This document shows positions 1 through 64,000 of a stretch of 64,000 nucleotides of DNA, one piece after another. Each line of letters begins with the position of its first letter. The stretch's first letter is position 1. The notes beneath the pieces were generated by a model that saw nothing but the letters and a program-made list of their open reading frames with translations, was not told the origin of the DNA and did no database searches. Where the stretch lies: NCBI RefSeq assembly GCF_014697355.1, contig NZ_JACJRQ010000001.1:186001-250000 (forward strand), written 5' to 3'. The stretch comes from Nostoc calcicola FACHB-3891 (lineage in GTDB: Bacteria > Cyanobacteriota > Cyanobacteriia > Cyanobacteriales > Nostocaceae). Made by a program: the position numbers and the translations under genes.

Positions 1-1
1 A

Positions 2-943
2 GTAAAATTTTCTACTCACATACCCCCATCTTGGCAATGCGCCCATATCATCCCAGGTGGTTACTCCAATAATTGGGTTAATTCCCTAGCCTTCAGTAAT
101 GATGGTCAAATACTGGCTAGTGGTGGTGGTAATGGCGTTATCAAACTGTGGTCAGTGGCAACAGGGAGAGAAATTCGCACTCTCAGTGATCATTCCAACT
201 GGGTTAATTCCTTAGACTTCAGTAGTGACGGGCAAATACTGGCTAGTTGTAGTAGAGACAGGACTATCAAACTGTGGTCAGTGACAACAGGGAGAGAAAT
301 TCACACTTTCACTAGTCATTCCGATGAGGTTACTTTTGTAGCCTTCAGCAGTGATGGGCGAATTCTGGCTAGTGTTAGTGGGAACAAAAATATCGAACTG
401 TGGGAAGTCAAACTGTGGGAAGTTGCAACAGGTAGTGAAATTCGTACCCTAGCTAGAGGTTCTGACCCTGTTTATTCCATTGCCTTTAGTAGTGATGGGC
501 AAATGCTAGCTATTGGAGGAAAGAGCGTTATCAAACTGTGGTCACTTGCAACAGGTAGTGAAATTTACAGGCTGGCTGATGAGCCTTACGGAGACTTTAA
601 ATCTGTCGTTTTCATTCATAATGGGGCAGGTCTGGCTAGTGCTGGAGACATGACTATCAAACTGTGGGAAGTCACAACAGGCAGAGAAATTCGCACTCTC
701 TTTGTTCCTTTTTTGGAGTGGGTTACTTGCATAGCCTTCAGTAGTGATGGGCAAATACTGGCTAGGGGTAGTAGAGACAAAACCATCAAACTGTGGGAAG
801 TCGCAACAGGGACAGAAATTTGCACCTTCAATCTTTTCGACTCAGTTTTTTCCGTTGCCTTTAGCTCCGATGGAGGTTGGCTGGCTGCTGGTGATGGTAG
901 CGGAAATATCAAAATTTGGCGATCGCAGCTAGTTGTAGAATAA
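2..943 (+). CDS. WD40 repeat protein, 5' end outside window (probable kinase-WD40 protein)
   Basis: The frame is open from the window edge, so the N-terminus is missing. Seven WD40 blades are readable, each with a D-G-Q/R-x-L-A core and a closing IKLW/IELW/IKIW motif, so a whole seven-bladed propeller lies in the window. The stretch before the first blade (SWQCAHIIPGG) resembles the linker before the propeller in the complete kinase-WD40 protein at 5881 (NWQCIQTLKGH). I infer this is the C-terminal half of a similar Ser/Thr kinase. Blade 3 contains a short internal duplication (WEVKLWEV). The propeller should be a protein-interaction platform in the cytoplasm. Internal GTG or ATG codons are not likely true starts. 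Confidence 0.85.
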   Translation, partial: VKFSTHIPPSWQCAHIIPGGYSNNWVNSLAFSNDGQILASGGGNGVIKLWSVATGREIRTLSDHSNWVNSLDFSSDGQILASCSRDRTIKLWSVTTGREIHTFTSHSDEVTFVAFSSDGRILASVSGNKNIELWEVKLWEVATGSEIRTLARGSDPVYSIAFSSDGQMLAIGGKSVIKLWSLATGSEIYRLADEPYGDFKSVVFIHNGAGLASAGDMTIKLWEVTTGREIRTLFVPFLEWVTCIAFSSDGQILARGSRDKTIKLWEVATGTEICTFNLFDSVFSVAFSSDGGWLAAGDGSGNIKIWRSQLVVE

Positions 944-986
944 CAGCGTCACAATAATATTAGAACTAGCACGCGATCAAAACAAC

Positions 987-1208
987 ATGAAAGCATACGA
1001 ATTTCCAGCGAATGTCACTACCGAAGGCAAAATAGAATTACCAGATGCGATTTTGCAACAGTTAGTAAATAAACAGCAGGTAAAAGTAATTATTCTTGTC
1101 AATGAACCCACAGAAGAAGAACAAGAAGAAGCAGCTTGGCATCGTCTTGCATCTGAGCAATTATTAAAAGGTTACAGCGAAGATGATGCTATCTACGACA
1201 CGATTTAA
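987..1208 (+). CDS. Antitoxin of a PemK/MazF-type toxin-antitoxin pair
   Basis: A 73-residue acidic protein. The N-terminus (AYEFPANVTTEGKIELPD) looks like the beta-rich AbrB/SpoVT-like strand region of many cyanobacterial antitoxins. The C-terminus is rich in Glu (EPTEEEQEEAAW), as expected for a toxin-neutralising tail. It ends 3 bp before a PemK-like toxin gene, so the two are co-transcribed. By family knowledge the antitoxin should bind its own promoter and be degraded by proteases under stress. The family assignment rests on context and overall shape more than on a clear motif. Confidence 0.7.
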   Translation: MKAYEFPANVTTEGKIELPDAILQQLVNKQQVKVIILVNEPTEEEQEEAAWHRLASEQLLKGYSEDDAIYDTI

Positions 1209-1211
1209 GCA

Positions 1212-1544
1212 ATGCAAAATTATCAATCTGGCTCAGTTCTTTTACTCAAATTGCCTTTTTCTGATGCAGTAACATTCAAACTGCGTCCGGTATTATTGCT
1301 TTTAGATACAGGAGATGATGATGTTATTGTGGCGCGGATTACCAGTCAAATAACTCAAACTGCTTTTGATGTTGAAATTATCGAATGGCAACAAGCAGGT
1401 TTAATGCGTCCGTCGGTAGTGAGATTGCATAAGATAAACACAGTAGAAAAGCGTCTATTAGAACGTCAATTAGGAACTTTACAACCAAATGATTGGACAA
1501 AAGTGCGTCAGCACATCCATCAAATATGGTCTTCCATTGAATAA
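1212..1544 (+). CDS. PemK/MazF family mRNA interferase toxin
   Basis: A 110-residue protein with the family pattern: an early beta strand (GSVLLLKLPFSD), the Arg-Pro motif (FKLRPVLLLLD), the central VARITSQ strand, then 'GLMRPSVVRLHKI' and a C-terminal helix. These match PemK/MazF-like endoribonucleases, which cleave mRNA when free of antitoxin. It sits 3 bp after the antitoxin gene. Its stop codon overlaps an ATG (1544) that opens a very short frame. A second, different PemK module lies at 33064-33598. Confidence 0.8.
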   Translation: MQNYQSGSVLLLKLPFSDAVTFKLRPVLLLLDTGDDDVIVARITSQITQTAFDVEIIEWQQAGLMRPSVVRLHKINTVEKRLLERQLGTLQPNDWTKVRQHIHQIWSSIE

Positions 1545-1677
1545 TGAAAATTACCTACAACCCAAGATACAACATAGCTTATATCATGTAATGGATGAAA
1601 ATCAGCAAGCGATCGCGGTACAAATTCCTATAGCTGACTTTGACAAAAATAAATCAGTGATACCTTTTTTACTATGA
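1544..1677 (+). pseudogene. Remnant of a small antitoxin-like gene before Uma2
   Basis: The frame from ATG 1544 reads MKITYNPRYNIAYIM then stops, resembling the start of DUF2283-type small proteins. In another frame, ATG 1591 opens a 28-codon stretch (MDENQQAIAVQIPIADFDK...) that looks like the strand-turn-helix of Phd/YefM-like antitoxins. Its TGA overlaps the ATG of the Uma2 gene (ATGA). I read this as one or two decayed small genes; the second piece could still be translated and coupled to uma2. Confidence 0.35.
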
Positions 1678-2477
1678 CTTCTTCTCCCCACTATATCCCT
1701 CAATCTGATCCCCCCCTTCCTCCTTGGGAAACTCTACCAACGATGTATGATTTACCTAGTGACAACCCAGAGGAACCAGGTTTGCCAGACGATTTTCATT
1801 TTTTACAGCCTTTACTTTTATACTTAACTTTTCAGCCCATTAACTGGAATCCGGAACTAGTTTACAGTGCTGCTGACCTTAATCTCTACTATGATTTACA
1901 ACATCCTTTGTGGTACAAGCGCCCAGATTGGTTTGGTGTAGTAAGTGTAGGAAAATTATACAAAGGGCAAGACTTACGGTTAAGTTATGTAACTTGGCAA
2001 GAACCAGCAAATCCCTTCGTAGTTGTTGAGTTATTATCACCAGGTACGGAAGACGAAGATTTAGGCACAAGAAGAGAAAGTGCAGCAGATAAACCTCCTA
2101 GCAAATGGGAAGTTTATGAACGAATTTTGCGGATTCCCTACTATGTTGTGTTTAGTCGCTACACTAACGAACTCCAGGCATTTCAGTTAGTCGGTGGCCA
2201 CTATGAACCGATGAATTTAACTCAAGGACGCTTATTAATGCCAGAGATAGATTTAAGTTTAGGCTTATGGCAGGGTTCATTTCGAGATATTGAAAGGTTG
2301 TGGTTGAGGTGGTTCACCTTGACGGGAGAATTAATTCCCGCACCCACAGAGGAAGCAGCTGCTGCAACGGAACGAGCTATGATTGCTGAACAAAAAGCTG
2401 CTCAAGCTCAACGAAAAGCAGAACAACTAGCAGAACGTTTACGTCAGTTAGGCGTAAATCCTGACGATTTAGATTAA
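1674..2477 (+). CDS. Uma2 family endonuclease (DUF820)
   Basis: 267 residues. The PD-(D/E)XK-like core of Uma2 proteins is visible: 'YSAADLNLYYD', then 'RPDWFGVVSV', 'PFVVVELLSPGTEDED' with the acidic/Glu catalytic pair, and 'KWEVYERILRIPYYVVF'. The C-terminus is a short Ala/Glu/Gln coiled coil ending in RLRQLGVNPDDLD, a common cyanobacterial Uma2 tail. These genes are multicopy in cyanobacteria; their biological role is not established. The start ATG overlaps the stop of the preceding short frame. Confidence 0.85.
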   Translation: MTSSPHYIPQSDPPLPPWETLPTMYDLPSDNPEEPGLPDDFHFLQPLLLYLTFQPINWNPELVYSAADLNLYYDLQHPLWYKRPDWFGVVSVGKLYKGQDLRLSYVTWQEPANPFVVVELLSPGTEDEDLGTRRESAADKPPSKWEVYERILRIPYYVVFSRYTNELQAFQLVGGHYEPMNLTQGRLLMPEIDLSLGLWQGSFRDIERLWLRWFTLTGELIPAPTEEAAAATERAMIAEQKAAQAQRKAEQLAERLRQLGVNPDDLD

Positions 2478-3130
2478 TTGTTGTAACTTCAGATATGTTT
2501 TATTTATTTTTTATTAATTTATGTTAATAATAATTATGTTTTGCAATGCATGGAAGAAACAATGAATACAAGTAAAAATGATCCATGTAGGTAGCATAAT
2601 TTTCTGTTTTAAAAGAATAATCTACATCCTGAAAGCTTCTATAACTGATGTAGCAGCATGGAGTTGCAGAAAGATTAATTTTTGAGAGCGATCGCATTTT
2701 CAGTACTTGAAATACATATAATATTTACTTTGATAAGTCTATAGCAACTTCAGTTTTGCGAAAAAACTATGTTGTCATGCTATATGCTAGGTGTTCCCAA
2801 CCTTAGTACCAATTGGGTTACTAACGCTAAAATAAGGTTAAAGAGTCAATCTACAAAGCGATGCCCAAAGCACTCGCAGATATTACCGCAGACACGGGCT
2901 ATATTCTGGCTGCTAAAATACTTAATATATAAGTAGTACTAAGAACTACTCAACTAAAAATTGCTAATTTAGTCACACAATACCATCTAAAGATTGTAGA
3001 AAAGTGTATTTCCTAGTTTTGACAGTAGTGCTAACCTCTATTTTATAGATGATATAAGCCTTTATCTGCTAGAGTTTCTGACTTTGAGCAAACTAAATAA
3101 TCTATGAATAATAAGATCGCTAGGAGTGCG
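2478..3130. other. Intergenic region, AT-rich
   Basis: About 650 bp without a convincing gene. A 23-codon frame at 2861-2932 (MPKALADITADTGYILAAK...) looks protein-like in composition and may be a gene remnant, but I cannot assign it. The region also holds a HIP1-type site near 2688 and the promoter region of the kinase gene. Confidence 0.4.
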
Positions 3131-4381
3131 ATGATGATGTCACAGTCCCCTTTGACAAGACCAGAAATAACTGCTGGAACTCTAATCGATAACCGCTATA
3201 TTATCCAAAAACTTTTGGGACAGGGAGGATTGGGACGAACTTATTTAGCGTTTGATACTCGTCGCTTCAATGAAGCTTGTGTTCTCAAAGAATTTGCACC
3301 CATTGGTACAGGAGAAAGTGGACTCGAACAATATCGCAACTTATTTAAAAGAGAAGCAAAAATTCTTCACCAGTTGCAACATTCTCAAATTCCCAAATTT
3401 TTGGCCTGCTTTGAAGGAGATGGTCGGCTGTTTTTAGTACAAGAGTATGTTGATGGAAAAACATATTCTCGGCTGCTAGGAGAACTTCAACGCCAAGGAA
3501 GAAATTTTTCTGAAGAGGAAGTTATCCAGTGGCTAAAAAATCTGCTGCCTGTGTTGGAATATGTCCACCACCATAATATTATCCATCGAGATATTTCTCC
3601 TGACAACATCATGTTACCTGATGGCACGGATTTGCCAGTGCTGATTGATTTTGGTGTCGGTAAACAAATTACTGATATCAACGAAGCCAAAACTTCTAAC
3701 CAAGTAACTTTTGTTGGTAAAATGTCCCTGGTTGGTAAAGTGGGATACGCTCCTCGCGAGCAGATTAGCTTGGGTTTATGTTCTCCCTCCAGCGACCTTT
3801 ATGCTTTGGGGGTAACAGCTATTGTACTGCTCACAGGTAGAGATCCATCCTTATTAATGGATCAGTACTCCTTAGAATGGAACTGGCGTTATTATGCCTA
3901 TGTTACCGATGGTTTCGCTCAAGTACTCGATCGTATGTTAGCAGATAGACCCAACAAGCGATACCAAACAGCCAGAGAAGTAATCGGAGATTTAGAATTT
4001 CTTGAACAACCACAAGTAATAAACTCTCCTGCAATTGCCATTGATTTACCTCCCACGGTATTTAATCCTGAATATCAGGCGATGTCAGCAATTTCCGAGC
4101 CATACAACCAACTTGGAGAGACAATCTTTAGTTCACCTGATTTACCAGTGAATCCACAAAGTGGGCGAATACAACAACAACAACCTTCTCTTAATCCAGC
4201 TTTTGTTAAACATTGTCAGCAAGAGTTAGCTTACCACATCGGACCAATGGCAACTCTAGTTATAGAAGAAATATTGGCTCAAAATCCTTACATTTCACCT
4301 GACCAATTTGTTGAACTGATAGCCGCAGAAATTCCTAACTTTCAAGCAGCTTTTGAATTTAAGAAAAGCTTATTTTCCTAG
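3131..4381 (+). CDS. Serine/threonine protein kinase
   Basis: Hanks-type kinase: Gly-rich loop GQGGLGRTYLA, lysine in 'ACVLKEFAP', catalytic loop HRDISPDN, DFG (LIDFGVGK), activation segment ending GYAPREQ (replacing APE), and 'SSDLYALGVTAIVLLTG'. After the kinase is a linker and a roughly 60-residue helical C-terminal domain (FVKHCQQELAYHIGP...) also seen at the ends of other cyanobacterial kinases. There is no membrane segment, so it should be cytoplasmic. An upstream ATG at 3104 is possible, but GGAG at 3123-3126 favours one of the ATGs at 3131, 3134 or 3137. Downstream, on the opposite strand, is a heme-sensor protein. HRDIS in place of HRDLK (Ser where Lys is usual) is a common cyanobacterial variant. 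Confidence 0.88.
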   Translation: MMMSQSPLTRPEITAGTLIDNRYIIQKLLGQGGLGRTYLAFDTRRFNEACVLKEFAPIGTGESGLEQYRNLFKREAKILHQLQHSQIPKFLACFEGDGRLFLVQEYVDGKTYSRLLGELQRQGRNFSEEEVIQWLKNLLPVLEYVHHHNIIHRDISPDNIMLPDGTDLPVLIDFGVGKQITDINEAKTSNQVTFVGKMSLVGKVGYAPREQISLGLCSPSSDLYALGVTAIVLLTGRDPSLLMDQYSLEWNWRYYAYVTDGFAQVLDRMLADRPNKRYQTAREVIGDLEFLEQPQVINSPAIAIDLPPTVFNPEYQAMSAISEPYNQLGETIFSSPDLPVNPQSGRIQQQQPSLNPAFVKHCQQELAYHIGPMATLVIEEILAQNPYISPDQFVELIAAEIPNFQAAFEFKKSLFS

Positions 4382-4671
4382 TTATTTAGACAACCACTAA
4401 TTTAGCGATGATTTTTAATTTATTGTTTAGAATAATTCAGGATTTATAAGTAATTTAGTATAGTTACTGCTCTTTGACAGCAAAATTCAGAATTCAGCGG
4501 CTAATCTTTAACTATTCTGGCTCCTGAATTCTGACTTGTGACATTTTTTATCGTAACATCAAGAGTTTAAAACCCCAATCAAAACACGTAGTATCAGTTT
4601 GAGTTGAAGTTGAAATCCCCAACTCCAACTGTCTTTAATTTTGAATTTTGAATTCTGACTTCTGACATTTT

Positions 4672-5580
4672 TTATTCCCCTGTACCTCCCTGAGTGCGTT
4701 TGATTCGTTTCATTGCCATTTCTAAACTTAATTGCATCCGTTTAAAAGCTCTAGCTAAATTACCAATTTCATCATTAGACATCTGCTCAAATTCAACTTC
4801 CATATGTCCCGTACTGACTTCCTCCGCGATGCGAGTCATGCGTTTTAGAGGAATAACAACTTGTCGATTCAAGAAAAAGTTGACTAACAGGATAGTTGCG
4901 ATAAAAATAGTTGATACAATTAAAACGATCAGTAAAGAAGATTGATTAGCTTTGTTGATAACATTGTTCGCTGGTACCGATATAATTTGAGCGCCAACAA
5001 TTTCATTCAGCTTCCACCCAAATCCATTAGCTGCACCATAAAGAGTAATCATGCTTTGAGGTGCGGCCTCAGGTACGCTATGACACTTCAAGCAGCTTTC
5101 TTCAGAAACTGGTAAAGGACGAGCAACGTAAAAAATATCTCCACCAGGAATTGAGCGAAATCCACTAACTTCTTTCAAGTCTGATTTATTTCTGAACTTT
5201 TCTACAATTTCCGTCTCAAAACCGTCAGCCTTATCTCGAAGATTAGTGGGATTGAGAGTTGCTTCTTTATAAAAGAAGTCACGGTAGTCTGTTGTTTTCC
5301 GCAAAATTTCAAATACCTCCCGTGCTGAGTATCCAGGCACACTTTGCGGCAAAAACTCTGTTGCTAATTTATCAGCTAACTCTGGATTTACTTGAGTACT
5401 GGTGTATTTACGAACAGAACTCATTGTTTGCATTAGCATGAGAGCTGTTGAGCTAATATCTTGTTTGGCATTCTCCCTGAGCAAAGAGGAAAGAGCAAAT
5501 CCGCTCAAGCTCAAACCAAATGTCAAAATTACCAGTAGTAAAATTGTAAATTTTTGTTTCAGATTCAGATTCTTTAGCAT
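4672..5580 (-). CDS. Tll0287-like (DUF3365) heme-binding HAMP sensor protein
   Basis: 302 residues. An N-terminal membrane segment (about 11-32) is followed by a periplasmic DUF3365 domain with a c-type heme motif CLKCH (Cys163, Cys166, His167). A second membrane segment (about 215-236) leads to a HAMP domain (about 237-292). The protein ends there, with no kinase, cyclase or methyl-accepting output domain. By family knowledge DUF3365 domains are redox or gas sensors. Signalling therefore probably passes to a separate partner; the genes on both sides (3131 and 5881) encode Ser/Thr kinases, so one may be that partner (inference). Confidence 0.85.
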   Translation of the reverse strand: MLKNLNLKQKFTILLLVILTFGLSLSGFALSSLLRENAKQDISSTALMLMQTMSSVRKYTSTQVNPELADKLATEFLPQSVPGYSAREVFEILRKTTDYRDFFYKEATLNPTNLRDKADGFETEIVEKFRNKSDLKEVSGFRSIPGGDIFYVARPLPVSEESCLKCHSVPEAAPQSMITLYGAANGFGWKLNEIVGAQIISVPANNVINKANQSSLLIVLIVSTIFIATILLVNFFLNRQVVIPLKRMTRIAEEVSTGHMEVEFEQMSNDEIGNLARAFKRMQLSLEMAMKRIKRTQGGTGE

Positions 5581-5880
5581 AATTTTAGATTACTTACAAG
5601 TCAAATTATTATGAGCAAATATGGCTAAACTCATCGTTTACTCTAGCATGAGCAATCAAGTTTCATATTTTGGTCTAAAAGCATAGTTGAGCTAAAACTA
5701 TGAGGATATATCCAACTTTATACTATTAATTAATAGTAACTATTCAGGTGAAAAAAATGTTATCTAAGTAACTAACTAAGAGAAAGCTACAACAGCAATT
5801 CAAATGGAATTCCCAAAAATTCGTATTGGCTGTTCTAATACCGTGCCAAAATAAATACCACGAAACGTCAAATATTACTA

Positions 5881-7797
5881 ATGGTGTGGAATCCAGGAAA
5901 GTCTTTATTCGGAGGGCGCTACATTATTGAAAGCCAACTAGGCGAAGGTGGAATTGGCATTACTTATCTTGCCATAAATCAACAAAATCAACTGCGAGTA
6001 ATTAAAACCCTCAAAGAAGAAATCTTGAATCACCCCGCTTGGGTACTCCACCGAAATAAATTACGGCAAGACTTCCGTGATGAAGCAGTTCGGCTGGCTG
6101 TGTGTCACCATCCTCATATAGTAAAGATAGAAAACGTCTTTGATGAAGGAAATTCGCCTTGTATGGTCATGGAGTACATCCAAGGCGAAGATTTAGGACA
6201 ACGCTTGAAGCGGGTAGGTTTGCTATCAGAAACAGAAGCACTGTTGTATATTCGCCAAATTGGCGACGCTTTGACCCTCATTCACTCTAAAGGGCTGTTG
6301 CATCGGGATCTCAAACCGCGTAACATCATGATTCGCATTGAGAAATCAGAAGCCGTGCTGATAGACTTTGGTATTTCCAGAGAATTTATCCCCAATGCAG
6401 TTCAAAGGCATACAGTGTATCGCACACCTGGTTTTGCCCCACCTGAACAGTATGAATTGGAAGCGCCACGAGGAGAATACATTGATATCTACGCCCTAGC
6501 TGCTACTTTGTATAATTCGCTTACAGGAGTTGTACCAACAAGTGCAGACGATCGCCGTCACAATGTTAATTTAGAGCCACCACAATATTTTAATCCCAGG
6601 ATCAGCAACAGAGTAAATCAAGCTATTATGTGCGGCATGGATTTGGAATCAACTTATCGTCCCCAGTCTGTGCAAGAGTGGTTGAATTTACTGGAATACG
6701 ATTCTGGGGAAGATTTAGCAACCATACCATTGTCTTTAGCGAGGAAGCCTAAACAACAATCACCTGGGACTATTGGACAATCATCAGGGCTTGTTGTATT
6801 AGATCGGCAGAACTGGCAATGCATACAGACCCTTAAAGGTCATTCTAGTATGGTTCATGCGATCGCCATTAGCCCAGATGGGCAATTTCTTGCTAGTGGC
6901 AGCAATGACAAAACCATCAAACTTTGGCAACTGAGTACTGGTAAGCTAGTGCGTCAACTGGGTCGTTGGTTTTCTGGTCATTCCAGCATGGTTCATTCCC
7001 TTGCCTTTAGCCCCACTTCTCCAAATTCTTCTTATCAAGGAGAATCTGGCAAAACTGGGGTAATCACAGATATCAACTTGGGAATTTTGGCCAGCGCCAG
7101 TTGGGATAACACAATTAAATTATGGGATGTCAACACAGGCAAAGAAATTCGTACTCTCATCGGTCATACCAACTGGGTAAATTCCGTCGCATTTAGTCCA
7201 GATGGCAAACTGCTCCTTAGTGGCAGTGCTGACTGTACAATTAAACTCTGGCAGGTACATTCTGGTATAGAAATCCAAACTTTAACAGGTCATTCTGACC
7301 CAGTTTCATCAGTCGCCCACTCTCCGAGAACAGCTACAACCACCAACAACCAGGAGAGACAGCTTGTAGCTAGTGGTAGTAATGACTACACCATCAAACT
7401 GTGGCAACTATACACAGGCAAAAACATTTGCACACTTGTTGGACATACCTTCTTTGTCAACTGTATCGCCTTCAGCCACGATGGAGAAATCATCGCCAGT
7501 GGTAGTGGTGACAACACAATTAAACTGTGGCATGTAAACACAGGCAGAGAAATTCGCACCCTCACAGGTCATTCTGATTCAGTTTGGTCAGTCGCTTTTA
7601 GCCGGGATAGACAATTTCTCGCTAGTGGCAGTTGGGACAACACTATTAAAGTGTGGCATTTACACACTGGTACAGAAGTCAGCACACTGACAGGGCATTC
7701 CAGCTATGTTAGATGCGTCGCCTTTAGCCCTGATGGACAAACCCTAGTCAGTGGCGGCGATGACGATACCATCAAAATTTGGCGAAGGGGAAAGTAA
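5881..7797 (+). CDS. Serine/threonine kinase fused to a seven-blade WD40 propeller
   Basis: 638 residues. Kinase at about 9-275: Gly-rich loop GEGGIGITYLA, Lys in 'RVIKTLKEE', HRDLKPRN, DFGIS and FAPPEQYE. WD40 repeats run from about 318 to the end; I count seven blades with GHS/GHT openings and TIKLW/TIKVW/TIKIW ends. Blades 2 and 4 carry inserts of about 26 and 11 residues between strands. No membrane segment is seen. The family is typical of multicellular cyanobacteria. The fragment at the window start is a probable paralog. Promoter region lies in the roughly 300 bp shared with the divergent heme sensor gene. Confidence 0.92.
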   Translation: MVWNPGKSLFGGRYIIESQLGEGGIGITYLAINQQNQLRVIKTLKEEILNHPAWVLHRNKLRQDFRDEAVRLAVCHHPHIVKIENVFDEGNSPCMVMEYIQGEDLGQRLKRVGLLSETEALLYIRQIGDALTLIHSKGLLHRDLKPRNIMIRIEKSEAVLIDFGISREFIPNAVQRHTVYRTPGFAPPEQYELEAPRGEYIDIYALAATLYNSLTGVVPTSADDRRHNVNLEPPQYFNPRISNRVNQAIMCGMDLESTYRPQSVQEWLNLLEYDSGEDLATIPLSLARKPKQQSPGTIGQSSGLVVLDRQNWQCIQTLKGHSSMVHAIAISPDGQFLASGSNDKTIKLWQLSTGKLVRQLGRWFSGHSSMVHSLAFSPTSPNSSYQGESGKTGVITDINLGILASASWDNTIKLWDVNTGKEIRTLIGHTNWVNSVAFSPDGKLLLSGSADCTIKLWQVHSGIEIQTLTGHSDPVSSVAHSPRTATTTNNQERQLVASGSNDYTIKLWQLYTGKNICTLVGHTFFVNCIAFSHDGEIIASGSGDNTIKLWHVNTGREIRTLTGHSDSVWSVAFSRDRQFLASGSWDNTIKVWHLHTGTEVSTLTGHSSYVRCVAFSPDGQTLVSGGDDDTIKIWRRGK

Positions 7798-7880
7798 GGT
7801 AGATGAGGGAGAGAGGCAGGGGAGGCAGGGGGAGATGAGGGAGAAATAACCAATGCCCAATGCCCAATGCCCGTCCTCTT
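7798..7880. repeat. Short tandem repeats, purine-rich then ATGCCCA heptamers
   Basis: A GGGAGA/GGCAGGGG-type purine run is followed by three copies of a 7-bp ATGCCCA unit. The same repeat types recur in many spacers of this window. The heptamers create a false upstream in-frame ATG (7853) for the next gene. Confidence 0.8.
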
Positions 7881-7963
7881 CTAGCCTTCCGATAGAATTG
7901 CGATCGCCCCAAATTTGTGAAAATAATGGCGGCAACCGTTATTTTTCAACAATAAATAATTTT

Positions 7964-8857
7964 ATGGGCTTTGGTATTGGCGATTTATTCTGGATTTTCC
8001 TGCTTCTTACTTCTTTACAACCTCTTTGGCAAAAACGCCAAATAGAATATCGACGCTTGCGTGCTTTACAGGAATTTCAGCAGCAACGCAAAAGTCGGGT
8101 GATTTTGCTCATTCACCGCCAAGAGTCCATTAGCTTACTGGGAATACCCTTATCTCGCTACATTACTATCGAAGACTCAGAACAGATACTGCGAGCAATT
8201 CGTCTCACTCCCCCAGATGTGCCGATTGACTTAATTTTGCACACTCCTGGTGGTTTAGTTCTAGCTACAGAACAAATCGCTAGAGCATTAATTCGCCACC
8301 AAGCAAAAGTCACAGTCTTCGTACCCCACTACGCCATGAGCGGCGGTACAATGCTAGCTCTCGCCTCTGATGAAATTGTTATGGATGCTAACGCTGTTTT
8401 GGGGCCAGTTGATCCCCAACTCGGTAGCTACCCAGCAGCTAGTATCCTCAAAGTAGTTGAAGATAAACCCATCAGTGAGGTTGATGACCAAACCCTGATT
8501 ATGGCTGACCTCGCACGCAAAGCAATACAGCAAGTACAGCGGTTTGTGCGGACTCTGCTCAAAGACAGTATACCCAAACAAAAAGTTCAGCCAGAAAATA
8601 TTGAATTGATTATCGAAGCCTTAACAACTGGGCGCGTCACCCACGACTATCCCATCACTGTTGAGGAAGCAACAGAAATGGGGCTGCCCGTAACCGTCGG
8701 ACTGCCCCATTCTATTTACGACCTCATGGATTTGTACCCACAGCCACAAGGAGGACGACCCACTGTTCAATACATTCCTATGCCTTACAATGACGGTCGT
8801 CCAGTTCTACCTACACCCAAAGGCAGACCTTTAGAAGAACCAAATCAGATGAATTGA
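7964..8857 (+). CDS. SDH-family Clp-fold serine protease, membrane-anchored
   Basis: 297 residues from ATG 7964. The earlier ATG at 7853 lies in a short tandem repeat and gives a low-complexity leader, so I reject it. A hydrophobic N-terminal anchor (IGDLFWIFLLLTSLQPLW) precedes a ClpP/crotonase-like fold of the serine dehydrogenase proteinase family: 'DLILHTPGGLVLATEQIA', the likely nucleophile in 'HYAMSGGTMLALASDEIVMD', and 'LGPVDPQLG'. Such proteins resemble SppA/NfeD-type membrane proteases; the substrate is unknown. Confidence 0.85.
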   Translation: MGFGIGDLFWIFLLLTSLQPLWQKRQIEYRRLRALQEFQQQRKSRVILLIHRQESISLLGIPLSRYITIEDSEQILRAIRLTPPDVPIDLILHTPGGLVLATEQIARALIRHQAKVTVFVPHYAMSGGTMLALASDEIVMDANAVLGPVDPQLGSYPAASILKVVEDKPISEVDDQTLIMADLARKAIQQVQRFVRTLLKDSIPKQKVQPENIELIIEALTTGRVTHDYPITVEEATEMGLPVTVGLPHSIYDLMDLYPQPQGGRPTVQYIPMPYNDGRPVLPTPKGRPLEEPNQMN

Positions 8858-8887
8858 AGGTTTGAGCTAGGAATTTTGTGGTAAGGA

Positions 8888-9583
8888 CTAAGGTGTAGTC
8901 GTCGGTGTCGGTGTAGCAGTTGGCGTAGCGGTCGGTGTAGCAGTTGGTGTAGCTGTCGGTGTAGCTGTCGGTGTAGCAGTTGGTGTAGCTGTCGGTACAG
9001 TTCTTGGTGTAGCTGTTGGTTTAGCTGTTGGTTTAGTCGTTGGTTTAGCTGTTGGTTTAGTCGTTGGTTTAGCCGTCGGTGTAGGTGATGGCTTAGGAGC
9101 TGGCTGACCCACAAGTGCTTTTGCTTCTTGATCTATTTTTTGCCGGAGTGCTAAATTAGCAATTCCGGTTTCTTGCAATTGATTTTTCTTCTGGTACTCC
9201 TTCACCGCTGCTTCCGTTTGGGGACCATAAAAATGATCGCGGGGAAGCGGAGGATTGGGCTTCACCACAGCATTCAAATTTCCTTGCAGAATTTTAATGA
9301 TGTTAGCAGCAAAATCTTGGGTCTTTGGTCCCGCTATGCCATCCACTGGTTTGAGCTTATAACCCGTCTGAAATTCACGAATTGCTTTTTTAGTTTCTTC
9401 GTCCGTCAATGGTGTACTTGTTACCTTGACGTTATACCCTAAGCCCCGCAACACAGCACGAAATTGCTGTGGTGTATAACTACGTTGAGGAGCTGCAAAA
9501 CCTGTGTCTACAACTACTATGCTAGCAGTTAACAGGCAGGTAGCAGCAAAAGCCGCGCTTGATTTTCCAAACCCACACCACAT
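8888..9583 (-). CDS. Exported peptidoglycan-binding domain protein with Thr/Pro repeat tail
   Basis: 231 residues. A signal peptide (about 1-30, ending near GFAAP) is followed by two PG_binding_1-like repeats (about 37-95, with 'IREFQTGYKLKPVDGIAGPKT', and 100-150, with 'HFYGPQTEAAVKEYQKKN'). The last 75 residues are a Pro/Thr/Ala/Lys repeat (PTAKPTTK then PTATPTAT). A good ribosome site (AAAGGAG, 8 nt before ATG) supports the start. It probably binds peptidoglycan or spans the wall; the tail would be a flexible linker or glycosylation substrate. Confidence 0.85.
   Translation of the reverse strand: MWCGFGKSSAAFAATCLLTASIVVVDTGFAAPQRSYTPQQFRAVLRGLGYNVKVTSTPLTDEETKKAIREFQTGYKLKPVDGIAGPKTQDFAANIIKILQGNLNAVVKPNPPLPRDHFYGPQTEAAVKEYQKKNQLQETGIANLALRQKIDQEAKALVGQPAPKPSPTPTAKPTTKPTAKPTTKPTAKPTATPRTVPTATPTATPTATPTATPTATPTATPTATPTPTTTP
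8891..9085. repeat. In-frame minisatellite coding the Pro-Thr tail
   Basis: Arrays of a 12-bp unit with GTCGGTGTAGCT-type sequence, then a 12/24-bp GTTGGTTTAGC variant. The unit length is a multiple of three, so copy-number change would lengthen or shorten the tail without a frameshift. Confidence 0.85.
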
Positions 9584-9848
9584 AATGAAAACTCCTTTGG
9601 ATTAAATCAGCAGGATTATAGACGTTAACAGCTGCATTTTAAGTTTCTTTAATAACTTTTTTCCCGATTTTTTAATGATTTTTGAATAATTTGTAATTTA
9701 TATTTATCAAATTTAACTAGCCCTACAAAAGCTAATTTGTGTCATCCATCAAAAGAAGTATCTTATATTAGCAAAGATAATTGCTAGTCAATAAATCAGA
9801 GGATCGATCTGGAAAAACAGTATAAAATGTATAATCTAAAACAAAAAA

Positions 9849-11267
9849 ATGAAAAACATAAAAAATTCTCAGCAGCGTAACCTTTGGTTTGAAAGATTTA
9901 TGGCAATGATTGCCACAGTAAATTTAAGTTTAGTTTTGTTTGATTTAAGTTACGTACATTGGCGGGATTTGTACTTGCAAAAACTTCCCCAAATTGTCCA
10001 GATTTATGACCCAATTAAAGGTATTGAACCGCATCGAGACACGAAAAAGTATCTAGAAACCGTAGACGCATTACAAGAACAAGTCAGCCAAACAGGGTTA
10101 CAGTCACCTGAAGTCAAAAACAGGCTAGAGGAAATAACTCGTCTCAGTAACGAGATGATTGACACTAACCCATTTGCGGGGGCGAATAAGAGTGGTACCT
10201 TAGAAAAAATCAAAAATCGGATGCGTAAGCAAATTGGTAAAGATTCAGCGAAAGAGTCCTTTGCCATTTTCTGGAGTCAACCGTATTTAACCCAAAAAGG
10301 CTGGGTTAATGAAATTAATTTTTTTAACCAGAGAATCCGCCCTTTGATTGCCACTAACTACTACCGCGGAATTGGGGAACGTGGCGACTTTATCAATAAT
10401 TTCTGGATTATTGACTCAGGTTTTGTGATTTTATTTGCCATAGAATTGCTTGGGCGTACCTTTGTAATCAGACGCCAACATCCTGGTTTAAGCTGGTTAG
10501 AAGCACTTTTGTGGCGTTGGTACGACCTGTTTTTATTACTGCCATTTTGGCGATGGTTGCGAACAATACCCGTGTTAATTCGCCTCGACCAAGCACACTT
10601 GTTGAATCTGTATTCAGTACGCCGACAAATTAATCAGGGAATCGTTGCCAATTTTGCCGAAGAACTGACGGAAATTGTTGTAGTGAGAGTAATTAACCAG
10701 GTTCAGGGTTCAATTAAGCGAGGTGAGTTAATCCGCTGGCTGTCGCAACAAGAGAATGTGCGCTCCTATATAGATATTAATAATGTGAATGAAATAGAAG
10801 CGATCGCAGCTCTTTTGATAAAAACAATTGTTTACCAAGTGCTACCCGAAATCCAGCCAGCGATCGTTGCCATTTTGCGCCACAATATCGATGCCGTCAT
10901 CCATCAACTTCCCATCTACCGCAACCTCCAGAACCTCCCAGGCATCGGACAAGCCCAAACTCAACTCAGCGACCAACTAGCGACCCAAATCACAACAAAT
11001 CTTTATAAAACTTTAGTTAGTGCTGTTGAAGACCCTGTTGGCGCAAAACTCACCAGTCAACTAGTACAAAGTTTCACCGAGGCCTTGACAGCACAAATCA
11101 AAGAGAAACACTTACTCTCAGAAATTGAGAGTTTACTTTTTGACTTCTTAGAGGAAATCAAACTCAACTACGTCCAGCGTTTGTCCCAAGAAGATATTGA
11201 GCAAATTATTGAGCAAACCAGGCAGCTAAGGACACAAGCATCAGTTCCAGCAATCGTGGAAAGATGA
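9849..11267 (+). CDS. Conserved cyanobacterial membrane protein, function unknown
   Basis: 472 residues, not assignable to a named family by me. Membrane segment near 18-36 (VNLSLVLFDLSYVHW), a soluble helical region to about 175, then a hydrophobic block at about 183-245 (NFWIIDSGFVILFAIELLG... LLLPFWRWLRTIPVLIRL) that looks like two or three membrane helices with an Arg-rich end. The C-terminal half is a long helical region with repeated hydrophobic/charged heptads. The arrangement loosely recalls ion-channel-like proteins, but I see no selectivity filter. It precedes the rimP operon on the same strand, separated by a terminator-like hairpin. Confidence 0.8.
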   Translation: MKNIKNSQQRNLWFERFMAMIATVNLSLVLFDLSYVHWRDLYLQKLPQIVQIYDPIKGIEPHRDTKKYLETVDALQEQVSQTGLQSPEVKNRLEEITRLSNEMIDTNPFAGANKSGTLEKIKNRMRKQIGKDSAKESFAIFWSQPYLTQKGWVNEINFFNQRIRPLIATNYYRGIGERGDFINNFWIIDSGFVILFAIELLGRTFVIRRQHPGLSWLEALLWRWYDLFLLLPFWRWLRTIPVLIRLDQAHLLNLYSVRRQINQGIVANFAEELTEIVVVRVINQVQGSIKRGELIRWLSQQENVRSYIDINNVNEIEAIAALLIKTIVYQVLPEIQPAIVAILRHNIDAVIHQLPIYRNLQNLPGIGQAQTQLSDQLATQITTNLYKTLVSAVEDPVGAKLTSQLVQSFTEALTAQIKEKHLLSEIESLLFDFLEEIKLNYVQRLSQEDIEQIIEQTRQLRTQASVPAIVER

Positions 11268-11426
11268 CGGGACGTTGGGGAGCAAGGAAGCAGAGGGTAG
11301 AATAACTCTTCACTCCCCACTCCCCACTCCCCATGCCTCACTACAAAAGAAATGCGCTAAACTCGAATTAGGGCGAGCCAACATTGGTTCGTCACAAGAC
11401 TTCTTGGAAGATATCCCTATCGCAGG

Positions 11427-11453
11427 AAGTGGGTCGATCGCCCACTTTTTTTA
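11427..11453 (+). terminator. Terminator-like hairpin just before rimP
   Basis: A 7-bp perfect stem (AAGTGGG / CCCACTT) with a TCGATCG loop, followed directly by a run of T. It ends 12 bp before the rimP start codon. It could end transcription from upstream or act as an attenuator in the leader of rimP-nusA-ylxR-infB. Confidence 0.6.
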
Positions 11454-11465
11454 TTGAATTTTCTC

Positions 11466-11927
11466 ATGGCTCATCCCTTAATACCAAAAATTATTGATTT
11501 GGCGACACCAGTGGCAGAAGAACTGGGATTGGAACTGGTTGACGTGGTTTTTCACACTAACCAAAGTCCACCAGTGTTGCGGGTAGATATTCGCAATCCT
11601 CAGCAAGATACTGGATTAAATGATTGTGAAAGGATGAGCCGTGCTTTAGAAACCTCCTTAGATGCTGCGGAAATTTTTCCAGATGCTTATGTCTTGGAAG
11701 TGTCCAGTCCTGGTATTTCGCGGCAATTGGTCACCGACAGGGAGTTTATTTCTTTTAAAGGATTTCCTGTCATTATCTCCACTTCCCCACCTTACGACGG
11801 ACAACAAGAGTGGACTGGTCAGTTGATTCGCCGGGATGAGACAGCAGTTTACTTAAACCAAAAAGGTCGTGTAGTCGAAATTCAGCGATCCCTAATTACT
11901 AGGGTGCAGCTAGACGAGCGCCGATAA
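11466..11927 (+). CDS. rimP: Ribosome maturation factor RimP
   Basis: 153 residues from ATG 11466 ([11 protein letters not shown]), the start conserved in cyanobacteria; the longer frame from 11454 adds only MNFL. N-terminal RimP domain with '[23 protein letters not shown]', the signature '[14 protein letters not shown]' and '[14 protein letters not shown]', then a C-terminal Sm-like beta barrel ([18 protein letters not shown]). It assists 30S subunit maturation. First gene of the rimP-nusA-ylxR-infB cluster. Confidence 0.95.
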
Positions 11928-11934
11928 ACGAATG

Positions 11935-12115
11935 ACTATGGACTAGGGATTAGGGACTGGGGACCGGGGGAGCAGAGGGGCAGAGGGGCAGAGGGGCAGA
12001 AGGGCAGAGGAATAGAGGAGAAGTTGTAGCAAATCTTTCCCCTTTGCCCCCATCCCCTCTGCCCCTGTGCCTCTTCCCAATGCCCCATGCCCCATGCCCC
12101 ATGTCCCAGTCCCTG
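11935..12115. repeat. Short tandem repeats in the rimP-nusA spacer
   Basis: GGGGCAGA heptamer/octamer copies (about 11966-12010) are followed by CCCCTCTGCCCC and TGCCCCA copies (about 12048-12108). The two arms are partly complementary, so the spacer RNA could fold into a long hairpin between rimP and nusA. Confidence 0.8.
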
Positions 12116-12135
12116 ATTTTTAAAGGAGATTGCTT

Positions 12136-13434
12136 ATGTCAATGGTTACTTTACCTGGATTAAAAGAATTAATTGAAAGTATAAGTCGTGAGCGCAATTT
12201 ACCTCGTCTTGCAGTTCAATCAGCTATTAGAGAAGCACTCCTTAAAGGCTACGAACGTTATCGTCGTGCCCAAAATTTAGAACGCAAACAGTTTGACGAA
12301 GATTATTTTGATAATTTTGAAGTAGAACTGGATATTGAAGGAGAAGGATTTCGCGTTCTTTCCACTAAAATTATTGTTGAAAAAGAAAAACTCAGTAATA
12401 CAGACCATCAAATTTCTCTAGACGAAGTTCAACTAGTAGCTCCCGAAGCCCAGTTAGGGGACTCTGTAGTGTTGGATGTGACACCAGATCAAGGAGAATT
12501 TGGTCGCATGGCAGCCATGCAAACCAAGCAAGTACTAGCGCAAAAACTCCGGGATCAGCAGCGCCAAATGGTGCAAGAAGAATTCCAAGATTTAGAAGGA
12601 ACTGTCCTTCAAGCAAGAGTTTTGCGGTTTGAAAGGCAATCAGTAATTTTGGCAGTTAGCAGTGGCTTTGGCCAGCCAGAAGTGGAAGCCGAATTACCAA
12701 AGCGCGAACAGCTACCCAACGATAACTATCGGGCAAATGCCACTTTCAAGGTATATCTGAAAAAAGTTTCCCAAGGTCAGCAACGGGGACCCCAGCTACT
12801 AGTATCTAGAGCAGATGCAGGTTTGGTAGTTTATCTGTTTGCTAACGAAGTACCAGAAATTGAAGATGAAGTAGTACGGATTGTTGCCGTAGCCAGGGAG
12901 GCAAACCCCCCTTCCCGTTATGTAGGCCCCAGGACTAAAATAGCTGTAGATACTCTAGACCGCGATGTAGACCCAGTTGGCGCATGTATCGGAGCCAGAG
13001 GTTCGCGGATTCAGGTGGTAGTTAATGAATTACGTGGTGAAAAAATAGATGTAATTCGCTGGTCACCAGACCCAGCAACATATATCGCTAATGCCTTGAG
13101 TCCAGCCCGAGTGGATGAAGTCCGCCTCATGGACCCAGAAACCAGGCAAACTCACGTACTAGTGGCTGAAGATCAACTGAGTTTGGCCATTGGCAAAGAA
13201 GGACAAAATGTCCGTTTGGCAGCCCGCCTGACCGGCTGGAAAATTGACATCAAAGACAAAGCTAAATATGACCATGCAGGAGAAGATGCTAAATTTATAG
13301 CTTCCAGAGCCAAATATCAAGCAGAGCAAGAGGAAGACGAAGATGATATTGATTTTGAGGAATTAGAGGCGGAAAATCCAGACGAACTAGAAGAATTAGA
13401 AGATGATACTTTTGATTCTGAGGACGACGAATAA
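12136..13434 (+). CDS. nusA: Transcription termination/antitermination factor NusA
   Basis: 432 residues from ATG 12136, which has GGAG 7 nt upstream; TTG 12130 is rejected. Domain order: N-terminal RNA polymerase-binding domain (about 1-120), S1 domain, KH1 and KH2 including 'DPVGACIGARGSRIQ' and 'LSLAIGKEGQNVRLAARL'. The C-terminus is an acidic tail (EQEEDEDDIDFEELEAEN region) without the acidic repeat domains of gamma-proteobacterial NusA, as usual in cyanobacteria. NusA modulates pausing, termination and antitermination. Confidence 0.95.
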   Translation: MSMVTLPGLKELIESISRERNLPRLAVQSAIREALLKGYERYRRAQNLERKQFDEDYFDNFEVELDIEGEGFRVLSTKIIVEKEKLSNTDHQISLDEVQLVAPEAQLGDSVVLDVTPDQGEFGRMAAMQTKQVLAQKLRDQQRQMVQEEFQDLEGTVLQARVLRFERQSVILAVSSGFGQPEVEAELPKREQLPNDNYRANATFKVYLKKVSQGQQRGPQLLVSRADAGLVVYLFANEVPEIEDEVVRIVAVAREANPPSRYVGPRTKIAVDTLDRDVDPVGACIGARGSRIQVVVNELRGEKIDVIRWSPDPATYIANALSPARVDEVRLMDPETRQTHVLVAEDQLSLAIGKEGQNVRLAARLTGWKIDIKDKAKYDHAGEDAKFIASRAKYQAEQEEDEDDIDFEELEAENPDELEELEDDTFDSEDDE

Positions 13435-13580
13435 TTTATCAATCCTGTGAAGTTTTGTTACTGTTGATTTTAGTCCCAATCTCAAAGATTTTTTGTCAAA
13501 ACGAGTTGGTATAAGTAAAAAATAGTAATAATGAACTTCTTTCTACACCCAAAATGCTGAACTGAGATCGGACAAAACCG

Positions 13581-13850
13581 ATGAAACCAAATTATCGGCG
13601 CTGTATTAGTTGCCGCCAACTAGGTTTAAAAGAAGAGTTTTGGCGGATTGTACGCGTCTTTCCTTCGGGAAAGGTACAATTAGATCGGGGCATGGGGCGT
13701 TCTGCCTATATTTGTCCGCAAGCGAGTTGCTTACAAGCGGCTCAAAAGAAAAATAGACTAGGGCGATCGCTACATGCATCAGTGCCAGAAACACTGTACC
13801 AAAGCTTGTTGCAACGTCTAGCCCCCAGCAATACCCAAAATCAAATTTAG
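13581..13850 (+). CDS. ylxR: YlxR family RNA-binding protein (DUF448)
   Basis: 89 residues. Typical opening 'YRRCISCRQLGLKEEFWRIVR' with the CxxC-R pattern, then 'GRSAYICPQASCLQAAQKKNRLGRSL', which matches the YlxR fold. Members lie between nusA and infB in most bacteria, as here. They are small nucleic-acid-binding proteins; the exact role is still debated. Spacing of 146 bp to nusA is compatible with one transcript. Confidence 0.92.
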   Translation: MKPNYRRCISCRQLGLKEEFWRIVRVFPSGKVQLDRGMGRSAYICPQASCLQAAQKKNRLGRSLHASVPETLYQSLLQRLAPSNTQNQI

Positions 13851-14337
13851 GAAGTTGGAACAACTCAGTGGCGTAATTACAGAGGAATTGTGCCAAAGCC
13901 GAACTAGTCGCGCTTTTTTCACATCTTCTGTCGATCGTTAGGGTTAGTGCCAAAATAGTAAATGGGTGTAGAAAGCATTCGGCTCTTCCATAAAAAGAGG
14001 GGCGGGCAGTACTCCCAGAACAAAATGTAATCGATTGTGTTGTGGAAGACTCAGAATCAGCAAAACAAAAAACTACAAAATGGCAACCTGGTAGCGCTCA
14101 GGCGCAATTCGGCGTCAAAGGTTCCCATAAAAATCTTTTATTCAAAAAATTTTTATGGGCGTCTCTCAACCATCATTCCTGGTGGGGATGCCACTATTAA
14201 ACCGAAACATCTCTCTTTCCTGATTGGAGGCACCGGCAAAATCACCAAGGGCAACCTAAAAACAGTAATCCAAGGATGGAGATGTCGCACTCCCAGGCAG
14301 CCATCCGCTAAAACTGTAAATTAAAGGGGAAGAGTGG
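13851..14337 (+). other. Spacer/leader between ylxR and infB
   Basis: 487 bp. A 95-codon GTG frame (14037-14324) exists, but its composition is not convincing and I do not call it. The spacer contains a perfect 11-bp hairpin (14124-14159) about 180 bp before infB and probably forms the structured leader of the infB message. Confidence 0.5.
14124..14159 (+). promoter_or_regulatory. Perfect 11-bp hairpin in the infB leader
   Basis: CCCATAAAAAT (14124-14134) pairs perfectly with ATTTTTATGGG (14149-14159) across a 14-nt loop. No T-run follows, so it is not a standard terminator. It may be an RNA structure controlling infB. Confidence 0.5.
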
Positions 14338-17300
14338 ATGAACAACGGCAAAGTTAGAATTTATGAATTATCAAAGGAATTGAATTTGGATAACAAAGAG
14401 CTATTAGCAATTTGCGACCAGCTCAACATCGCGGTCAAAAGCCATAGCAGCACGATTTCTGAATCCGAGGCAGAACAGATTCGCGCAGCTGCAGAAAAAC
14501 TCGCAGCTACAAATGTGACGCCCAAAAAGGAACTAGGTACAACCAGCCACAAACCAAATTCCCCATCAAACGGCGGACGAAACCGACCTGCTGCACCCCA
14601 CAAACAGCAAATTTTGGAAATACGCAAACCCAAAATATTGAGAAATACTACTTCCAACGCCTCAGAGGCGTCAGTTGCTACCAATACCCAAGTTGCTTTG
14701 TCTGAAGCTAATCCTCCCTCACCTCCACGGCCTTTCGCTACACCAGTCTCACCTATGAAGCCGACGGCACCAACCAGACCTGTACCCCGGAATCAATCTG
14801 AGACCCCAGAGCAACCTCCTGTCAAAGACTTGGAACAAACGCCTAGTCAAAACCAGCCACAGGAAAAAACAGTTGCCCAAAAGCCAGAAAAAGTAGTTCC
14901 ACCCAGACCGAAACCGGAAAAACCTCAAAAACCGCAATTAGTTGCGCCACCAGCAAGACCTGCGGCGGAAGAACCCCAGGTGTCTGAGCAGCAACCTCCG
15001 GCAGACAAACCGATTCTCAAACGCGAACGTCCACGGACTACAGAGGGCGATCGCGACCAGCAAATTAAGCCAAAAGTTGCTAAGCTGCCAACCGACCAGA
15101 CCTCGCCATCTGCACCACAAAGGCAGCCTCGTCCCACCCTATCACCCGGAAAACCGGAGCAAAGAGGAAATAGGCCATCAGGCCCATCACCAATAGGAGA
15201 CGGGCAACGACCCCGACCCGCACGTCCTGGTGAAGCTGTAGCAGCAGCAATGCCCATTGCTACTCCACCAAGACATCTGTCAGCAACAGCGGCGAAATCT
15301 GAAGTATTAGGTGACGAGCCAATCGCCCCCGATCTTCTGGATTTGAAACGCCCAAGTCCACCCAGGCCAAGCAAAGGCGGCAAAAAGTGGGTGGAAGAAG
15401 AAATCATTGACGAAGTTAAAGAAAAGGCGGGCAAGGCCGGCGTTAAAGGCAAGCGGGTCAAACCAATACTTCTAGATGATGACTTTGAAGAAGACGATTT
15501 GCTGGATGATGACGATCTAGACTCACCAGCCACCGTCCAAGTCAGCCTTTCCATCGCCCGTCCGCCCAAACCAAAAGCAACTCGACCCACACAAGCTCCA
15601 GCGGCAGCCCTGGCTACAGTTCCAACAGCAAGAAGTAAAAAATCTTCTAGTTCCAACCGCGACCAAAACCGTCGCCAAGAAGTTGAAACCAAGCGCGATC
15701 GTCCGGAAAAAGTCGTGGTCACAGGGCCAATGACTGTCCAAGAATTGGCTGACCTACTGGTTGTTGCCGATACAGAGATTGTAAAAATCCTGTTCCTCAA
15801 AGGCATGGCAGTGAGTATCACCCAAAATCTTGATATTCCGACAATTACTCTGGTAGGAAAAGAACTAGAAATAGAAGTTGAAACCGCCGAACCAGAAGCA
15901 GAAGCTCGGAAAGTTACGGAAATGGTCAGTGTCGAAGACCTGGAACATCTCCATCGGCGTCCGCCAGTGGTGACAATTATGGGTCACGTAGACCACGGTA
16001 AAACAACCCTGCTCGACTCGATTCGTAAAACCAAAGTAGCTGCTGGCGAAGCTGGTGGTATTACCCAACACATCGGTGCATACCATGTGGATGTGGTACA
16101 CGAGGACAAACCCCAGCAGATAGTCTTCCTAGATACTCCCGGTCACGAAGCCTTTACAGCAATGCGGGCACGAGGAGCGCGGGTAACAGATATTGCTGTA
16201 TTAGTAGTAGCTGCCGATGATGGCGTTCGTCCCCAAACCATTGAAGCTATTAGCCATGCTCAAGCAGCAGGAGTGCCAATTGTCGTTGCCATCAACAAAA
16301 TTGACAAAGAAGCTGCACAGCCGGACCGGGTGAAACAAGAACTCACCCAGTATGGTCTGACAGCAGAAGAATGGGGCGGTGACACAATCATGGTGCCTGT
16401 GAGTGCCATCAGAGGTGAAAACCTAGATACGCTCCTAGAGATGATTCTCTTGGTAGCAGAAGTAGGAGAACTATCTGCTAACCCAGACCGTTCTGCTAGA
16501 GGAACTGTCATTGAAGCACATCTGGATAAAGCTAAGGGAGCAGTTGCTACCCTGCTGATTCAGAATGGCACCTTGCACGTGGGAGATATGCTGGTAGCCG
16601 GCTCCGCCTTTGGTAAGGTGCGAGCAATGGTGAATGACAGAGGCGCAAGAGTCGAAGCTGCCTCTCCATCCTTTGCGGTTGAGGTGTTGGGCTTAAGTGA
16701 TGTACCAGCAGCAGGCGACGAGTTCGAGGTCTTCCAGAACGAAAAAGAAGCCAGAAGCCTAGCAAGCGATCGCGCCGACAAACAACGCCTATCCCGCTTG
16801 TTGCAAGGACGTGTCACCCTCACAACCCTCTCAGCTCAAGCACAAGAAGGCGAGTTGAAAGAACTCAACTTGATCTTGAAGGGAGACGTGCAAGGTTCTG
16901 TGGAAGCTATTGTGGGAGCGCTCAAGCAAATCCCGCAAAACGAAGTCCAAATTCGGATGTTATTGGCTACTGCTGGGGAAATTACCGAAACAGATATCGA
17001 CTTAGCATCCGCCAGTAACGCTGTAATTATCGGCTTCAACACCACCTTTGCTAGTGGCGCTAGACAAGCCGCCGATGAAGCGGGTGTAGATGTTCGGGAA
17101 TACAACGTCATCTACAAACTCCTGGAAGATATCCAAGATGCCTTGGAAGGTCTTCTCGAACCAGAGTTGGTGGAAGAACCCTTGGGTCAAACCGAAGTCC
17201 GCGCCGTCTTCCCAGTCGGTCGTGGTGCGGTTGCCGGTTGTTACGTTCAATCTGGCAAGCTAGTTCGCAACTGCAAAGTGCGGGTGCGACGTGGCAGTAA

Positions 17301-17478
17301 AGTGATTTATGAAGGCGTGCTTGACTCCCTAAAACGGATGAAAGAAGACGCCCGTGAGGTCAATGCTGGTTATGAATGCGGTGTCGGCATTGATAAATTC
17401 AATGATTGGGCTGAAGGTGATATCATCGAAGCCTATCAGATGGTTACCAAGCGCCGTACTCTCACCTTAACTAGATAG
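14338..17478 (+). CDS. infB: Translation initiation factor IF-2
   Basis: 1046 residues, the long cyanobacterial form. N-terminal IF2_N ([19 protein letters not shown]), a roughly 430-residue Pro/Lys/Arg-rich linker with an acidic island ([16 protein letters not shown]), a second IF2_N-like segment, then the GTPase: G1 GHVDHGKT at 549-556, [12 protein letters not shown], followed by domains II, III and IV (ending [12 protein letters not shown]). It delivers initiator tRNA to the 30S subunit. Last gene of the rimP-nusA-ylxR-infB group. Confidence 0.97.
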
Positions 17479-17498
17479 TGCTGAGGGTAAAATGGTTA

Positions 17499-17566
17499 GA
17501 AGTTAGGAGTTAGCAGTTATGAGTTAAAAGCTCCTAACTCCTAACTCTTAACTTTTAACTAATAAC
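17499..17566. repeat. Inverted short-repeat hairpin after infB
   Basis: AGAAGTTAGGAGTTAGCAGTTATGAGTT-type repeats face AGCTCCTAACTCCTAACTCTTAAC; the arms are complementary with a short loop. It is probably both a dispersed repeat and a transcript-ending hairpin. Confidence 0.6.
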
Positions 17567-17574
17567 TTTAATAT

Positions 17575-18210
17575 ATGGCTTCATTTCGCTCTGAACCAAT
17601 TTTGTGGATTCACGTTGCTGGATTAGCGACGTTGCCTGTTTTTTCAATACTCTGCTTATTGTTCCTGTCCGTAGGCGAGCCGTTTTTGCCCGTCTGGGCG
17701 GAACTATTCTTAGTAGCCGCCGTTGGTGTTGTGCCGTTGCTATGGATGCAGTTGCGTCGCCCTTTTTACATCTTTGGTCTTTTGGGAATAGCTCTAAAGC
17801 CAGAAAATTTGACTGAGCGGCAGCGAAAAATTCTTTGTTTAACTAATACAAAGTTAAATCGTGTCCTAGCCCTAGTGACAGCAGTGTTGTCGGTTTGGGC
17901 ACTGTGGCATATCTATCAAATTGCCCCGTTAGTAGCAAATACAGCTAAGTTTTTACCACAATGGCGCAGCCTCGGTCTAATACTTGCGGCCTTAGCCTTT
18001 TTAGCAAGTAATCTATTTTTACAAATTCCCATTAGTGCTATGCGAGTTTTAGTGACTAATGACACAGAATTTGCTGCCATAGAACCCTTATCTTTAGAAA
18101 AGATTAAACAAGATTTTACAATTTTAGGCGTGCGGGTTAATCAAATGTTACCCCGGTTGCTTGAATCTTTGCTCTCACGAAACAAAGATTCGCACCAGCC
18201 CCCAGAGTAA
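17575..18210 (+). CDS. Low-complexity-tail membrane protein, cyanobacterial
   Basis: 211 residues, matching the cyanobacterial family whose members begin with (S/T)FRSEPxLWIHxAGLA. Four hydrophobic segments are visible (about 12-35, 41-60, 94-115 and 128-150). The family is named for a variable tail, here short (LESLLSRNKDSHQPPE). No function is known. It lies about 100 bp downstream of infB on the same strand; the spacer holds an inverted AGTTAGGAGTTAG/CTAACTCCTAACT repeat that may end the infB transcript. Confidence 0.8.
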   Translation: MASFRSEPILWIHVAGLATLPVFSILCLLFLSVGEPFLPVWAELFLVAAVGVVPLLWMQLRRPFYIFGLLGIALKPENLTERQRKILCLTNTKLNRVLALVTAVLSVWALWHIYQIAPLVANTAKFLPQWRSLGLILAALAFLASNLFLQIPISAMRVLVTNDTEFAAIEPLSLEKIKQDFTILGVRVNQMLPRLLESLLSRNKDSHQPPE

Positions 18211-18333
18211 ATATTATTTTATTTGAAGAGGCTACGAGCAGATGCGGGGACTGAGGGATGAGGGAGATGCAAGGAGAATGACTAATGACCAATGACCAAT
18301 GACTAATGACTAATAACAGAGGAATGAGGAATT

Positions 18334-18531
18334 ATGGCTCAAATTCCAGCTTATAGCGATCGCCACTTTTCTGCTGATAGTGAAATTTGGTATAGTCTCA
18401 AATGTGCGATATCCACTAGTTCTGGTTTTCAACGCTGGCAATTAGAACGGGATGCTCAATTACACGGACTTCGCTTAGAACAGCAGGTACAACGGTATTT
18501 ACGAGAAACTTTAGAGACTTTAGCTTATTAA
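18334..18531 (+). CDS. Small conserved cyanobacterial protein, unknown function
   Basis: 65 residues (MAQIPAYSDRHFSADSEIW...). ATG is preceded by GAGGAATGAGGAATT, giving a plausible ribosome site. The composition (Trp, Arg, Gln rich with a C-terminal helix LEQQVQRYLRETLETLAY) is protein-like, and it resembles small hypothetical proteins of filamentous cyanobacteria. No motif identifies a function. Confidence 0.65.
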   Translation: MAQIPAYSDRHFSADSEIWYSLKCAISTSSGFQRWQLERDAQLHGLRLEQQVQRYLRETLETLAY

Positions 18532-18811
18532 ATACCAACTAAATCTTGTCAGCGACGAAGTTGATGGTTGACGCTCTTGAAGCGATCGCCATCAACTTCG
18601 GCACAAAAGTACAAGATAAGTAGATTGAGGTGCAACGCAATTGCTCGATGAATAATTTCGGGACTGATCTGCGTTAGCGAAGCTTAACAAACAGGACTTA
18701 CACACACTCTACGAATCCTTGGCGTTCTTGGCGTCTTTGCGGTAGCCTTCGGCAAGCCGCAAAGCGTCTAGTGTAAATTAAGCTTTTTGGCAATTTTTGC
18801 GTCAGTCCTGA

Positions 18812-18976
18812 GAGGATGTTTGAAAAGTCGAAAAGTATACTAACAACCCCGCTTCCATTCCTCTCCCCGAAACGGAGAGAGGCTTTGAAACCCCCATTCC
18901 CTCGTAAGGAAGGGGGGCTTGGGGGGTTAGGTTTTTAAGATTTTGATGTTAGCAATGATACTTTTCAAACATCCTC
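18812..18976. mobile_element. MITE-like element A, 3-bp TGA target duplication
   Basis: 165 bp with perfect 17-bp terminal inverted repeats (GAGGATGTTTGAAAAGT and its complement) flanked by TGA on both sides (18809-18811, 18977-18979). A TNA duplication and GAG termini fit the IS5 superfamily (IS1031/ISL2 type). No transposase is encoded; the interior holds a CCCCCATTCCC/GGAAGGGGGG inverted segment. It ends 5 bp from the stop codon of the RHS gene. Confidence 0.85.
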
Positions 18977-18981
18977 TGAGA

Positions 18982-21900
18982 CTAAACAATGGCTAAATCT
19001 GTTAAGTTACCGCTAAAGCCAGTTATCTCTATGAGCGCATCATTTTGAACGGAAAAGCCTGCTACTCCATCATTAAGAGCCAAGAAAGTACGACCGTTTC
19101 GACTAAAGGTTGCACCTTGGTTAGCTTTGAAGCTTTCTGAATTTAGAAGTTTTTGGATCTGGCTTTGAGTGAAACTGACAACAGCACCAAGTTGAGCAAT
19201 TTGCGAACTGGCAATTGGTGTAGGTGCATCAATGAGATCGATACCGATTGTCAGATCGCTAATGCGATCGACTTTATTGAATAAAGAATCGCTCAGAGCG
19301 GTAAAGATAAAAGTATCAGCGCCACTTCCACCTATCAACAAATCCATTCCAGCTCCACCTTGAAGTAGATCGTTGCCAGCCAACCCTTTGAGAGTATTAT
19401 TTTGATCGTTGCCAGTCAAAGTGTCGTCAAAATTAGAGCCAGTAACTCTTTCAACACTTAGGATAATATCTCCTTCAGCCTCGCCACCACTACCAGTATT
19501 ATTAACCAAGTCAACTGCAACTCCAGCATTTGAGGTTTCATACCATACATAGTCAAAGCCATCACCCCCGATCATTAAATCTTCTCCAGCACTACCATGA
19601 AGATAATCATCGCCACTTCCACCACTGAGGATGTCATTTTGGTTGCCTCCCCTCAAACCCTTATCGTCTCCTAGATTGCCATCTAGAAAACTTTCCCTAT
19701 CTGACAGAGTACGGAGAACATCTTGATCCTCTCGACCAAAAATAGGATTTCGTAGTGCATCTAAATACTTACTCAAATCACTACCTAGCGCAGTCTTAAG
19801 ACTATTATCGTATTCACTTTCGCTGAGATTAAAACGGTCATTGTGTGCGTCTAATACGCCAATAGCATAGCTCCAGTAGCGTATGGCATCAGTGTCTGCT
19901 TCTGGTAGATTATTTTGGATCTGTTCTAAGAGATCGCCGAGACTAGCCTGAGTTTCTAACGATTGACTGCTAATGTTATAGCTAGATTCAGAAAATATAT
20001 CTCTCATAAAGCTTTGGGCAGCTAATAGGCTGATAAAACTATTACTAATATCAGCCCAAGATTGACGCAAACCCAAAGTGTGTCCTAATCGAGTGATTTC
20101 AAAGTCTATTGGTTGCTGCAAGAACTTTTCTAGGAAAGCATGTTTGCGGGCATCGAAGAATTGGCTTCGACTGTTTGGATCTATATCTTCGACTCCTGCC
20201 CATTTGAAAAGTAAATCCTCGACTTGACCGTATACTTGTTCGAGATTCCGATCGTCTAGCTGCACTAACTCGCGCATTTCGGCTAGTAAGTCTTTGTCGA
20301 GACTCATCGCAATATTAAGATTGGGGAGTTGACCAAAACCTCGGAGATTGGGTAAAAACTGCGTTTCTGCTTTTAGTTCAACGGGTTGATCGTAGATAGT
20401 ATTTACGAGACTTACTTCAAGTGCTATGGCTGCTATTTCACTCTGGCTACCATTGTTGAAAGTAAAGTTACCTGTGGAAAGAATGGAATTCCCAGGCTCC
20501 AAATCAGTACGGTCTAAGCTGATGGATTGGATTTCCCATTCAGCAAGAGTTCGCAGTTCTCCCGCATTGGTAAAACCATCTTCATTTCTGTCGATCCAGA
20601 TTCGGAGATCGTTGAATTGAGAATCGTTAGCATCAATGAGGTTATCCGAATTAGTGTCTAAAGTTGCCAAATCGTCAAAACCATTGGTTGAATTATCGCC
20701 GAATAATTCGGAGATGTCGTTAATTTGACCGTCATTATTGGCATCCAATACTAGTAAGCCATCATCGGCACTAACCCAGCTTGTGTATTCTCTGAAACCA
20801 TTGGAGTTAGTGTCGAAAAAGGTTCTTGACTGTCCGAGCGATATTAGTTCAACTCCATCGCCGTCTAAATCTAGTACTAGTGGGTCAGTTTGTTCTGGGG
20901 GTACGGGGGGTATGGGGGGTATGGGGGGTACGGGAGGTATAGGGGGTACGGGAGGTATAGGGGGTATGGGGGGTACGGGGGGATCTGAATTACCTATTGG
21001 AGTTGGTATTACCACAAGTATAATAATTACAATTACAATCACCTGCCACCACTCCCCATTTGGATCTACAAAAGTTGCAGGGTTATTTAACCCATACTGA
21101 TATAAGTTTGTATCTCCTCCATTTAATCCAAGGGGGTCAGTTGCCGTAAATCTTCCTGTAATTGGGTCATATTGCCTCGCTCTCATGAAGTTTAGTCCAC
21201 TAGAGTCATTCATGACCCCTAATTCACCCACAAATTGAAATGGGTTATTCACCCCTTCAACCGAGTTGAGAATTCCACCAAAAGGTTCATAAGCATACTT
21301 GTTAACATAATTTCCCGAATCATCAGTCAACCCATTAACTGAACCAATTGCATCTGTATCAAAGTACGCAGCACCGTTACTATCAAATCTGCCTACTAAC
21401 CCTAATCCATGAGCATAATTAGCTGTCAATACACCATTAGCGTTGTATTCGCCAACGACATTATCTAGTTCAATGACAACACCGCCCGATTCAAAGGAGC
21501 TCAAAGGATCGATTAAATACTCAGTCCTGACTCCATCTTTAATGACCGCAGTCCGATTGCCCAAGGGATCATATTCATACTGCCAAACACCATCCGGGGT
21601 TTCAGTCCGAATGATGCGATTTTCATCATTGTAGGTATATTTATAGATATCACTGCCATCTACAACCTGAATTAAATTACCATCTGCATCGTAGGTATAT
21701 TCAGCATCTCCTACATTTAAATATTGGTTGAGATTGTTGGTAGTATAGTCAATTATCTCCCCGTTAATAATCGTCTGTACTCGGTTCCTGGCACTGTCAT
21801 AGACATACTGTAAATTTTGATCTGCAATATTTGGATTGGTCGAATCAAACTGTGCTTGAGTTAACTGACCTGTTGCATCATAGGAATAAGTCCAACTACC

Positions 21901-22863
21901 ATCATTATTTACTTCACCTATCCTTCTTCCTGAAGCGTCATAGGTATAGCTAAATGAAGAGTTGATTACATTCTCTGAAGCATAATTAGTAATTTTTGTG
22001 AGTTGCCCAGCTAGATCGTAGTTGTAAGTGGTAAAAGTGCCATTGCCATTGGTTTCCTTAACCAAATTACCCGCAGCATCATATTCATAAGCAACTAATA
22101 TTGCATCCGTGCCATCGGTTAAACCAGTGAGTCGTCCCTCAGAGTCATAGCTGTAGTTAGTTTCAAATCCATTTTGGTCTACCATGCTGGCTCTTCGCCC
22201 TTGTGCATCGTAGGTGTAAGCAAGATATCTGTCGTCAGGATAGGTAATCTTTGTTACTTGATTGTCAGCATTATAGATTAAATTTGCGATCCCACCATTG
22301 ACATCTTTTATTGATGTTAGGTTACTGCGGCGATCGTAGGTATATTCTTCAAACGTACCATCGTCAAAAGCTTTCTTGATTAATCTTCCCCGTCGATCGT
22401 AGCTATACTCAAATGTATCCCCACTGCGCTCTGTTTTCTGGATAACCTGCCCAGATTCATCGTAAACATAGTTTTCTGAAGTACCATCGATGTATGCTAT
22501 CTTTGTAACGTTTCCTCGTTCGTCGTAAGTAAAAGTTAAAGGATTCCCCCGTGCATCTGTAACTACTGTTGGTGAGTCAGAATTTTCGCCATAGGTATAA
22601 CTTACAGTTTGATTGAGAGGATTTGTCTGAGTTAAAAGTCGATTTTCACCATCATAAGTAAATTGACTAATGGTATTACCTGGAGCGGTAATTTGGCTAA
22701 CATTGCCGTTGGCATCATAAGTCAAACTAATAACTCGGTTTAAAGGATCGGTTAACTGAAGCAATGACCCATCATCTGTGAATTTATATTCAGTTGTTGC
22801 TCCATTAGCATCAGTTACGCCGATAGTACCGGGAACAGAATAGTTATAAGTAGTAGAAGCCAT
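18982..22863 (-). CDS. RHS/YD-repeat protein fused to RTX repeats and a bluetail C-terminal domain
   Basis: 1293 residues. About 1-500 are YD repeats (for example 'YDANGNVSQI', 'YDERGNVTKI'). An RHS core follows near 505-605 (MRARQYDPITGRFTATDPLG). A Pro-rich linker of PPIPPVPP units (about 626-658) leads to 'LDLDGDGVELIS' and further Ca-binding-like D-x-N-x-D-G motifs, a helical region, RTX nonapeptides (GGSGDDYLHG, GGAGMDLLIGG) at about 1065-1195, and a bluetail-type tail ending ITGFSGNLTDLAIV. Bluetail and RTX regions fit type I secretion to the cell surface. There is no N-terminal signal. GAGGAA before ATG supports the start. It is boxed in by two MITEs and has no visible immunity gene. 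Confidence 0.88.
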   Translation of the reverse strand: MASTTYNYSVPGTIGVTDANGATTEYKFTDDGSLLQLTDPLNRVISLTYDANGNVSQITAPGNTISQFTYDGENRLLTQTNPLNQTVSYTYGENSDSPTVVTDARGNPLTFTYDERGNVTKIAYIDGTSENYVYDESGQVIQKTERSGDTFEYSYDRRGRLIKKAFDDGTFEEYTYDRRSNLTSIKDVNGGIANLIYNADNQVTKITYPDDRYLAYTYDAQGRRASMVDQNGFETNYSYDSEGRLTGLTDGTDAILVAYEYDAAGNLVKETNGNGTFTTYNYDLAGQLTKITNYASENVINSSFSYTYDASGRRIGEVNNDGSWTYSYDATGQLTQAQFDSTNPNIADQNLQYVYDSARNRVQTIINGEIIDYTTNNLNQYLNVGDAEYTYDADGNLIQVVDGSDIYKYTYNDENRIIRTETPDGVWQYEYDPLGNRTAVIKDGVRTEYLIDPLSSFESGGVVIELDNVVGEYNANGVLTANYAHGLGLVGRFDSNGAAYFDTDAIGSVNGLTDDSGNYVNKYAYEPFGGILNSVEGVNNPFQFVGELGVMNDSSGLNFMRARQYDPITGRFTATDPLGLNGGDTNLYQYGLNNPATFVDPNGEWWQVIVIVIIILVVIPTPIGNSDPPVPPIPPIPPVPPIPPVPPIPPIPPVPPEQTDPLVLDLDGDGVELISLGQSRTFFDTNSNGFREYTSWVSADDGLLVLDANNDGQINDISELFGDNSTNGFDDLATLDTNSDNLIDANDSQFNDLRIWIDRNEDGFTNAGELRTLAEWEIQSISLDRTDLEPGNSILSTGNFTFNNGSQSEIAAIALEVSLVNTIYDQPVELKAETQFLPNLRGFGQLPNLNIAMSLDKDLLAEMRELVQLDDRNLEQVYGQVEDLLFKWAGVEDIDPNSRSQFFDARKHAFLEKFLQQPIDFEITRLGHTLGLRQSWADISNSFISLLAAQSFMRDIFSESSYNISSQSLETQASLGDLLEQIQNNLPEADTDAIRYWSYAIGVLDAHNDRFNLSESEYDNSLKTALGSDLSKYLDALRNPIFGREDQDVLRTLSDRESFLDGNLGDDKGLRGGNQNDILSGGSGDDYLHGSAGEDLMIGGDGFDYVWYETSNAGVAVDLVNNTGSGGEAEGDIILSVERVTGSNFDDTLTGNDQNNTLKGLAGNDLLQGGAGMDLLIGGSGADTFIFTALSDSLFNKVDRISDLTIGIDLIDAPTPIASSQIAQLGAVVSFTQSQIQKLLNSESFKANQGATFSRNGRTFLALNDGVAGFSVQNDALIEITGFSGNLTDLAIV

Positions 22864-22884
22864 AATTTCCTCAATTGCCTTTAA

Positions 22885-23059
22885 GAGGGTGTTTGAAAAG
22901 TATTAGGACGACTACAAGTCGCTACTACACAAGCAAAGTCCACCTCCCTGGACTAATGCAAAATCAAGGGATTGCTAACCCAGGTTAGTGGGTTTTGTCT
23001 GTGTCGCAGCGACTTATAGTCACCCAGTGAGTAATAAATTAGACTTTTCAAACACCCTC
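22885..23059. mobile_element. MITE-like element B, 3-bp TAA target duplication
   Basis: 175 bp with perfect 17-bp terminal inverted repeats (GAGGGTGTTTGAAAAGT), one base different from element A. It is flanked by TAA (22882-22884 and 23060-23062), again a TNA duplication. It starts 21 bp upstream of the RHS start codon. The interior contains ACTACAAGTCGC/GCGACTTATAGT inverted pieces. A solo, slightly shortened copy of the terminus (GAGTGTTTGAAAAGT) follows at 23065-23079. Confidence 0.85.
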
Positions 23060-23064
23060 TAACA

Positions 23065-24027
23065 GAGTGTTTGAAAAGTCCAGTGAGACGTAAAAAAGCT
23101 CACTAAGTATAAAGGAAATACAGTTTATTTCAGCCCAAAATCCTTGGTAGAGACGCTAAATTTAGCGCCTCTACAGGTCAAAAATCAGTACCGAAAATCC
23201 TTAACTGAACCATATTCAGGTATAAAAAACTATTTATCACTATTTCTAATTCGTTTAAACTGATTTACGCAATCTTAAATATGTTGATTTTTGTAAAATC
23301 TTATACATCAATAAAATGACATTATATTAACTTTATTCTTCGTCTGAATGTATTTCGTTTACTGATTAAAAATTCGACATCTTCTTAAATTTCGTTTGTT
23401 TATTGATGAAAACGCATGTCATTCTTGTGAAGAACGCATGTCATTGTTATGTCAGTAACCATTTTGTAATATTGACTTGTATTGAAGAATATATAAGCTA
23501 ATTTTATTGTTTAAGTTGAAGACATCTTCGCATAAGTAACAATCAAGTTCATACAAGCTTCATATTATGCTCTTAATTGTGGAGAAGCTGCTCTGACTTT
23601 TCATGGGATCTGGAAAACGCCATTTTGAGCTTTTTTCAAACCCTGATTTTCACTTAACTATTTTCATTAACTTAAAACTATTGAGAACTAACCTGTGGAA
23701 AAAGTCACGTTGTTTCACGGTTTGAGGACTTCCCGTGAAAAGTCGGAGAAGCTGCTGATTAACTGGATAAGCAAGTTTTAAGCATCAATTTTTGTGTGTT
23801 TCTCTAGTCTTAGGGTGTATTGGCAGTAAACTCAGCGTATAGATAAGGTAGCGAGCGACTTATTCATAAGACATCTCCGAAAAGGAATGTAGAGACGCGG
23901 AATTTATCTTATCTACAAGGGTTTGAGGTTACGCATATTTAATTTCTGGACATGTATAATGTATAAGTTCTGTGATTTATCTCAGGAATTTAGCTGAATA
24001 AGTGCTAATCATCCAGTATAGTTTTGC
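23065..24027. other. Long spacer upstream of the SLH protein gene
   Basis: About 960 bp with no gene I can support. It holds a solo MITE terminus (23065-23079), a near-perfect palindrome GTAGAGACGCTAAA / TTTAGCGCCTCTAC (23147-23174, one mismatch), a short direct repeat of CGCATGTCATT (about 23411 and 23435), and another GTAGAGACGCGG fragment near 23890. It presumably carries the promoter of the downstream gene. Confidence 0.5.
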
Positions 24028-25803
24028 ATGGGTTTTACAGCAGCTTACAAGACTGCTAACTTTAACCTTGTTCGACATACCGTAATTCAGCACATCACAG
24101 ACTTAAAAATGAAATATCGGGGTTTTCACACTTCTGGAGCGAAAAACTTTCGCCTTCTTTCTAGCAATCATCTCAAATATACTGTACGGATGGCAGCGGG
24201 ACTAACGGCTTTCTTAGTTGTTTCTGGTGGGTCAATAGTATTACCTGGCGAGGTAAATGCTGGTGCTACTCACTCAAAAGAAATCGCTCCAACTCTCACA
24301 GCACAAGTTCCCACCACTGCAACAGTAATTTACGTTAATCCCGCAAGTGGTGCAGATACCGCTGGTGCTGGTGCAACAGCCAATGCACCTTACAAAAGCA
24401 TAAGTTTCGCTCTAAGTCAAGCCCAATCAGGGACAGTAATTCAACTCGCACCTGGGAACTATAGCCAAGAAAGTGGAGAAACCTTTCCCATCTTGTTGAA
24501 ACCAGGGGTGACACTGCGGGGTGATGAATCTACTAGAGGTCAGGCGATATTAATTTCAGGTGGAGGTTTCTACACTAGTCGCACCTTTGCCAGACAGGAC
24601 ATTACCATCCTTGCCGACCAAAATACGACTATTACGGGCGTTACTGTCACCAACCCAAATAGCCGGGGTACGGCTGTGTGGGTAGAGTCAACGAATCCCA
24701 TCATCAAAAACAATACTTTTACTAACAGCATCAGAGAGGGTGTTTTTGTCACTGGTACAGGCAACCCCAAAATCGAAAGTAACATCTTTGTGCAGAATAA
24801 AGGCAATGGAGTCTCAGTTGCTAAATCTGCCCAAGGGGAAATTCGCGGTAACTTATTTCAGGATACTGGTTTTGGGATAGCGATCGGTGGCACTTCTACA
24901 CCCCTAGTTATAGAAAACCAAATCATCGAAAACCAAGACGGTCTTTTTATTTCAGAGTCAGCTAAGCCCGTATTGCGTAAGAATATCATTCAAAACAATA
25001 AGCGGGATGGTATAGTAGCCACTGTTAGTGCTTTACCTGACCTTGGTACCAATGAAAATCCTGGTGGCAATCTCATTCGTAATAACACTCGTTATGATGT
25101 AAACAACGCTACTAAGACTGGTACAATTCTCGCTGTTGGCAACGATATAGACCAAAAACGAATTTTTGGTTCTGTAGATTTTGTTGCCGCAGCTGTTGAC
25201 ATACCCCCTGGAGGGGCTGTCGCCTTTAAAGATGTGGCAGCAAATTACTGGGCAAAAGTCTACATCGAAGCTTTAGCTTCCCAAAATATTATTGCTGGGT
25301 TCCCTGATGGCACCTTTAAACCCAATGAACCTGTAACTCGCGCTCAATTTGCCACCATTATCACTAAAGCTTTGACACCACCAGTCAAACGCGCAGGTAT
25401 TCAGTTTAAGGATGTAGCAAGCAATTTCTGGGCTTACGCTGCAATTCAATCTGCTTACCAAAGCCAGTTTGTTTCTGGTTATCCTGATGGTACTTTTAAG
25501 CCACAGCAGCAAATTCCGAGAGTGCAGGCGTTAGTCGCTTTAGCCAATGGTTTGGGTTTAACTGCCAACAATCAGAATGTCCTTTCCTTTTACACCGATG
25601 CTGGCCAGATTCCTGATTATGCGATCGCTCCTGTTGCTGCTGCAACAGTACGACAACTAGTAATCAACTATCCCACAGCTAAACAACTCAATCCTAATCG
25701 TCAGGCAACTAGAGCCGAAATTGCTGCCTTTGTTTACCAAGCGCTCGTCAATGCTGGACGTGCCCAACCAATTCCTTCATCCTATTTGGTAACAGTTCAA
25801 TAA
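24028..25803 (+). CDS. Parallel beta-helix (DUF1565) surface protein with SLH domains
   Basis: 591 residues from 24028; ATG 24109 is an equally good start and I cannot decide from ribosome sites. A hydrophobic export segment (MAAGLTAFLVVSGGSIVL) ends near 80. DUF1565/right-handed beta-helix follows (YVNPASGADTAGAG, then repeated 'NPIIKNNTF', 'NPKIESNIF', 'KPVLRKNII' coils). The C-terminal part has SLH repeats: 'FKDVAANYWAKVYIEALASQNIIAGFPDGTFKPNEPVTRAQFA', a second with 'FVSGYPDGTFKP', and a degenerate third. It is probably exported and attached to peptidoglycan-linked polymer. Confidence 0.88.
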   Translation: MGFTAAYKTANFNLVRHTVIQHITDLKMKYRGFHTSGAKNFRLLSSNHLKYTVRMAAGLTAFLVVSGGSIVLPGEVNAGATHSKEIAPTLTAQVPTTATVIYVNPASGADTAGAGATANAPYKSISFALSQAQSGTVIQLAPGNYSQESGETFPILLKPGVTLRGDESTRGQAILISGGGFYTSRTFARQDITILADQNTTITGVTVTNPNSRGTAVWVESTNPIIKNNTFTNSIREGVFVTGTGNPKIESNIFVQNKGNGVSVAKSAQGEIRGNLFQDTGFGIAIGGTSTPLVIENQIIENQDGLFISESAKPVLRKNIIQNNKRDGIVATVSALPDLGTNENPGGNLIRNNTRYDVNNATKTGTILAVGNDIDQKRIFGSVDFVAAAVDIPPGGAVAFKDVAANYWAKVYIEALASQNIIAGFPDGTFKPNEPVTRAQFATIITKALTPPVKRAGIQFKDVASNFWAYAAIQSAYQSQFVSGYPDGTFKPQQQIPRVQALVALANGLGLTANNQNVLSFYTDAGQIPDYAIAPVAAATVRQLVINYPTAKQLNPNRQATRAEIAAFVYQALVNAGRAQPIPSSYLVTVQ

Positions 25804-25854
25804 AGAGTGCTGATTTTTGAGTACACACCAATCAAGGCTTAATTGATTAATTGA

Positions 25855-25889
25855 AAGCGCCAGACTAACAATTTATTAGTCTGGCGCTT
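25855..25889 (+). terminator. Strong hairpin after the SLH gene
   Basis: A perfect 14-bp stem (AAGCGCCAGACTAA / TTAGTCTGGCGCTT) with a 7-nt loop lies 52 bp after the stop codon. No long T-run follows, but position and stability suggest transcript termination. Confidence 0.65.
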
Positions 25890-26275
25890 CCAATATTGTG
25901 AGCTTTATTAAATTTCAGTGTCTTTATAGCGTTTCCTAGTCTGCTCAGGTACAAATCTCTGCGTACCTGGAGCGCTTTACTTTGCGTCCCTTTGCGTTTC
26001 AAAATATTATCTGTACCTCACGTAACTGGGAATCGCTATATATAAAAATTGGGGTCTTTAAATATAGTTGACCCCATTTGAATGTGATTGAGTTTATGGT
26101 CAGGGTCTTTATATTAGCTGACCCCGTTTCAACGATTTCCAGCTTCTCAGAAATTTTTGCTTTTTGAGATTTTGTAATATTTTTTTTATTTTTTCTTTCC
26201 TGATATATTAATTTTTTATCAAAACATTAATATATTCATAAAATATGAAGATCTCTAAAAAGAAAACCGCTTTCT
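25890..26275. other. Spacer with two imperfect copies of a GGGTCTTTA...GACCCC element
   Basis: No gene seen. Copies at 26051-26079 and 26103-26129 each have GGGGTC-like and GACCCC-like ends, so each can fold back on itself, and they form a direct repeat with about 50-bp spacing. Confidence 0.5.
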
Positions 26276-26569
26276 TCACGAATTGGCATTTTTACCGGAT
26301 TTACGGCTTTCTTGCCGGCGTTGTTCCCAGCGCCAGAGAAACACCATCAGGGTAACGATTCCTATTTGCAGAGCCAAATTAGGCAAAGCGCTGTCAACAT
26401 CGCGTCCAGCAAGCACTCTGAAAAAAAAGATGAATGCCCCAATTAAGCCAGAAGCACCAAAAGCAATATAGATAAATTGTCGTAAGCCGCGATAAGGGGC
26501 TGCCACTTCTGCTTTGAGACGGGCATATTGTTCGGGGTTGAGGCGATTTTTGGGATTTGGATTTACCAT
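26276..26569 (-). CDS. DUF3493 membrane protein (Rep27/LPA1-like)
   Basis: 97 residues. Typical opening 'KNRLNPEQYARLKAEVAAPYRGLRQFIYIAFGASG', then two membrane segments (about 31-51 and 65-80). The family is found in cyanobacteria and, as part of Rep27/LPA1, in chloroplasts, where it assists photosystem II assembly or repair; that role is only inferred here. The C-terminus is basic (RWEQRRQESRKSGKNANS). Confidence 0.82.
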   Translation of the reverse strand: MVNPNPKNRLNPEQYARLKAEVAAPYRGLRQFIYIAFGASGLIGAFIFFFRVLAGRDVDSALPNLALQIGIVTLMVFLWRWEQRRQESRKSGKNANS

Positions 26570-26602
26570 AAGTAAATTATGCTATACTCTTAGATTGTGT
26601 AC

Positions 26603-26674
26603 GCCGATGTGGCTCAGTGGTAGAGCAGCTGATTCGTAATCAGCAGGCCGTGGGTTCAAATCCCATCATCGGCT
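26603..26674 (+). tRNA. tRNA-Thr (CGU anticodon)
   Basis: Acceptor stem GCCGATG pairs with CATCGGC; D-arm GCTC...GAGC; anticodon stem GCTGA/TCAGC around loop TTCGTAA (anticodon CGT, threonine); T-arm GTGGG-TTCAAAT-CCCAT. 72 nt with discriminator T; CCA is not encoded. Confidence 0.97.
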
Positions 26675-26848
26675 TTGATAAAAGTATTGCTCAATACTAA
26701 AGTTTGACATAAATCATCTACAGTGATTAATTATCTGTCGTCGCTGACAAATTATTGTTATCAAACTTAGTAATTCGCTTCCGTATGTATTGGTGACAAA
26801 TTATTGTCATCTAACAACCCCTACTCCCATTTTCAAAGCAGAGGTGGA

Positions 26849-27286
26849 TTATTGCAGCAATGGAGTTGTGCCATTACCGTTAGTTGAGGCATTGGCAATT
26901 GCAGCTTGAGTAGGTTGAGTAGTAAGAACCGCTACAACTGGAGTAACTTTTGGACTAGATTGTTTACTTCGTTTTCGATTGGAGCCGCCAGCCTTGGAAT
27001 ACTCTATACTGTTTCTGCCGTAGACAGTTGCAACTCCACTTAGCATTCGTTCAGACATTTCGGAAAGAGCTTTATCCATCTGGGTTACTGTTTTACGCGA
27101 TTCTTCCAGATTGGAAACCAGCGTATTATTAGCTTCTAGCACAGCACGGGTAGTGTTGATTAAGTGGTTGTAAGCTTCAATGGTTAACCCATGTCCTAAA
27201 TCCAGATTTTCATCAATAGATTTAAGCAAGGCGAGACGAAGTTGGGCTTTGTCAATAGCAGCAGATCCACGAGTTTTTAAAGACAT
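26849..27286 (-). CDS. Conserved hypothetical protein
   Basis: 145 residues. The N-terminal two thirds are helical (QLRLALLKSIDENLDLGHG ... SEMSERMLSGVATVYG), the C-terminal third is Ser/Thr/Pro/Ala-rich and probably disordered after a basic patch (NRKRSKQSS). No family recognised. It stands alone, between the tRNA and a 21-bp tandem repeat. Confidence 0.6.
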   Translation of the reverse strand: MSLKTRGSAAIDKAQLRLALLKSIDENLDLGHGLTIEAYNHLINTTRAVLEANNTLVSNLEESRKTVTQMDKALSEMSERMLSGVATVYGRNSIEYSKAGGSNRKRSKQSSPKVTPVVAVLTTQPTQAAIANASTNGNGTTPLLQ

Positions 27287-27480
27287 AGCACATCCTTTTT
27301 TAATAATTCCTTTTTCAACATAATGGACTATCCTTTTGCCTGAGATGGGTAGTTTTGTGGATTTATTTTATTAAAATTTCAATGAAATAATTACGAGTTT
27401 GCCTGTGTTTTTACTCATTTTTCATATCGATTTGTTGTTTGAGAATAAGTACAATCAGCAATGGTAATCACAAAATCAAT

Positions 27481-27780
27481 AAATGCGTACCCCGAAATAG
27501 CAAATGCGAACCCCGAAATAGCAATTGCGATCGCCAAAATAGCAAATGCCAACCCCGAAATAACAATTGCGAACCCCAAAATAGCAAATGCGAACCCCGA
27601 AATAACAATTGCGAACCCCGAAATAACAAATGCGAACCCCGAAATAACAAATGCGTACCCCGAAATAGCAAATGCGTACCCCGAAACAGCAAATGCGTAC
27701 CCCGAAATAACAAATGCGATCGCCAAATCTATAAATGCATACGCGGAAATAACAAATGCGATCGGCAAATCGATAAATGC
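27481..27780. repeat. 21-bp tandem repeat, 14 units
   Basis: Fourteen consecutive 21-bp units (27481-27774) plus a partial one, consensus close to AAATGCGAACCCCGAAATAAC. Variable columns are mainly 3, 8 and 20. Because 21 is a multiple of three, several frames on both strands stay open. The + strand frame from 27461 would give NAxPEIx heptapeptides, but differences between units do not favour third codon positions, so coding is unproven. Confidence 0.9.
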
Positions 27781-27965
27781 GTTACCGTAGCCCGCACTTC
27801 TTTACGAGGGGCTGCGCGTAGCTTGCTTCCCCGTAAGGGTAGGACATGGTTCGACTCCGCTCACCAGCCGCTCAGTGACTACCGCAGGCATAGCTAGATT
27901 AACTTTTGATTATGAAAGTAAAATGAAATTATCAAAATGAAATTATCCTCCACCTGAGCTACATC

Positions 27966-28307
27966 ATGGTTGTCCCAGAACTCGAACAACAACTCCTTCA
28001 GCTTTCACCTGACGATAAATTGTATATTATCCAACTCCTGGCACAAAGCCTGACTACAGACAATAACAACACCCAATCAGTGCAAATAAGCAAAATCTCA
28101 GAATTATTCCGTCAATCCCCCGTGGCTAAATTACCCGAAGAATTTGACGTTACTCGATTACTAAAAACCCTCATTGAGTCCCTAGAACTAGCAACTCCAA
28201 CCGAAATAACAGAATATCCCCTGCCTCAATTTTATGGATGTATCCAAGATGAAACCTTCTTCCGTCATCCCCAAGGACAACAACCAGAACGCGAACCAAT
28301 CCTGTGA
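27966..28307 (+). CDS. VapB-like antitoxin
   Basis: 113 residues. N-terminus has the 'LEQQLLQLSPDDKLYIIQLLAQSL' helix pattern common in cyanobacterial antitoxins of PIN toxins. The tail 'FYGCIQDETFFRHPQGQQPEREPIL' is a typical toxin-binding end. The stop overlaps the toxin start by 4 bp (GTGA). Its middle (residues 50-80) is longer than in minimal VapB proteins. No ribbon-helix-helix motif is obvious, so the DNA-binding type is uncertain. Confidence 0.75.
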   Translation: MVVPELEQQLLQLSPDDKLYIIQLLAQSLTTDNNNTQSVQISKISELFRQSPVAKLPEEFDVTRLLKTLIESLELATPTEITEYPLPQFYGCIQDETFFRHPQGQQPEREPIL

Positions 28308-28705
28308 AATTCCTGCTCGATACTAACACCTGCATTATTTATATGCGGGGTAAAAATTCCACTTTAAAACAGAAACTAGAATCTACTGCTACTAAAGATA
28401 TTGCTGTTTGCTCAATCGTCAAAGCTGAACTATTTTATGGCGCAATAAAAAGTGCCAACCCACAACGTAATCTTAGTTTACAACAACAATTTTTAGCTCA
28501 ATTTACATCACTACCTTTTGACGATTTAGCAGCAACAACGTTTGGAAAAATTCGCTCTCAACTAGAAGCATTAGGTACTCCCATTGGCGCTTATGACTTA
28601 CAAATTGCCGCCATCACCCTGACAAATAACTTAACCCTCATCACCCATAACACTAGAGAATTCCAACGCATTAATAACTTGTTGATTGAGGATTGGGAGA
28701 TATAG
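28304..28705 (+). CDS. vapC: VapC-type PIN domain toxin
   Basis: 133 residues with GTG start overlapping the antitoxin stop. PIN-domain acidic residues are visible: Asp in 'FLLDTNTCI', Glu in 'VKAELFYGA', Asp in 'GAYDLQIAA', and the late 'LITHNTREFQRI' motif. VapC proteins are Mg-dependent ribonucleases, often cutting tRNA; the target here is unknown. Confidence 0.88.
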   Translation: MKFLLDTNTCIIYMRGKNSTLKQKLESTATKDIAVCSIVKAELFYGAIKSANPQRNLSLQQQFLAQFTSLPFDDLAATTFGKIRSQLEALGTPIGAYDLQIAAITLTNNLTLITHNTREFQRINNLLIEDWEI

Positions 28706-28902
28706 CGATCGCACTATTTTATAGGAGTGATGTCTATCGCAAAATCAGTATATTGTCTGTTCACAAGTAAAAAACACTCATCCACGAGGTTCTTTCATTG
28801 TCAGAAACACGTCATTTGTGATGAAATTCTACACTTTTCTGTAATTTAGGGTGTTGGTGTTGAATTTTTCTTATGATCTAGTTGCTTATCACACCCTTAC
28901 CC

Positions 28903-31900
28903 ATGTATGAACAGCGTCAGCAAGCTTATCTCAACCTTATTCGCAGCCTGTTAGATTCCCCCAGTGGTGAAGAAACGGAGATTTTAGCAGCAAACCAAGA
29001 TTTACTTGATGCTGGCTTAGTACAAAAGATGCTGGAAATAGCAAGTAATCTATTAAGCCAAGGCGAATTAGACCAAGCTAACCGTTTAATGAATATAGTG
29101 GGAAAGCAGCTTGGAGTTTATAGTGAATTATCATTGACTGCCACAGAAAAGGAATATATTAATTTTTTATATCAAACGTTACGAGCAACCGCAGACAGCG
29201 AAGGTAATCCCCAGGTAGTTTACCCCTTGTTGGCACAGAATACAGACAAACTTGATGGAGTGTTTGCAGAAATACTACATCGTTGGGGGACAAATAGACT
29301 AGGGGAAGCGAAAGCAGATGAGGCGGAATATTTAGCAGCAGTTATTGTTGAATTTAGCAATTTAGTAGCGCAATTCTCCTTGGGTAGCAACAAAGCCAAC
29401 AAGATGGAAATTGCTATTATCGGCTATGAAGTGGCTTTAACTGTCAGAACCAGAGAAGCTTTGCCTGTTGATTGGGCAGCAACGCAAAATAATCTCGCTA
29501 ATGCCTACAGGGAGAGAATCAAAGGAGACAAACCAGAGAATATCGAAAAGGCGATCGCTGCATATACTGCGGCTTTAACTGTCAGAACCAGGGAAGCTTT
29601 GCCTGTTGATTGGGCAATGACGCAAAATAATCTGGGACTTGCCTACATTGACAGAATTCGAGGAAACAAAGCAGAAAATATTGAACGAGCAATCCAAGCC
29701 TGCACATATGCTTTGGAAGTTAGAACTCGTCAGACTTTCCCTCAACAATGGGCTGAAACGCGAAATAATTTGGGTAATGCTTACTCTAACAGAATAATAG
29801 GAGACAAAGCAGAGAATCTCGAACAAGCAATCAATGCCTACACAAATGCCTTGGAATTTTTTAACCTTGAGGATTTGCCTCAACAATGGGCAATAACGCA
29901 AAATAATTTGGGCAGTGCTTACTCTAACAGAATACTAGGAGACAGAGCAGAGAATCTCGAACAAGCAATCAATCACTACACAGATGCTTTGAAAGTTTTA
30001 ACCCGCGAAGTTTCACCCCAAAATTGGGCAATGATACAAAATCATCTGGGAATTGCTTATCATTACAGAATTAAGGGAGACCCTACAGAAAATCTCGAAC
30101 AAGCAATCAAAGCCTACACAAATGCTTTGGAAGTTAGAACCCGCGAGGCGTTACCCCAACAATGGGCAGCAACACAAGACCATTTAGGTACTGCTTACTA
30201 TAAAAAAATACTGATAAATCCGGCAGAAAATACTGAACTTGCTATTCAGGCTATTAAGGCTTATGAATATGCTTTGGAAGTGAGAACCCGCGAGGTTGCA
30301 CCCCAAGATTGGGCAATAACGCAAAATAATCTGGGGAATGTTTACTCTGTCAAAATCACAGAAGAACCAGCCGATAATTTTGAAAAAGCGATCGCTGCTT
30401 TAACTGCTGCTTTAACTGTCTACACCAAAGAAGCTTTGCCTGAAAACCATGCAGAAACTTTGTTTGGGCTGGGAAGAACTTACCAAGACAGAAACAAGTT
30501 TAACTTAGCATACAATACTTTTGAGTCTGCCATTGTCACCATAGAATCTTTGCGAGAAGAAATAGTATCTGGAGAAGAAAGCAAACGCAAACAAGCGGAA
30601 CAGTTCAATAAAGTTTATAGCTGTATGGTAGAGGTTTGCACAGAATTAAATAAGATTACCGAAGCAATTGAATATGTTGAACGTAGTAAAACCCGCAGTT
30701 TAGTTGAACAAATTCTCGAACGTGACTCAAAAACCATCTTTCCGCCAGAAGTCGCAACTCAATTAGAAAAATACAGGGATGAAATAGCCGTAGGACAATA
30801 TCAAATCCAAAATGGCAAAGCTGAAAATCCAAAAGACCTAGCACAACATCTACAACAGTTACGACAGCAGCGTAATGAATTGCAAAACCAATACTTACCT
30901 GTTGGTTATGGTTTCAAATTCAACTCCTTCCAAGGTTCTTTAGATGAGCATACAGCCATTATCGAGTGGTATATTCTTGGTGATAAAATTTTGGCGTTTA
31001 TTGTCACAAAACAAGGAGAAGTAACTGTTTGGCAATCCCAACCAGAAGACCAACAAGCTTTGTATGATTGGGTAAATCAATATTTGCAGAATTACTACAA
31101 TCAAAACGACAAATGGCGAAATAACTTAGGGGAAGAACTTAAACAATTAGCCTCAATTCTGCACATTGATGAAATACTAACCCAGATACCAAAGCACTGC
31201 GATAAACTCATCCTAATTCCCCATACAGCCCTGCATTTATTACCCCTTCATGCAATTACAATAAATCAAAATTCTGAAAATTCGTCTTGTCTTCTGGATT
31301 TATTTGCTGGTGGTGTGAGCTATGCACCCAGTTGTCAACTACTGCAACAGGTACAAGAGCGCAAACGTCCTGATTTTCAATCTCTATTTGCGATTCAAAA
31401 CCCTACAGAAGACCTGAATTACACCGATTTAGAAGTACAAGTTATTCAAAGCTACTTTAATACTTCCAACGTTTTGAAAAAAACAGCAGCGACACTCACA
31501 GCAATTAATAATACTGACTTAAACACTTACCACTGCGCCCACTTTAGCTGTCACGGATATTTTAACTTCATAAATCCCAGTCAATCAGCCCTGATTTTGG
31601 CAAATGCTCCCGTAGCTGAAACACTTCCACAACCAAATACAGAACGTTATCTGAATTTGCGATTGGGTGAAATCCATGATTTAGACAAATGCCTTACCCT
31701 AGATAAAATCTTCACTCTCAAATTAGAAAAATGTCGCCTTGTCACCCTTTCCGCGTGCGAAACTGGATTGATTGATTTGAAAAATACCAGTGACGAATAT
31801 ATTGGTTTACCTAGCGGTTTTCTATTAGCTGGTAGTCAAGCTGTAGTTAGTAGTTTGTGGACTGTCGGCGATTTATCTACAGCATTTTTGATGATGAAAT

Positions 31901-32157
31901 TTTACGAAACCCTGCAAACAATAAATAGTGTCTCCATAGCACTCAATCAAGCTCAACAATGGTTACGGAATTTAACCATAGAAGAATTTGAAATAGTTTT
32001 GGAGCAATATGAGCCGCAAATTGCGACAACATTAGCACAAATGCGACCCGGACAACGTTTATTATTTCAAGAATATCTGAAACGCATCAGGCGAGGACAA
32101 TCCTTGCCATTTGCAAATCCTTACCACTGGGCAGCCTTTACCGCAATAGGAGTTTAA
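28903..32157 (+). CDS. TPR-CHAT protein (caspase-like protease domain)
   Basis: 1084 residues from ATG 28903; TTG 28882 is rejected. A helical N-terminal region (1-170) is followed by seven to eight long TPR-like repeats of about 48 residues with a recurrent 'W A x T Q N N L G x A Y' core, then a CHAT domain from about 700. Catalytic His in HFSCHGYF (near 883) and Cys in LSACETG (near 952) are intact. CHAT proteins are caspase/separase-like peptidases; TPR-CHAT proteins act in bacterial defence and cell-death systems. The gene overlaps by 4 bp, tail to tail, with a small gene on the other strand. Confidence 0.9.
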   Translation: MYEQRQQAYLNLIRSLLDSPSGEETEILAANQDLLDAGLVQKMLEIASNLLSQGELDQANRLMNIVGKQLGVYSELSLTATEKEYINFLYQTLRATADSEGNPQVVYPLLAQNTDKLDGVFAEILHRWGTNRLGEAKADEAEYLAAVIVEFSNLVAQFSLGSNKANKMEIAIIGYEVALTVRTREALPVDWAATQNNLANAYRERIKGDKPENIEKAIAAYTAALTVRTREALPVDWAMTQNNLGLAYIDRIRGNKAENIERAIQACTYALEVRTRQTFPQQWAETRNNLGNAYSNRIIGDKAENLEQAINAYTNALEFFNLEDLPQQWAITQNNLGSAYSNRILGDRAENLEQAINHYTDALKVLTREVSPQNWAMIQNHLGIAYHYRIKGDPTENLEQAIKAYTNALEVRTREALPQQWAATQDHLGTAYYKKILINPAENTELAIQAIKAYEYALEVRTREVAPQDWAITQNNLGNVYSVKITEEPADNFEKAIAALTAALTVYTKEALPENHAETLFGLGRTYQDRNKFNLAYNTFESAIVTIESLREEIVSGEESKRKQAEQFNKVYSCMVEVCTELNKITEAIEYVERSKTRSLVEQILERDSKTIFPPEVATQLEKYRDEIAVGQYQIQNGKAENPKDLAQHLQQLRQQRNELQNQYLPVGYGFKFNSFQGSLDEHTAIIEWYILGDKILAFIVTKQGEVTVWQSQPEDQQALYDWVNQYLQNYYNQNDKWRNNLGEELKQLASILHIDEILTQIPKHCDKLILIPHTALHLLPLHAITINQNSENSSCLLDLFAGGVSYAPSCQLLQQVQERKRPDFQSLFAIQNPTEDLNYTDLEVQVIQSYFNTSNVLKKTAATLTAINNTDLNTYHCAHFSCHGYFNFINPSQSALILANAPVAETLPQPNTERYLNLRLGEIHDLDKCLTLDKIFTLKLEKCRLVTLSACETGLIDLKNTSDEYIGLPSGFLLAGSQAVVSSLWTVGDLSTAFLMMKFYETLQTINSVSIALNQAQQWLRNLTIEEFEIVLEQYEPQIATTLAQMRPGQRLLFQEYLKRIRRGQSLPFANPYHWAAFTAIGV

Positions 32158-32522
32158 GCATCAGGTTTATTTACACCGCAAAATTTCTTTGCCCCTAACT
32201 TAAACACACAAATACTCAGTGCAGTTGCCATACCTGGAGGAATCGGAACACCAATTGCGATCGCTTCTATCGCTGGAGCAAGTAATCCAGATTCCAAAGC
32301 TTCTCTAACTTCCTCCTGACAGAAAAATTTGCGGCATTTTTCCAGCCAATCATTTAATCCTCTATCTGCTTCTTGTGCAGTCTCCCGCATAACAAGCAGT
32401 GGAACTGCATCGTCTAAATAGCCTTCACACTCTTCTATGGTATCTAATGCTGTTAAAGCTTCTGGACTATTCGCCAACTGTTTGCGAAACTGAGTAATTT
32501 CCTCTGGTGTAACGGTAATCAT
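32154..32522 (-). CDS. Small protein convergent with TPR-CHAT gene, possible partner
   Basis: 122 residues. Pattern: 'EEITQFRKQLANSPEALTALDTIEECEGYLDDA', a charged middle, 'DWLEKCRKFFCQEEVREAL', and a hydrophobic C-terminal helix (GVPIPPGMATALSICVFKLGAKKFC). Similar small proteins occur in other filamentous cyanobacteria, to my recollection often next to CHAT genes; I cannot verify this here. The stop overlaps the CHAT stop. The C-terminal hydrophobic segment could insert in a membrane, so a cleavable effector or adaptor is conceivable. Function unknown. Confidence 0.65.
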   Translation of the reverse strand: MITVTPEEITQFRKQLANSPEALTALDTIEECEGYLDDAVPLLVMRETAQEADRGLNDWLEKCRKFFCQEEVREALESGLLAPAIEAIAIGVPIPPGMATALSICVFKLGAKKFCGVNKPDA

Positions 32523-33063
32523 TTAATAGTTTTAAGCCGTAAATAAATATATGAAGCATTGAGGGATTATACATCTAATCCCTAATCTAAAGATATGGCG
32601 ATGTCTGTGACGGGCTATTTGGCATCGCCGCTCATACGACATCAAAAGTAGGGACAATTTTGCTATGCGATGTCTACGACGGGCTACGCCTACGCGCATT
32701 TTCGACAACCAGAAAAATTCACGCTATTTTTTGATATGCGTAGTTTACCGCCGTAGACATCACTCTTCGAGTGAAAGCCTCGAATTATTCCTCAAACTCA
32801 GTTTCGCAGAAGGCTTTTAATAAATCAATACAATTAGAGCTAATTTGTAAACTCAAGTAAAATACTTACCTTGTAAGGGTTTCAGGAATTTGAGTTAATA
32901 CAGCACTTATTCGCTGAAACTTAAACCTAGTAATGAGTTGAGTCTCCTTAAGATTTTATTTACGAATCAGCTCTTAGCGATCGCCTTCATCGCTAGAGAT
33001 AACCAAAAACTATAATGAATGCATAAAGCAACCAATACAGGCAAGATTAGGAGAATCTAAATA
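32523..33063. other. Spacer with dispersed repeats and a copy of the M42 gene 3' end
   Basis: Contains GCGATGTCTACGACGGGCTACGCC-type dispersed repeats. The segment 32731-32837 is a diverged copy of 33595-33702 (toxin stop codon through the last codons of the M42 gene). On the minus strand it still reads NCIDLLKAFCETEFEE then stop. No other gene seen. Confidence 0.75.
32731..32837. repeat. Left copy of a 107-bp direct repeat flanking a toxin-antitoxin module
   Basis: Matches 33595-33702 over its whole length with roughly 15-20 differences. Both copies begin TTGATATGCGTAGTTTACCG and end AATCAATACAATTAG. The central TAGTTTACCGCCGTAGGCATCGC part occurs a third time near 41732. Confidence 0.85.
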
Positions 33064-33273
33064 ATGCAGGCTGATAGCATTTCAGAGCAAAGGTTACTTC
33101 AAAAAATTCGCCAGCTACCTCCCGAAAAAGTTTTGCTGGTTGAAGATTTTATTGATTCTTTGGATCAGCAAAGTACAGATCATAGCCTTACCTTTGCAGC
33201 AGCAAAACTTTCTGAACCAGTTCTGCTCAAAATCTGGGATAACCCTGATGATGCAGAATATGACAAACTATGA
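33064..33273 (+). CDS. Antitoxin of second PemK module (DUF2281-like)
   Basis: 69 residues: 'EQRLLQKIRQLPPEKVLLVEDFIDSL' is the DUF2281/RelB-like helix typical of cyanobacterial antitoxins, followed by 'AAKLSEPVLLKIWDNPDDAEYD', a usual toxin-contact tail. ATG 33064 is preceded by TAGGAGAATCTAAATA, a good ribosome site. The stop lies 14 bp inside the toxin gene, so the two are coupled. Confidence 0.8.
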   Translation: MQADSISEQRLLQKIRQLPPEKVLLVEDFIDSLDQQSTDHSLTFAAAKLSEPVLLKIWDNPDDAEYDKL

Positions 33274-33598
33274 ATTTGGTGATGTTGTTTTAGTGCCGTT
33301 TCCCTTTACTGACCAAACTACTACTAAAAAACGTCCAGCAGTGGTTGTGAGTTCTAATAGCTATCAACGTGAGCGTTCGGATTTAATATTGATGGCTATT
33401 ACCAGTCAAGCAAATCCAGCAACTTCCTTTGGTGAAATCACAATTGCCGGATGGCGAGTAGCTGGTCTTCTCAAGCCTTCAATTATTAAACCAGTTTTGA
33501 CTACCATAGATAAAGGGCTAGTGATTAAAAAGTTAGGACGACTTGAGGAACCAGACCTTCAGACCTTGCAAAACCTTTTTCTGGTTATTTTGGGTTGA
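33260..33598 (+). CDS. PemK/MazF family toxin, second module
   Basis: 112 residues from ATG 33260 (MTNYEFGDVVLVPFPFTDQ); ATG 33251 is an alternative. Shows the full PemK pattern: 'GDVVLVPFPFTDQTTTKKRPAVVVSS', 'LMAITSQ' and 'AGLLKPSIIKPVLTTIDKGLV'. Free toxin would cut mRNA. It overlaps the antitoxin gene by 14 bp. Its stop codon lies exactly at the start of the direct repeat that continues into the M42 peptidase gene. Confidence 0.88.
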   Translation: MTNYEFGDVVLVPFPFTDQTTTKKRPAVVVSSNSYQRERSDLILMAITSQANPATSFGEITIAGWRVAGLLKPSIIKPVLTTIDKGLVIKKLGRLEEPDLQTLQNLFLVILG

Positions 33599-33702
33599 TA
33601 TGCGTAGTTTACCGCCGTAGGCATCGCTCCTTCAAATTAAAGCCTCGACAAATCACTCAAACTCACTTTCGCAGAAGGTTTTTAATAAATCAATACAATT
33701 AG
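33595..33702. repeat. Right copy of the direct repeat flanking the toxin-antitoxin module
   Basis: Starts at the toxin stop codon and covers the last 16 or so codons of the M42 gene (33653 onward). See the left copy at 32731-32837. Confidence 0.85.
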
Positions 33703-34696
33703 CGATCGCTCCTAAATGAGCAATTTCATAACCGTGGGTATTTTGAGTAGGAAATGCTAAACAAGCGGCACGTCCAACATGTCCAAATTTCATCGCAATT
33801 GAAGCATCGCTACCAAATCCACTTAAAGTTGTAAACTGTATTGGCATCTCCAACTGCTTGGCACAACGGCGTATTTGTCCATTTAATCCTTCATCATATA
33901 TCCCATAGGCATCTTGAGATAAGAGTACAGGAATTTCGCCATCTTTAACAGGATATTCCTCAGATAAGGGACAAATTTCTAAAGCAATCAAGGCATCTAA
34001 ACGCTGATTTTGAGTAAAAAATAATGCGCCAATTGCTCCGACTTCTTCTTTTGCTGAAGCCACTAAATAAACATCAACAGCGGGTTGTTTCAGGTTTTCA
34101 GCTAAAGCTAGCAAAATGGCAACAGAGGCTTTATTATCTAACGTGTAACTGGCAATATGATCCTTTAATCTAATTGGCAACTTGCGATGTTTGCCAATTA
34201 CCATTCGCGTTCCGGGTCGAATTCCAGCGCCTTCAAGTTCAGCCGTAGTGCGTTTCGTTTCAATCCAGGCATTTTCCCATTTGACGCTAATATCTTCTTG
34301 CTGGACTTTTTGCGGAGATTCGTGGGAAACATGGCGGGAACCAAAGCTGAGAATCCCGCTGATTGTTTCATTGTCTCCCAGTAAATCTACCACGCCCTCA
34401 CCGTAAATCCACGGGAAAGAACCGCCGAGTTTGCGGACTTCAACGCGACCTTCATCGCCGATACTTTTGACCATCGCCCCAATTTCATCTTTATGGGCTG
34501 TAATGGCGATTGCTCGGTCTGGACTTCGGCCGGGGATTTTTGCAATAATATTGTCGGCGCGATCGCACCAGACTTCTACACCCAGTGCCGTAAATCGTTG
34601 CATCAACAACTGATTAATTTCGGCTTCTGCACCACTAGGAGAATGATGCATCACCAACTCTGCAATTATTTCAAATAAGCGATCGTAATCCCACAT
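33653..34696 (-). CDS. M42 family metallopeptidase (glutamyl aminopeptidase/FrvX-like)
   Basis: 347 residues. Metal and catalytic motifs in order: 'AITAHKDEIG' (His, Asp-Glu), 'YTLDNKAS' (bridging Asp), 'ASAKEEVGAIGA' (Glu-Glu), 'EICPLSEEYP', and a late His in 'PTQNTHGYE'. The fold is the M42 tetrahedral aminopeptidase type, with two metal ions, degrading peptides in the cytosol. A copy of its 3' end lies on the far side of the neighbouring toxin-antitoxin module. Confidence 0.92.
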   Translation of the reverse strand: MWDYDRLFEIIAELVMHHSPSGAEAEINQLLMQRFTALGVEVWCDRADNIIAKIPGRSPDRAIAITAHKDEIGAMVKSIGDEGRVEVRKLGGSFPWIYGEGVVDLLGDNETISGILSFGSRHVSHESPQKVQQEDISVKWENAWIETKRTTAELEGAGIRPGTRMVIGKHRKLPIRLKDHIASYTLDNKASVAILLALAENLKQPAVDVYLVASAKEEVGAIGALFFTQNQRLDALIALEICPLSEEYPVKDGEIPVLLSQDAYGIYDEGLNGQIRRCAKQLEMPIQFTTLSGFGSDASIAMKFGHVGRAACLAFPTQNTHGYEIAHLGAIANCIDLLKTFCESEFE

Positions 34697-34701
34697 TAAT
34701 A

Positions 34702-34993
34702 TTACTCGTCAACAACTGTATGAGACGATTGTGCGCTAAAAACCAGATCCGCAGTCGTAAGTGCCAAACCTTTTTGCTGGCGCTTGAGTATTCCTACTGC
34801 ACCGAAAGTAGCAATTGCCAACAATGTCCCCAACTCTGTCGAAGGTTCAAGAACAGACTTAGCCTCAATCGCCGCCAGTGCAGTGTCCGCTATCACCTAA
34901 TGACCTGCGGTGGTTGGGTGGTACTGCTCCCAGATGAGAAACTTGTTGTTGACTGGGTTACATATACCTAGCCGAGATCGAAAGCCTGTAAAT
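34702..34993 (-). pseudogene. 3' remnant of a GDSL/SGNH hydrolase gene with PEP-CTERM signal
   Basis: One minus-strand frame reads '...FLIWEQYHPTTAGH', a stop (TAG, 34897-34899), then 'VIADTALAAIEAKSVLEPSTELGTLLAI...GILKRQQK'. W-x-x-x-H-P-T is the block V (Asp/His) region of GDSL esterases, although the usual Asp is replaced; VLEPST-hydrophobic helix-KRQQK is a PEP-CTERM sorting signal. The in-frame stop and a further stop near 35003 with no upstream catalytic domain show a dead fragment. An abnormal 20-residue extension follows the sorting signal. Confidence 0.75.
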
Positions 34994-35024
34994 ACTATAA
35001 CTTACCGACCTTCGGTCGAGGGAA

Positions 35025-35212
35025 TAGGGAACAGGCAACAGGCAAGAGTAAAGATTTTTGGTGAGACGCGGAAATTGTTGCCTGTTTCCTTGACCAACAA
35101 TCAAAGGTCAAAAGTCCCGCCTCCAAGGTGAGATTGCATGGGGCGGGGTTTAAGTCCCCGTCCCACGCCAACACTTATGCCTGTTGCCTGTTGCCTGTTG
35201 CCTTTAAACAAT
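35025..35212. repeat. Short tandem repeats (GGCAACA type) and GC-rich hairpin
   Basis: GGAACAGGCAACAGGCAAG at about 35029-35047 faces CCTGTTGCCTGTTGCCTGTTGCC at about 35180-35203, which is complementary. Between them lies GGGGCGGGG...CCCCGTCCC (about 35140-35164), a second hairpin. Confidence 0.7.
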
Positions 35213-35235
35213 CTTTGACAAAATACGAAACAACT

Positions 35236-36633
35236 TTAACTTTGCTTTAACTTCAAAGCATCAGCCGCTGAGACACCCTCACCTTGAGTTCCGAAGTACC
35301 ATAAAGCTGTAGCAGCTTCCGCGCGAGTTACTGGTTTTTTGGGTTGAAACAAGGTCGTATAGCCAAAGACACGCCGAATGTTCGATTGTTCACCATTCTG
35401 AAAATCAGCCAATACTGCTCTTAAAGCCTTAGAATCAATTCGAGCTGCGTCTTGGAAACCCCAGGTTTGTTTGACTGCTTCAAAGTTAGCAGAGGGTAAA
35501 GCTTGGCGAGTATCCAAAGGTAATTTCCACAGCAGCAACACTTCCCGCGTTAGGGGAGCGTCAGGACGAAACAAAACAGCTGTAGAATCTCCAGACAAAG
35601 GACTGGGAATTAATCCAGCCTCCGCTAATCCCTGAATTGCTGGAAAATCAGGATCTTTTGAAGACACATCACTAAAAGCTGGTTGAGTGCTTTCTGGTGC
35701 CAACCGAATTTGTTTAGCTGGATTGCTGGCATACATAGCATTATTAGCAGCAATTAGCCAACGGGCGTATTCTCGACGTGTAACGATTTTACCGGGTTCA
35801 AATTGGTTTGTTGTGGCAGCAGAATTGCTCTTAGTTGTTTTTGGTTGTATGGACAAAACACCTAAAGTAGCCAATTCTTCAATGTGTTGTCGCCATTCTT
35901 GTGGTGCTTTATTAAGATCGTTGAATGTCTGAGATTCAGGTGTAGCTTTTGGAGTTGTTTGGTTATTAGCCGTGGTTGGTGGCTGTGGTGTCGAGTTTGC
36001 AGGTGGCACAGGGCCAATAAACTGGGGATCTGCTGGTTGGGGAACGTCGTTATTAGTTTTGTTAGGATTTGTAGTCGGAGTAGGTTGTGCTGTTGCAGTA
36101 CTACTATTTGGTACGTACTCAATCAGTAATTCAGTAGCTGTCTGGGGTTGACTGGGTGTGGCCTTGGTAACTGATTGAGGCTGAATGGAAACTTTCAATA
36201 GCAAATCATCACGACGTGCCTCAAAGACACCGACTCCATCATCTGTTGGCTGTTGCAAAATTTGCCAGTTATTTGTTTGCAACTGACTACGATAAAAGCT
36301 ACCAATCAAGTTGCTAGGGTCAGAACTCAACCAACGAGTCGAAACTCTGTTTTCTGAACCACTAGCAGGCGTAACTTCCTGTAGTTTGGCATTGGAATAT
36401 TGTGGAATATCTTTAGGGAAATCAGCTGGTAACTGAACTGTTGATTCGTTTTGCTGTGCTTGTGGTTGGTTGTTCTGGGATTCTCCAAAGACAACCTGAT
36501 TGTTTTGCAGTCTAGGATCTGCCGCCAAAGACTCCTCAAGGTTTTTGGCCACTGGAGTGTTAGCACAGGCTGTTAACGAAGTGAATAAAACAGCCAAACT
36601 CAGAAATACAGCTGGACGTTTAGCAGGAAGCAC
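35236..36633 (-). CDS. SLH-domain lipoprotein
   Basis: 465 residues. Signal peptide with lipobox LTAC (Cys near 23), so probably a lipoprotein. Residues 45-175 form a small globular domain ('FPKDIPQYSNAKLQEVTP'...'NLIGSFYRSQLQTNNWQIL'), then a Pro/Thr/Asn-rich linker (about 180-235), then S-layer homology segments ('EELATLGVLSIQP...KIVTRREYARWLIAANNAMY', 'FSDVSSKDPDFPAIQGLAEAGLIPSP... PDAPLTREVLLLW', and a last one with 'TRAEAATALWYFG'). Likely envelope-associated; the function of the first domain is unknown. Confidence 0.85.
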   Translation of the reverse strand: MLPAKRPAVFLSLAVLFTSLTACANTPVAKNLEESLAADPRLQNNQVVFGESQNNQPQAQQNESTVQLPADFPKDIPQYSNAKLQEVTPASGSENRVSTRWLSSDPSNLIGSFYRSQLQTNNWQILQQPTDDGVGVFEARRDDLLLKVSIQPQSVTKATPSQPQTATELLIEYVPNSSTATAQPTPTTNPNKTNNDVPQPADPQFIGPVPPANSTPQPPTTANNQTTPKATPESQTFNDLNKAPQEWRQHIEELATLGVLSIQPKTTKSNSAATTNQFEPGKIVTRREYARWLIAANNAMYASNPAKQIRLAPESTQPAFSDVSSKDPDFPAIQGLAEAGLIPSPLSGDSTAVLFRPDAPLTREVLLLWKLPLDTRQALPSANFEAVKQTWGFQDAARIDSKALRAVLADFQNGEQSNIRRVFGYTTLFQPKKPVTRAEAATALWYFGTQGEGVSAADALKLKQS

Positions 36634-36692
36634 AGGAAATCACAAATTGAGTTTCAGTTCCTACCCTAGCGCAAACTGTTCGTTAAATGGGG

Positions 36693-36802
36693 CTGGGGAA
36701 TGGGGATTGGGTACTGGGGATTGGGCAATTGGGGATTGGGTATCGGTACTGGAAAAACTCTTCCCTAATCCCCAGTCCCTAGTCCCCAATCCCCAATACC
36801 TC
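36693..36802. repeat. Inverted short tandem repeats (GGGGATTGGG type)
   Basis: Copies of TGGGGATTGGG at 36700-36750 face complementary AATCCCCAGTCCC/AGTCCCCAATCCCC at 36766-36800, able to fold as one long hairpin upstream of the SLH lipoprotein gene. Confidence 0.8.
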
Positions 36803-37702
36803 GCGTAGCGCTATGAAGATGTCTCAAAAAATTAGTAAACGGTAGCAGAAGCTACCGTGTTGTCTTCGTTTTACAGCCATTAGGTTTTGATAATTCCCAT
36901 GCTTATTTATAGATTTCCCTAAAGTTATGCGAAAGTAACATTTTTCCGAAAAAAAACACAAACAAACCCAGAATAGTTACTATACAAAAGTTTTATGCTT
37001 TTAATGCTCAATCTTTCGGGTGGTTCTGGAGATTTTCAAGTGCCAGACCATATAATTGATTGATAACTCGTCAAATATACAGTTTAGCGACCAAAAGCTT
37101 GAGGCGACGCTCAAATACACTAGTACTCTGCCAACCCAAAAATGCTGGGTGAGGGCTGGGGAAAGGGGAAGGGGTAAAGGGTAAGGGATTTAAAACCTTT
37201 CCCCTTTCCCCTTTCCCCCGCTAAGTTCACTTGGCGAACTACTAGCTTGATGCGATCGCCAAGCCACTTCAGTGATAGACTATGAATAAAGCCCCCTTAG
37301 CCTCATCAAAAAAGGGGAATTAAGGAAATTGGCTAACGCTGGCTTAAAATCGATTCTGAAGATTATTCATCTGACGATGGTAAGCTGGATAATGAAATGT
37401 GTGAAAAATGCCAGTGTTAAGCAATTCCAGGAACTTAGCGTAAGTTTTTAGTTCTTGAGGGTAGGGGTCATCCAAAGCAGTTCAGTGATTTTGGATTTTG
37501 GATTGAAACAGACCACGAGGTTGCTCGGTTGCTGAGGATTTTAGATTTGTTTGGGCCACTAACGGTGAGACATTTAGCTTACTTAATACTAGGGGTGCTA
37601 AAAAAATCTAAAAGACGCTCGGTGAAACGCTAACGCCCTGCTATCGGCAATCTAAAATCTAAAATTGCTGGTTAAGTGTTGTAGCAGTTTCCTTAGTATC
37701 TA

Positions 37703-37900
37703 TCAATGATTTTCTACGGAGAGTGCTACTTGTACTGTAGTCAAGAGTTTCTTGACAACCTCTGCATCTGTGAGTGCTTCCTCTGAAAGTGCGATCGCTC
37801 GTATGTTATCCAAAGCTTTGCCCAAAGCAACCAATACCCTATTCTTCTGGAATAGCAAAGCGGTTCTTTGAGTAAGACCCCAACATCGTGCCCTTCGCAA
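37703..37900 (-). CDS. Doubtful small protein or gene remnant
   Basis: 65 codons; the last two thirds (LVALGKALDNIRAIALSEEALTDAEVVKKLL...) look like a genuine helical protein, while the start (MRRARCWGLTQRTALLF) does not. It may be the 3' remnant of a lost gene. No family recognised and no ribosome site seen. Confidence 0.3.
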   Translation of the reverse strand: MRRARCWGLTQRTALLFQKNRVLVALGKALDNIRAIALSEEALTDAEVVKKLLTTVQVALSVENH

Positions 37901-38424
37901 TTTATCCAGGCAGTAATTATCTATGACTGTTTCCCAATCCTACTAACGATCGGATAGAGGCACAAAAGACACTTCAAAAGAATGCACTGGCGGTTGAAAA
38001 AAACTCTACGCACTTGGTCTAAATAGTTAACAGCTACCTGATAGATCGGATACAATTAGCGTCTACGTTTGATTCAGTGTTCCCTTGTTCCAACCGACTA
38101 CTCATATTCACATACTGCTGTACTAGCTGATTTGACATAGTATTAAAGTTTTCACATGCTGACCGTAGTGAAAAATTTTGATTTAGGGCAAATTAAGACT
38201 TATATTCAAGGGACTTGAGTGTTTCCTGGAGATTAAGTCAGCCAAAAGAAGGTAAAAGCCTCAAAAAAATATATCCTATGTCAAAAACGCACATCTGATA
38301 TGAGTATGAAAAATCTAAAATAGATATTAAATTGAAGAAAAACGAACGACCATCGACAACCATCAGTCCATTTTACTTTCTGTAAAGCGTCGCCAGGTTG
38401 TTACCAGTGCTGAAACACGATTAC

Positions 38425-39612
38425 ATGCAAGTTTCCCAGGATCAGCCTATTTATTCTGAGGCCCCACTCCAGCTGCTACTTTTTGTCGATGGACGCCCAA
38501 AGTCCCGGCAACAGGTGCAGCGCATACGTGCTTATTTAAAAGAATTGCAGGCTGAATATAGTTTTGAACTGCAAATCATCGATGTTGGACAACAACCTTA
38601 CTTGGCCGAACACTTTAAATTAGTCGCAACACCAGCTTTAATCAAAATCCATCCGGAACCACGGCAGATTCTAGCTGGGAGTAATATAGTAGCGCAATTG
38701 AAAAACTGGTGGCCTCGCTGGCAAACCGCCGTAGACGCCTACTTAAAATTACAGGAAGACTTACAAGAACGTATAGACGACAATGGTCGCCCAGCATCAC
38801 CCAAATCTACAATCAGTTCGGTTGCTGTTTCTGCTGAACTCATCCGCCTCTCAGACGAAATTTTTCGCTTGAAACAGGAAAAAGAAAACCTTCAAGAGCA
38901 GCTACAGTTTAAAGACAGGGTGATTGCTATGCTGGCGCACGACCTCCGCAATCCCCTAACTGCTGCGGCGATCGCCATAGAAACTCTTCAATCTAATTAC
39001 AATGTAGAAACAGGCGAATTCCAGCGCCTCAAACCTTCGATGACGGCGCATTTATTAAAACAAGCCCGCAGTCAAACTAAAATTATTGACCGGATGATTG
39101 CCGACCTTTTGCAGGTAGGCCGCGGCAAAGACACAGAGATACCTATACTACCACAAAAGGTAGAGCTAGGTAAACTGTGTTTCGGTATATTAGAAGAATT
39201 GCGCGATCGCTACACCGCCAAATCCCAAGAGCTAGAAACAGATATTCCTAAAGACTTGCCATACGTATATGCTGACCCAGAACGCATCCGGCAAGTGCTA
39301 GTCAATCTGTTGGATAATGCCATCAAATATACGCCAGAACGTGGCAAGATTAGTATTACTGGATTACACCGTACTACCCAAAAAGTTCAATTCAGTATTG
39401 GCGATACCGGGCCTGGTATTCCCGTAGAAAATCGCGATCGCATCTTTGAAAATCACTTTCGCCTGCAACGGGATGAAGGTACAGAAGGTTACGGCATTGG
39501 CCTTTGTTTATGCCAACGCATCATCCGGGCGCATTATGGTCAAATTTGGGTAGACTCTGCCCCCAATAACGGAGCATGGTTCCACTTCACACTGCCGGTT
39601 TATCCTTCTTAA
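38425..39612 (+). CDS. sasA: Adaptive-response sensory histidine kinase SasA (circadian output)
   Basis: 395 residues from ATG 38425 ([23 protein letters not shown]); TTG 38398 would add nine residues. N-terminal KaiB-like thioredoxin domain (about 13-95: '[13 protein letters not shown]', '[20 protein letters not shown]') binds KaiC. A coiled coil leads to the HisKA domain (H-box '[14 protein letters not shown]') and the ATPase (N-box '[11 protein letters not shown]', 'DTGPGIP', 'GYGIGLCLC'). SasA reads the KaiC phosphorylation state and phosphorylates RpaA. The kai genes are not in the window. Confidence 0.93.
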
Positions 39613-39614
39613 GT

Positions 39615-39762
39615 AATTGGGCATGGGGTATGGGGCATGGGGGAAATGAGGGGGATGAGGGGGATGGGGAGGTAGGGGAAAAGGTTAAAGGGTAAAGGGT
39701 AAAGGGATAAATTTAACCTTTCCCCCTTACCCCTTTCCCTTTCCCCTTCCTAATGCCCAATG
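39615..39762. repeat. Inverted short tandem repeats between sasA and the diguanylate cyclase
   Basis: GGGCATGGGGTATGGGGCATGGGG and GGGTAAAGGGTAAAGGG runs face CCTTTCCCCCTTACCCC and CCTAATGCCCAATGACTAATGAC. The purine and pyrimidine arms can pair; it probably ends transcripts of the two convergent genes. Confidence 0.8.
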
Positions 39763-39763
39763 A

Positions 39764-40792
39764 CTAATGACTACTTGAGACAAAGCGATCGCGTCCCCCG
39801 GCTTTTGCTTGGTAGAGTGCTTTATCGGCTTGCACAATCAAATCTAAAGGAGAGGATTCCCAAGTGGGGACAACAGTGGCTAGTCCCATACTGAGGGTGA
39901 CATACTGACTCACCGCTGAACCGTCATGAACAATTTGCAAATCTCTAACTGCTGCTTGCATCGCTGCGGCAACGTGAACCGCACCAGATGCATGGGTATA
40001 TGGCATAATCACAGCAAATTCTTCGCCACCATAACGCGCTACTAAATCCTGATGTTTTTGCGCTTTTTGGCTTAAGATAGCACCCACCTTTTGTAAACAG
40101 ACATCTCCAGCAGGATGACCATATTTATCGTTATAAAATTTAAAATAGTCTATATCACACAAAATCAGTGACAGGGGACATCCCTCCTGTGCTAAATTAA
40201 TCCACTGAGTATTTAAATAATCATCAAAGCGACGACGATTCGGTAACTCAGTTAAGCCATCGACATTGGCGAGGTGCTGCAAAGCTTGGTTTGCCGCTTC
40301 TAGCTGTTTGTATACCTGCGCTTGCTGTAGCAGTCGGCGCAATCGCTGGCGCAACACAGGCCAGTGAATTGGCTTAGTAACATAATCAGTTGCCCCCGCA
40401 TCAAAAGCACGGTCTACGGATTCTTCATCGTCCAAGCATGTGATCATCAAGATAGGAGTCCGCTCCCATATCTTGGAAATGACGGTATTGCCAAGCACAG
40501 AGTCAGTATCAAAGGTTGCGAGTGCTGACATCAAATTATTTCTGGCAATCTGGAGCAACTGCTTACAGCAAGTAAAGCCATCCATCACAGGCATTACAGC
40601 ATCCAGCAAAACTATATCTGGCTTAATAGTCTCGTAAGCATCTAAACATTGCTTACCATCATTGACCTCGACCACTCGGTAACCTTCTTGTTCCATAGCT
40701 TTACGCAACAACACTCGAATGGTTTTGTCGTCATCAGCCACCAGAATCAATGGTGGTTGCTTAGAAAGAGGAAATGGACTTATGCCTGACAT
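39764..40792 (-). CDS. Response regulator with GGDEF domain (diguanylate cyclase)
   Basis: 342 residues. Receiver domain (about 15-160): acidic pair 'VADDDKT', phospho-acceptor Asp in 'DIVLLDAVMPVMDG', Lys in 'YVTKPIHW'; it carries a roughly 25-residue insert between strand 3 and strand 4. GGDEF domain (about 180-340) has an intact active site RYGGEEF and metal Asp in 'LILCDIDYFKFYND'. The allosteric I-site position reads KHQD rather than RxxD, so product inhibition may be weak. It should make c-di-GMP on phosphorylation. No cognate kinase is adjacent except convergent sasA. Confidence 0.92.
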   Translation of the reverse strand: MSGISPFPLSKQPPLILVADDDKTIRVLLRKAMEQEGYRVVEVNDGKQCLDAYETIKPDIVLLDAVMPVMDGFTCCKQLLQIARNNLMSALATFDTDSVLGNTVISKIWERTPILMITCLDDEESVDRAFDAGATDYVTKPIHWPVLRQRLRRLLQQAQVYKQLEAANQALQHLANVDGLTELPNRRRFDDYLNTQWINLAQEGCPLSLILCDIDYFKFYNDKYGHPAGDVCLQKVGAILSQKAQKHQDLVARYGGEEFAVIMPYTHASGAVHVAAAMQAAVRDLQIVHDGSAVSQYVTLSMGLATVVPTWESSPLDLIVQADKALYQAKAGGRDRFVSSSH

Positions 40793-41374
40793 GAGTTACA
40801 TTCTACTTGCGGGACTATCCTGAAAAAGGCTGGGCAATTCGATCGCATGGGAGCGATCGCTGTCTCGATCGATGCCAGCATTTGTGGCAAGGGTCTGTTT
40901 GGCTTGATAATCAACTGTTTTTTGAGAATAGACTGCTCAATATTATTGAGCCAAGCAAGCGGTAGATAACTAAGTTGCATATACAATCTATAATTGGAAC
41001 ACCAAGACAATTGCTACCTTTTTGTTCAGCTATGGTTATGGGAGGAAATATTACTGTTATATTTCCCCATTATTAAAGTCAAATTGCAATTTTCTTGAGA
41101 ATTCCAAATCTATACCTTAATTATTTAATTCTGTGGTTCGTTTAAAAACTTAACTACATAGGGGAAAGTAATTGCCAAACTGCACTTAGAATATAGCTAA
41201 TACTAAATGTTAATATCGCTTGAGTTTAACTCATTGAGTCTATTCGCCAAAGATTAGAGGGTATCTTTATAAGCCCTTTAGGATTGCTGCTTAATTTATT
41301 TTTTTATACAAAATCAGCACCAATATTTTTTTGCAGAAATAATCAAAACCTATCTAAATTCACGAAATATTAAA
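40793..41374. other. Spacer, no supported gene
   Basis: About 580 bp. HIP1-like sites near 40840-40872 and AT-rich promoter-like sequence before the CRR7-like gene. A 76-codon minus frame overlapping the cyclase start is not convincing. Confidence 0.5.
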
Positions 41375-41635
41375 ATGCCAGATCCACTCATGTATCAGCA
41401 GGATAATTTTGTTGTTCTAGAAACAAATCAACCAGAGCAATTTCTGACACCATCAGAATTATTAGAAAAACTCAAAGCGACTCTCCAGCAACTCAAAATT
41501 CAAGATTTGCCGCCTGACTTGCAAAAGTTTGATGCTGTGGAGACTCAAGCACAATATTTACTCGACACTAGTTGTGAATTAGATATTGGTCCTGGACAAT
41601 ATTTGCAGTGGTATGCAGTTCGTTTAGAAAAGTAA
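41375..41635 (+). CDS. CRR7-like protein (chlororespiratory reduction 7 family)
   Basis: 86 residues: 'PLMYQQDNFVVLETNQPEQFLTPSELLEKLKATL', 'DLPPDLQKFDAVETQAQYLLDTSCELDIGPGQYLQWYAVRLEK'. This matches my memory of the CRR7 family, which in plants is needed for the chloroplast NDH complex and in cyanobacteria is a small conserved protein. Length is full for the family. Role in NDH-1 assembly here is inferred from the family only. Confidence 0.72.
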   Translation: MPDPLMYQQDNFVVLETNQPEQFLTPSELLEKLKATLQQLKIQDLPPDLQKFDAVETQAQYLLDTSCELDIGPGQYLQWYAVRLEK

Positions 41636-41692
41636 TACTTACCCATTGACAATAAATACCAAATATGGATAAGGTTAAAAACCACATCTTTC

Positions 41693-41721
41693 GTAGGGGC
41701 ACAGCACTGCTGTGCCCCTAC
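41693..41721. repeat. Perfect palindrome of the GTAGGGGC family
   Basis: 14-bp arms GTAGGGGCACAGCA / TGCTGTGCCCCTAC with a 1-nt centre. Related palindromes occur at 42683, 46050 (interrupted) and 54768. Confidence 0.9.
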
Positions 41722-41847
41722 AGCATGGCCTATTTACGTAGTTTACCGCCGTAGGCATCGCAGGATAATTAAGAAAAGCCTGAAACAATCTATGCGTCGT
41801 TAATTCACATCACGATGCATTTGTACAGTGCGTAAGTCTTATTTTTG

Positions 41848-42417
41848 TTATGCGATATTGACTATTGACTCTTTTTGAGTATTGATCAGCGCTACCTCAA
41901 TTTTGTTTTCAGACGGCTGGGTTATTTGAATTTCAACTCCAGGACCAAAATAATTGGTCATCTTTTCTTGCTTTTTTTGCCATAGGTCAATGGGTATTAG
42001 CGGTGAATCAAATTCTAAAATTAGGGCGTAGCTTCCATTGACTTCTGTTTCTCGCAATCCTGTAACTGTTGGTCGTTCTTCATCGCTGGGACTCAAACCT
42101 AAGAAAGCAAGTGTTGTATCGAAATGAGCATCTTGACCATAACAATATCTGGTGATATCTTTGCGAATTTTATTTTGAGTTACAGTTGCTTGCTGCTGGC
42201 GCAATATTAAGGTTGATGGTGAGGTAGGTTGGCTAAAGGGTATTGGCTTGAGTTCATTAGCTTTCAGTGCCAGCCCCCCCAACAATAAAGGAATCCCGTA
42301 AAAAAATCCGACAAGATTGAGTGTCGCATTATTAGCAGCATAGGCGACAAAGCCAATGATGGTTAATATGCTGCCGATAGTTAAACCGAGTGTTCCCAAA
42401 GAGATTTGGCGTAGCAT
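41848..42417 (-). CDS. DUF2854 membrane protein
   Basis: 189 residues. Two N-terminal membrane helices (about 8-29 and 33-51: 'GTLGLTIGSILTIIGFVAYA', 'LVGFFYGIPLLLGGLALKA') followed by a cytosolic domain with 'ELKPIPF', 'RKDITRYCYGQDAHFDTTLAFLGLSP' and 'GSYALILEFDSPLIP'. This is the cyanobacterial/plastid DUF2854 family, including plant thylakoid proteins of uncertain function. Length is normal. Confidence 0.85.
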   Translation of the reverse strand: MLRQISLGTLGLTIGSILTIIGFVAYAANNATLNLVGFFYGIPLLLGGLALKANELKPIPFSQPTSPSTLILRQQQATVTQNKIRKDITRYCYGQDAHFDTTLAFLGLSPSDEERPTVTGLRETEVNGSYALILEFDSPLIPIDLWQKKQEKMTNYFGPGVEIQITQPSENKIEVALINTQKESIVNIA

Positions 42418-42682
42418 GAGCTTAGATGAGTATAAATTGTTAATATGTCATACCATTTCTAAAAATCTTGTCAACAAATAAATTGCCTGTAGGAATTTAC
42501 AGTTCTATGCCCCTACCAACGTACTTTTAGCAAGAATTTTATGAAATGGTATTAGTTTTATTATCATCGGCTATGAGTCACTTTCTTAGGAAAGAGGATT
42601 AGTCTATCTTGCTTACAGCATTCTAAATCAGTCAATTAGTGGGTAATAGCCGAAGTTCACTCAAGTCAACTAAAACCCTTGA

Positions 42683-42710
42683 GTAGGGGCGTACAGATGT
42701 ACGCCCCTAC
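42683..42710. repeat. Perfect palindrome of the GTAGGGGC family
   Basis: 13-bp arms GTAGGGGCGTACA / TGTACGCCCCTAC around a GA centre, between DUF2854 and the small gene at 42780. A degraded relative lies near 42490-42518. Confidence 0.9.
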
Positions 42711-42779
42711 TTAGTGTTCCGGAATGTTCGATTATGAGTTAAGTTTAAACTTAAAGGTAATTAACACGAAGAAAAAATA

Positions 42780-42959
42780 ATGGATCTACAGACTATAAAA
42801 GAACGAATTGCCGTGGTGCAAAGTAAGCGGGACTACTTGCTGAGCCTACTGGAACAACCAAACCTGGGAACTTTAAGAATTGACGTGAATCAAGCTTTGG
42901 AGGAACTAGACGAGTTAATTGATGAATTTAGACGCACGGTTCCTGGAACAGAAATATAG
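42780..42959 (+). CDS. Small helical protein, unknown function
   Basis: 59 residues: MDLQTIKERIAVVQSKRDYL, then 'LLEQPNLGTLRIDVNQALEELDELIDEFRRTVPG'. Two predicted amphipathic helices with regular heptads. ATG is preceded by CGAAGAAAAAATA, a weak ribosome site. Composition and clean stop indicate a real small gene; similar short proteins are common in cyanobacteria. No function can be assigned. Confidence 0.7.
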   Translation: MDLQTIKERIAVVQSKRDYLLSLLEQPNLGTLRIDVNQALEELDELIDEFRRTVPGTEI

Positions 42960-43109
42960 TTAAGCTGGACTCAGCATTAGAGTATAAAATATCAAAAATT
43001 GCGTCGGTGTAACCTTGAACTTGAGGATATACCGACGTTTTTCTGTAACATAATGTCTTCAAATTTCTGGAATTGACCTAAGCCGGGTTTGTTAATGCAA
43101 TACATTATC

Positions 43110-43526
43110 TCACCCTGTAACTGGGCCGTTTCCTGCACGCTGGCCTAACTGCCTAACTAAAGCAATAAGTTCGGAGGTAGGTACATCTTTTTTACAAACA
43201 TCATCAAAGCTAGACATTTTTTTTGTCTCGTGAGAACTTACATCCTCTACTGAAGAGTAGGCAAGGATTTGAGTATTCGGAGATATAGCTTTGATTTGAC
43301 TAGATGCACTCCAGCCATCCATGACTGGCATCTGTAAGTCTAAAACAATTACATCAGGCTGCCAAAGTTTAACCATTTCTATAGCTTCTTGACCATTACT
43401 GGCTAAGCCTACTACTTGGATATTTTCCTGGCAAGAAAAAGCCAATTTTAAGGTTAAACGAGTAAGTTCGTGGTCATCAACTACTAGAACGCGCAAGGTA
43501 GAAAAGTCACAGGATAACATTAACAT
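43110..43526 (-). CDS. Single-domain response regulator
   Basis: 138 residues from ATG 43526 (ATG 43520 is possible, TTG 43541 less likely). Receiver domain: 'RVLVVDDHELTRLTL', phospho-acceptor in 'DVIVLDLQMPVMDGW', Thr/Ser switch in 'ILAYSS', Lys in 'VCKKDVPTSELI'. No DNA-binding or enzymatic output follows, so it acts by protein interaction. It is closest in style to NarL-type receivers. It sits before ppk on the same strand but about 190 bp downstream of its stop. Confidence 0.87.
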   Translation of the reverse strand: MLMLSCDFSTLRVLVVDDHELTRLTLKLAFSCQENIQVVGLASNGQEAIEMVKLWQPDVIVLDLQMPVMDGWSASSQIKAISPNTQILAYSSVEDVSSHETKKMSSFDDVCKKDVPTSELIALVRQLGQRAGNGPVTG

Positions 43527-43719
43527 TGAGGGAAAAGACAAAATTATTTACAATAACCCCTCTAGTTTATGGGAATAAGTGCCAGCACTTACTCTATCCT
43601 ATGGTTGAATAACTTGTATCAACCTATGACAAATAACTTAGATAACTTTCCTAAAAATTAAAATTTCTTAAAAAAAACCTAAGTTAATACAGTTGTCAAG
43701 GTATATAGAACTGATTTTT

Positions 43720-45900
43720 TTAATCAATCAGGTTTGAGCCTACACCAGTTGAGCGTAATGCCATATTTATAAGAGTTTTTTGGGAATTAGCTTCTGGAGA
43801 ATCATCATAGGGACGGCGTTGAATGTATGTGCCGTCGGCTTGTAATTCCCAAGCTTGACGATTATCTGCGAGCATAATTCCCAAGATTTCTTGCAAATCT
43901 TTAGCAATATCTGGGTCTTTGATTGGGGTAATTACTTCTACTCGCCGATCTAAGTTGCGACGCATCCAGTCGGCACTCCCAATATAAATTTCCTCTTGTG
44001 TGTTGTTATGAAAATAAAAAATCCGAGAGTGTTCTAAAAAGCGACCGATAATGCTGATTATGTGAATGTTTTCACTAATGTCTTTGAGTCCAGGACGCAA
44101 ACAGCAAACGCCCCTGACAATTAGATCGATTTGTACTCCAGCGCGGGAAGCTTCATATAAAGTGGCGATAATTTCGGGATCGACTAGGGAATTCATTTTG
44201 GCAACAATGCGCCCAGAAAAGCCATGTTGAACATTTTCGATTTCGCGGCGAATGAGTGCCAAAAAGCGATCGCGCATATTCACAGGTGCAACCAACACCT
44301 CTCGATAAGACTTTTGCCGGGAGTAGCCTGTTAAGAAATTAAATAAATCCGTGATGTCCGCACCCAATTCTTCACGGCAACTAAATAATCCCAAATCTGT
44401 ATACAGCCGTGCAGTTTTCGGGTTATAATTACCAGTCCCAATATGTACGTAGCGACGCATCCGGTCTTTTTCTCGCCGGACTACCATGACAGTTTTACTG
44501 TGGGTTTTCAGCCCCACTAAACCATAGACAACATGAACTCCAACTCTTTCTAGTCGTCTTGCCCAATAAATATTATTCTCTTCATCAAACCGCGCTTTTA
44601 ATTCCACCAGTACAGATACCTGCTTGCCATTTTCGGCAGCGGCGATTAAAGCGTTGACGATGGGTGAGTCGCCAGAAGTCCTATAGAGAGTCATCTTGAT
44701 GGCTAAGACATTCGGATCGTAAGCGGCGTAAGTAATAAAACGCACCACTGAGGCGGAAAAAGATTGATAGGGATGGTGTACTAACAAATCTTTTTCACGA
44801 ATTACCGAAAAAAAGTCTTTTCCTTCGTCTGTTTCAAGTACATCTGGGTCTAAACTCGGTTCTCTCAACCTTTGCAGACGAGCTGGTACAACAGATTGAC
44901 GTGGTGGATCTTTGAGTTCTGGTAGTGGCAAGGACATAAAATACATTAAATCCCGCAGTCCTACAAGACCATCTACTTCGTAAACATCACTGTCTGTTAA
45001 TTCTAAATCTTGTAATAAGCGCGATCGCACTGGTTCAGGTGTTTGGGATTGAATTTCTAGCCGCACTGGACTTCCACCCAAACGCCGTTTTCGCAATTCT
45101 TGTTCGATCGCTAATAATAAATCATCTGCTTCATCTTCTTCTAAGACTAAATCAGCGTCGCGGGTGATGCGGAATGGGTGATATTCTTGAATATTCATCC
45201 CTGGAAATAGGGATTCTAAGTTATGAGCGATCGCTTGTTCTAAAGGCACCCCAACCCAGTGAATCGGTTTTTCATTATCTGGGGTTGCCAACTCACGAGG
45301 TATCGGTAAAAATCGCGGCAGAACGTTAGGAACTTTTACTCTGGCAAAGAATTCCTCATCGGTGTCTGGATTTTTGACCACAACTGCCAAATTCAGACTG
45401 AGATTAGAAATAAAAGGAAATGGATGACTGGGATCGACAGCCAACGGAGTCAAAACTGGAAAAACTTGTTCTTCAAAATAACTGTTGAGATGATTCCGCT
45501 GTGTCTGATTTAAATCTATATAATTCAGGATATGGATGCCGTGATTTGCTAATAGCGGTCGAAGCACTTGCTCAAAATGTTGATGCTGTTTCTTCACCTG
45601 GGGAATCAGAGTAGACCGAATATCGTCTAGCTGTTGTTGTGGTGTGCGACCATCGGGAGTTAACAGGCTGACTTTCGCCTCTACTTGTTGCTTTAAACCA
45701 GCAACCCGCACCATAAAGAATTCATCTAAATTAGAACAGAAGATTGCTAAAAACTTCAGGCGTTCGAGAAGAGGAGTGCGATCGTCACAAGCTTCATGTA
45801 AAACTCTGCCATTAAACTCTAACCAGCTTAACTCTCGGTTAAGATAATATTGTGGATCGTTAAGATTGATGGGAGTAGTGCTTTTTTTTGACTTAGCCAT
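43720..45900 (-). CDS. ppk1: Polyphosphate kinase 1
   Basis: 726 residues from ATG 45900, which has GAGG 5 nt upstream; ATG 45930 is less likely. PPK1 signature: 'YYLNRELSWLEFNGRVL', 'FCSNLDEFFMVRVAGL', 'HHPYQSF', the autophosphorylated His region 'GLVGLKTHSKTVMVVRR', 'RYVHIGTGNYNPKTARLYTD', and 'IYIGSADWMRRNLDRRVE'. It reversibly makes polyphosphate from ATP. Full length for cyanobacteria. Confidence 0.96.
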   Translation of the reverse strand: MAKSKKSTTPINLNDPQYYLNRELSWLEFNGRVLHEACDDRTPLLERLKFLAIFCSNLDEFFMVRVAGLKQQVEAKVSLLTPDGRTPQQQLDDIRSTLIPQVKKQHQHFEQVLRPLLANHGIHILNYIDLNQTQRNHLNSYFEEQVFPVLTPLAVDPSHPFPFISNLSLNLAVVVKNPDTDEEFFARVKVPNVLPRFLPIPRELATPDNEKPIHWVGVPLEQAIAHNLESLFPGMNIQEYHPFRITRDADLVLEEDEADDLLLAIEQELRKRRLGGSPVRLEIQSQTPEPVRSRLLQDLELTDSDVYEVDGLVGLRDLMYFMSLPLPELKDPPRQSVVPARLQRLREPSLDPDVLETDEGKDFFSVIREKDLLVHHPYQSFSASVVRFITYAAYDPNVLAIKMTLYRTSGDSPIVNALIAAAENGKQVSVLVELKARFDEENNIYWARRLERVGVHVVYGLVGLKTHSKTVMVVRREKDRMRRYVHIGTGNYNPKTARLYTDLGLFSCREELGADITDLFNFLTGYSRQKSYREVLVAPVNMRDRFLALIRREIENVQHGFSGRIVAKMNSLVDPEIIATLYEASRAGVQIDLIVRGVCCLRPGLKDISENIHIISIIGRFLEHSRIFYFHNNTQEEIYIGSADWMRRNLDRRVEVITPIKDPDIAKDLQEILGIMLADNRQAWELQADGTYIQRRPYDDSPEANSQKTLINMALRSTGVGSNLID

Positions 45901-46737
45901 AATGACCTCAGGGCAGGCAGATGTAGCCATTTAACTTGGGGACAATAAACATAGTAAGTTAAATGGTGCTTGAGCGTGACGCTCAGGCAACAGCTAATCA
46001 TATCTAAAGTTTTATAGCTGCTTTCAATTGTGTGGAATATTGGTATTTCGTAGGGGCGCACAGATGTCATTGGTGTCAACTTAACGTGAAATCTATGTCC
46101 TCCAAGGAACTGAAGTTCAAGGCTCATAGCGAAAGTCATCTAAAAGATGACTGAATATCCCCAAAAATCTTTAGTCATCTAAAGATTGACTTGAGCTATT
46201 AGACTGGAACTGAAGTTCCAGGCGGGTGACAAAGCCAACAATTAAATTATTTCTAACTTAAGTTGACACCAATGCACAGATGTGCGCCCCTACAATGTTA
46301 TGTCTCGGAATTCAAATCCTTGCCTACAGCATATTGCTCATGAAGATGCACTGAAGATTTAGCAAAGATATGACATGGGCAATTCTGAAAGTTTTTGACT
46401 AATTATTAAATATAGTTTACATAGATTTTTGGTATTGGAAGCAGTCTAAAGCCGTACTTGCTGTGCTTTTGATATTTAGTTTTTACCAATACAAATTTTT
46501 GTAAGCATTACCACAACTACTATACACATATTGACTAAGCACAAACTCTGCTACATCCTTATTTTTAAAATATTAATGGTGTTGTTCAGAATTCACACTA
46601 GCAATTTTATCTATTAAATTTTTTAATTTATCACCGCTAAAATTTTGACAAAATTCAGTGTTGTTACTGAGAATTTTCTTGGAGGCAATGGTTATATTGA
46701 AAACGCAAAGATAAACAACACGAGGAGTTTGTTAATC
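45901..46737. other. Spacer with a MITE inserted in a palindromic repeat
   Basis: No gene supported; a 103-codon minus frame across 45828-46139 is a shadow of repeat and ppk sequence. It holds the element described at 46068-46274 and, downstream, AT-rich promoter sequence for the secreted protein at 46738. Confidence 0.6.
46068..46274. mobile_element. MITE-like element C, 9-bp target duplication
   Basis: 207 bp with perfect 17-bp terminal inverted repeats (CATTGGTGTCAACTTAA) and a 9-bp duplication CACAGATGT at 46059-46067 and 46275-46283. It interrupts a GTAGGGGCGCACA...TGTGCGCCCCTAC palindrome. The interior has further palindromes (AGTCATCTAAAAGATGACT; ATCTTTAGTCATCTAAAGAT) and no coding capacity. 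Confidence 0.9.
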
Positions 46738-47154
46738 ATGAAAATTTCTGCAATTCTTAAAGGTAGCGTTTGTGTATTAGGTTTGGTTGGCGTTGGTAAT
46801 TTCTTTGCGGCACCTGCAAATGCAGGAGATGCTGCTGCTCGTGGTGCGGTTACAATTGTTAGACCATCAGGTTCTTCTGTCAGCGTCAGTGCTGAGTTAA
46901 CTGCACCTAGTGCTGCCTATTTTACCGGACCAGCATTAACTGTTACTCCTACATATAGTGGTACTGCGGGTGGAAACGATGAACTAGTAGATGCTCTCGA
47001 AATAGATCCAGGTGCAGTTGTAAACTTAACTTCACCACCTAGTTCCACAATCGAAGCAGCTATTGCAGCACAGATTGATGCCGGTAGTTTTACAGCGGTT
47101 GAAGACCTAGCAGCTCTTGTCAGAGCAGCTAAAGTTAATGGCGGTCTAGAATAG
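46738..47154 (+). CDS. Small secreted protein, paralog 1
   Basis: 138 residues from ATG 46738, with GAGGAG about 10 nt upstream. Signal peptide (1-26: MKISAILKGSVCVLGLVGVG ... APANA). Mature part begins GDAAARGAVTIVRPSGSSV and is predicted to be beta-rich, with 'VSVSAELTAP' and 'ALTVTPTYSG', then a short helical end (VEDLAALVRAAK). It is homologous to the protein at 47785, sharing A-R-G-A-x-x-I-V-x-P-S-G and a GLE/ALE end. Function unknown; it resembles a small surface or fibre subunit in size and layout (inference). Confidence 0.75.
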   Translation: MKISAILKGSVCVLGLVGVGNFFAAPANAGDAAARGAVTIVRPSGSSVSVSAELTAPSAAYFTGPALTVTPTYSGTAGGNDELVDALEIDPGAVVNLTSPPSSTIEAAIAAQIDAGSFTAVEDLAALVRAAKVNGGLE

Positions 47155-47784
47155 ACTGATTGTTAACTGCCAGAAAATCAGGATAGTGTAAAAAGCGATG
47201 GGCTTTGAGTCTAGATGCTTTCGCACCTTGCGTTGATTTTCAATGTCTTTTTGGGTATTGTTTGAGAAAATATTGCCATCAGTTGAGACGAAACAGCTAC
47301 GACTATCTCCATACTGGGCATTTACATCAAAATATTTGGTAATACACGAATCAATTTTTTGAGTGACTCTCCTTTACCTATATCCATAGTTTTGATAGGG
47401 GATAAAGTAGAGAACGACTGAGACGTAAAAGATTGAATAAAAAAGTACAGCCCCTTGAATGTAATTGAGGGGCAGTATTTCCAAACTTATCCACTATATT
47501 ACCATATAAACCCGGTTTCTTGAAGAAATCGGGCTTTTGATCTTGTTTAAATAGATACTTTACGAAATCTTTTTAATTAGCCAATAGGTAAAAGGCACAA
47601 GGCAAAGGGCAGAAGCTAAAAGGCAATAAGCGCAAGACAATAAGGCAATAATTACTCTTGTTATTTGCCCTTTAGATTCTGCCTTGATTTCCTAAGTGTC
47701 AACCCTTATACCAAATTTTAGTAGTCTAGCAAGCAAATTTTCTAAGAAGTTACCGCTATATTGCTCATGCCAATCTAAAAAAGC
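47155..47784. other. Spacer between the two secreted-protein genes
   Basis: No gene seen. A hairpin at 47511-47531 (CCCGGTTT-CTTGAAG-AAATCGGG followed by CTTTT) is terminator-like and belongs to a dispersed cyanobacterial repeat. AAGGCA/GGCAATAA short repeats (about 47586-47690) form inverted arms. Confidence 0.6.
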
Positions 47785-48246
47785 ATGAGGAATAAATCAA
47801 TCATGTATAGCGTGTTTCATCAATTGCCTGTAACTATCAAAAAAACCATTTGCTTGCTGGGTTTTATCAGTGTAGGTAATTTTATTGCAATGCCTGTATA
47901 TGCACAACAAGCTGTGGCGCGTGGTGCTATTTCCATAGTTTCGCCTTCCGGCGCTTATCAAAGTGTTAGTGGTGAGCTGTCCTTACCTGTTAGTAATAAT
48001 TTTTTAAATCCCGGCACAAACACGACTCTAACAATAACCCCTACTTTGGCAAATATTGGAGCAACTAATCAAAGAATAACTTCTTTATCTCTGACAGTAG
48101 GCACAGCCACGGAAATTATAACAAGCAATAACAATTCATTTTTGAATCAAAATGTACAAACAGTCAATAATTTAACATCAATTTCTGATACAGCATCTCT
48201 CATTGAGACAATCGATGGCACTAACGGTTTAGGGGCTTTGGAATAG
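47785..48246 (+). CDS. Small secreted protein, paralog 2
   Basis: 153 residues (ATG at 47803 is an alternative start: MYSVFHQLPVTIKK). Signal peptide ends near 'MPVYAQQ'. Mature part 'AVARGAISIVSPSGAYQSVSGELSLPV' aligns with paralog 1, then 'TTLTITPTLANIG' and 'SLSLTVGTATEI' strands and an end 'DTASLIETIDGTNGLGALE'. No Cys pair, no anchor. It probably works outside the inner membrane, like paralog 1. Confidence 0.75.
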   Translation: MRNKSIMYSVFHQLPVTIKKTICLLGFISVGNFIAMPVYAQQAVARGAISIVSPSGAYQSVSGELSLPVSNNFLNPGTNTTLTITPTLANIGATNQRITSLSLTVGTATEIITSNNNSFLNQNVQTVNNLTSISDTASLIETIDGTNGLGALE

Positions 48247-48310
48247 TACAAAAGACTATATTAATCTTGTGGTTATTTTGATCTAAATATTGAATAGCCT
48301 AACGCAAAAT

Positions 48311-48787
48311 TTAGTTATTCTTGCCTGCATTAAAAATCTGTTTGGCAGTTAAATTCAATTCTGGAAAAGTGGGTGAGCTAACGCGATCGCTCCCACAAAA
48401 CTGATTGAGTTGGTATTCACCCTCAATCAATGAATAAACTGATATTGTTGGTTGTTTACGATTGCCAATAAACCGCCTGCCTGCCAATGCAGCGTAGTCT
48501 ACAATCCAATATTCTGGAATACCTATGGCCTCATATTGACCTAGTTTTGTGAAATAGTCATCTCTCCAATTCGTACTAACAACCTCAATCACCAAAGGAA
48601 TCCATCCGCCTTGAGTGACTGTAGATTGTTTTTTCCACAGTGGTTCATTTAGCAAATTGGAGCGATTAATTATTAATATATCTGGTGAATAACCAGATTC
48701 ATTTTCAGGTGGTTTGACTAGCGCATCTTGCCTAAAATCGATAACCACCTTGAATTTGCAAATCCAATCCATTTTCACCTGTACCAA
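48311..48787 (-). pseudogene. 5'-truncated Uma2 gene
   Basis: From about residue 20 the frame reads as the Uma2 C-terminal core: 'SGYSPDILIINRSNL', 'PLVIEVVSTNWRDDYFTKLGQYEAIGIPEYWIVDYAAL', 'ISVYSLIEGEYQLNQF'. The N-terminal half of the family (about 70 residues) is absent; the first 18 codons instead lie on the 3' end of the outer-membrane protein gene in another frame. The junction is within a few bases of that gene's stop codon (48732), suggesting deletion or insertion there. Confidence 0.7.
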
Positions 48788-51662
48788 TTTTAGATTCTAA
48801 AAAAACATTATTATCGGTAAAGTTATATCTAAAAATAGCTCCGTAATTTAATCCAGATAATCGTGTATTTAAACCTACGTTCTTGGTAGAATAATTTTTA
48901 ATATAAGCACCAACAGATAAATTTCTACCGAGTTTTTGCAAGCCTTGTAACTCATAGAAAAGATTTTTACCAAACTCTAGATTGGTATTAATATTCAAAC
49001 CTGTGCTAGTACTAAAATCACCACTAAACAGTGCTAACAAATCACCATTGCTATTATCTTGAATAAAAGCTATTGCAGGCGCTAAAGAAAAACTTATATT
49101 TTTTTCTTGGTGATTAAAATAATAGCTTAATACAGTGGTAAAAGGATTATTTCTATTTGATGCACTATTCCAGTCAATTTTTAATGATGGTATGTGAGTA
49201 TTGATAGCTACAGGTTTTTTATTTGAGTTTAACTGGACATGAGTTTTAATATAGTTAACCAGAATACTGGCATATATACCCACAGATGGTTCTTCTAACC
49301 CTAAATTATTATTAGAAACTCCAGGCGCTGAGTTGGCATCTATATTAAACCAAGTTCCCAAATTAGCGCTATAGTTTAAATCCCCAGCAGAACCCGCAGC
49401 TAATAATTCCACTGAGGGTAAAGATAAATAACCATCAAAGCTTTTAAAACGTATACCTATGCGATCGACTCTGGTGAGTTCAAAATAATCGAATGCTAAA
49501 TCAAATGTCCGGACTGGAATTGGTACTATAGTGTTATCTTCCGAATTAAATCGTTGTACAAATTGTTGTCCTTGAGAGTTAGTCAAAATAACTTCAGCGC
49601 CGGTAGATTCGTTAATAGGATTAATACCAGTATTAGTCAAAGGTATTTGATTTCCTATAAAAGTCAGAGGTCCAAATTTTTCATTAGAAAGTCTGAGTGT
49701 TGAAAAGAATGTATCACCTGGATCTAAAAGTTCAACATCTCTTTGTAAAAATTGCACTGCGCGTTTGTGATTTCCTGTTCTCAGTTCCAAAATACTAGAG
49801 TTATTGGGAGTGATTTTACTCTCAAGTGTAATACTGCCAGATACTTGTTCTAGATCGCTGGCTGCATTAGAATAGGCTAAAGTTCGATTTAGTCTGTTGT
49901 TAATTTGTCTTCTTTGATTTGGTGTAGACTTTGTATTTAATTCAACAAAGCCTTCTCCGTTTTTAAAGCTTTGTCGTGCTTCTGCTAAACTTTCGTTAAT
50001 ATTATCTATTTTAATTAATTCAAATATTCCACCTAATGCCAGCCCTAAAGTAGAGTTAACTGTTTGTATACTATCAATACTGAAATCACTTAAATTAGCT
50101 GTAATAGACAATCCTGGGCTAGAAAAAATATTAGAATAACTGGCACTAATTTTTTCTTGATCGTATTGAACAATAGTCCGATTATGAGGATAGTTAACAT
50201 ATAATCTGTGCCAATTAGAAGTTTTTTGTGTCTGAGATAAAGTTTCAAATATGGGGTCTCTTTTGCCGAAAGATACCCAAGATAAAGAATTTAAATAAGA
50301 CAAGTCTCTCTCAAGTGGCGTCAAGTAAGGATTAACTGCTATATTCAATAAATCAAAATTATCAAATTCACCTCTCTGGGCAATTTTAATACCTGGTAAT
50401 GAAGAGACAGGAGCAGTAAAACCAAAACCTTTACCTGTCAAGATATTACCCCATGAAATGCCAGTTGCTTCTAGAACGCGATCGGGAATAATTTCGCCTA
50501 GTTCAAGTTTAACGCTTCCCCCATTTAGTAAAGGCTTTAAATTTGTGGTAGGAAAAGCTTGTAGAATTTTAGGTGTATTAGTAGCATCTAATAAATCAAA
50601 TAAAGCTGCGCCACCATCATTACTAAAAGTGGAACCGCTACCAATAATTGGTGTAGTATTTTCCAAAACTGTGACATTAGGATCGTTAAGATTAATTCCG
50701 CTATTAATTATCACTTTACCAGCAGGTATACCTTCAGGATTAATTAGTTGTCCTGCTATAGAAAGTATAGAAAAATCTTGAATTTTTGCTCCACCGATTA
50801 AGTCATCAAAATTGACAGGTAAAGTACTAATATTTTGCAATCCCCAAAATCCTTGGGTTGATGTCATATTTTGGGTAGTGTAAGTTTCAGAAGCTCTACC
50901 TTGGGCAAGAATACCGAGCTGTGTACCTTTAGTCTCAATTACTAATCTATTTTTATCGAGAACCCAGTAAAACTGATCGGATTCAGGAAATTTTCCATAG
51001 GTGAATTTATCAATAAATTCATTGTCTCCAGAAAATCTGATATTTAAATCTGTATCTATATAATTTTCGTCTTCATTTGGTTTAAATAATTGAGGTTTAA
51101 AAGTCAGGTTATCTGTTGGATTAACAATCCAAGAATACCTGTTGGCACTTGCAGTCAGAGCATCAATAATGATTTTCTTTTGGATTACTTGTTGTTCCTT
51201 TTTTGTTCGGCGTAGTTTTTGTATTAGTAATTGTTGTTCGAGTGTATATGGTTTTGCTTGATTTGAATTTGATGGTTTAATTGTATCTGGTTGAGGTTTT
51301 TCTCGATCTTCTGGAGGTGGGGCGGGGGGTTTGTCTTTATATTCTTCAATTGGGATAACATCAGCTATGGTGAATCTGCGTAACTGTTTTGGCTTCTCTA
51401 AGTTAGCGTTAGCATTTTTTAAAGCTTGTTTTAGCAGTGTTTGGCTTTGGGAGTTATCTATTTTATCTGACTTATTACTAGCGATTAAATCAACATTGCT
51501 TTGGCTGTTTAGGTCTAAGGCGATCGCAGATAATTCAAGAAATATAATTTTGCATAAAATTGTTGAAGACAACAAACACATTCCAAGAAATTTTGCATCT
51601 TTCTTGAATTTAGTTGGGGATATGCTGATACTTGTTTTACTTGATTTTTTCAAGGGTTTCAC
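48732..51662 (-). CDS. Large predicted outer-membrane barrel protein, cyanobacterial, unknown function
   Basis: 976 residues. N-terminal hydrophobic export segment (about 28-48), a Pro-rich stretch (PPAPPPEDREKPQPD), a coiled coil (LEQQLLIQKLRRTKKEQQVI), then long beta-rich sequence. From about 680 it alternates polar/hydrophobic strands and ends in 'LDLQIQGGYRF', with a C-terminal aromatic residue typical of barrels inserted by BamA/Omp85. I do not recognise a named family. It faces two genes for small secreted proteins, so it might export, anchor or assemble them (inference). Confidence 0.7.
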   Translation of the reverse strand: MKPLKKSSKTSISISPTKFKKDAKFLGMCLLSSTILCKIIFLELSAIALDLNSQSNVDLIASNKSDKIDNSQSQTLLKQALKNANANLEKPKQLRRFTIADVIPIEEYKDKPPAPPPEDREKPQPDTIKPSNSNQAKPYTLEQQLLIQKLRRTKKEQQVIQKKIIIDALTASANRYSWIVNPTDNLTFKPQLFKPNEDENYIDTDLNIRFSGDNEFIDKFTYGKFPESDQFYWVLDKNRLVIETKGTQLGILAQGRASETYTTQNMTSTQGFWGLQNISTLPVNFDDLIGGAKIQDFSILSIAGQLINPEGIPAGKVIINSGINLNDPNVTVLENTTPIIGSGSTFSNDGGAALFDLLDATNTPKILQAFPTTNLKPLLNGGSVKLELGEIIPDRVLEATGISWGNILTGKGFGFTAPVSSLPGIKIAQRGEFDNFDLLNIAVNPYLTPLERDLSYLNSLSWVSFGKRDPIFETLSQTQKTSNWHRLYVNYPHNRTIVQYDQEKISASYSNIFSSPGLSITANLSDFSIDSIQTVNSTLGLALGGIFELIKIDNINESLAEARQSFKNGEGFVELNTKSTPNQRRQINNRLNRTLAYSNAASDLEQVSGSITLESKITPNNSSILELRTGNHKRAVQFLQRDVELLDPGDTFFSTLRLSNEKFGPLTFIGNQIPLTNTGINPINESTGAEVILTNSQGQQFVQRFNSEDNTIVPIPVRTFDLAFDYFELTRVDRIGIRFKSFDGYLSLPSVELLAAGSAGDLNYSANLGTWFNIDANSAPGVSNNNLGLEEPSVGIYASILVNYIKTHVQLNSNKKPVAINTHIPSLKIDWNSASNRNNPFTTVLSYYFNHQEKNISFSLAPAIAFIQDNSNGDLLALFSGDFSTSTGLNINTNLEFGKNLFYELQGLQKLGRNLSVGAYIKNYSTKNVGLNTRLSGLNYGAIFRYNFTDNNVFLESKIGTGENGLDLQIQGGYRF

Positions 51663-51995
51663 AATAAAAATGTTGGCGATTAAAACTATTTAGCATTAGC
51701 TAATATCGGAAAATAATCATTATTTAATACTTAAAATTCTGATTTGTTGTTGATTTATTTGATTCAGTGGATTCAACAGTGTTTAATAAATATAGATAGT
51801 CGAAAAAAAATTGATTTATTATCCTGCCCGCAAAGAATAAAATAGGATTAAGCAGATTTACTGCAACAAGAGTGTAATTCTTGAGCAAAAAATCAACCTC
51901 AGCGAAATCACCACAACTCAAAAATTGAGCTATCATTTAGCCGTATAAATACGTAATGTGAGGATATTCAATCAAAAAAAATGGAGTAAAAAAAG
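51663..51995. other. Spacer between divergent genes
   Basis: AT-rich region holding promoters of the outer-membrane protein gene and the histidine kinase gene. A 70-codon minus frame (51724-51936) is present but unconvincing. Confidence 0.5.
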
Positions 51996-53510
51996 ATGTT
52001 TCAGGCTACTCGCCGCCGTCTGGCAATTTGGTACACCACCGTAACTGCCGTATTACTACTACTGTTTGCTAGCGGCGTTTATTTATACGTCCGTAGCACA
52101 CTGATTGAGCGGATTGACGATACCCTTAACCATGTGGTGGAAATAGTAGAGCGATGTCTAACAACAAATCCATGTGCATCTAGACTCATAGTTGAGCCAC
52201 TCAATTCCGGCGCTGATAAATTTCTCATTAATGTAGAGGCGAGTTTTCCTGAGAATGGCGACAGCGTAGAAGATGACCACATCGACCTAGAATGGTTTAG
52301 TCCGAATGGTGAATTAGTTTGGTCAACACTATCCGAACCTTTAAATATTCCCATTCGTGCCAACCGCACTGGTGAAACTGTGCGTGTAGTCAAGGGAGAG
52401 AGAGGGAGAGGGGGAGAGGGGGAGATGGGGAGATGGGGAGATAAGAAACTTCCTACTCCTGACTCAGCACTGGGCACTGGGCACTCAGCACTCTTATTGC
52501 GACAAGTCACACAACGAGTAGAAGTCGGACGGCAAGTATTAGGATATCTGCGTGTTAGTCATCCTTGGTTTGAAGTGACTAAGCCCAGTCGCCAATTAAT
52601 TTTTGATTTGGCGCTGGGTATTGGGTTAATGCTGATTTCTGTGGCTGCAAGTGGCTGGTTTCTTTCAGGTAAAGCTATGGAACCAGTGGGCGAGTCTTAC
52701 CAACGCCTCAAGCAATTTACTGCTGATGCTTCTCATGAACTGAGAAGTCCCATTACTTTGATTCAAACTAATGTGCAAGTCGCTCTTGCTGACTTGGAGT
52801 TAGCAGAAGCAGAAACCACTACTTCTGTGCAATATCGCCAACAGTTAAAGATGGTGGAACGGTTAACGCAGCGTTTGGGTAGGTTAGTCAATGATTTACT
52901 ATTCCTAGCAAGACAAGATAGTGGTATCAGCAAAGATGCTTTTGCACGTTGTCCCTTGGATGCTTTGCTGATGGAAGTGGTTGAAGAACAACAATTGTTA
53001 TTTCCTGAAAAACAAATTGCCTTGACTCTACACTTAGTCGATCCTCCTGCCTCGGAAACTAACCCGAAATTACTGGAAAATTGGTTTACCCTTGTGGGCA
53101 ATTGGGATCAACTGGTGCGACTGTTCACAAATTTGATTGCGAATGCCTTGCATTACACACCAGCCGGTGGACGGGTGAAAGTAGAGTTGGCGCGGATAGA
53201 GGGAATAAATCGCGTTTCTGTTTCTGGGCGACGTTACAGCAGTGGCCAGTTGCAAATTAAAGTCAGTGATACTGGAGTTGGTATTCCAGCAGAGGCGCTA
53301 CCACGATTGTTCGATCGCTTTTATCGGGTAGATCCGGCACGCACTCATAGTGCTGGAAATACTGCTTGCGCTAGTGTTACAGGTTCAGGATTGGGATTAG
53401 CGATCGCTGCTGCTATTGTCGAACATCACCAGGGTCATATTCAAGTTGAAAGCACCCAAGGCATTAGTACTACATTCACTGTGACTTTACCAATAACTCT
53501 TGAGTCTTGA
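51996..53510 (+). CDS. Sensor histidine kinase, RppB-like
   Basis: 504 residues. Membrane segment 1 at about 13-31, a periplasmic sensor region, membrane segment 2 at about 204-225 (LIFDLALGIGLMLISVAASGWF). HisKA H-box 'FTADASHELRSPITLIQTN', N-box 'NLIANALHYTP', 'DTGVGIP', 'GSGLGLAIAAAIVEHH'. It resembles RppB/NrsS-type kinases of cyanobacteria. The sensor region contains a repeat-derived insertion of about 34 residues (GERGRGGEGEMGRWGDKK...). No response regulator gene is adjacent, so the partner must lie elsewhere. Confidence 0.88.
   Translation: MFQATRRRLAIWYTTVTAVLLLLFASGVYLYVRSTLIERIDDTLNHVVEIVERCLTTNPCASRLIVEPLNSGADKFLINVEASFPENGDSVEDDHIDLEWFSPNGELVWSTLSEPLNIPIRANRTGETVRVVKGERGRGGEGEMGRWGDKKLPTPDSALGTGHSALLLRQVTQRVEVGRQVLGYLRVSHPWFEVTKPSRQLIFDLALGIGLMLISVAASGWFLSGKAMEPVGESYQRLKQFTADASHELRSPITLIQTNVQVALADLELAEAETTTSVQYRQQLKMVERLTQRLGRLVNDLLFLARQDSGISKDAFARCPLDALLMEVVEEQQLLFPEKQIALTLHLVDPPASETNPKLLENWFTLVGNWDQLVRLFTNLIANALHYTPAGGRVKVELARIEGINRVSVSGRRYSSGQLQIKVSDTGVGIPAEALPRLFDRFYRVDPARTHSAGNTACASVTGSGLGLAIAAAIVEHHQGHIQVESTQGISTTFTVTLPITLES
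52392..52495. repeat. Intergenic-type short repeat inserted in a kinase gene
   Basis: GGGAGAGAGAGGGAGAGG and GGGGAGAT copies followed by CTGGGCACTGGGCACTCAGCACTC. The same repeat classes fill spacers elsewhere in the window, but here about 104 bp lies in frame within the coding region. Confidence 0.75.
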
Positions 53511-54040
53511 AGAAGAATTCAGAATTCAGAATTCAGAATTCAGAATGGGCTACACCGCGCTGCGCTAACAGAAGTAAAACAGACTTGAGTAGATGTAGGA
53601 AATAGAGAATCAGGCTTTTCGAGTTGGGGGCGAGTGTTTTTACACAATCAAGTGGGAGTCCTATATTGTTTCCTGTGGCAGATGTTAATGTTTAGATTTT
53701 TTACTACTAGGATATCGGGAAACAAGATAAATTGACTAAGACAAAAATGTCCGTAATCAAAAGCTCTAGACATATTGAATAATATAGCTTTTCAGTCTTA
53801 AGAATTAAATATTATGTCTAAATATATATGTTTTTCAAGTCTAGAGTTAGATGTAAAAAACAAAGTTCATTGCTAAATTAAGAATGTAATTCAAAAACTC
53901 AAAATTCCAAATTTGCGATTCAGAATACTTAAAAAACTGGGATTACATACCAAATGAATATATTAATCTTCTTAAAATTCTGAATTCTGAATTCTGAGTT
54001 CTGAATTCTTACCATTCTAAGATTTTACCAGGAGTTAATA
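53511..54040. other. Spacer with CAGAATT repeats
   Basis: About 530 bp with no gene. Starts with AGAATTC-containing 8-bp tandem copies (53513-53545); the complementary AATTCTGAATTCTGA lies at 53975-54010 just before the next gene, so the ends can pair. Confidence 0.6.
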
Positions 54041-54751
54041 ATGGTTAATAATTCTCACAAGTTTCGTAAATCGGCTGAATTGTTGGGTGCTATTTGCGGA
54101 GGACTACTGATTACCCTGCCAGCGATTCCTCGAGCAGTAGCACAACAATCTACGCCCAAGGTTAATCCTTGTCCTAGTATTTTCTACGAAGAACCACATA
54201 ATAATCAGGTTCTAGTACCACAAGGATGTCCTCCCAATGCGCTAACTCAAAGACTAGCAGCCCAAGGGCTTCTTCCCACCCCTGCAACTCCATCACCAGA
54301 GCAAGCAAGGTTAGGTGTGGGCGGTGAAGCACCTCCAGAATCAGGCGCAATACCACCACGCCCAGTTCCCCCAGTCGAGGGGCAAGTGCCACCAGAAGCA
54401 GGTGTCACACCAGCAGTACAACCACGACAAGCGCCCAGCGCTAGAATCGCATTGGCAAATGGTAGAGTTAATATCAGATTGGTCAATGACACTGCGGCTA
54501 ATATAACTTACCAAGTCATCGGCGATACTGCACCGCGATCGCTACAAGGAAAATCAGATGTCACACTCCAAGGTTTAAGCGCACCGGTAACAGTAACATT
54601 TGAACGAGAAGATGGTGGACAACTGACTGTAACACCACAACCCTCATCAGAACCAGGAAGCTTGGAAGTTACATTTAACGAAGCGACTGATGCAGCCCAA
54701 GGCAGAAGTGCTATGAGGATTGAACCAAGCGGTTCAGTATTCTTGAATTAG
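54041..54751 (+). CDS. Secreted Pro-rich protein, unknown function
   Basis: 236 residues. ATG follows CAGGAGTTAATA, a good ribosome site. Signal peptide ends near 'PRAVAQQ' (about 35). Mature part: a short Cys-containing segment (NPCPSIFYEEP ... PQGCPPNALTQRL, with two Cys that may pair), a Pro-rich linker (about 80-130), and a C-terminal beta domain (ARIALANGRVNIRLVNDTAANITYQVIGD). I recall similar secreted proteins in Nostocales but no function. Confidence 0.7.
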   Translation: MVNNSHKFRKSAELLGAICGGLLITLPAIPRAVAQQSTPKVNPCPSIFYEEPHNNQVLVPQGCPPNALTQRLAAQGLLPTPATPSPEQARLGVGGEAPPESGAIPPRPVPPVEGQVPPEAGVTPAVQPRQAPSARIALANGRVNIRLVNDTAANITYQVIGDTAPRSLQGKSDVTLQGLSAPVTVTFEREDGGQLTVTPQPSSEPGSLEVTFNEATDAAQGRSAMRIEPSGSVFLN

Positions 54752-54767
54752 TTAGGGTAGCACATTA

Positions 54768-54795
54768 GTATGGGCGCACAGCTGTGCGCCCATAC
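54768..54795. repeat. Perfect 28-bp palindrome (GTATGGGCGCACAG family)
   Basis: 14-bp arms with no loop, GTATGGGCGCACAG / CTGTGCGCCCATAC, 16 bp after the secreted protein's stop codon. Same family as 41693, 42683 and the palindrome split at 46050. Confidence 0.9.
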
Positions 54796-54857
54796 CGTGT
54801 GTTCCATTCAAATGAGAACTACTTTTAACAATCTAAAAGATTTCCAGTGTCGTATTT

Positions 54858-55937
54858 CTACTTCTTCAGCATTTTTGTTAGCCTATCCAGCAATAGCAGT
54901 TCTTGTTTGCTATCTTCCAATGTTCGCGCTAGTATAATCGCCCTTTCGTAAAAATTACGGGCAGTTGGATAATTACCTATCTGCTCGTATAATTGACCGT
55001 AAGATTCAAAAGATTTTAATTCTTCTCGCGTATTTTGTAATTCTTTAGCGACTACTAAACGCTCCTCTAGTAAATCAAAAGCACGTTCGTGGCGTCCTAC
55101 AGCGCTGTGAGCTGTAACTAAACCATCAATTGCCCGTAATTCGTTAGTGCGATCGCGGTTAATTTTAGCAATCCGCATTGCTGCACCATAACTACCAATA
55201 GTATCTTGATAATTTCCCGATGCTAGATAAGCATCACCTAAATTATTTAAGGTATTTGCTTCACCAATAACATTAGCAGTTTGACGCCGAAAAATTAAGG
55301 CATTTTCATATAATTTAATTGCTTTGTTGTAATCTCCCAACCTGGCTGTTACTAATCCCAAATTACTCAGAGATAGTCCTTCACCTTCAATATTTTTGAC
55401 ATTCTGAGCAATTTCAAGTGCCTCTTGGGCAGTTTTGCCAGCAGCACTAAATTCTCCTTCTTGGAGCAGAAATGTAGCAATATTATTCAGCACAAAAATC
55501 TGAGCTTGGAAGTCTTTAGTATCACGAGCGATCGCTAATCCTCGTCGTAAAGCATCTTCGGCTTCTTTTAAACTACCTAGTTGGATATAAGCCTTAGCAA
55601 GCAAATTATAAGTCAAACCTTGGGCTTTCAGGTCGCCAATTGAGTGATACAGTTCTAGCGCCCGCAAGCAAGAATCGATTGTTTTGTTAGCATATCCTGA
55701 GGCATATTGTTGTTCGCCGATACGCAGCAAACTGTCTGCTTCATCTCTTGATTGTCGCCCAACGGAACTATTTAAAGGACGATGGAGTTGTTCGGTAATA
55801 TCAACTGCACCCGCCGCTATGGGAGTCAGCAGAAAAGTAAAGAGTAAAAAGCTGTGCAAAAGTACCTGGCGATGAAAAATTCCAGTTACATCAACTAAGT
55901 CTACCTTGGGCTTTGGAAATACAAGCTGTTGTCTCAT
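54858..55937 (-). CDS. Tetratricopeptide repeat protein, membrane-anchored or exported
   Basis: 359 residues. Hydrophobic segment at about 27-46 (LLHSFLLFTFLLTPIAAGAV). Then six to seven TPR units of the 'A-x-x-x-Y-x-x-A-L' type ('TYNLLAKAYIQLGSLKEAEDALRRGLAIA', 'ANTLNNLGDAYLASGNYQDTIGSYGAAMRIA'). TPRs mediate protein binding. No catalytic domain. It probably scaffolds at the membrane or periplasm; partner unknown. Confidence 0.85.
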   Translation of the reverse strand: MRQQLVFPKPKVDLVDVTGIFHRQVLLHSFLLFTFLLTPIAAGAVDITEQLHRPLNSSVGRQSRDEADSLLRIGEQQYASGYANKTIDSCLRALELYHSIGDLKAQGLTYNLLAKAYIQLGSLKEAEDALRRGLAIARDTKDFQAQIFVLNNIATFLLQEGEFSAAGKTAQEALEIAQNVKNIEGEGLSLSNLGLVTARLGDYNKAIKLYENALIFRRQTANVIGEANTLNNLGDAYLASGNYQDTIGSYGAAMRIAKINRDRTNELRAIDGLVTAHSAVGRHERAFDLLEERLVVAKELQNTREELKSFESYGQLYEQIGNYPTARNFYERAIILARTLEDSKQELLLLDRLTKMLKK

Positions 55938-56136
55938 AAAACTTATACCAATTTTGGATTTTAGATTTGGGATTTTGAATTAAAAGCCTTTGCTACGAAG
56001 GTGTTCCAAGAATTTCAAACAATACTTGCTATCCCAATTTGGTATTACCCATCGAGTTGGAAGCTCTAAGTAGAAGGTCTAAAGAGAAGTTTTAATTTTA
56101 AATCAAAGACATTAAATACTCGCATTTATACGTAGG

Positions 56137-56766
56137 CTAAACTTGACCAAAATCTTCACCAAGATAAATAGCACGAATATCTGTGGGTAATTTGTCCTCT
56201 AGCATACGATAGCCTTCCTGGAGAAAATTGGCTACTTCATGAGGAGCGATCGCTTCTCCTTCAGCTTGCAGATAAGCAGCAATTCTAGTGTCACTCCAAT
56301 GGAAAGTTTGAGACATCAACACAATTAAGCGCAGAATCGGAGGTAATTGGTCTAATGCTTGTTCTATGTAGCACCATAGCGGCGGCGAAGTGGCCTCTAG
56401 AGAATAATGAATTGCTTCTGTGGGTGGTAGTTTCAGCTCGTTAATACAGAAAGCAGTCATATTAATTAACCAATTTTGCATAGTTAAGGTTTCTTCACTC
56501 GATTCACCACGAGTTAAATTTAGTCCACCGAGTTCGTAGTAGATATGTCGCCAAGTGAGGGCAAACAGATAATCTGCTTGTACAGGCGATCGCGCCGAAT
56601 GCCGAATTAAGGTATAGACTATGGGACTATAGCGGCAAAAAATCACCGTGAAGTACTTGCCAGCATCAGGATACTGCTGAAACAGAGTCAGTAATTCATC
56701 GTCACTGTGATGAAACAGAGACTTAACTAGAGGGTGATTAGCTTCAGGAAAAGAAGGAATTTGCAT
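56137..56766 (-). CDS. Sigma-70-like (ECF-type) regulatory protein, tentative
   Basis: 209 residues. N-terminal part 'DDELLTLFQQYPDAGKYFTVIFCRYSPIVYTLIRHSARSPVQADYLFALTWRHIYYEL' resembles sigma region 2 (core binding and -10 helix); the C-terminal part 'LPPILRLIVLMSQTFHWSDTRIAAYLQAEGEAIAPHEVANFLQEGYRMLEDKL' resembles region 4 with a helix-turn-helix. No anti-sigma gene is adjacent. It could be a degenerate sigma or a cyanobacterial sigma-like protein. Confidence 0.6.
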   Translation of the reverse strand: MQIPSFPEANHPLVKSLFHHSDDELLTLFQQYPDAGKYFTVIFCRYSPIVYTLIRHSARSPVQADYLFALTWRHIYYELGGLNLTRGESSEETLTMQNWLINMTAFCINELKLPPTEAIHYSLEATSPPLWCYIEQALDQLPPILRLIVLMSQTFHWSDTRIAAYLQAEGEAIAPHEVANFLQEGYRMLEDKLPTDIRAIYLGEDFGQV

Positions 56767-56962
56767 CAGTCTTGGGATTGATAGTTGTTAAAATAATTTT
56801 GGCAATTGCACTCTTGTAGTTAATCGCATAATATCTTGGTGTTGCTCAATTTGAGCCTCAAACTCAGACTAGTTAAATATTGATAAACTAAAAACAAGGA
56901 CTTAATTTTAGTCTTGGTGGACAATCATAAAAGCCTTTCCCTTATAGAATCCTTATTTGTTC

Positions 56963-57559
56963 ATGGTTATAGCAGTTAGCGTGATATCATTCCTCTTGAG
57001 TCCCCTTACTTTAGGCTCCTTTTTGCCCTCCCTCCCTTTGGATAGCATCTTTTCCACCCAAGGCATTATGGTAATGCTGTTGGCGGCTTACGCTGGTGCT
57101 ATGTGGATGTTTCTCACCAGTGCGCCAAAAGTACACACTGTGATGGTGTCAGATTTAGAGATTGCTCGACAGTTGTATGAAGGGCTGCTAGATTTGCCAG
57201 CAGCTGAAGTTCCTTTGCACTACTACTACAACTACGAACAAACTATAGGCGCAACTGGAATCGATCCGCTGTATATGTCTACCGGGCCGAGCTTGTCTAG
57301 CAAAATGATGAATAGTGCTAGTGAAGGGCTGTGGTATCAATTGAAGAAAAATACCCAGCTACACGTCATTACTGGCGCAAGTTTAGGTAGCAAAAATCAG
57401 CAACGTCACGTCTGCTTTGACCACGAATGTCTAGAAATGATTTTAATGCGAGTGGAAGTGCGCGGTTTGAAATTCAAGATTCGTAACCAGAAGCCCCTGA
57501 ATTTTTTGGTCAAAGACTATGAAGGGCGCGTTATAGAACTGGCTGAAGTAGCGAATTAA
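56963..57559 (+). CDS. Glyoxalase-like domain membrane protein, cyanobacterial
   Basis: 198 residues from ATG 56963 (TTG 56957 adds two residues). Two hydrophobic segments (about 1-20 and 31-50: 'GIMVMLLAAYAGAMWMFLTS') precede a vicinal-oxygen-chelate-like domain starting 'KVHTVMVSDLEIARQLYEGLLDLPAAEVPLHYYYNYE' and ending 'FLVKDYEGRVIELAEV'. Metal-binding residues are not clear, so enzyme activity is uncertain. Conserved in filamentous cyanobacteria to my knowledge. Confidence 0.7.
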   Translation: MVIAVSVISFLLSPLTLGSFLPSLPLDSIFSTQGIMVMLLAAYAGAMWMFLTSAPKVHTVMVSDLEIARQLYEGLLDLPAAEVPLHYYYNYEQTIGATGIDPLYMSTGPSLSSKMMNSASEGLWYQLKKNTQLHVITGASLGSKNQQRHVCFDHECLEMILMRVEVRGLKFKIRNQKPLNFLVKDYEGRVIELAEVAN

Positions 57560-57858
57560 TTCTGAAGATTTGAGATGATTTGAGGTTGGGTGGAGCGATC
57601 GCTTCACCCAATATTTATTTATCGAACAGAATTCAGTAGTCAGGAGCGGAGCCGGAGACGCTCCGCCTCCGATCAGAATTCAGCAATGTTTTTTGACCGA
57701 AAAAGCGGATAGCGCAGCGTCAAGATTGCTGACTCCTGTTAGCGTAGCGGGGCGTAGCCCATTCTGACTTCTGAATTTCCGATCTCACAAAGGACTAATG
57801 ATAAAGGCTGAAGAACTTATGCATCATCCTCCAGCCTTTAGACTTTAGACTTTAGACT
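57560..57858. other. Spacer with GC-rich dispersed repeats
   Basis: Contains GGAGCCGGAGACGCTCCGCCTCCG (local inverted repeat, about 57648-57672) and GTTAGCGTAGCGGGGCGTAGCCC, typical Nostocales dispersed repeats, plus GACTTTAGACTTTAGACTTT (57841-57860) before the frr stop. Confidence 0.6.
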
Positions 57859-58407
57859 TTAAACAGTCGTGATGTCTTTTTCTTTTTCTGCCAATAACTC
57901 ATCTATTTTGGCAGTGTACTTGTTTGTCAGTTTTTGCAGTTTGTCTTGCTGATCTCGTGCTTCATCTTCGGAAATTTCTGTGTTTTTTTCCTGTTTGCGA
58001 ATCGAGTCTATGGCATCACGACGAATGTTGCGAATGCTAATGCGACCTTCTTCAGCATACTTAGCAGCAAGTTTGACTAGTTCTTTCCGGCGATCGCTTG
58101 TCAAAGGCGGAATATTCAGCCGAATTACGGTACCATCGTTGCTGGGTGTTAATCCCACATCGGAAAGAGAAATCGCCTTTTCAATGATGTTTAAACTGCT
58201 GCGATCGTAAGGTTGAATGAGGATCGTTGTCGCATCTGGTGTGCTAATGTTTGCCAGTGATTTTAGGCCTGTAGGCGAACCGTAGTAGTCCACCAAGACT
58301 TTATCTAGTAAACTCGCATTGGCGCGGCCAGTGCGAATTGTATTAAAAGCTCGTTGAGTTGACTCAACGGTTTTTTGCATCGTACTCTCAGCTTCAGCTA
58401 ATTTCAC
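57859..58407 (-). CDS. frr: Ribosome recycling factor
   Basis: 182 residues from GTG 58407 ([17 protein letters not shown]), preceded by GGGAGG at a proper distance. RRF signature: '[23 protein letters not shown]', '[16 protein letters not shown]', '[18 protein letters not shown]', '[17 protein letters not shown]', '[15 protein letters not shown]'. Splits post-termination ribosomes with EF-G. Overlaps the end of pyrH by 14 bp, the common pyrH-frr arrangement. Confidence 0.97.
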
Positions 58408-59122
58408 AAGAACCTCCCACAAGGGTGCCGATGGTTTCTCCCATGACTGCTCGGTGGATGTTACCTCGCACCGTTAGGTCAAATACCAAAATTGGGATAT
58501 TATTTTCTTTACACAAGGCAATCGCAGTACTATCCATTACCCGCAAATCATGAGCCAAAACGTGTGCGTAGGTGAGGGTGTTATAACGCTTGGCGTCAGG
58601 ATGAATATGAGGATCGGCATCGTATATTCCGTCTACCTTGGTGGCTTTAAAAATCACTTCGGCATCAATTTCTGCGGCTCTTAATGCCGCAGTGGTGTCT
58701 GTGGTAAAAAAGGGATTTCCAGAACCAGCACCAAAAATTACCACCCGTCCTTTTTCAAGATGACGGATGGCACGACGACGAATATACGGTTCCGCTAATT
58801 CTTGCATAGCGATCGCAGTTTGCACACGCGTTTGCACTCCTATTCTCTCCAGCGAATCTTGCAGCGTCATGGCATTCATTACCGTGGCAATCATTCCTAC
58901 ATAGTCAGCGGTTGCCCTATCCATCCCCGCCGATGCTGCTTTGACGCCACGAAAAATATTGCCGCCGCCAACAACGATGGCGATTTGAGACCCAGTGGCT
59001 ACCACCTCTGCTATTTCCTGGGCTATTTCTTTCACCACTTCTGGATCGATGCCATAGCCCATGTTGCCCATTAAAGCTTCACCGCTTAGTTTGAGTAAAA
59101 CCCGTCGGTAATTCGTTCCCAT
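58394..59122 (-). CDS. pyrH: UMP kinase
   Basis: 242 residues from ATG 59122 ([19 protein letters not shown]). Amino-acid-kinase fold: '[14 protein letters not shown]', '[18 protein letters not shown]', '[23 protein letters not shown]', '[13 protein letters not shown]', '[14 protein letters not shown]'. Phosphorylates UMP to UDP in pyrimidine synthesis. First gene of the pyrH-frr pair; 71 bp downstream of a redoxin gene on the same strand. Confidence 0.97.
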
Positions 59123-59193
59123 GAAGTTACGCTTTATCAAAAAAGTTGCAATTGCCTCCAATTTAAGATAGCAGTTACAGGGACTATCTTTGT

Positions 59194-59736
59194 CTAGTTA
59201 CGCCAAATCAATGTAGTACCTGTTGGTTCTGTTTGTGGTATTGCTATTTCTTGACCCGTAAACAAACAGGCGATCGCAGTTTTTAAATAATCCTCTCCCA
59301 CAGATGATGGGTTTTGGGGGCGATCGTCAATTTGACCTTTATAGCGTACTACACCAGTACTATCTATCAAAAAAGCCATTGGTGTTTTTGTAGCCCCAAA
59401 ACTGCGGGTCACATCTTGGGTTGGGTCCCACAAGTAAGGGAAGTTCAACTCGTGATGCTGGGCAAAAGCTTTCATATTTTCAAAGGTTGAGCCTGAGTCG
59501 CTACCATTCATGCCAATCAGGGTAAAGCTTGAAAGAGCAAATTCAGCTTGAATATTTTTGAGTCTGTCTAGATATAACTCTACATAAGGACAGTGGTTAC
59601 ATATGAAAACGACGCCGACTGCCCGGAACTTCTCAAGATAACGGCTAAGATGGTGTACTTGACCATCAATTCCTGGGAGTTCAAAATCTGGTGCGTAACT
59701 CCCGATGGGAGTATCAATTGTTTCTAGTATATTCAT
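59194..59736 (-). CDS. Thioredoxin-family / AhpC-TSA-like redoxin
   Basis: 180 residues. Starts '[23 protein letters not shown]' as in AhpC/TSA redoxins; active-site region '[18 protein letters not shown]' holds a CxxC pair (CNHC). Later '[35 protein letters not shown]' and '[10 protein letters not shown]' match the family of thioredoxin-like proteins with CNHCPY motifs. Cytosolic; substrate unknown. It may be co-transcribed with pyrH-frr. Confidence 0.85.
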
Positions 59737-60320
59737 GTTTTCTGGCTCGCAGAACTAGGAACAAGAAAAATATTGTCAAATTCAGCGTCAGTTTCCAGTT
59801 GCAAACCACCCCTTAGCCGATGCCTCATGTTCAACAATCTTATAAACGAAGTTGGCGATCGTAAATTGTGAAACTACTGAATCTAGCACTAATGTTAATT
59901 CCATCACATCTACAATAGTATTTTGACTGTATATGTTTTTTAGTAAGCAATAAGCAATGTTACTACATTTTAAGTATCATAAGTAGCATATTATCAAACC
60001 TCAAGAGTAACATCACAGTATAAATGTGTGCCAATATGGCGAAAATCTGATTCAGATGACAGAAGCTTTGGTTTCTAATACTGACATAATCTTAAGTTGT
60101 GAGTAAATTACCTCTATCAACAAGATAAAGACTGCCTATGCTAGATAAAACTATTAGCATAAAGCTAGTATTAAATGCCTATAAGCTTTGGTGGTGTATG
60201 TCTAAGTTATCACCAGAGCAAGGATTTAATTTTAAAATCTGATAAATTTTAGGCAAAATCAAAATAATTTTGCTTCAGTTTGCAGCTGAAAATCTTAATA
60301 TTGTATTCATTAAATTTCCC
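59737..60320. other. Spacer between divergent genes
   Basis: About 580 bp, AT-rich, no gene or strong repeat recognised. It should contain promoters for the redoxin gene and the alpha/beta hydrolase gene. Confidence 0.5.
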
Positions 60321-61223
60321 ATGACGACCTCAAGTTCAAAAACAGCGCTTACGTCTACAAAAACCTGGATTTGGCAAGGTTTTTCTATCTGCTATCAATG
60401 CCGTGGAACCACTGGGCCAGCTGTTGTTCTGGTGCATGGATTTGGGGCTTCTTGGTGGCACTGGCGAAAAAATATTCCTGTATTGGCAGAGAATTGCCGC
60501 GTTTATGCCATTGATTTGATTGGTTTTGGCGCTTCAGCCAAACCCGAACCCGGTGAAAAAATTGCCTATACGCTAGAAACCTGGGGACAGCAAGTAGCAG
60601 ATTTTTGCCGCGAAGTAGTGGGTGAACCAGCTTTTTTAGTTGGAAATTCCATTGGCTGTATTGTAGCTATGCAAGCAGCGGTCAGTCAGCCAGATGTTGC
60701 TTTAGGAGTTGCTTTGCTCAACTGTTCTCTACGGTTGTTGCACGATCGCAAACGGGTAACTTTACCTTGGATTCGTCGTGCAGGAGCGCCTTTACTGCAA
60801 AAGCTGTTATCCATTAAACCAGTTGGCGAGTTCTTTTTCAATCAAGTCGCCAAACCGAAAACAGTCCGGAAAATTCTCCTCAAAGCCTACGCCAATGCCG
60901 AAGTAGTCACAGATGAATTGGTAGATATTCTGACTTCTCCAGCCAGCGATCCTGGCGCTGTGGCTGTGTTTCTGGCATTTACATCTTATTCCACAGGACC
61001 GCTACCAGAAGACCTTTTACCGTTGTTACCTTGTCCGGCAATTATTTTGTGGGGAGCAGCCGATCCGTGGGAACCTATTGAATTAGGTAGAGAATTAGCG
61101 AATTATCCGCAGGTACAAAAGTTTATTCCTTTAGAGGGAGTGGGGCATTGTCCCCAAGATGAAGCGCCAGAGTTAGTTAATCCAATTTTACAGGATTGGA
61201 TATGGGAGCGATCGCCAGGTTGA
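60321..61223 (+). CDS. Alpha/beta fold hydrolase (pheophytinase/CLD1-like)
   Basis: 300 residues from ATG 60321 (MTTSSSKTALTSTKTWIWQG); the longer frame from 60270 lacks support. Oxyanion motif 'VLVHGFGASWWHW', 'IDLIGFGAS', nucleophile Ser in 'LVGNSIGCIVAMQAA', acid Asp near 'LWGAADPWEP', His in 'GVGHCPQDEAP'. The pattern is close to chlorophyll-dephytylase/pheophytinase-type hydrolases of plants and cyanobacteria, but I cannot separate this from other hydrolases by eye. Followed by a clear terminator. Confidence 0.85.
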   Translation: MTTSSSKTALTSTKTWIWQGFSICYQCRGTTGPAVVLVHGFGASWWHWRKNIPVLAENCRVYAIDLIGFGASAKPEPGEKIAYTLETWGQQVADFCREVVGEPAFLVGNSIGCIVAMQAAVSQPDVALGVALLNCSLRLLHDRKRVTLPWIRRAGAPLLQKLLSIKPVGEFFFNQVAKPKTVRKILLKAYANAEVVTDELVDILTSPASDPGAVAVFLAFTSYSTGPLPEDLLPLLPCPAIILWGAADPWEPIELGRELANYPQVQKFIPLEGVGHCPQDEAPELVNPILQDWIWERSPG

Positions 61224-61336
61224 AATTCAGTTGAATGAAAGCTTTTATTGCTTGCCCAAACTATGTAGATAACACTAGCCTGCCAGCGCTAAAGGAGTAA
61301 TTATTAAGTGCAACTTTACAGCAAATTGCTATAAGA

Positions 61337-61365
61337 AAAAAGCCCGTTGTAACGGGCTTTTTCGT
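61337..61365 (+). terminator. Rho-independent terminator
   Basis: AAAGCCCGTT-GT-AACGGGCTTT followed by TTCGTCTTTT, preceded by an A-run. It can serve both strands (end of the hydrolase transcript and of the minus-strand peptide genes). Confidence 0.85.
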
Positions 61366-61534
61366 CTTTTAAGCTTAGTTTCAAGCACGGAATACAAAGC
61401 TATGCAGTTCTTCTGCCCTTGCTTTTAAACTCTGACATATTTGTTGTCAACTGTTGGTTTTTTAGCGTTGGGAATGGAAAGCCTTGTTACAAGCATTCCG
61501 GGCGGCAAAAAGTGCAAGTTAAATGGGTAACAAT

Positions 61535-61732
61535 TTACCACCAGCGTCTGCGCCAACCCCAACCGCCACCCCAGCCGCCACCCCAGCCGCCACCCCAGCC
61601 ACGGCCCCAGCCGCCGCCCCAACCACCGCGGCCCCAACCGCCGCCGCCCCAGTTCCCTCCAGCTAAAAGCTCCTGTTGCTCTGTGGATAGCTCGACAAGC
61701 AAATCAGACGGAATAGTTTTATTTGAAATCAT
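61535..61732 (-). CDS. Double-glycine-leader precursor peptide with Trp/Gly/Arg core
   Basis: 65 residues from ATG 61732 (GAGG 6 nt upstream; ATG 61735 also possible). Leader MISNKTIPSDLLVELSTEQQELLAGG ends in the Gly-Gly site used by C39-type ABC exporters. The predicted 39-residue core begins NWGGGGWGRGGW and contains 11 Trp, 5 Arg and 22 Gly, ending WRRRWW. No Cys, Ser or Thr, so lanthionine or thiazole modification is impossible. The leader is nearly identical to that of the gene at 62696. It could be a cationic, Trp-rich membrane-active bacteriocin; this is inference. Confidence 0.82.
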   Translation of the reverse strand: MISNKTIPSDLLVELSTEQQELLAGGNWGGGGWGRGGWGGGWGRGWGGGWGGGWGGGWGWRRRWW

Positions 61733-62695
61733 CATGCACCTCACTTGCTTAGTTAACTTGAAAAAAATATGGAGGTGATACAAATAAATGTGGTTCTTCA
61801 GTACTTGTTATGGTGAACTTCTAATTAAGCATCAGAACTTGACTTGAAAATCAAGGCTAGAAGCCTAAATTTCGCCCCCAAACATTAAATGCTAACAATC
61901 GCGGCTGTTATTATTGCCCAGCGGGGTCTCAAGCTTTTTTACAGACGTATTAGCACCAGAAATAATGAAGAGCCATAAATGTTGAAATAAACATCAACAT
62001 GTGCCACCTCTTATTTATTATTAAGAACCAATTTTTATCTAAATTAACTATTCTAAGGTGGTAAAAAAATTAGCTAAATATCTAACTTTTGGCTCATTTT
62101 TAATAGTCTTGAAAGTTGGATGAAAATTTTAGGAGCGTACTCTGCTGTTGTTTTTATTGTGTAAGGATTCAGGTTAGCAAGAGTTGACAGAGATAACAAG
62201 ATGGGAAAGCATCAATTTTATGAATAATAAAGTGCCGCCACAGGAAAGCAATGAGGGACTTTACCAATTATCTTGTTATAAAGTTATAACTCAAAAAGCT
62301 AAAATGCATTTTTTATTCTTCGATCGAGTTATTTTATTATATTTATAAATCAGTAGCACCTATACTGGTAAAATACCTTTATAGGTGCTAAATTAAAGCT
62401 GCGCTATTGAGTTATACAATCAAAAAATTGCTAGTCAAGTAGCTAAAATTATTTGCACATAGGGTAAGAAAGAGAAACAAAAAAGTAAGTGCGACCCCTA
62501 ACATCTACTTTTCCGATCTCTGGTCTATTGATTTAATGTCTTGAGAGGACATAGTAGACCGGCTAAACTCTCTCCAACTCTGATTTACCTTGAGTGAGCT
62601 ATGTGAGTTTGCTTCTTCTCTAAGAATTGCAAAGTTTAAGTTACAAGACTAGTCACTAATTAGATTTTAGAGACCGACACTGACTATAAGCCAGA
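61733..62695. other. Spacer between peptide genes
   Basis: About 960 bp, AT-rich. I found no further copy of the leader sequence. A 42-codon plus-strand frame (62220-62348) has no ribosome site. Each peptide gene has a GTGAGGT motif just before its start, so they may be translated independently and have their own promoters. Confidence 0.5.
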
Positions 62696-62887
62696 TTAGT
62701 CTCTCTCACCTATTTCGACCTTTTCGGCTTTCCCCTTGTAGTAGAAGTCCTCACCTTTAGGAAACAAGAAGAAGTAGCCTTTTTTGAAGTATTTGCCTTC
62801 TTTTCCTTCTTTTCCTCCAGCCAGAAGCTGTTGTTCTTCTGTGGATAGCTCCACAAGTAAATCAGACATAACGATTTGATTTGACAT
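62696..62887 (-). CDS. Double-glycine-leader precursor peptide, Lys/aromatic core
   Basis: 63 residues from ATG 62887. Leader 'MSNQIVMSDLLVELSTEEQQLLAGG' (25 residues) shares 'DLLVELSTEQQ/EEQQ-LLAGG' with the peptide at 61535. The predicted core (38 residues) is Lys/Gly/Phe/Tyr-rich (KEGKEGKYFKKGYFFLFPKG...) and ends in a charged tail. No Cys. Same class as CTB-family bacteriocin precursors of cyanobacteria. GAGG is 11 nt upstream of this ATG. Confidence 0.8.
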   Translation of the reverse strand: MSNQIVMSDLLVELSTEEQQLLAGGKEGKEGKYFKKGYFFLFPKGEDFYYKGKAEKVEIGERD

Positions 62888-63229
62888 AGTTTTTGACCTC
62901 ACTTACTTCTATAGATGTTGTACACATATGCACGACAAACATACATATGTGTTATACACCTATGCTTTCAGTTGTAAACTTATGTTTTACAATTTAAATG
63001 CCCCTAAAGTTATAAATAAAAAAACTAAATTTATAACTTTCAACTGATGGAAACTGTATTCTAAATGCAAATAAACTTTTATCATTATGAAGATATAGGA
63101 ATCCTCAATTATGGGTAAAAAAATTATTGCATATTTTCTTTGTATTCCTGTATACTAGTGTTACCTCATCGATAAAAAAGGAAAGCTAATTTATAGTTAT
63201 AGAGACTCGATTGAAGATGTCTAGACAAC

Positions 63230-63255
63230 CATTAGTTTTTCTGGAAAAACTAATG
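63230..63255 (-). terminator. Perfect hairpin after the third peptide gene
   Basis: 11-bp stem CATTAGTTTTT / AAAAACTAATG with a 4-nt loop, 1 bp after the stop codon of the minus-strand gene at 63257. Likely ends the exporter-peptide transcript. Confidence 0.75.
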
Positions 63256-63256
63256 T

Positions 63257-63574
63257 TTATGAAAATAAGCCACTTAAAAAATTAGCTACAAAATTATTTA
63301 ACATATTTCCAACTTTCATGGAGGAGGGTATTTCTGATGCGATTGAATATCCTATCGTAGTTTGTGACAAATTATATCCAGTTTTTTGTGATGACATATC
63401 ACCATTTGAAAGTTTTAAGTTACTATATGCATCAGTTTGAATGCTCGTTTGCTGAATGATAAAGTTGCTTGTGCTTAGTATATTTATGCTTTGTCCAGCA
63501 CATGAGGCCTCCTGTTCTTGTTCAGACAGTTCGCTAAGCAATTCAGAGTTGTCAGATTTGGTATTTTCAGACAT
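63257..63574 (-). CDS. Bacteriocin-type leader protein next to ABC exporter
   Basis: 105 residues. Leader-like start 'SDNSELLSELSEQEQEASCAG' matches the pattern of the other two peptides (LL-x-ELS-x-x-E/Q-Q-E) but ends in Cys-Ala-Gly, not Gly-Gly. The rest (QSINILSTSNFIIQQTSIQT...) is Ser/Thr/Asn/Ile-rich with a hydrophobic end (GNMLNNFVANFLSGLFS). It lies 30 bp after the exporter gene, so it is probably its co-transcribed cargo. Whether it is cleaved is uncertain. Confidence 0.72.
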   Translation of the reverse strand: MSENTKSDNSELLSELSEQEQEASCAGQSINILSTSNFIIQQTSIQTDAYSNLKLSNGDMSSQKTGYNLSQTTIGYSIASEIPSSMKVGNMLNNFVANFLSGLFS

Positions 63575-63604
63575 AGTTTTATCTTCTCGCAGTGATTAAA
63601 ATTT

Positions 63605-64000
63605 TTACAGTGACAAAAACTTTAAATGCTCTCCTGGTTGAGAGAGAAAAGTTTCTGGGGTACCTTGTAATTGCACCTGACCTTTGTCTAGTAACACGAT
63701 CCAATCAGCTCGATTAATAACACTAGGACGATGAGTGATTAAAATCGTAGTTTTGCCTTTTCGGTATTCCAAAAGCCGATCTAGTACATGAGATTCACTT
63801 ATTGGATCGAGTCCAGCAGTGGCTTCATCTAAAATTAGTACAGGTGGATTAGTGAGGATGCCTCTGGCGATCGCCAAGCGTTGTCTTTGTCCACCAGAGA
63901 GATTTGCTCCAAATTCTCCTAAAACAGTTTGATATTTATTTGGAAGTTGACTGATAAACTCGTCTGCATCAGCTATCTGGCAAGCTTTGACAATTTCTTC
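63605..64000 (-). CDS. ABC exporter, C-terminal ATPase part (runs off window)
   Basis: Only the last 131 codons are present; the frame is open to the window edge. Seen: 'VLGEFGANLSGGQRQRLAIARGIL' (ABC signature), Walker B 'PVLILDEATAGLDP', H-loop 'TILITHRPSVI', and a late 'DKGQVQLQGTPETF'. This is the fused-domain (MsbA/HlyB/SunT-like) type. With three leader-peptide genes directly downstream I infer a peptidase-containing bacteriocin exporter; the C39 peptidase and membrane domains would lie beyond 64000. Confidence 0.9.
   Translation of the reverse strand, partial: EEIVKACQIADADEFISQLPNKYQTVLGEFGANLSGGQRQRLAIARGILTNPPVLILDEATAGLDPISESHVLDRLLEYRKGKTTILITHRPSVINRADWIVLLDKGQVQLQGTPETFLSQPGEHLKFLSL

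Follow-up and report, generated by a model that had tools for sequence, protein, structure and literature searches.

In cyanobacteria, Wang, Fewer, and Sivonen (2011; PMC3140520) described as group III a type of gene cluster in which a short-type C39-ABC exporter is combined with HlyD and several double-glycine precursors with poorly conserved cores. The same paper predicted 290 cyanobacterial precursors as bacteriocins, and it records precursors that are distant from their enzymes. The function of such small proteins had been unexamined before the work on EbfG of Synechococcus elongatus (2016; PMC4997328). The EbfG1-4/PteB system is associated with biofilm and amyloid (PMC4997328, PMC9981879). 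Several small proteins with GG leaders lie beside one C39 exporter, EbfG secretion is helped by this exporter, whose Cys is required, and mature EbfG1-4 have no homology to proteins of other cyanobacteria (PMC4997328). Another C39-ABC exporter, HetC of the heterocyst former Nostoc PCC 7120, carries an N-terminal cyclic-nucleotide-binding domain and is essential in heterocyst differentiation, although its substrate is unknown (PMC10986499). A CTB operon of Nodularia is induced by phosphate starvation and has been discussed as allelopathic (PMC9846622).

The locus lies at the end of a 64,000-nucleotide window (positions 186001-250000 of contig 1) in the 9.03-Mb genome of Nostoc calcicola FACHB-3891. 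A first-pass annotation of the window had proposed a secreted-peptide locus of three small genes behind an ABC exporter that ran off the edge. In gene content and domains (exporter without CAP_ED, HlyD present), the locus resembles group III, so the cluster type itself is known. What is new is the fixed chromosomal address, the layout in two cargo sets, the peptide A family, the paired loss of two cargo genes, and a 5' element. None of these features belongs to the description of group III as cited here from PMC3140520, and a two-set layout is not part of the EbfG1-4/PteB account cited from PMC4997328. Among the matches listed in the open literature (titles and the starts of abstracts), there was no description of the 5' element or the paired loss. 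We regard a dedicated type I peptide-export locus with two cargo sets, acting most likely at the producer's own surface or in its matrix, as the probable reading.

Organization and Chromosomal Address

A 19-kb stretch reaching beyond the window edge (L009; window position = L009 position + 61000) contains the whole locus, in the 5' to 3' order CTB precursor, HlyD, exporter, A, D1, and D2 on the minus strand. The features are as follows.

61535..61735, minus strand: precursor D2, with leader MMISNKTIPSDLLVELSTEQQELLAGG ahead of a 39-aa Gly/Trp/Arg core
61739..61746, minus strand: ribosome-binding motif AAGTGAGG of D2; a palindrome is not clear here
62696..62887, minus strand: precursor D1, leader ending in DLLVELSTEEQQLLAGG, then a 38-aa Lys/Glu/aromatic core, FKKGYFFLFPKGEDFYYKGK
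62897..62940, minus strand: 5' element of D1, a degenerate palindrome, then GTAAGTGAGG at 62897-62906
63257..63574, minus strand: peptide A, with leader MSENTKSDNSELLSELSEQEQEASCAG ahead of a conserved 78-aa core
63605..64000, minus strand: 3' end of the C39-ABC exporter; full gene L009:2605-4806, to window equivalent 65806
L009:5048-6556 (window equivalent 66048-67556), minus strand: HlyD (Pfam), outside the window
L009:7652-7930 (window equivalent 68652-68930), minus strand: CTB precursor, the fourth leader gene, outside the window

The likely start codons are the ATGs at 61735 (D2), 62887 (D1), and 63574 (A). The exporter stop and peptide A are separated by about 30 nt, and A would probably be read with the exporter. 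The genes on either side are housekeeping-like. Upstream are YidD, identified with Pfam, and two proteins named by eye, YchF and a cytidylyltransferase-like protein that has no Pfam match; downstream are an alpha/beta hydrolase (Pfam) and a thioredoxin-like protein, PyrH, and Frr (by eye).

Relatives were found by scanning genome contigs with the exporter, and because only the best 80 of 237 were kept, the sample is biased to close kin. The closest among the relatives listed is Desmonostoc geniculatum HA4340-LM1 (98%). Another 25 loci (L080-L092, L094, L095, L097-L106) show none of the flanking genes and were therefore set aside, leaving a set of 56 (this locus, L027-L079, L093, and L096). Some contigs are too short to show both flanks; with this limit, the cytidylyltransferase-like gene was counted by eye upstream in 44 and the hydrolase downstream in 34 of the 56 loci, and at least one flanking gene is present in 53, the exceptions being L031, L039, and L056. 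The locus therefore holds a stable chromosomal address in Nostocaceae. A search of a plasmid collection, with D1 alone as the query, gave no match.

The Exporter and Its Partner

Beyond position 64000 the exporter proves to be complete. Its 733 residues combine Peptidase_C39, ABC_membrane, and ABC_tran in one protein (PF03412, PF00664, and PF00005, the only Pfam families above gathering score), and an N-terminal CAP_ED is absent. The neighboring HlyD gene matches HlyD_3 and HlyD_D23 (PF13437 and PF16576). Cys33, His109, and Asp125 of the exporter are invariant in all 56 loci, and no stop codon interrupts the exporter span in any of them; Asp125 we take to be the catalytic Asp of C39 peptidase exporters (PCAT). 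The catalytic Cys and His of this enzyme family have been described (PMC10986499). Alignments to the solved peptidase-exporter 4ry2 and to ComA cover nearly all of the exporter, although its top E-values belong to half-length matches to P-glycoproteins. For the whole protein the best NCBIfam models are those of NHLP-peptide and HlyB-type exporters, both under cut-off. An exporter of lipid or polysaccharide was rejected on account of the C39 domain in the whole protein, despite an ATPase fragment that favors HepA/MsbA models. The first-pass reading of secretion withstands the refutation proposed with it, since the C39 domain has intact catalytic residues and an HlyD partner, and leader homologs adjoin the related exporters (see below).

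Established knowledge of C39 exporters and the intact catalytic residues argue for the export of several peptides here, and secretion is very likely. In the proposed mechanism, the exporter would cleave each precursor behind the Gly-Gly (or Ala-Gly) motif of the common leader. The cores would then leave the cell without enzymatic modification, by way of HlyD and a channel of the TolC type whose gene is assumed to lie elsewhere.

The Shared Leader and the Downstream Precursors

All three minus-strand precursors of the window have the leader pattern LL-x-ELS-x-x-x-Q at the place where it had been noticed (LLVELSTEQQ, LLVELSTEEQ, and LLSELSEQEQ). The leader ends in LAGG in two of them, as annotated, and in ASCAGQ in the third. 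The two LAGG genes are duplicates at the DNA level (77% over 98 nt, ribosome-binding site included). The annotation had suggested a search of the leaders with a model of CTB-family bacteriocins. NF038167 ('CTB family bacteriocin') does match the leaders of all three peptides, but at 23.9, 30.1, and 18.0 bits, under its cut-off of 32, and D1 and D2 align with positions 1 to 22-23 of its 72 only, whereas the fourth precursor passes the cut-off with 66.5 bits. A leader HMM built from 15 seeds, drawn from these same loci, was run on six-frame ORFs with a threshold of at least 15 bits. In this locus and the best 80 of 237 relatives it gave 297 matches on the exporter's strand vs. 6 on the other, a bias that rules out chance.

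The D2 core (39 aa: 22 G, 11 W, 5 R) has a predicted average mass of 4216.5 and a pI of 12.0, and its repeat number varies relative to the nearest relative (65 vs. 56 aa, from the second ATG). The D1 core, with a predicted average mass of 4557.1, is found again in L027, L038, and L042. For the CTB and A cores the predicted average masses are 6439.9 and 8433.3; all four values assume cleavage at the predicted site. Compared with L027, D1 is identical; differences lie in the repeat number of D2 and in the tail of CTB.

The NCBIfam library holds models of nitrile-hydratase and Nif11 leaders. A scan of the three peptides to E = 1 lists NF038167 alone and no NHLP/N11P leader. L009 has 17 ORFs of 80 aa or longer, and none of them looked like a modification enzyme (six proteins scanned with Pfam, the rest by eye), so that of the genes to be sought beyond 64000 the C39 peptidase and HlyD were found and modification enzymes were not; LanM, SurA, and a second, peptidase-less ABC protein were likewise not seen among these ORFs. 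Modified peptides (RiPPs), tailored by an enzyme encoded elsewhere in the genome, would have a precedent in the distant cyanobacterial precursors and enzymes (PMC3140520), and the CTB and A cores are Ser/Thr-rich; with four cores (D1, D2, A, and CTB) that all lack Cys, leaders that match NF038167 alone, and no such enzyme seen in L009, this explanation is very improbable.

Two Cargo Sets and Their Paired Loss

Across loci, leader genes are found at three positions: upstream genes of CTB type (U), exporter-adjacent genes (A), and downstream genes (D). U genes have a conserved core (48 rows aligned) and reach up to eight leader matches per locus (L035 and L041; one L041 match is a fragment). A genes mostly lie 30-100 nt past the exporter stop and form a conserved-core family of their own. 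The A alignment (41 rows) took in sequences longer than 85 aa that contain Q-x-T-x-[IL], with L042, L097, and L105 added and L056, L061, L063, L071, L082, L083, L087, L089, L092, and L095 omitted. Q41, Q21, G27, and Q71 are invariant; because rows were selected by motif, Q41 owes its invariance in part to the selection, and Q21, G27, and Q71 do not. Of the 41 A rows, 39 match NF038167 (E <= 1), and any one Pfam family matches two rows at most. In the family genomes the A profile matches 121 of 217 and the CTB profile 145 of 217 (E <= 0.001; partly via the leader); outside the family the A profile matches 13 sampled genomes (25 of 291 in all).

The D array comprises 127 genes in 52 of the 56 loci. 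Between D genes of the same locus (115 pairs), leader identity is 61% and core identity 29%, vs. 27% for shuffled cores. Some D core themes recur across loci. Downstream sequence extends for 3 kb or more in 49 loci; by a composition rule, 28 of these have a Gly-aromatic core, which is the last D gene in 24 of the 28. The locus type thus has two separable cargo sets, namely CTB with A, and a downstream array whose members share the leader and have unrelated cores. Leader homologs adjoin the related exporters (array in 52, A and CTB together in 37 of 56 loci). Of the three unrelated cores that had been annotated, D1 and D2 are indeed unrelated by this measure, and the description needs qualifying for A, which belongs to a conserved family, and for the D1 core, which recurs in three other loci. 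Among the 13 deeper loci L080-L092, U is present in 12, A in 9, and D in none (some contigs are short).

CTB and A were called present where the profile score reached 60 bits, subject to a span rule; because intact copies from the same loci had served to build the profiles, a very divergent copy would count as lost. By this call both genes are present in 37 loci, neither in 17, CTB only in two (L063 and L072), and A only in none (56 loci; Fisher 1.7e-12). Without the span rule the same 60/60 thresholds give 37 with both, 16 with neither, one with A only, and two with CTB only, and over 16 threshold pairs there are 0-6 A-only and 0-3 CTB-only loci (p 2e-7 to 4e-13). The pairing is therefore not absolute, since L063 and L072 keep CTB without an intact A and up to six loci have A only when the span rule is dropped. 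As the loci share kinship, a tree is needed for a co-loss test. A quick exporter tree yields, over its supported branches, seven independent pairs, of which 5-7 are concordant and none discordant (sign test p 0.016-0.0625, median 0.031); in the reverse direction 5-6 of 7 agree and none disagree (median p 0.031). A single deletion is ruled out because U and A flank hlyD and the exporter, and the exporter spans have no stop. Remnants of CTB or A are seen in several of the losers, e.g., L033, L047, L053, and L093. Array leaders persist in 16 of the 17 loci without CTB and A (the exception is L053), and the exporter therefore seems to be kept for the array in these loci.

Selection, Predicted Structure, and Proposed Role

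The ratio dN/dS was measured on 21 chosen close locus pairs (20 for the exporter), with loci shared between pairs and with four D and two U genes left out for want of a partner at 50% core identity. The exporter has a value of 0.07. Values for the cores are 0.33 (U), 0.29 (A), and 0.37 (D), and for the leaders 0.29, 0.40, and 0.22, respectively; the frames are therefore genes under constraint. By this crude measure the cores appear to be under purifying selection, and arms-race selection is unsupported by values averaged over sites and locus-sharing pairs.

AlphaFold2, with modest confidence, predicts a long two-stranded beta hairpin for A (strands 34-54 and 60-79; pTM 0.37; pLDDT about 86-88 over residues 41-70) and strands 27-39 and 62-74 for CTB (pTM 0.41). 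No solved fold matches A or CTB at E <= 0.001 (Foldseek for A), and when solved chains were searched with profiles, the single match was at chance level ('T6 light chain', 0.013). A pore-forming hairpin was considered for A but is not supported: the Foldseek matches to stems of pore proteins all have E > 0.1, and the strands are not clearly two-faced in the alignment.

In a classical bacteriocin locus, the cores would kill related cyanobacteria or other bacteria, and the varied cores would give a broad spectrum. The NCBI family name says bacteriocin, the cores vary within and between species with a hypervariable array, the cationic Gly/Trp and Cys/Arg-rich array cores look membrane-active, and a Nodularia CTB operon has been discussed as allelopathic (PMC9846622). 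We nevertheless consider this reading unlikely: the chromosomal address is fixed, the crude dN/dS points to purifying selection on the cores, the neighboring ORFs of at least 80 aa include no immunity candidate (six scanned with Pfam, the others by eye), and, among the comparable systems found in cyanobacteria, the one with a tested function produces biofilm matrix (PMC4997328, PMC9981879).

Peptides of the producer's own surface or matrix (sheath, aggregation, or biofilm), comparable to EbfG1-4/PteB, are by this analogy a reasonably probable product of the locus and somewhat more likely than bacteriocins. The fixed address, the constraint, the paired loss, and the EbfG/PteB precedent argue for such a role, as do the Ser/Thr/Asn/Gln/Gly-rich beta cores and the Gly-aromatic repeats. 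The first-pass annotation had peptides acting against neighbors or between cells of the filament; the address, the purifying selection, and the precedent would favor the producer's own surface or matrix at least as much. In the surface or matrix role, the conserved pair CTB and A would probably cooperate outside the cell, and the downstream array would be a fast-changing cargo, represented here by one Lys/aromatic and one Gly/Trp peptide. With one exporter and two separable cargo sets the locus is a tractable unit, it yields the genetic prediction that CTB and A work together, and it could decide between killing and a function at the producer's own surface. Its short Gly-Trp/Gly-Tyr peptides may be of interest as materials or antimicrobials.

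The 5' Element

An element with the layout TAGGTG-loop-CACCTA, about 5 nt, GTAAGTGAGG, about 9 nt, and the start codon stands before many U and D genes. The last 40 nt upstream of the gene contain the exact GTAAGTGAGG in 39 of 76 cases for U, in 35 of 126 for D, and in 0 of 36 for A (0.1, 0.0, and 0.0 when shuffled). The palindrome is thus joined to the ribosome-binding site, and where CTB and array genes carry this element, it probably coordinates their expression. Among 79 distinct copies (L009, L027-L106, and L151-L200), 77 are followed by rule by a leader-type ORF within 15 nt, and the remaining two precede leader genes recognized by eye, one of them (L066) decayed. An HMM rule applied to L151-L200 finds a leader scoring 10 bits or more behind 49 of 57 copies (some are repeats); the eight misses comprise four wrong start choices and four lower-scoring GG-type leaders (L181, L182, L193, and L199).

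The whole pattern is found in 71 of 217 family genomes and the reversed pattern in none of them. In a sample of the class it is found in 11 of 388 genomes, all within the 24 of this family, and in 0 of the 364 others. A shared control element could also suit peptides that serve as cell-to-cell signals of differentiation or density in the filament, and HetC, another peptidase exporter, is needed for heterocysts (PMC10986499). However, the cores are long (38-78 aa) and low-complexity or beta-rich, the cyclic-nucleotide-binding domain of HetC is absent from the locus exporter, the element is confined to one family in the sample, and the A/CTB pair is absent in 17 of 56 loci, all of which makes signaling improbable.

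The distance from the palindrome to GTAAGTGAGG is 5 nt in 62 copies, 6 in 15, and 4 in two. The fixed spacing to the ribosome-binding site, with a variable loop, suggests that the element acts in mRNA. RNAalifold gave no pairs on alignments of the 44-nt element; when the flanks were lengthened, it predicted for the U type a structure of -19.3 kcal/mol that pairs most of the ribosome-binding site. Covariation exceeds that of shuffles in the D-type set and not in the U-type set, and folding z-scores of ten copies range from -0.07 to -3.60. Because the covariation evidence is mixed, a DNA operator and an RNA hairpin are both possible. Nothing in L009:1-9000 reached the Rfam gathering thresholds. 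A weak lead for a partner of the element is Yfr1, whose motif is ACUCCUCACAC (PMC2190773): the match is of 6 nt only, to GUGAGG, with 12 genome copies vs. 7 of the reversed control. The word bacteriocin is absent from PMC6778093.

A more specific reading, put forward tentatively, makes the element a family-specific switch, probably in mRNA, over the cargo of one exporter and orphan cargo genes, with CTB and A as an obligate two-part, beta-rich extracellular assembly and the array as its exchangeable decoration. If true, the locus would be a coordinated secreted-peptide surface system and not a bacteriocin.

In this genome the whole pattern occurs once, before the CTB gene of the locus; D1 has GTAAGTGAGG with the degenerate palindrome, and D2 has AAGTGAGG only. 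GTAAGTGAGG alone occurs 13 times in the genome, vs. 12 for the reversed control, and three of its copies lie in this locus: before D1, before CTB, and before no leader gene. The DNA signature marks precursor genes and can find orphans away from the exporter; one GTAAGTGAGG copy precedes an orphan leader gene on contig 34.

Locus layout and lineages of the exporter-adjacent peptide

The locus of Hydrococcus rivularis (L083) contains five upstream leader genes and the conserved exporter-adjacent peptide A, with no match to the downstream array found there, which suggests that upstream genes plus A are the older layout. A second, more distant A-like gene lies elsewhere in five Nostocaceae genomes (L132-L136; 63-77 bits), and peptide A therefore has paralogous lineages.

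Related elements inside and outside the locus

Features of the Nostoc calcicola genome (L009, the locus read beyond the window):
L009:7016-7025 (window equivalent 68016-68025), GTAAGTGAGG copy between HlyD and CTB, no leader gene following
Contig 12, 10348-12243, five tandem CTB genes, 82-90 bits
Contig 34, 133932-134031, orphan leader gene (MSKQKSTLDLLVELTTEEQQFLSGGQDTPEGP...), preceded by GTAAGTGAGG

The stretch adjoining the GTAAGTGAGG copy (L009:6970-7016) is similar to L009:1534-1580 (70% over 47 nt), and motif and stretch together are possibly the remnant of a lost precursor. The contig 12 cluster is additional to the main locus's own CTB gene, and about 2 kb after it, at position 14376, lies another match to the ATPase end of the exporter. 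Among the matches listed for this genome, none to the exporter falls on contig 34.

In two other Nostocaceae genomes (L193, L199), the 5' element (palindrome plus GTAAGTGAGG) also occurs upstream of precursors whose leader is of another kind, NELFSQMSxEEAATxSGG, and whose short core is rich in Gly and Ala. Two Mastigocoleus testarum contigs that are near-copies of each other (L090, L091) encode a 641-aa protein whose N-terminus is a GG-type leader and whose end lies roughly 1.8 kb short of the exporter; such leaders may thus serve large proteins, too.
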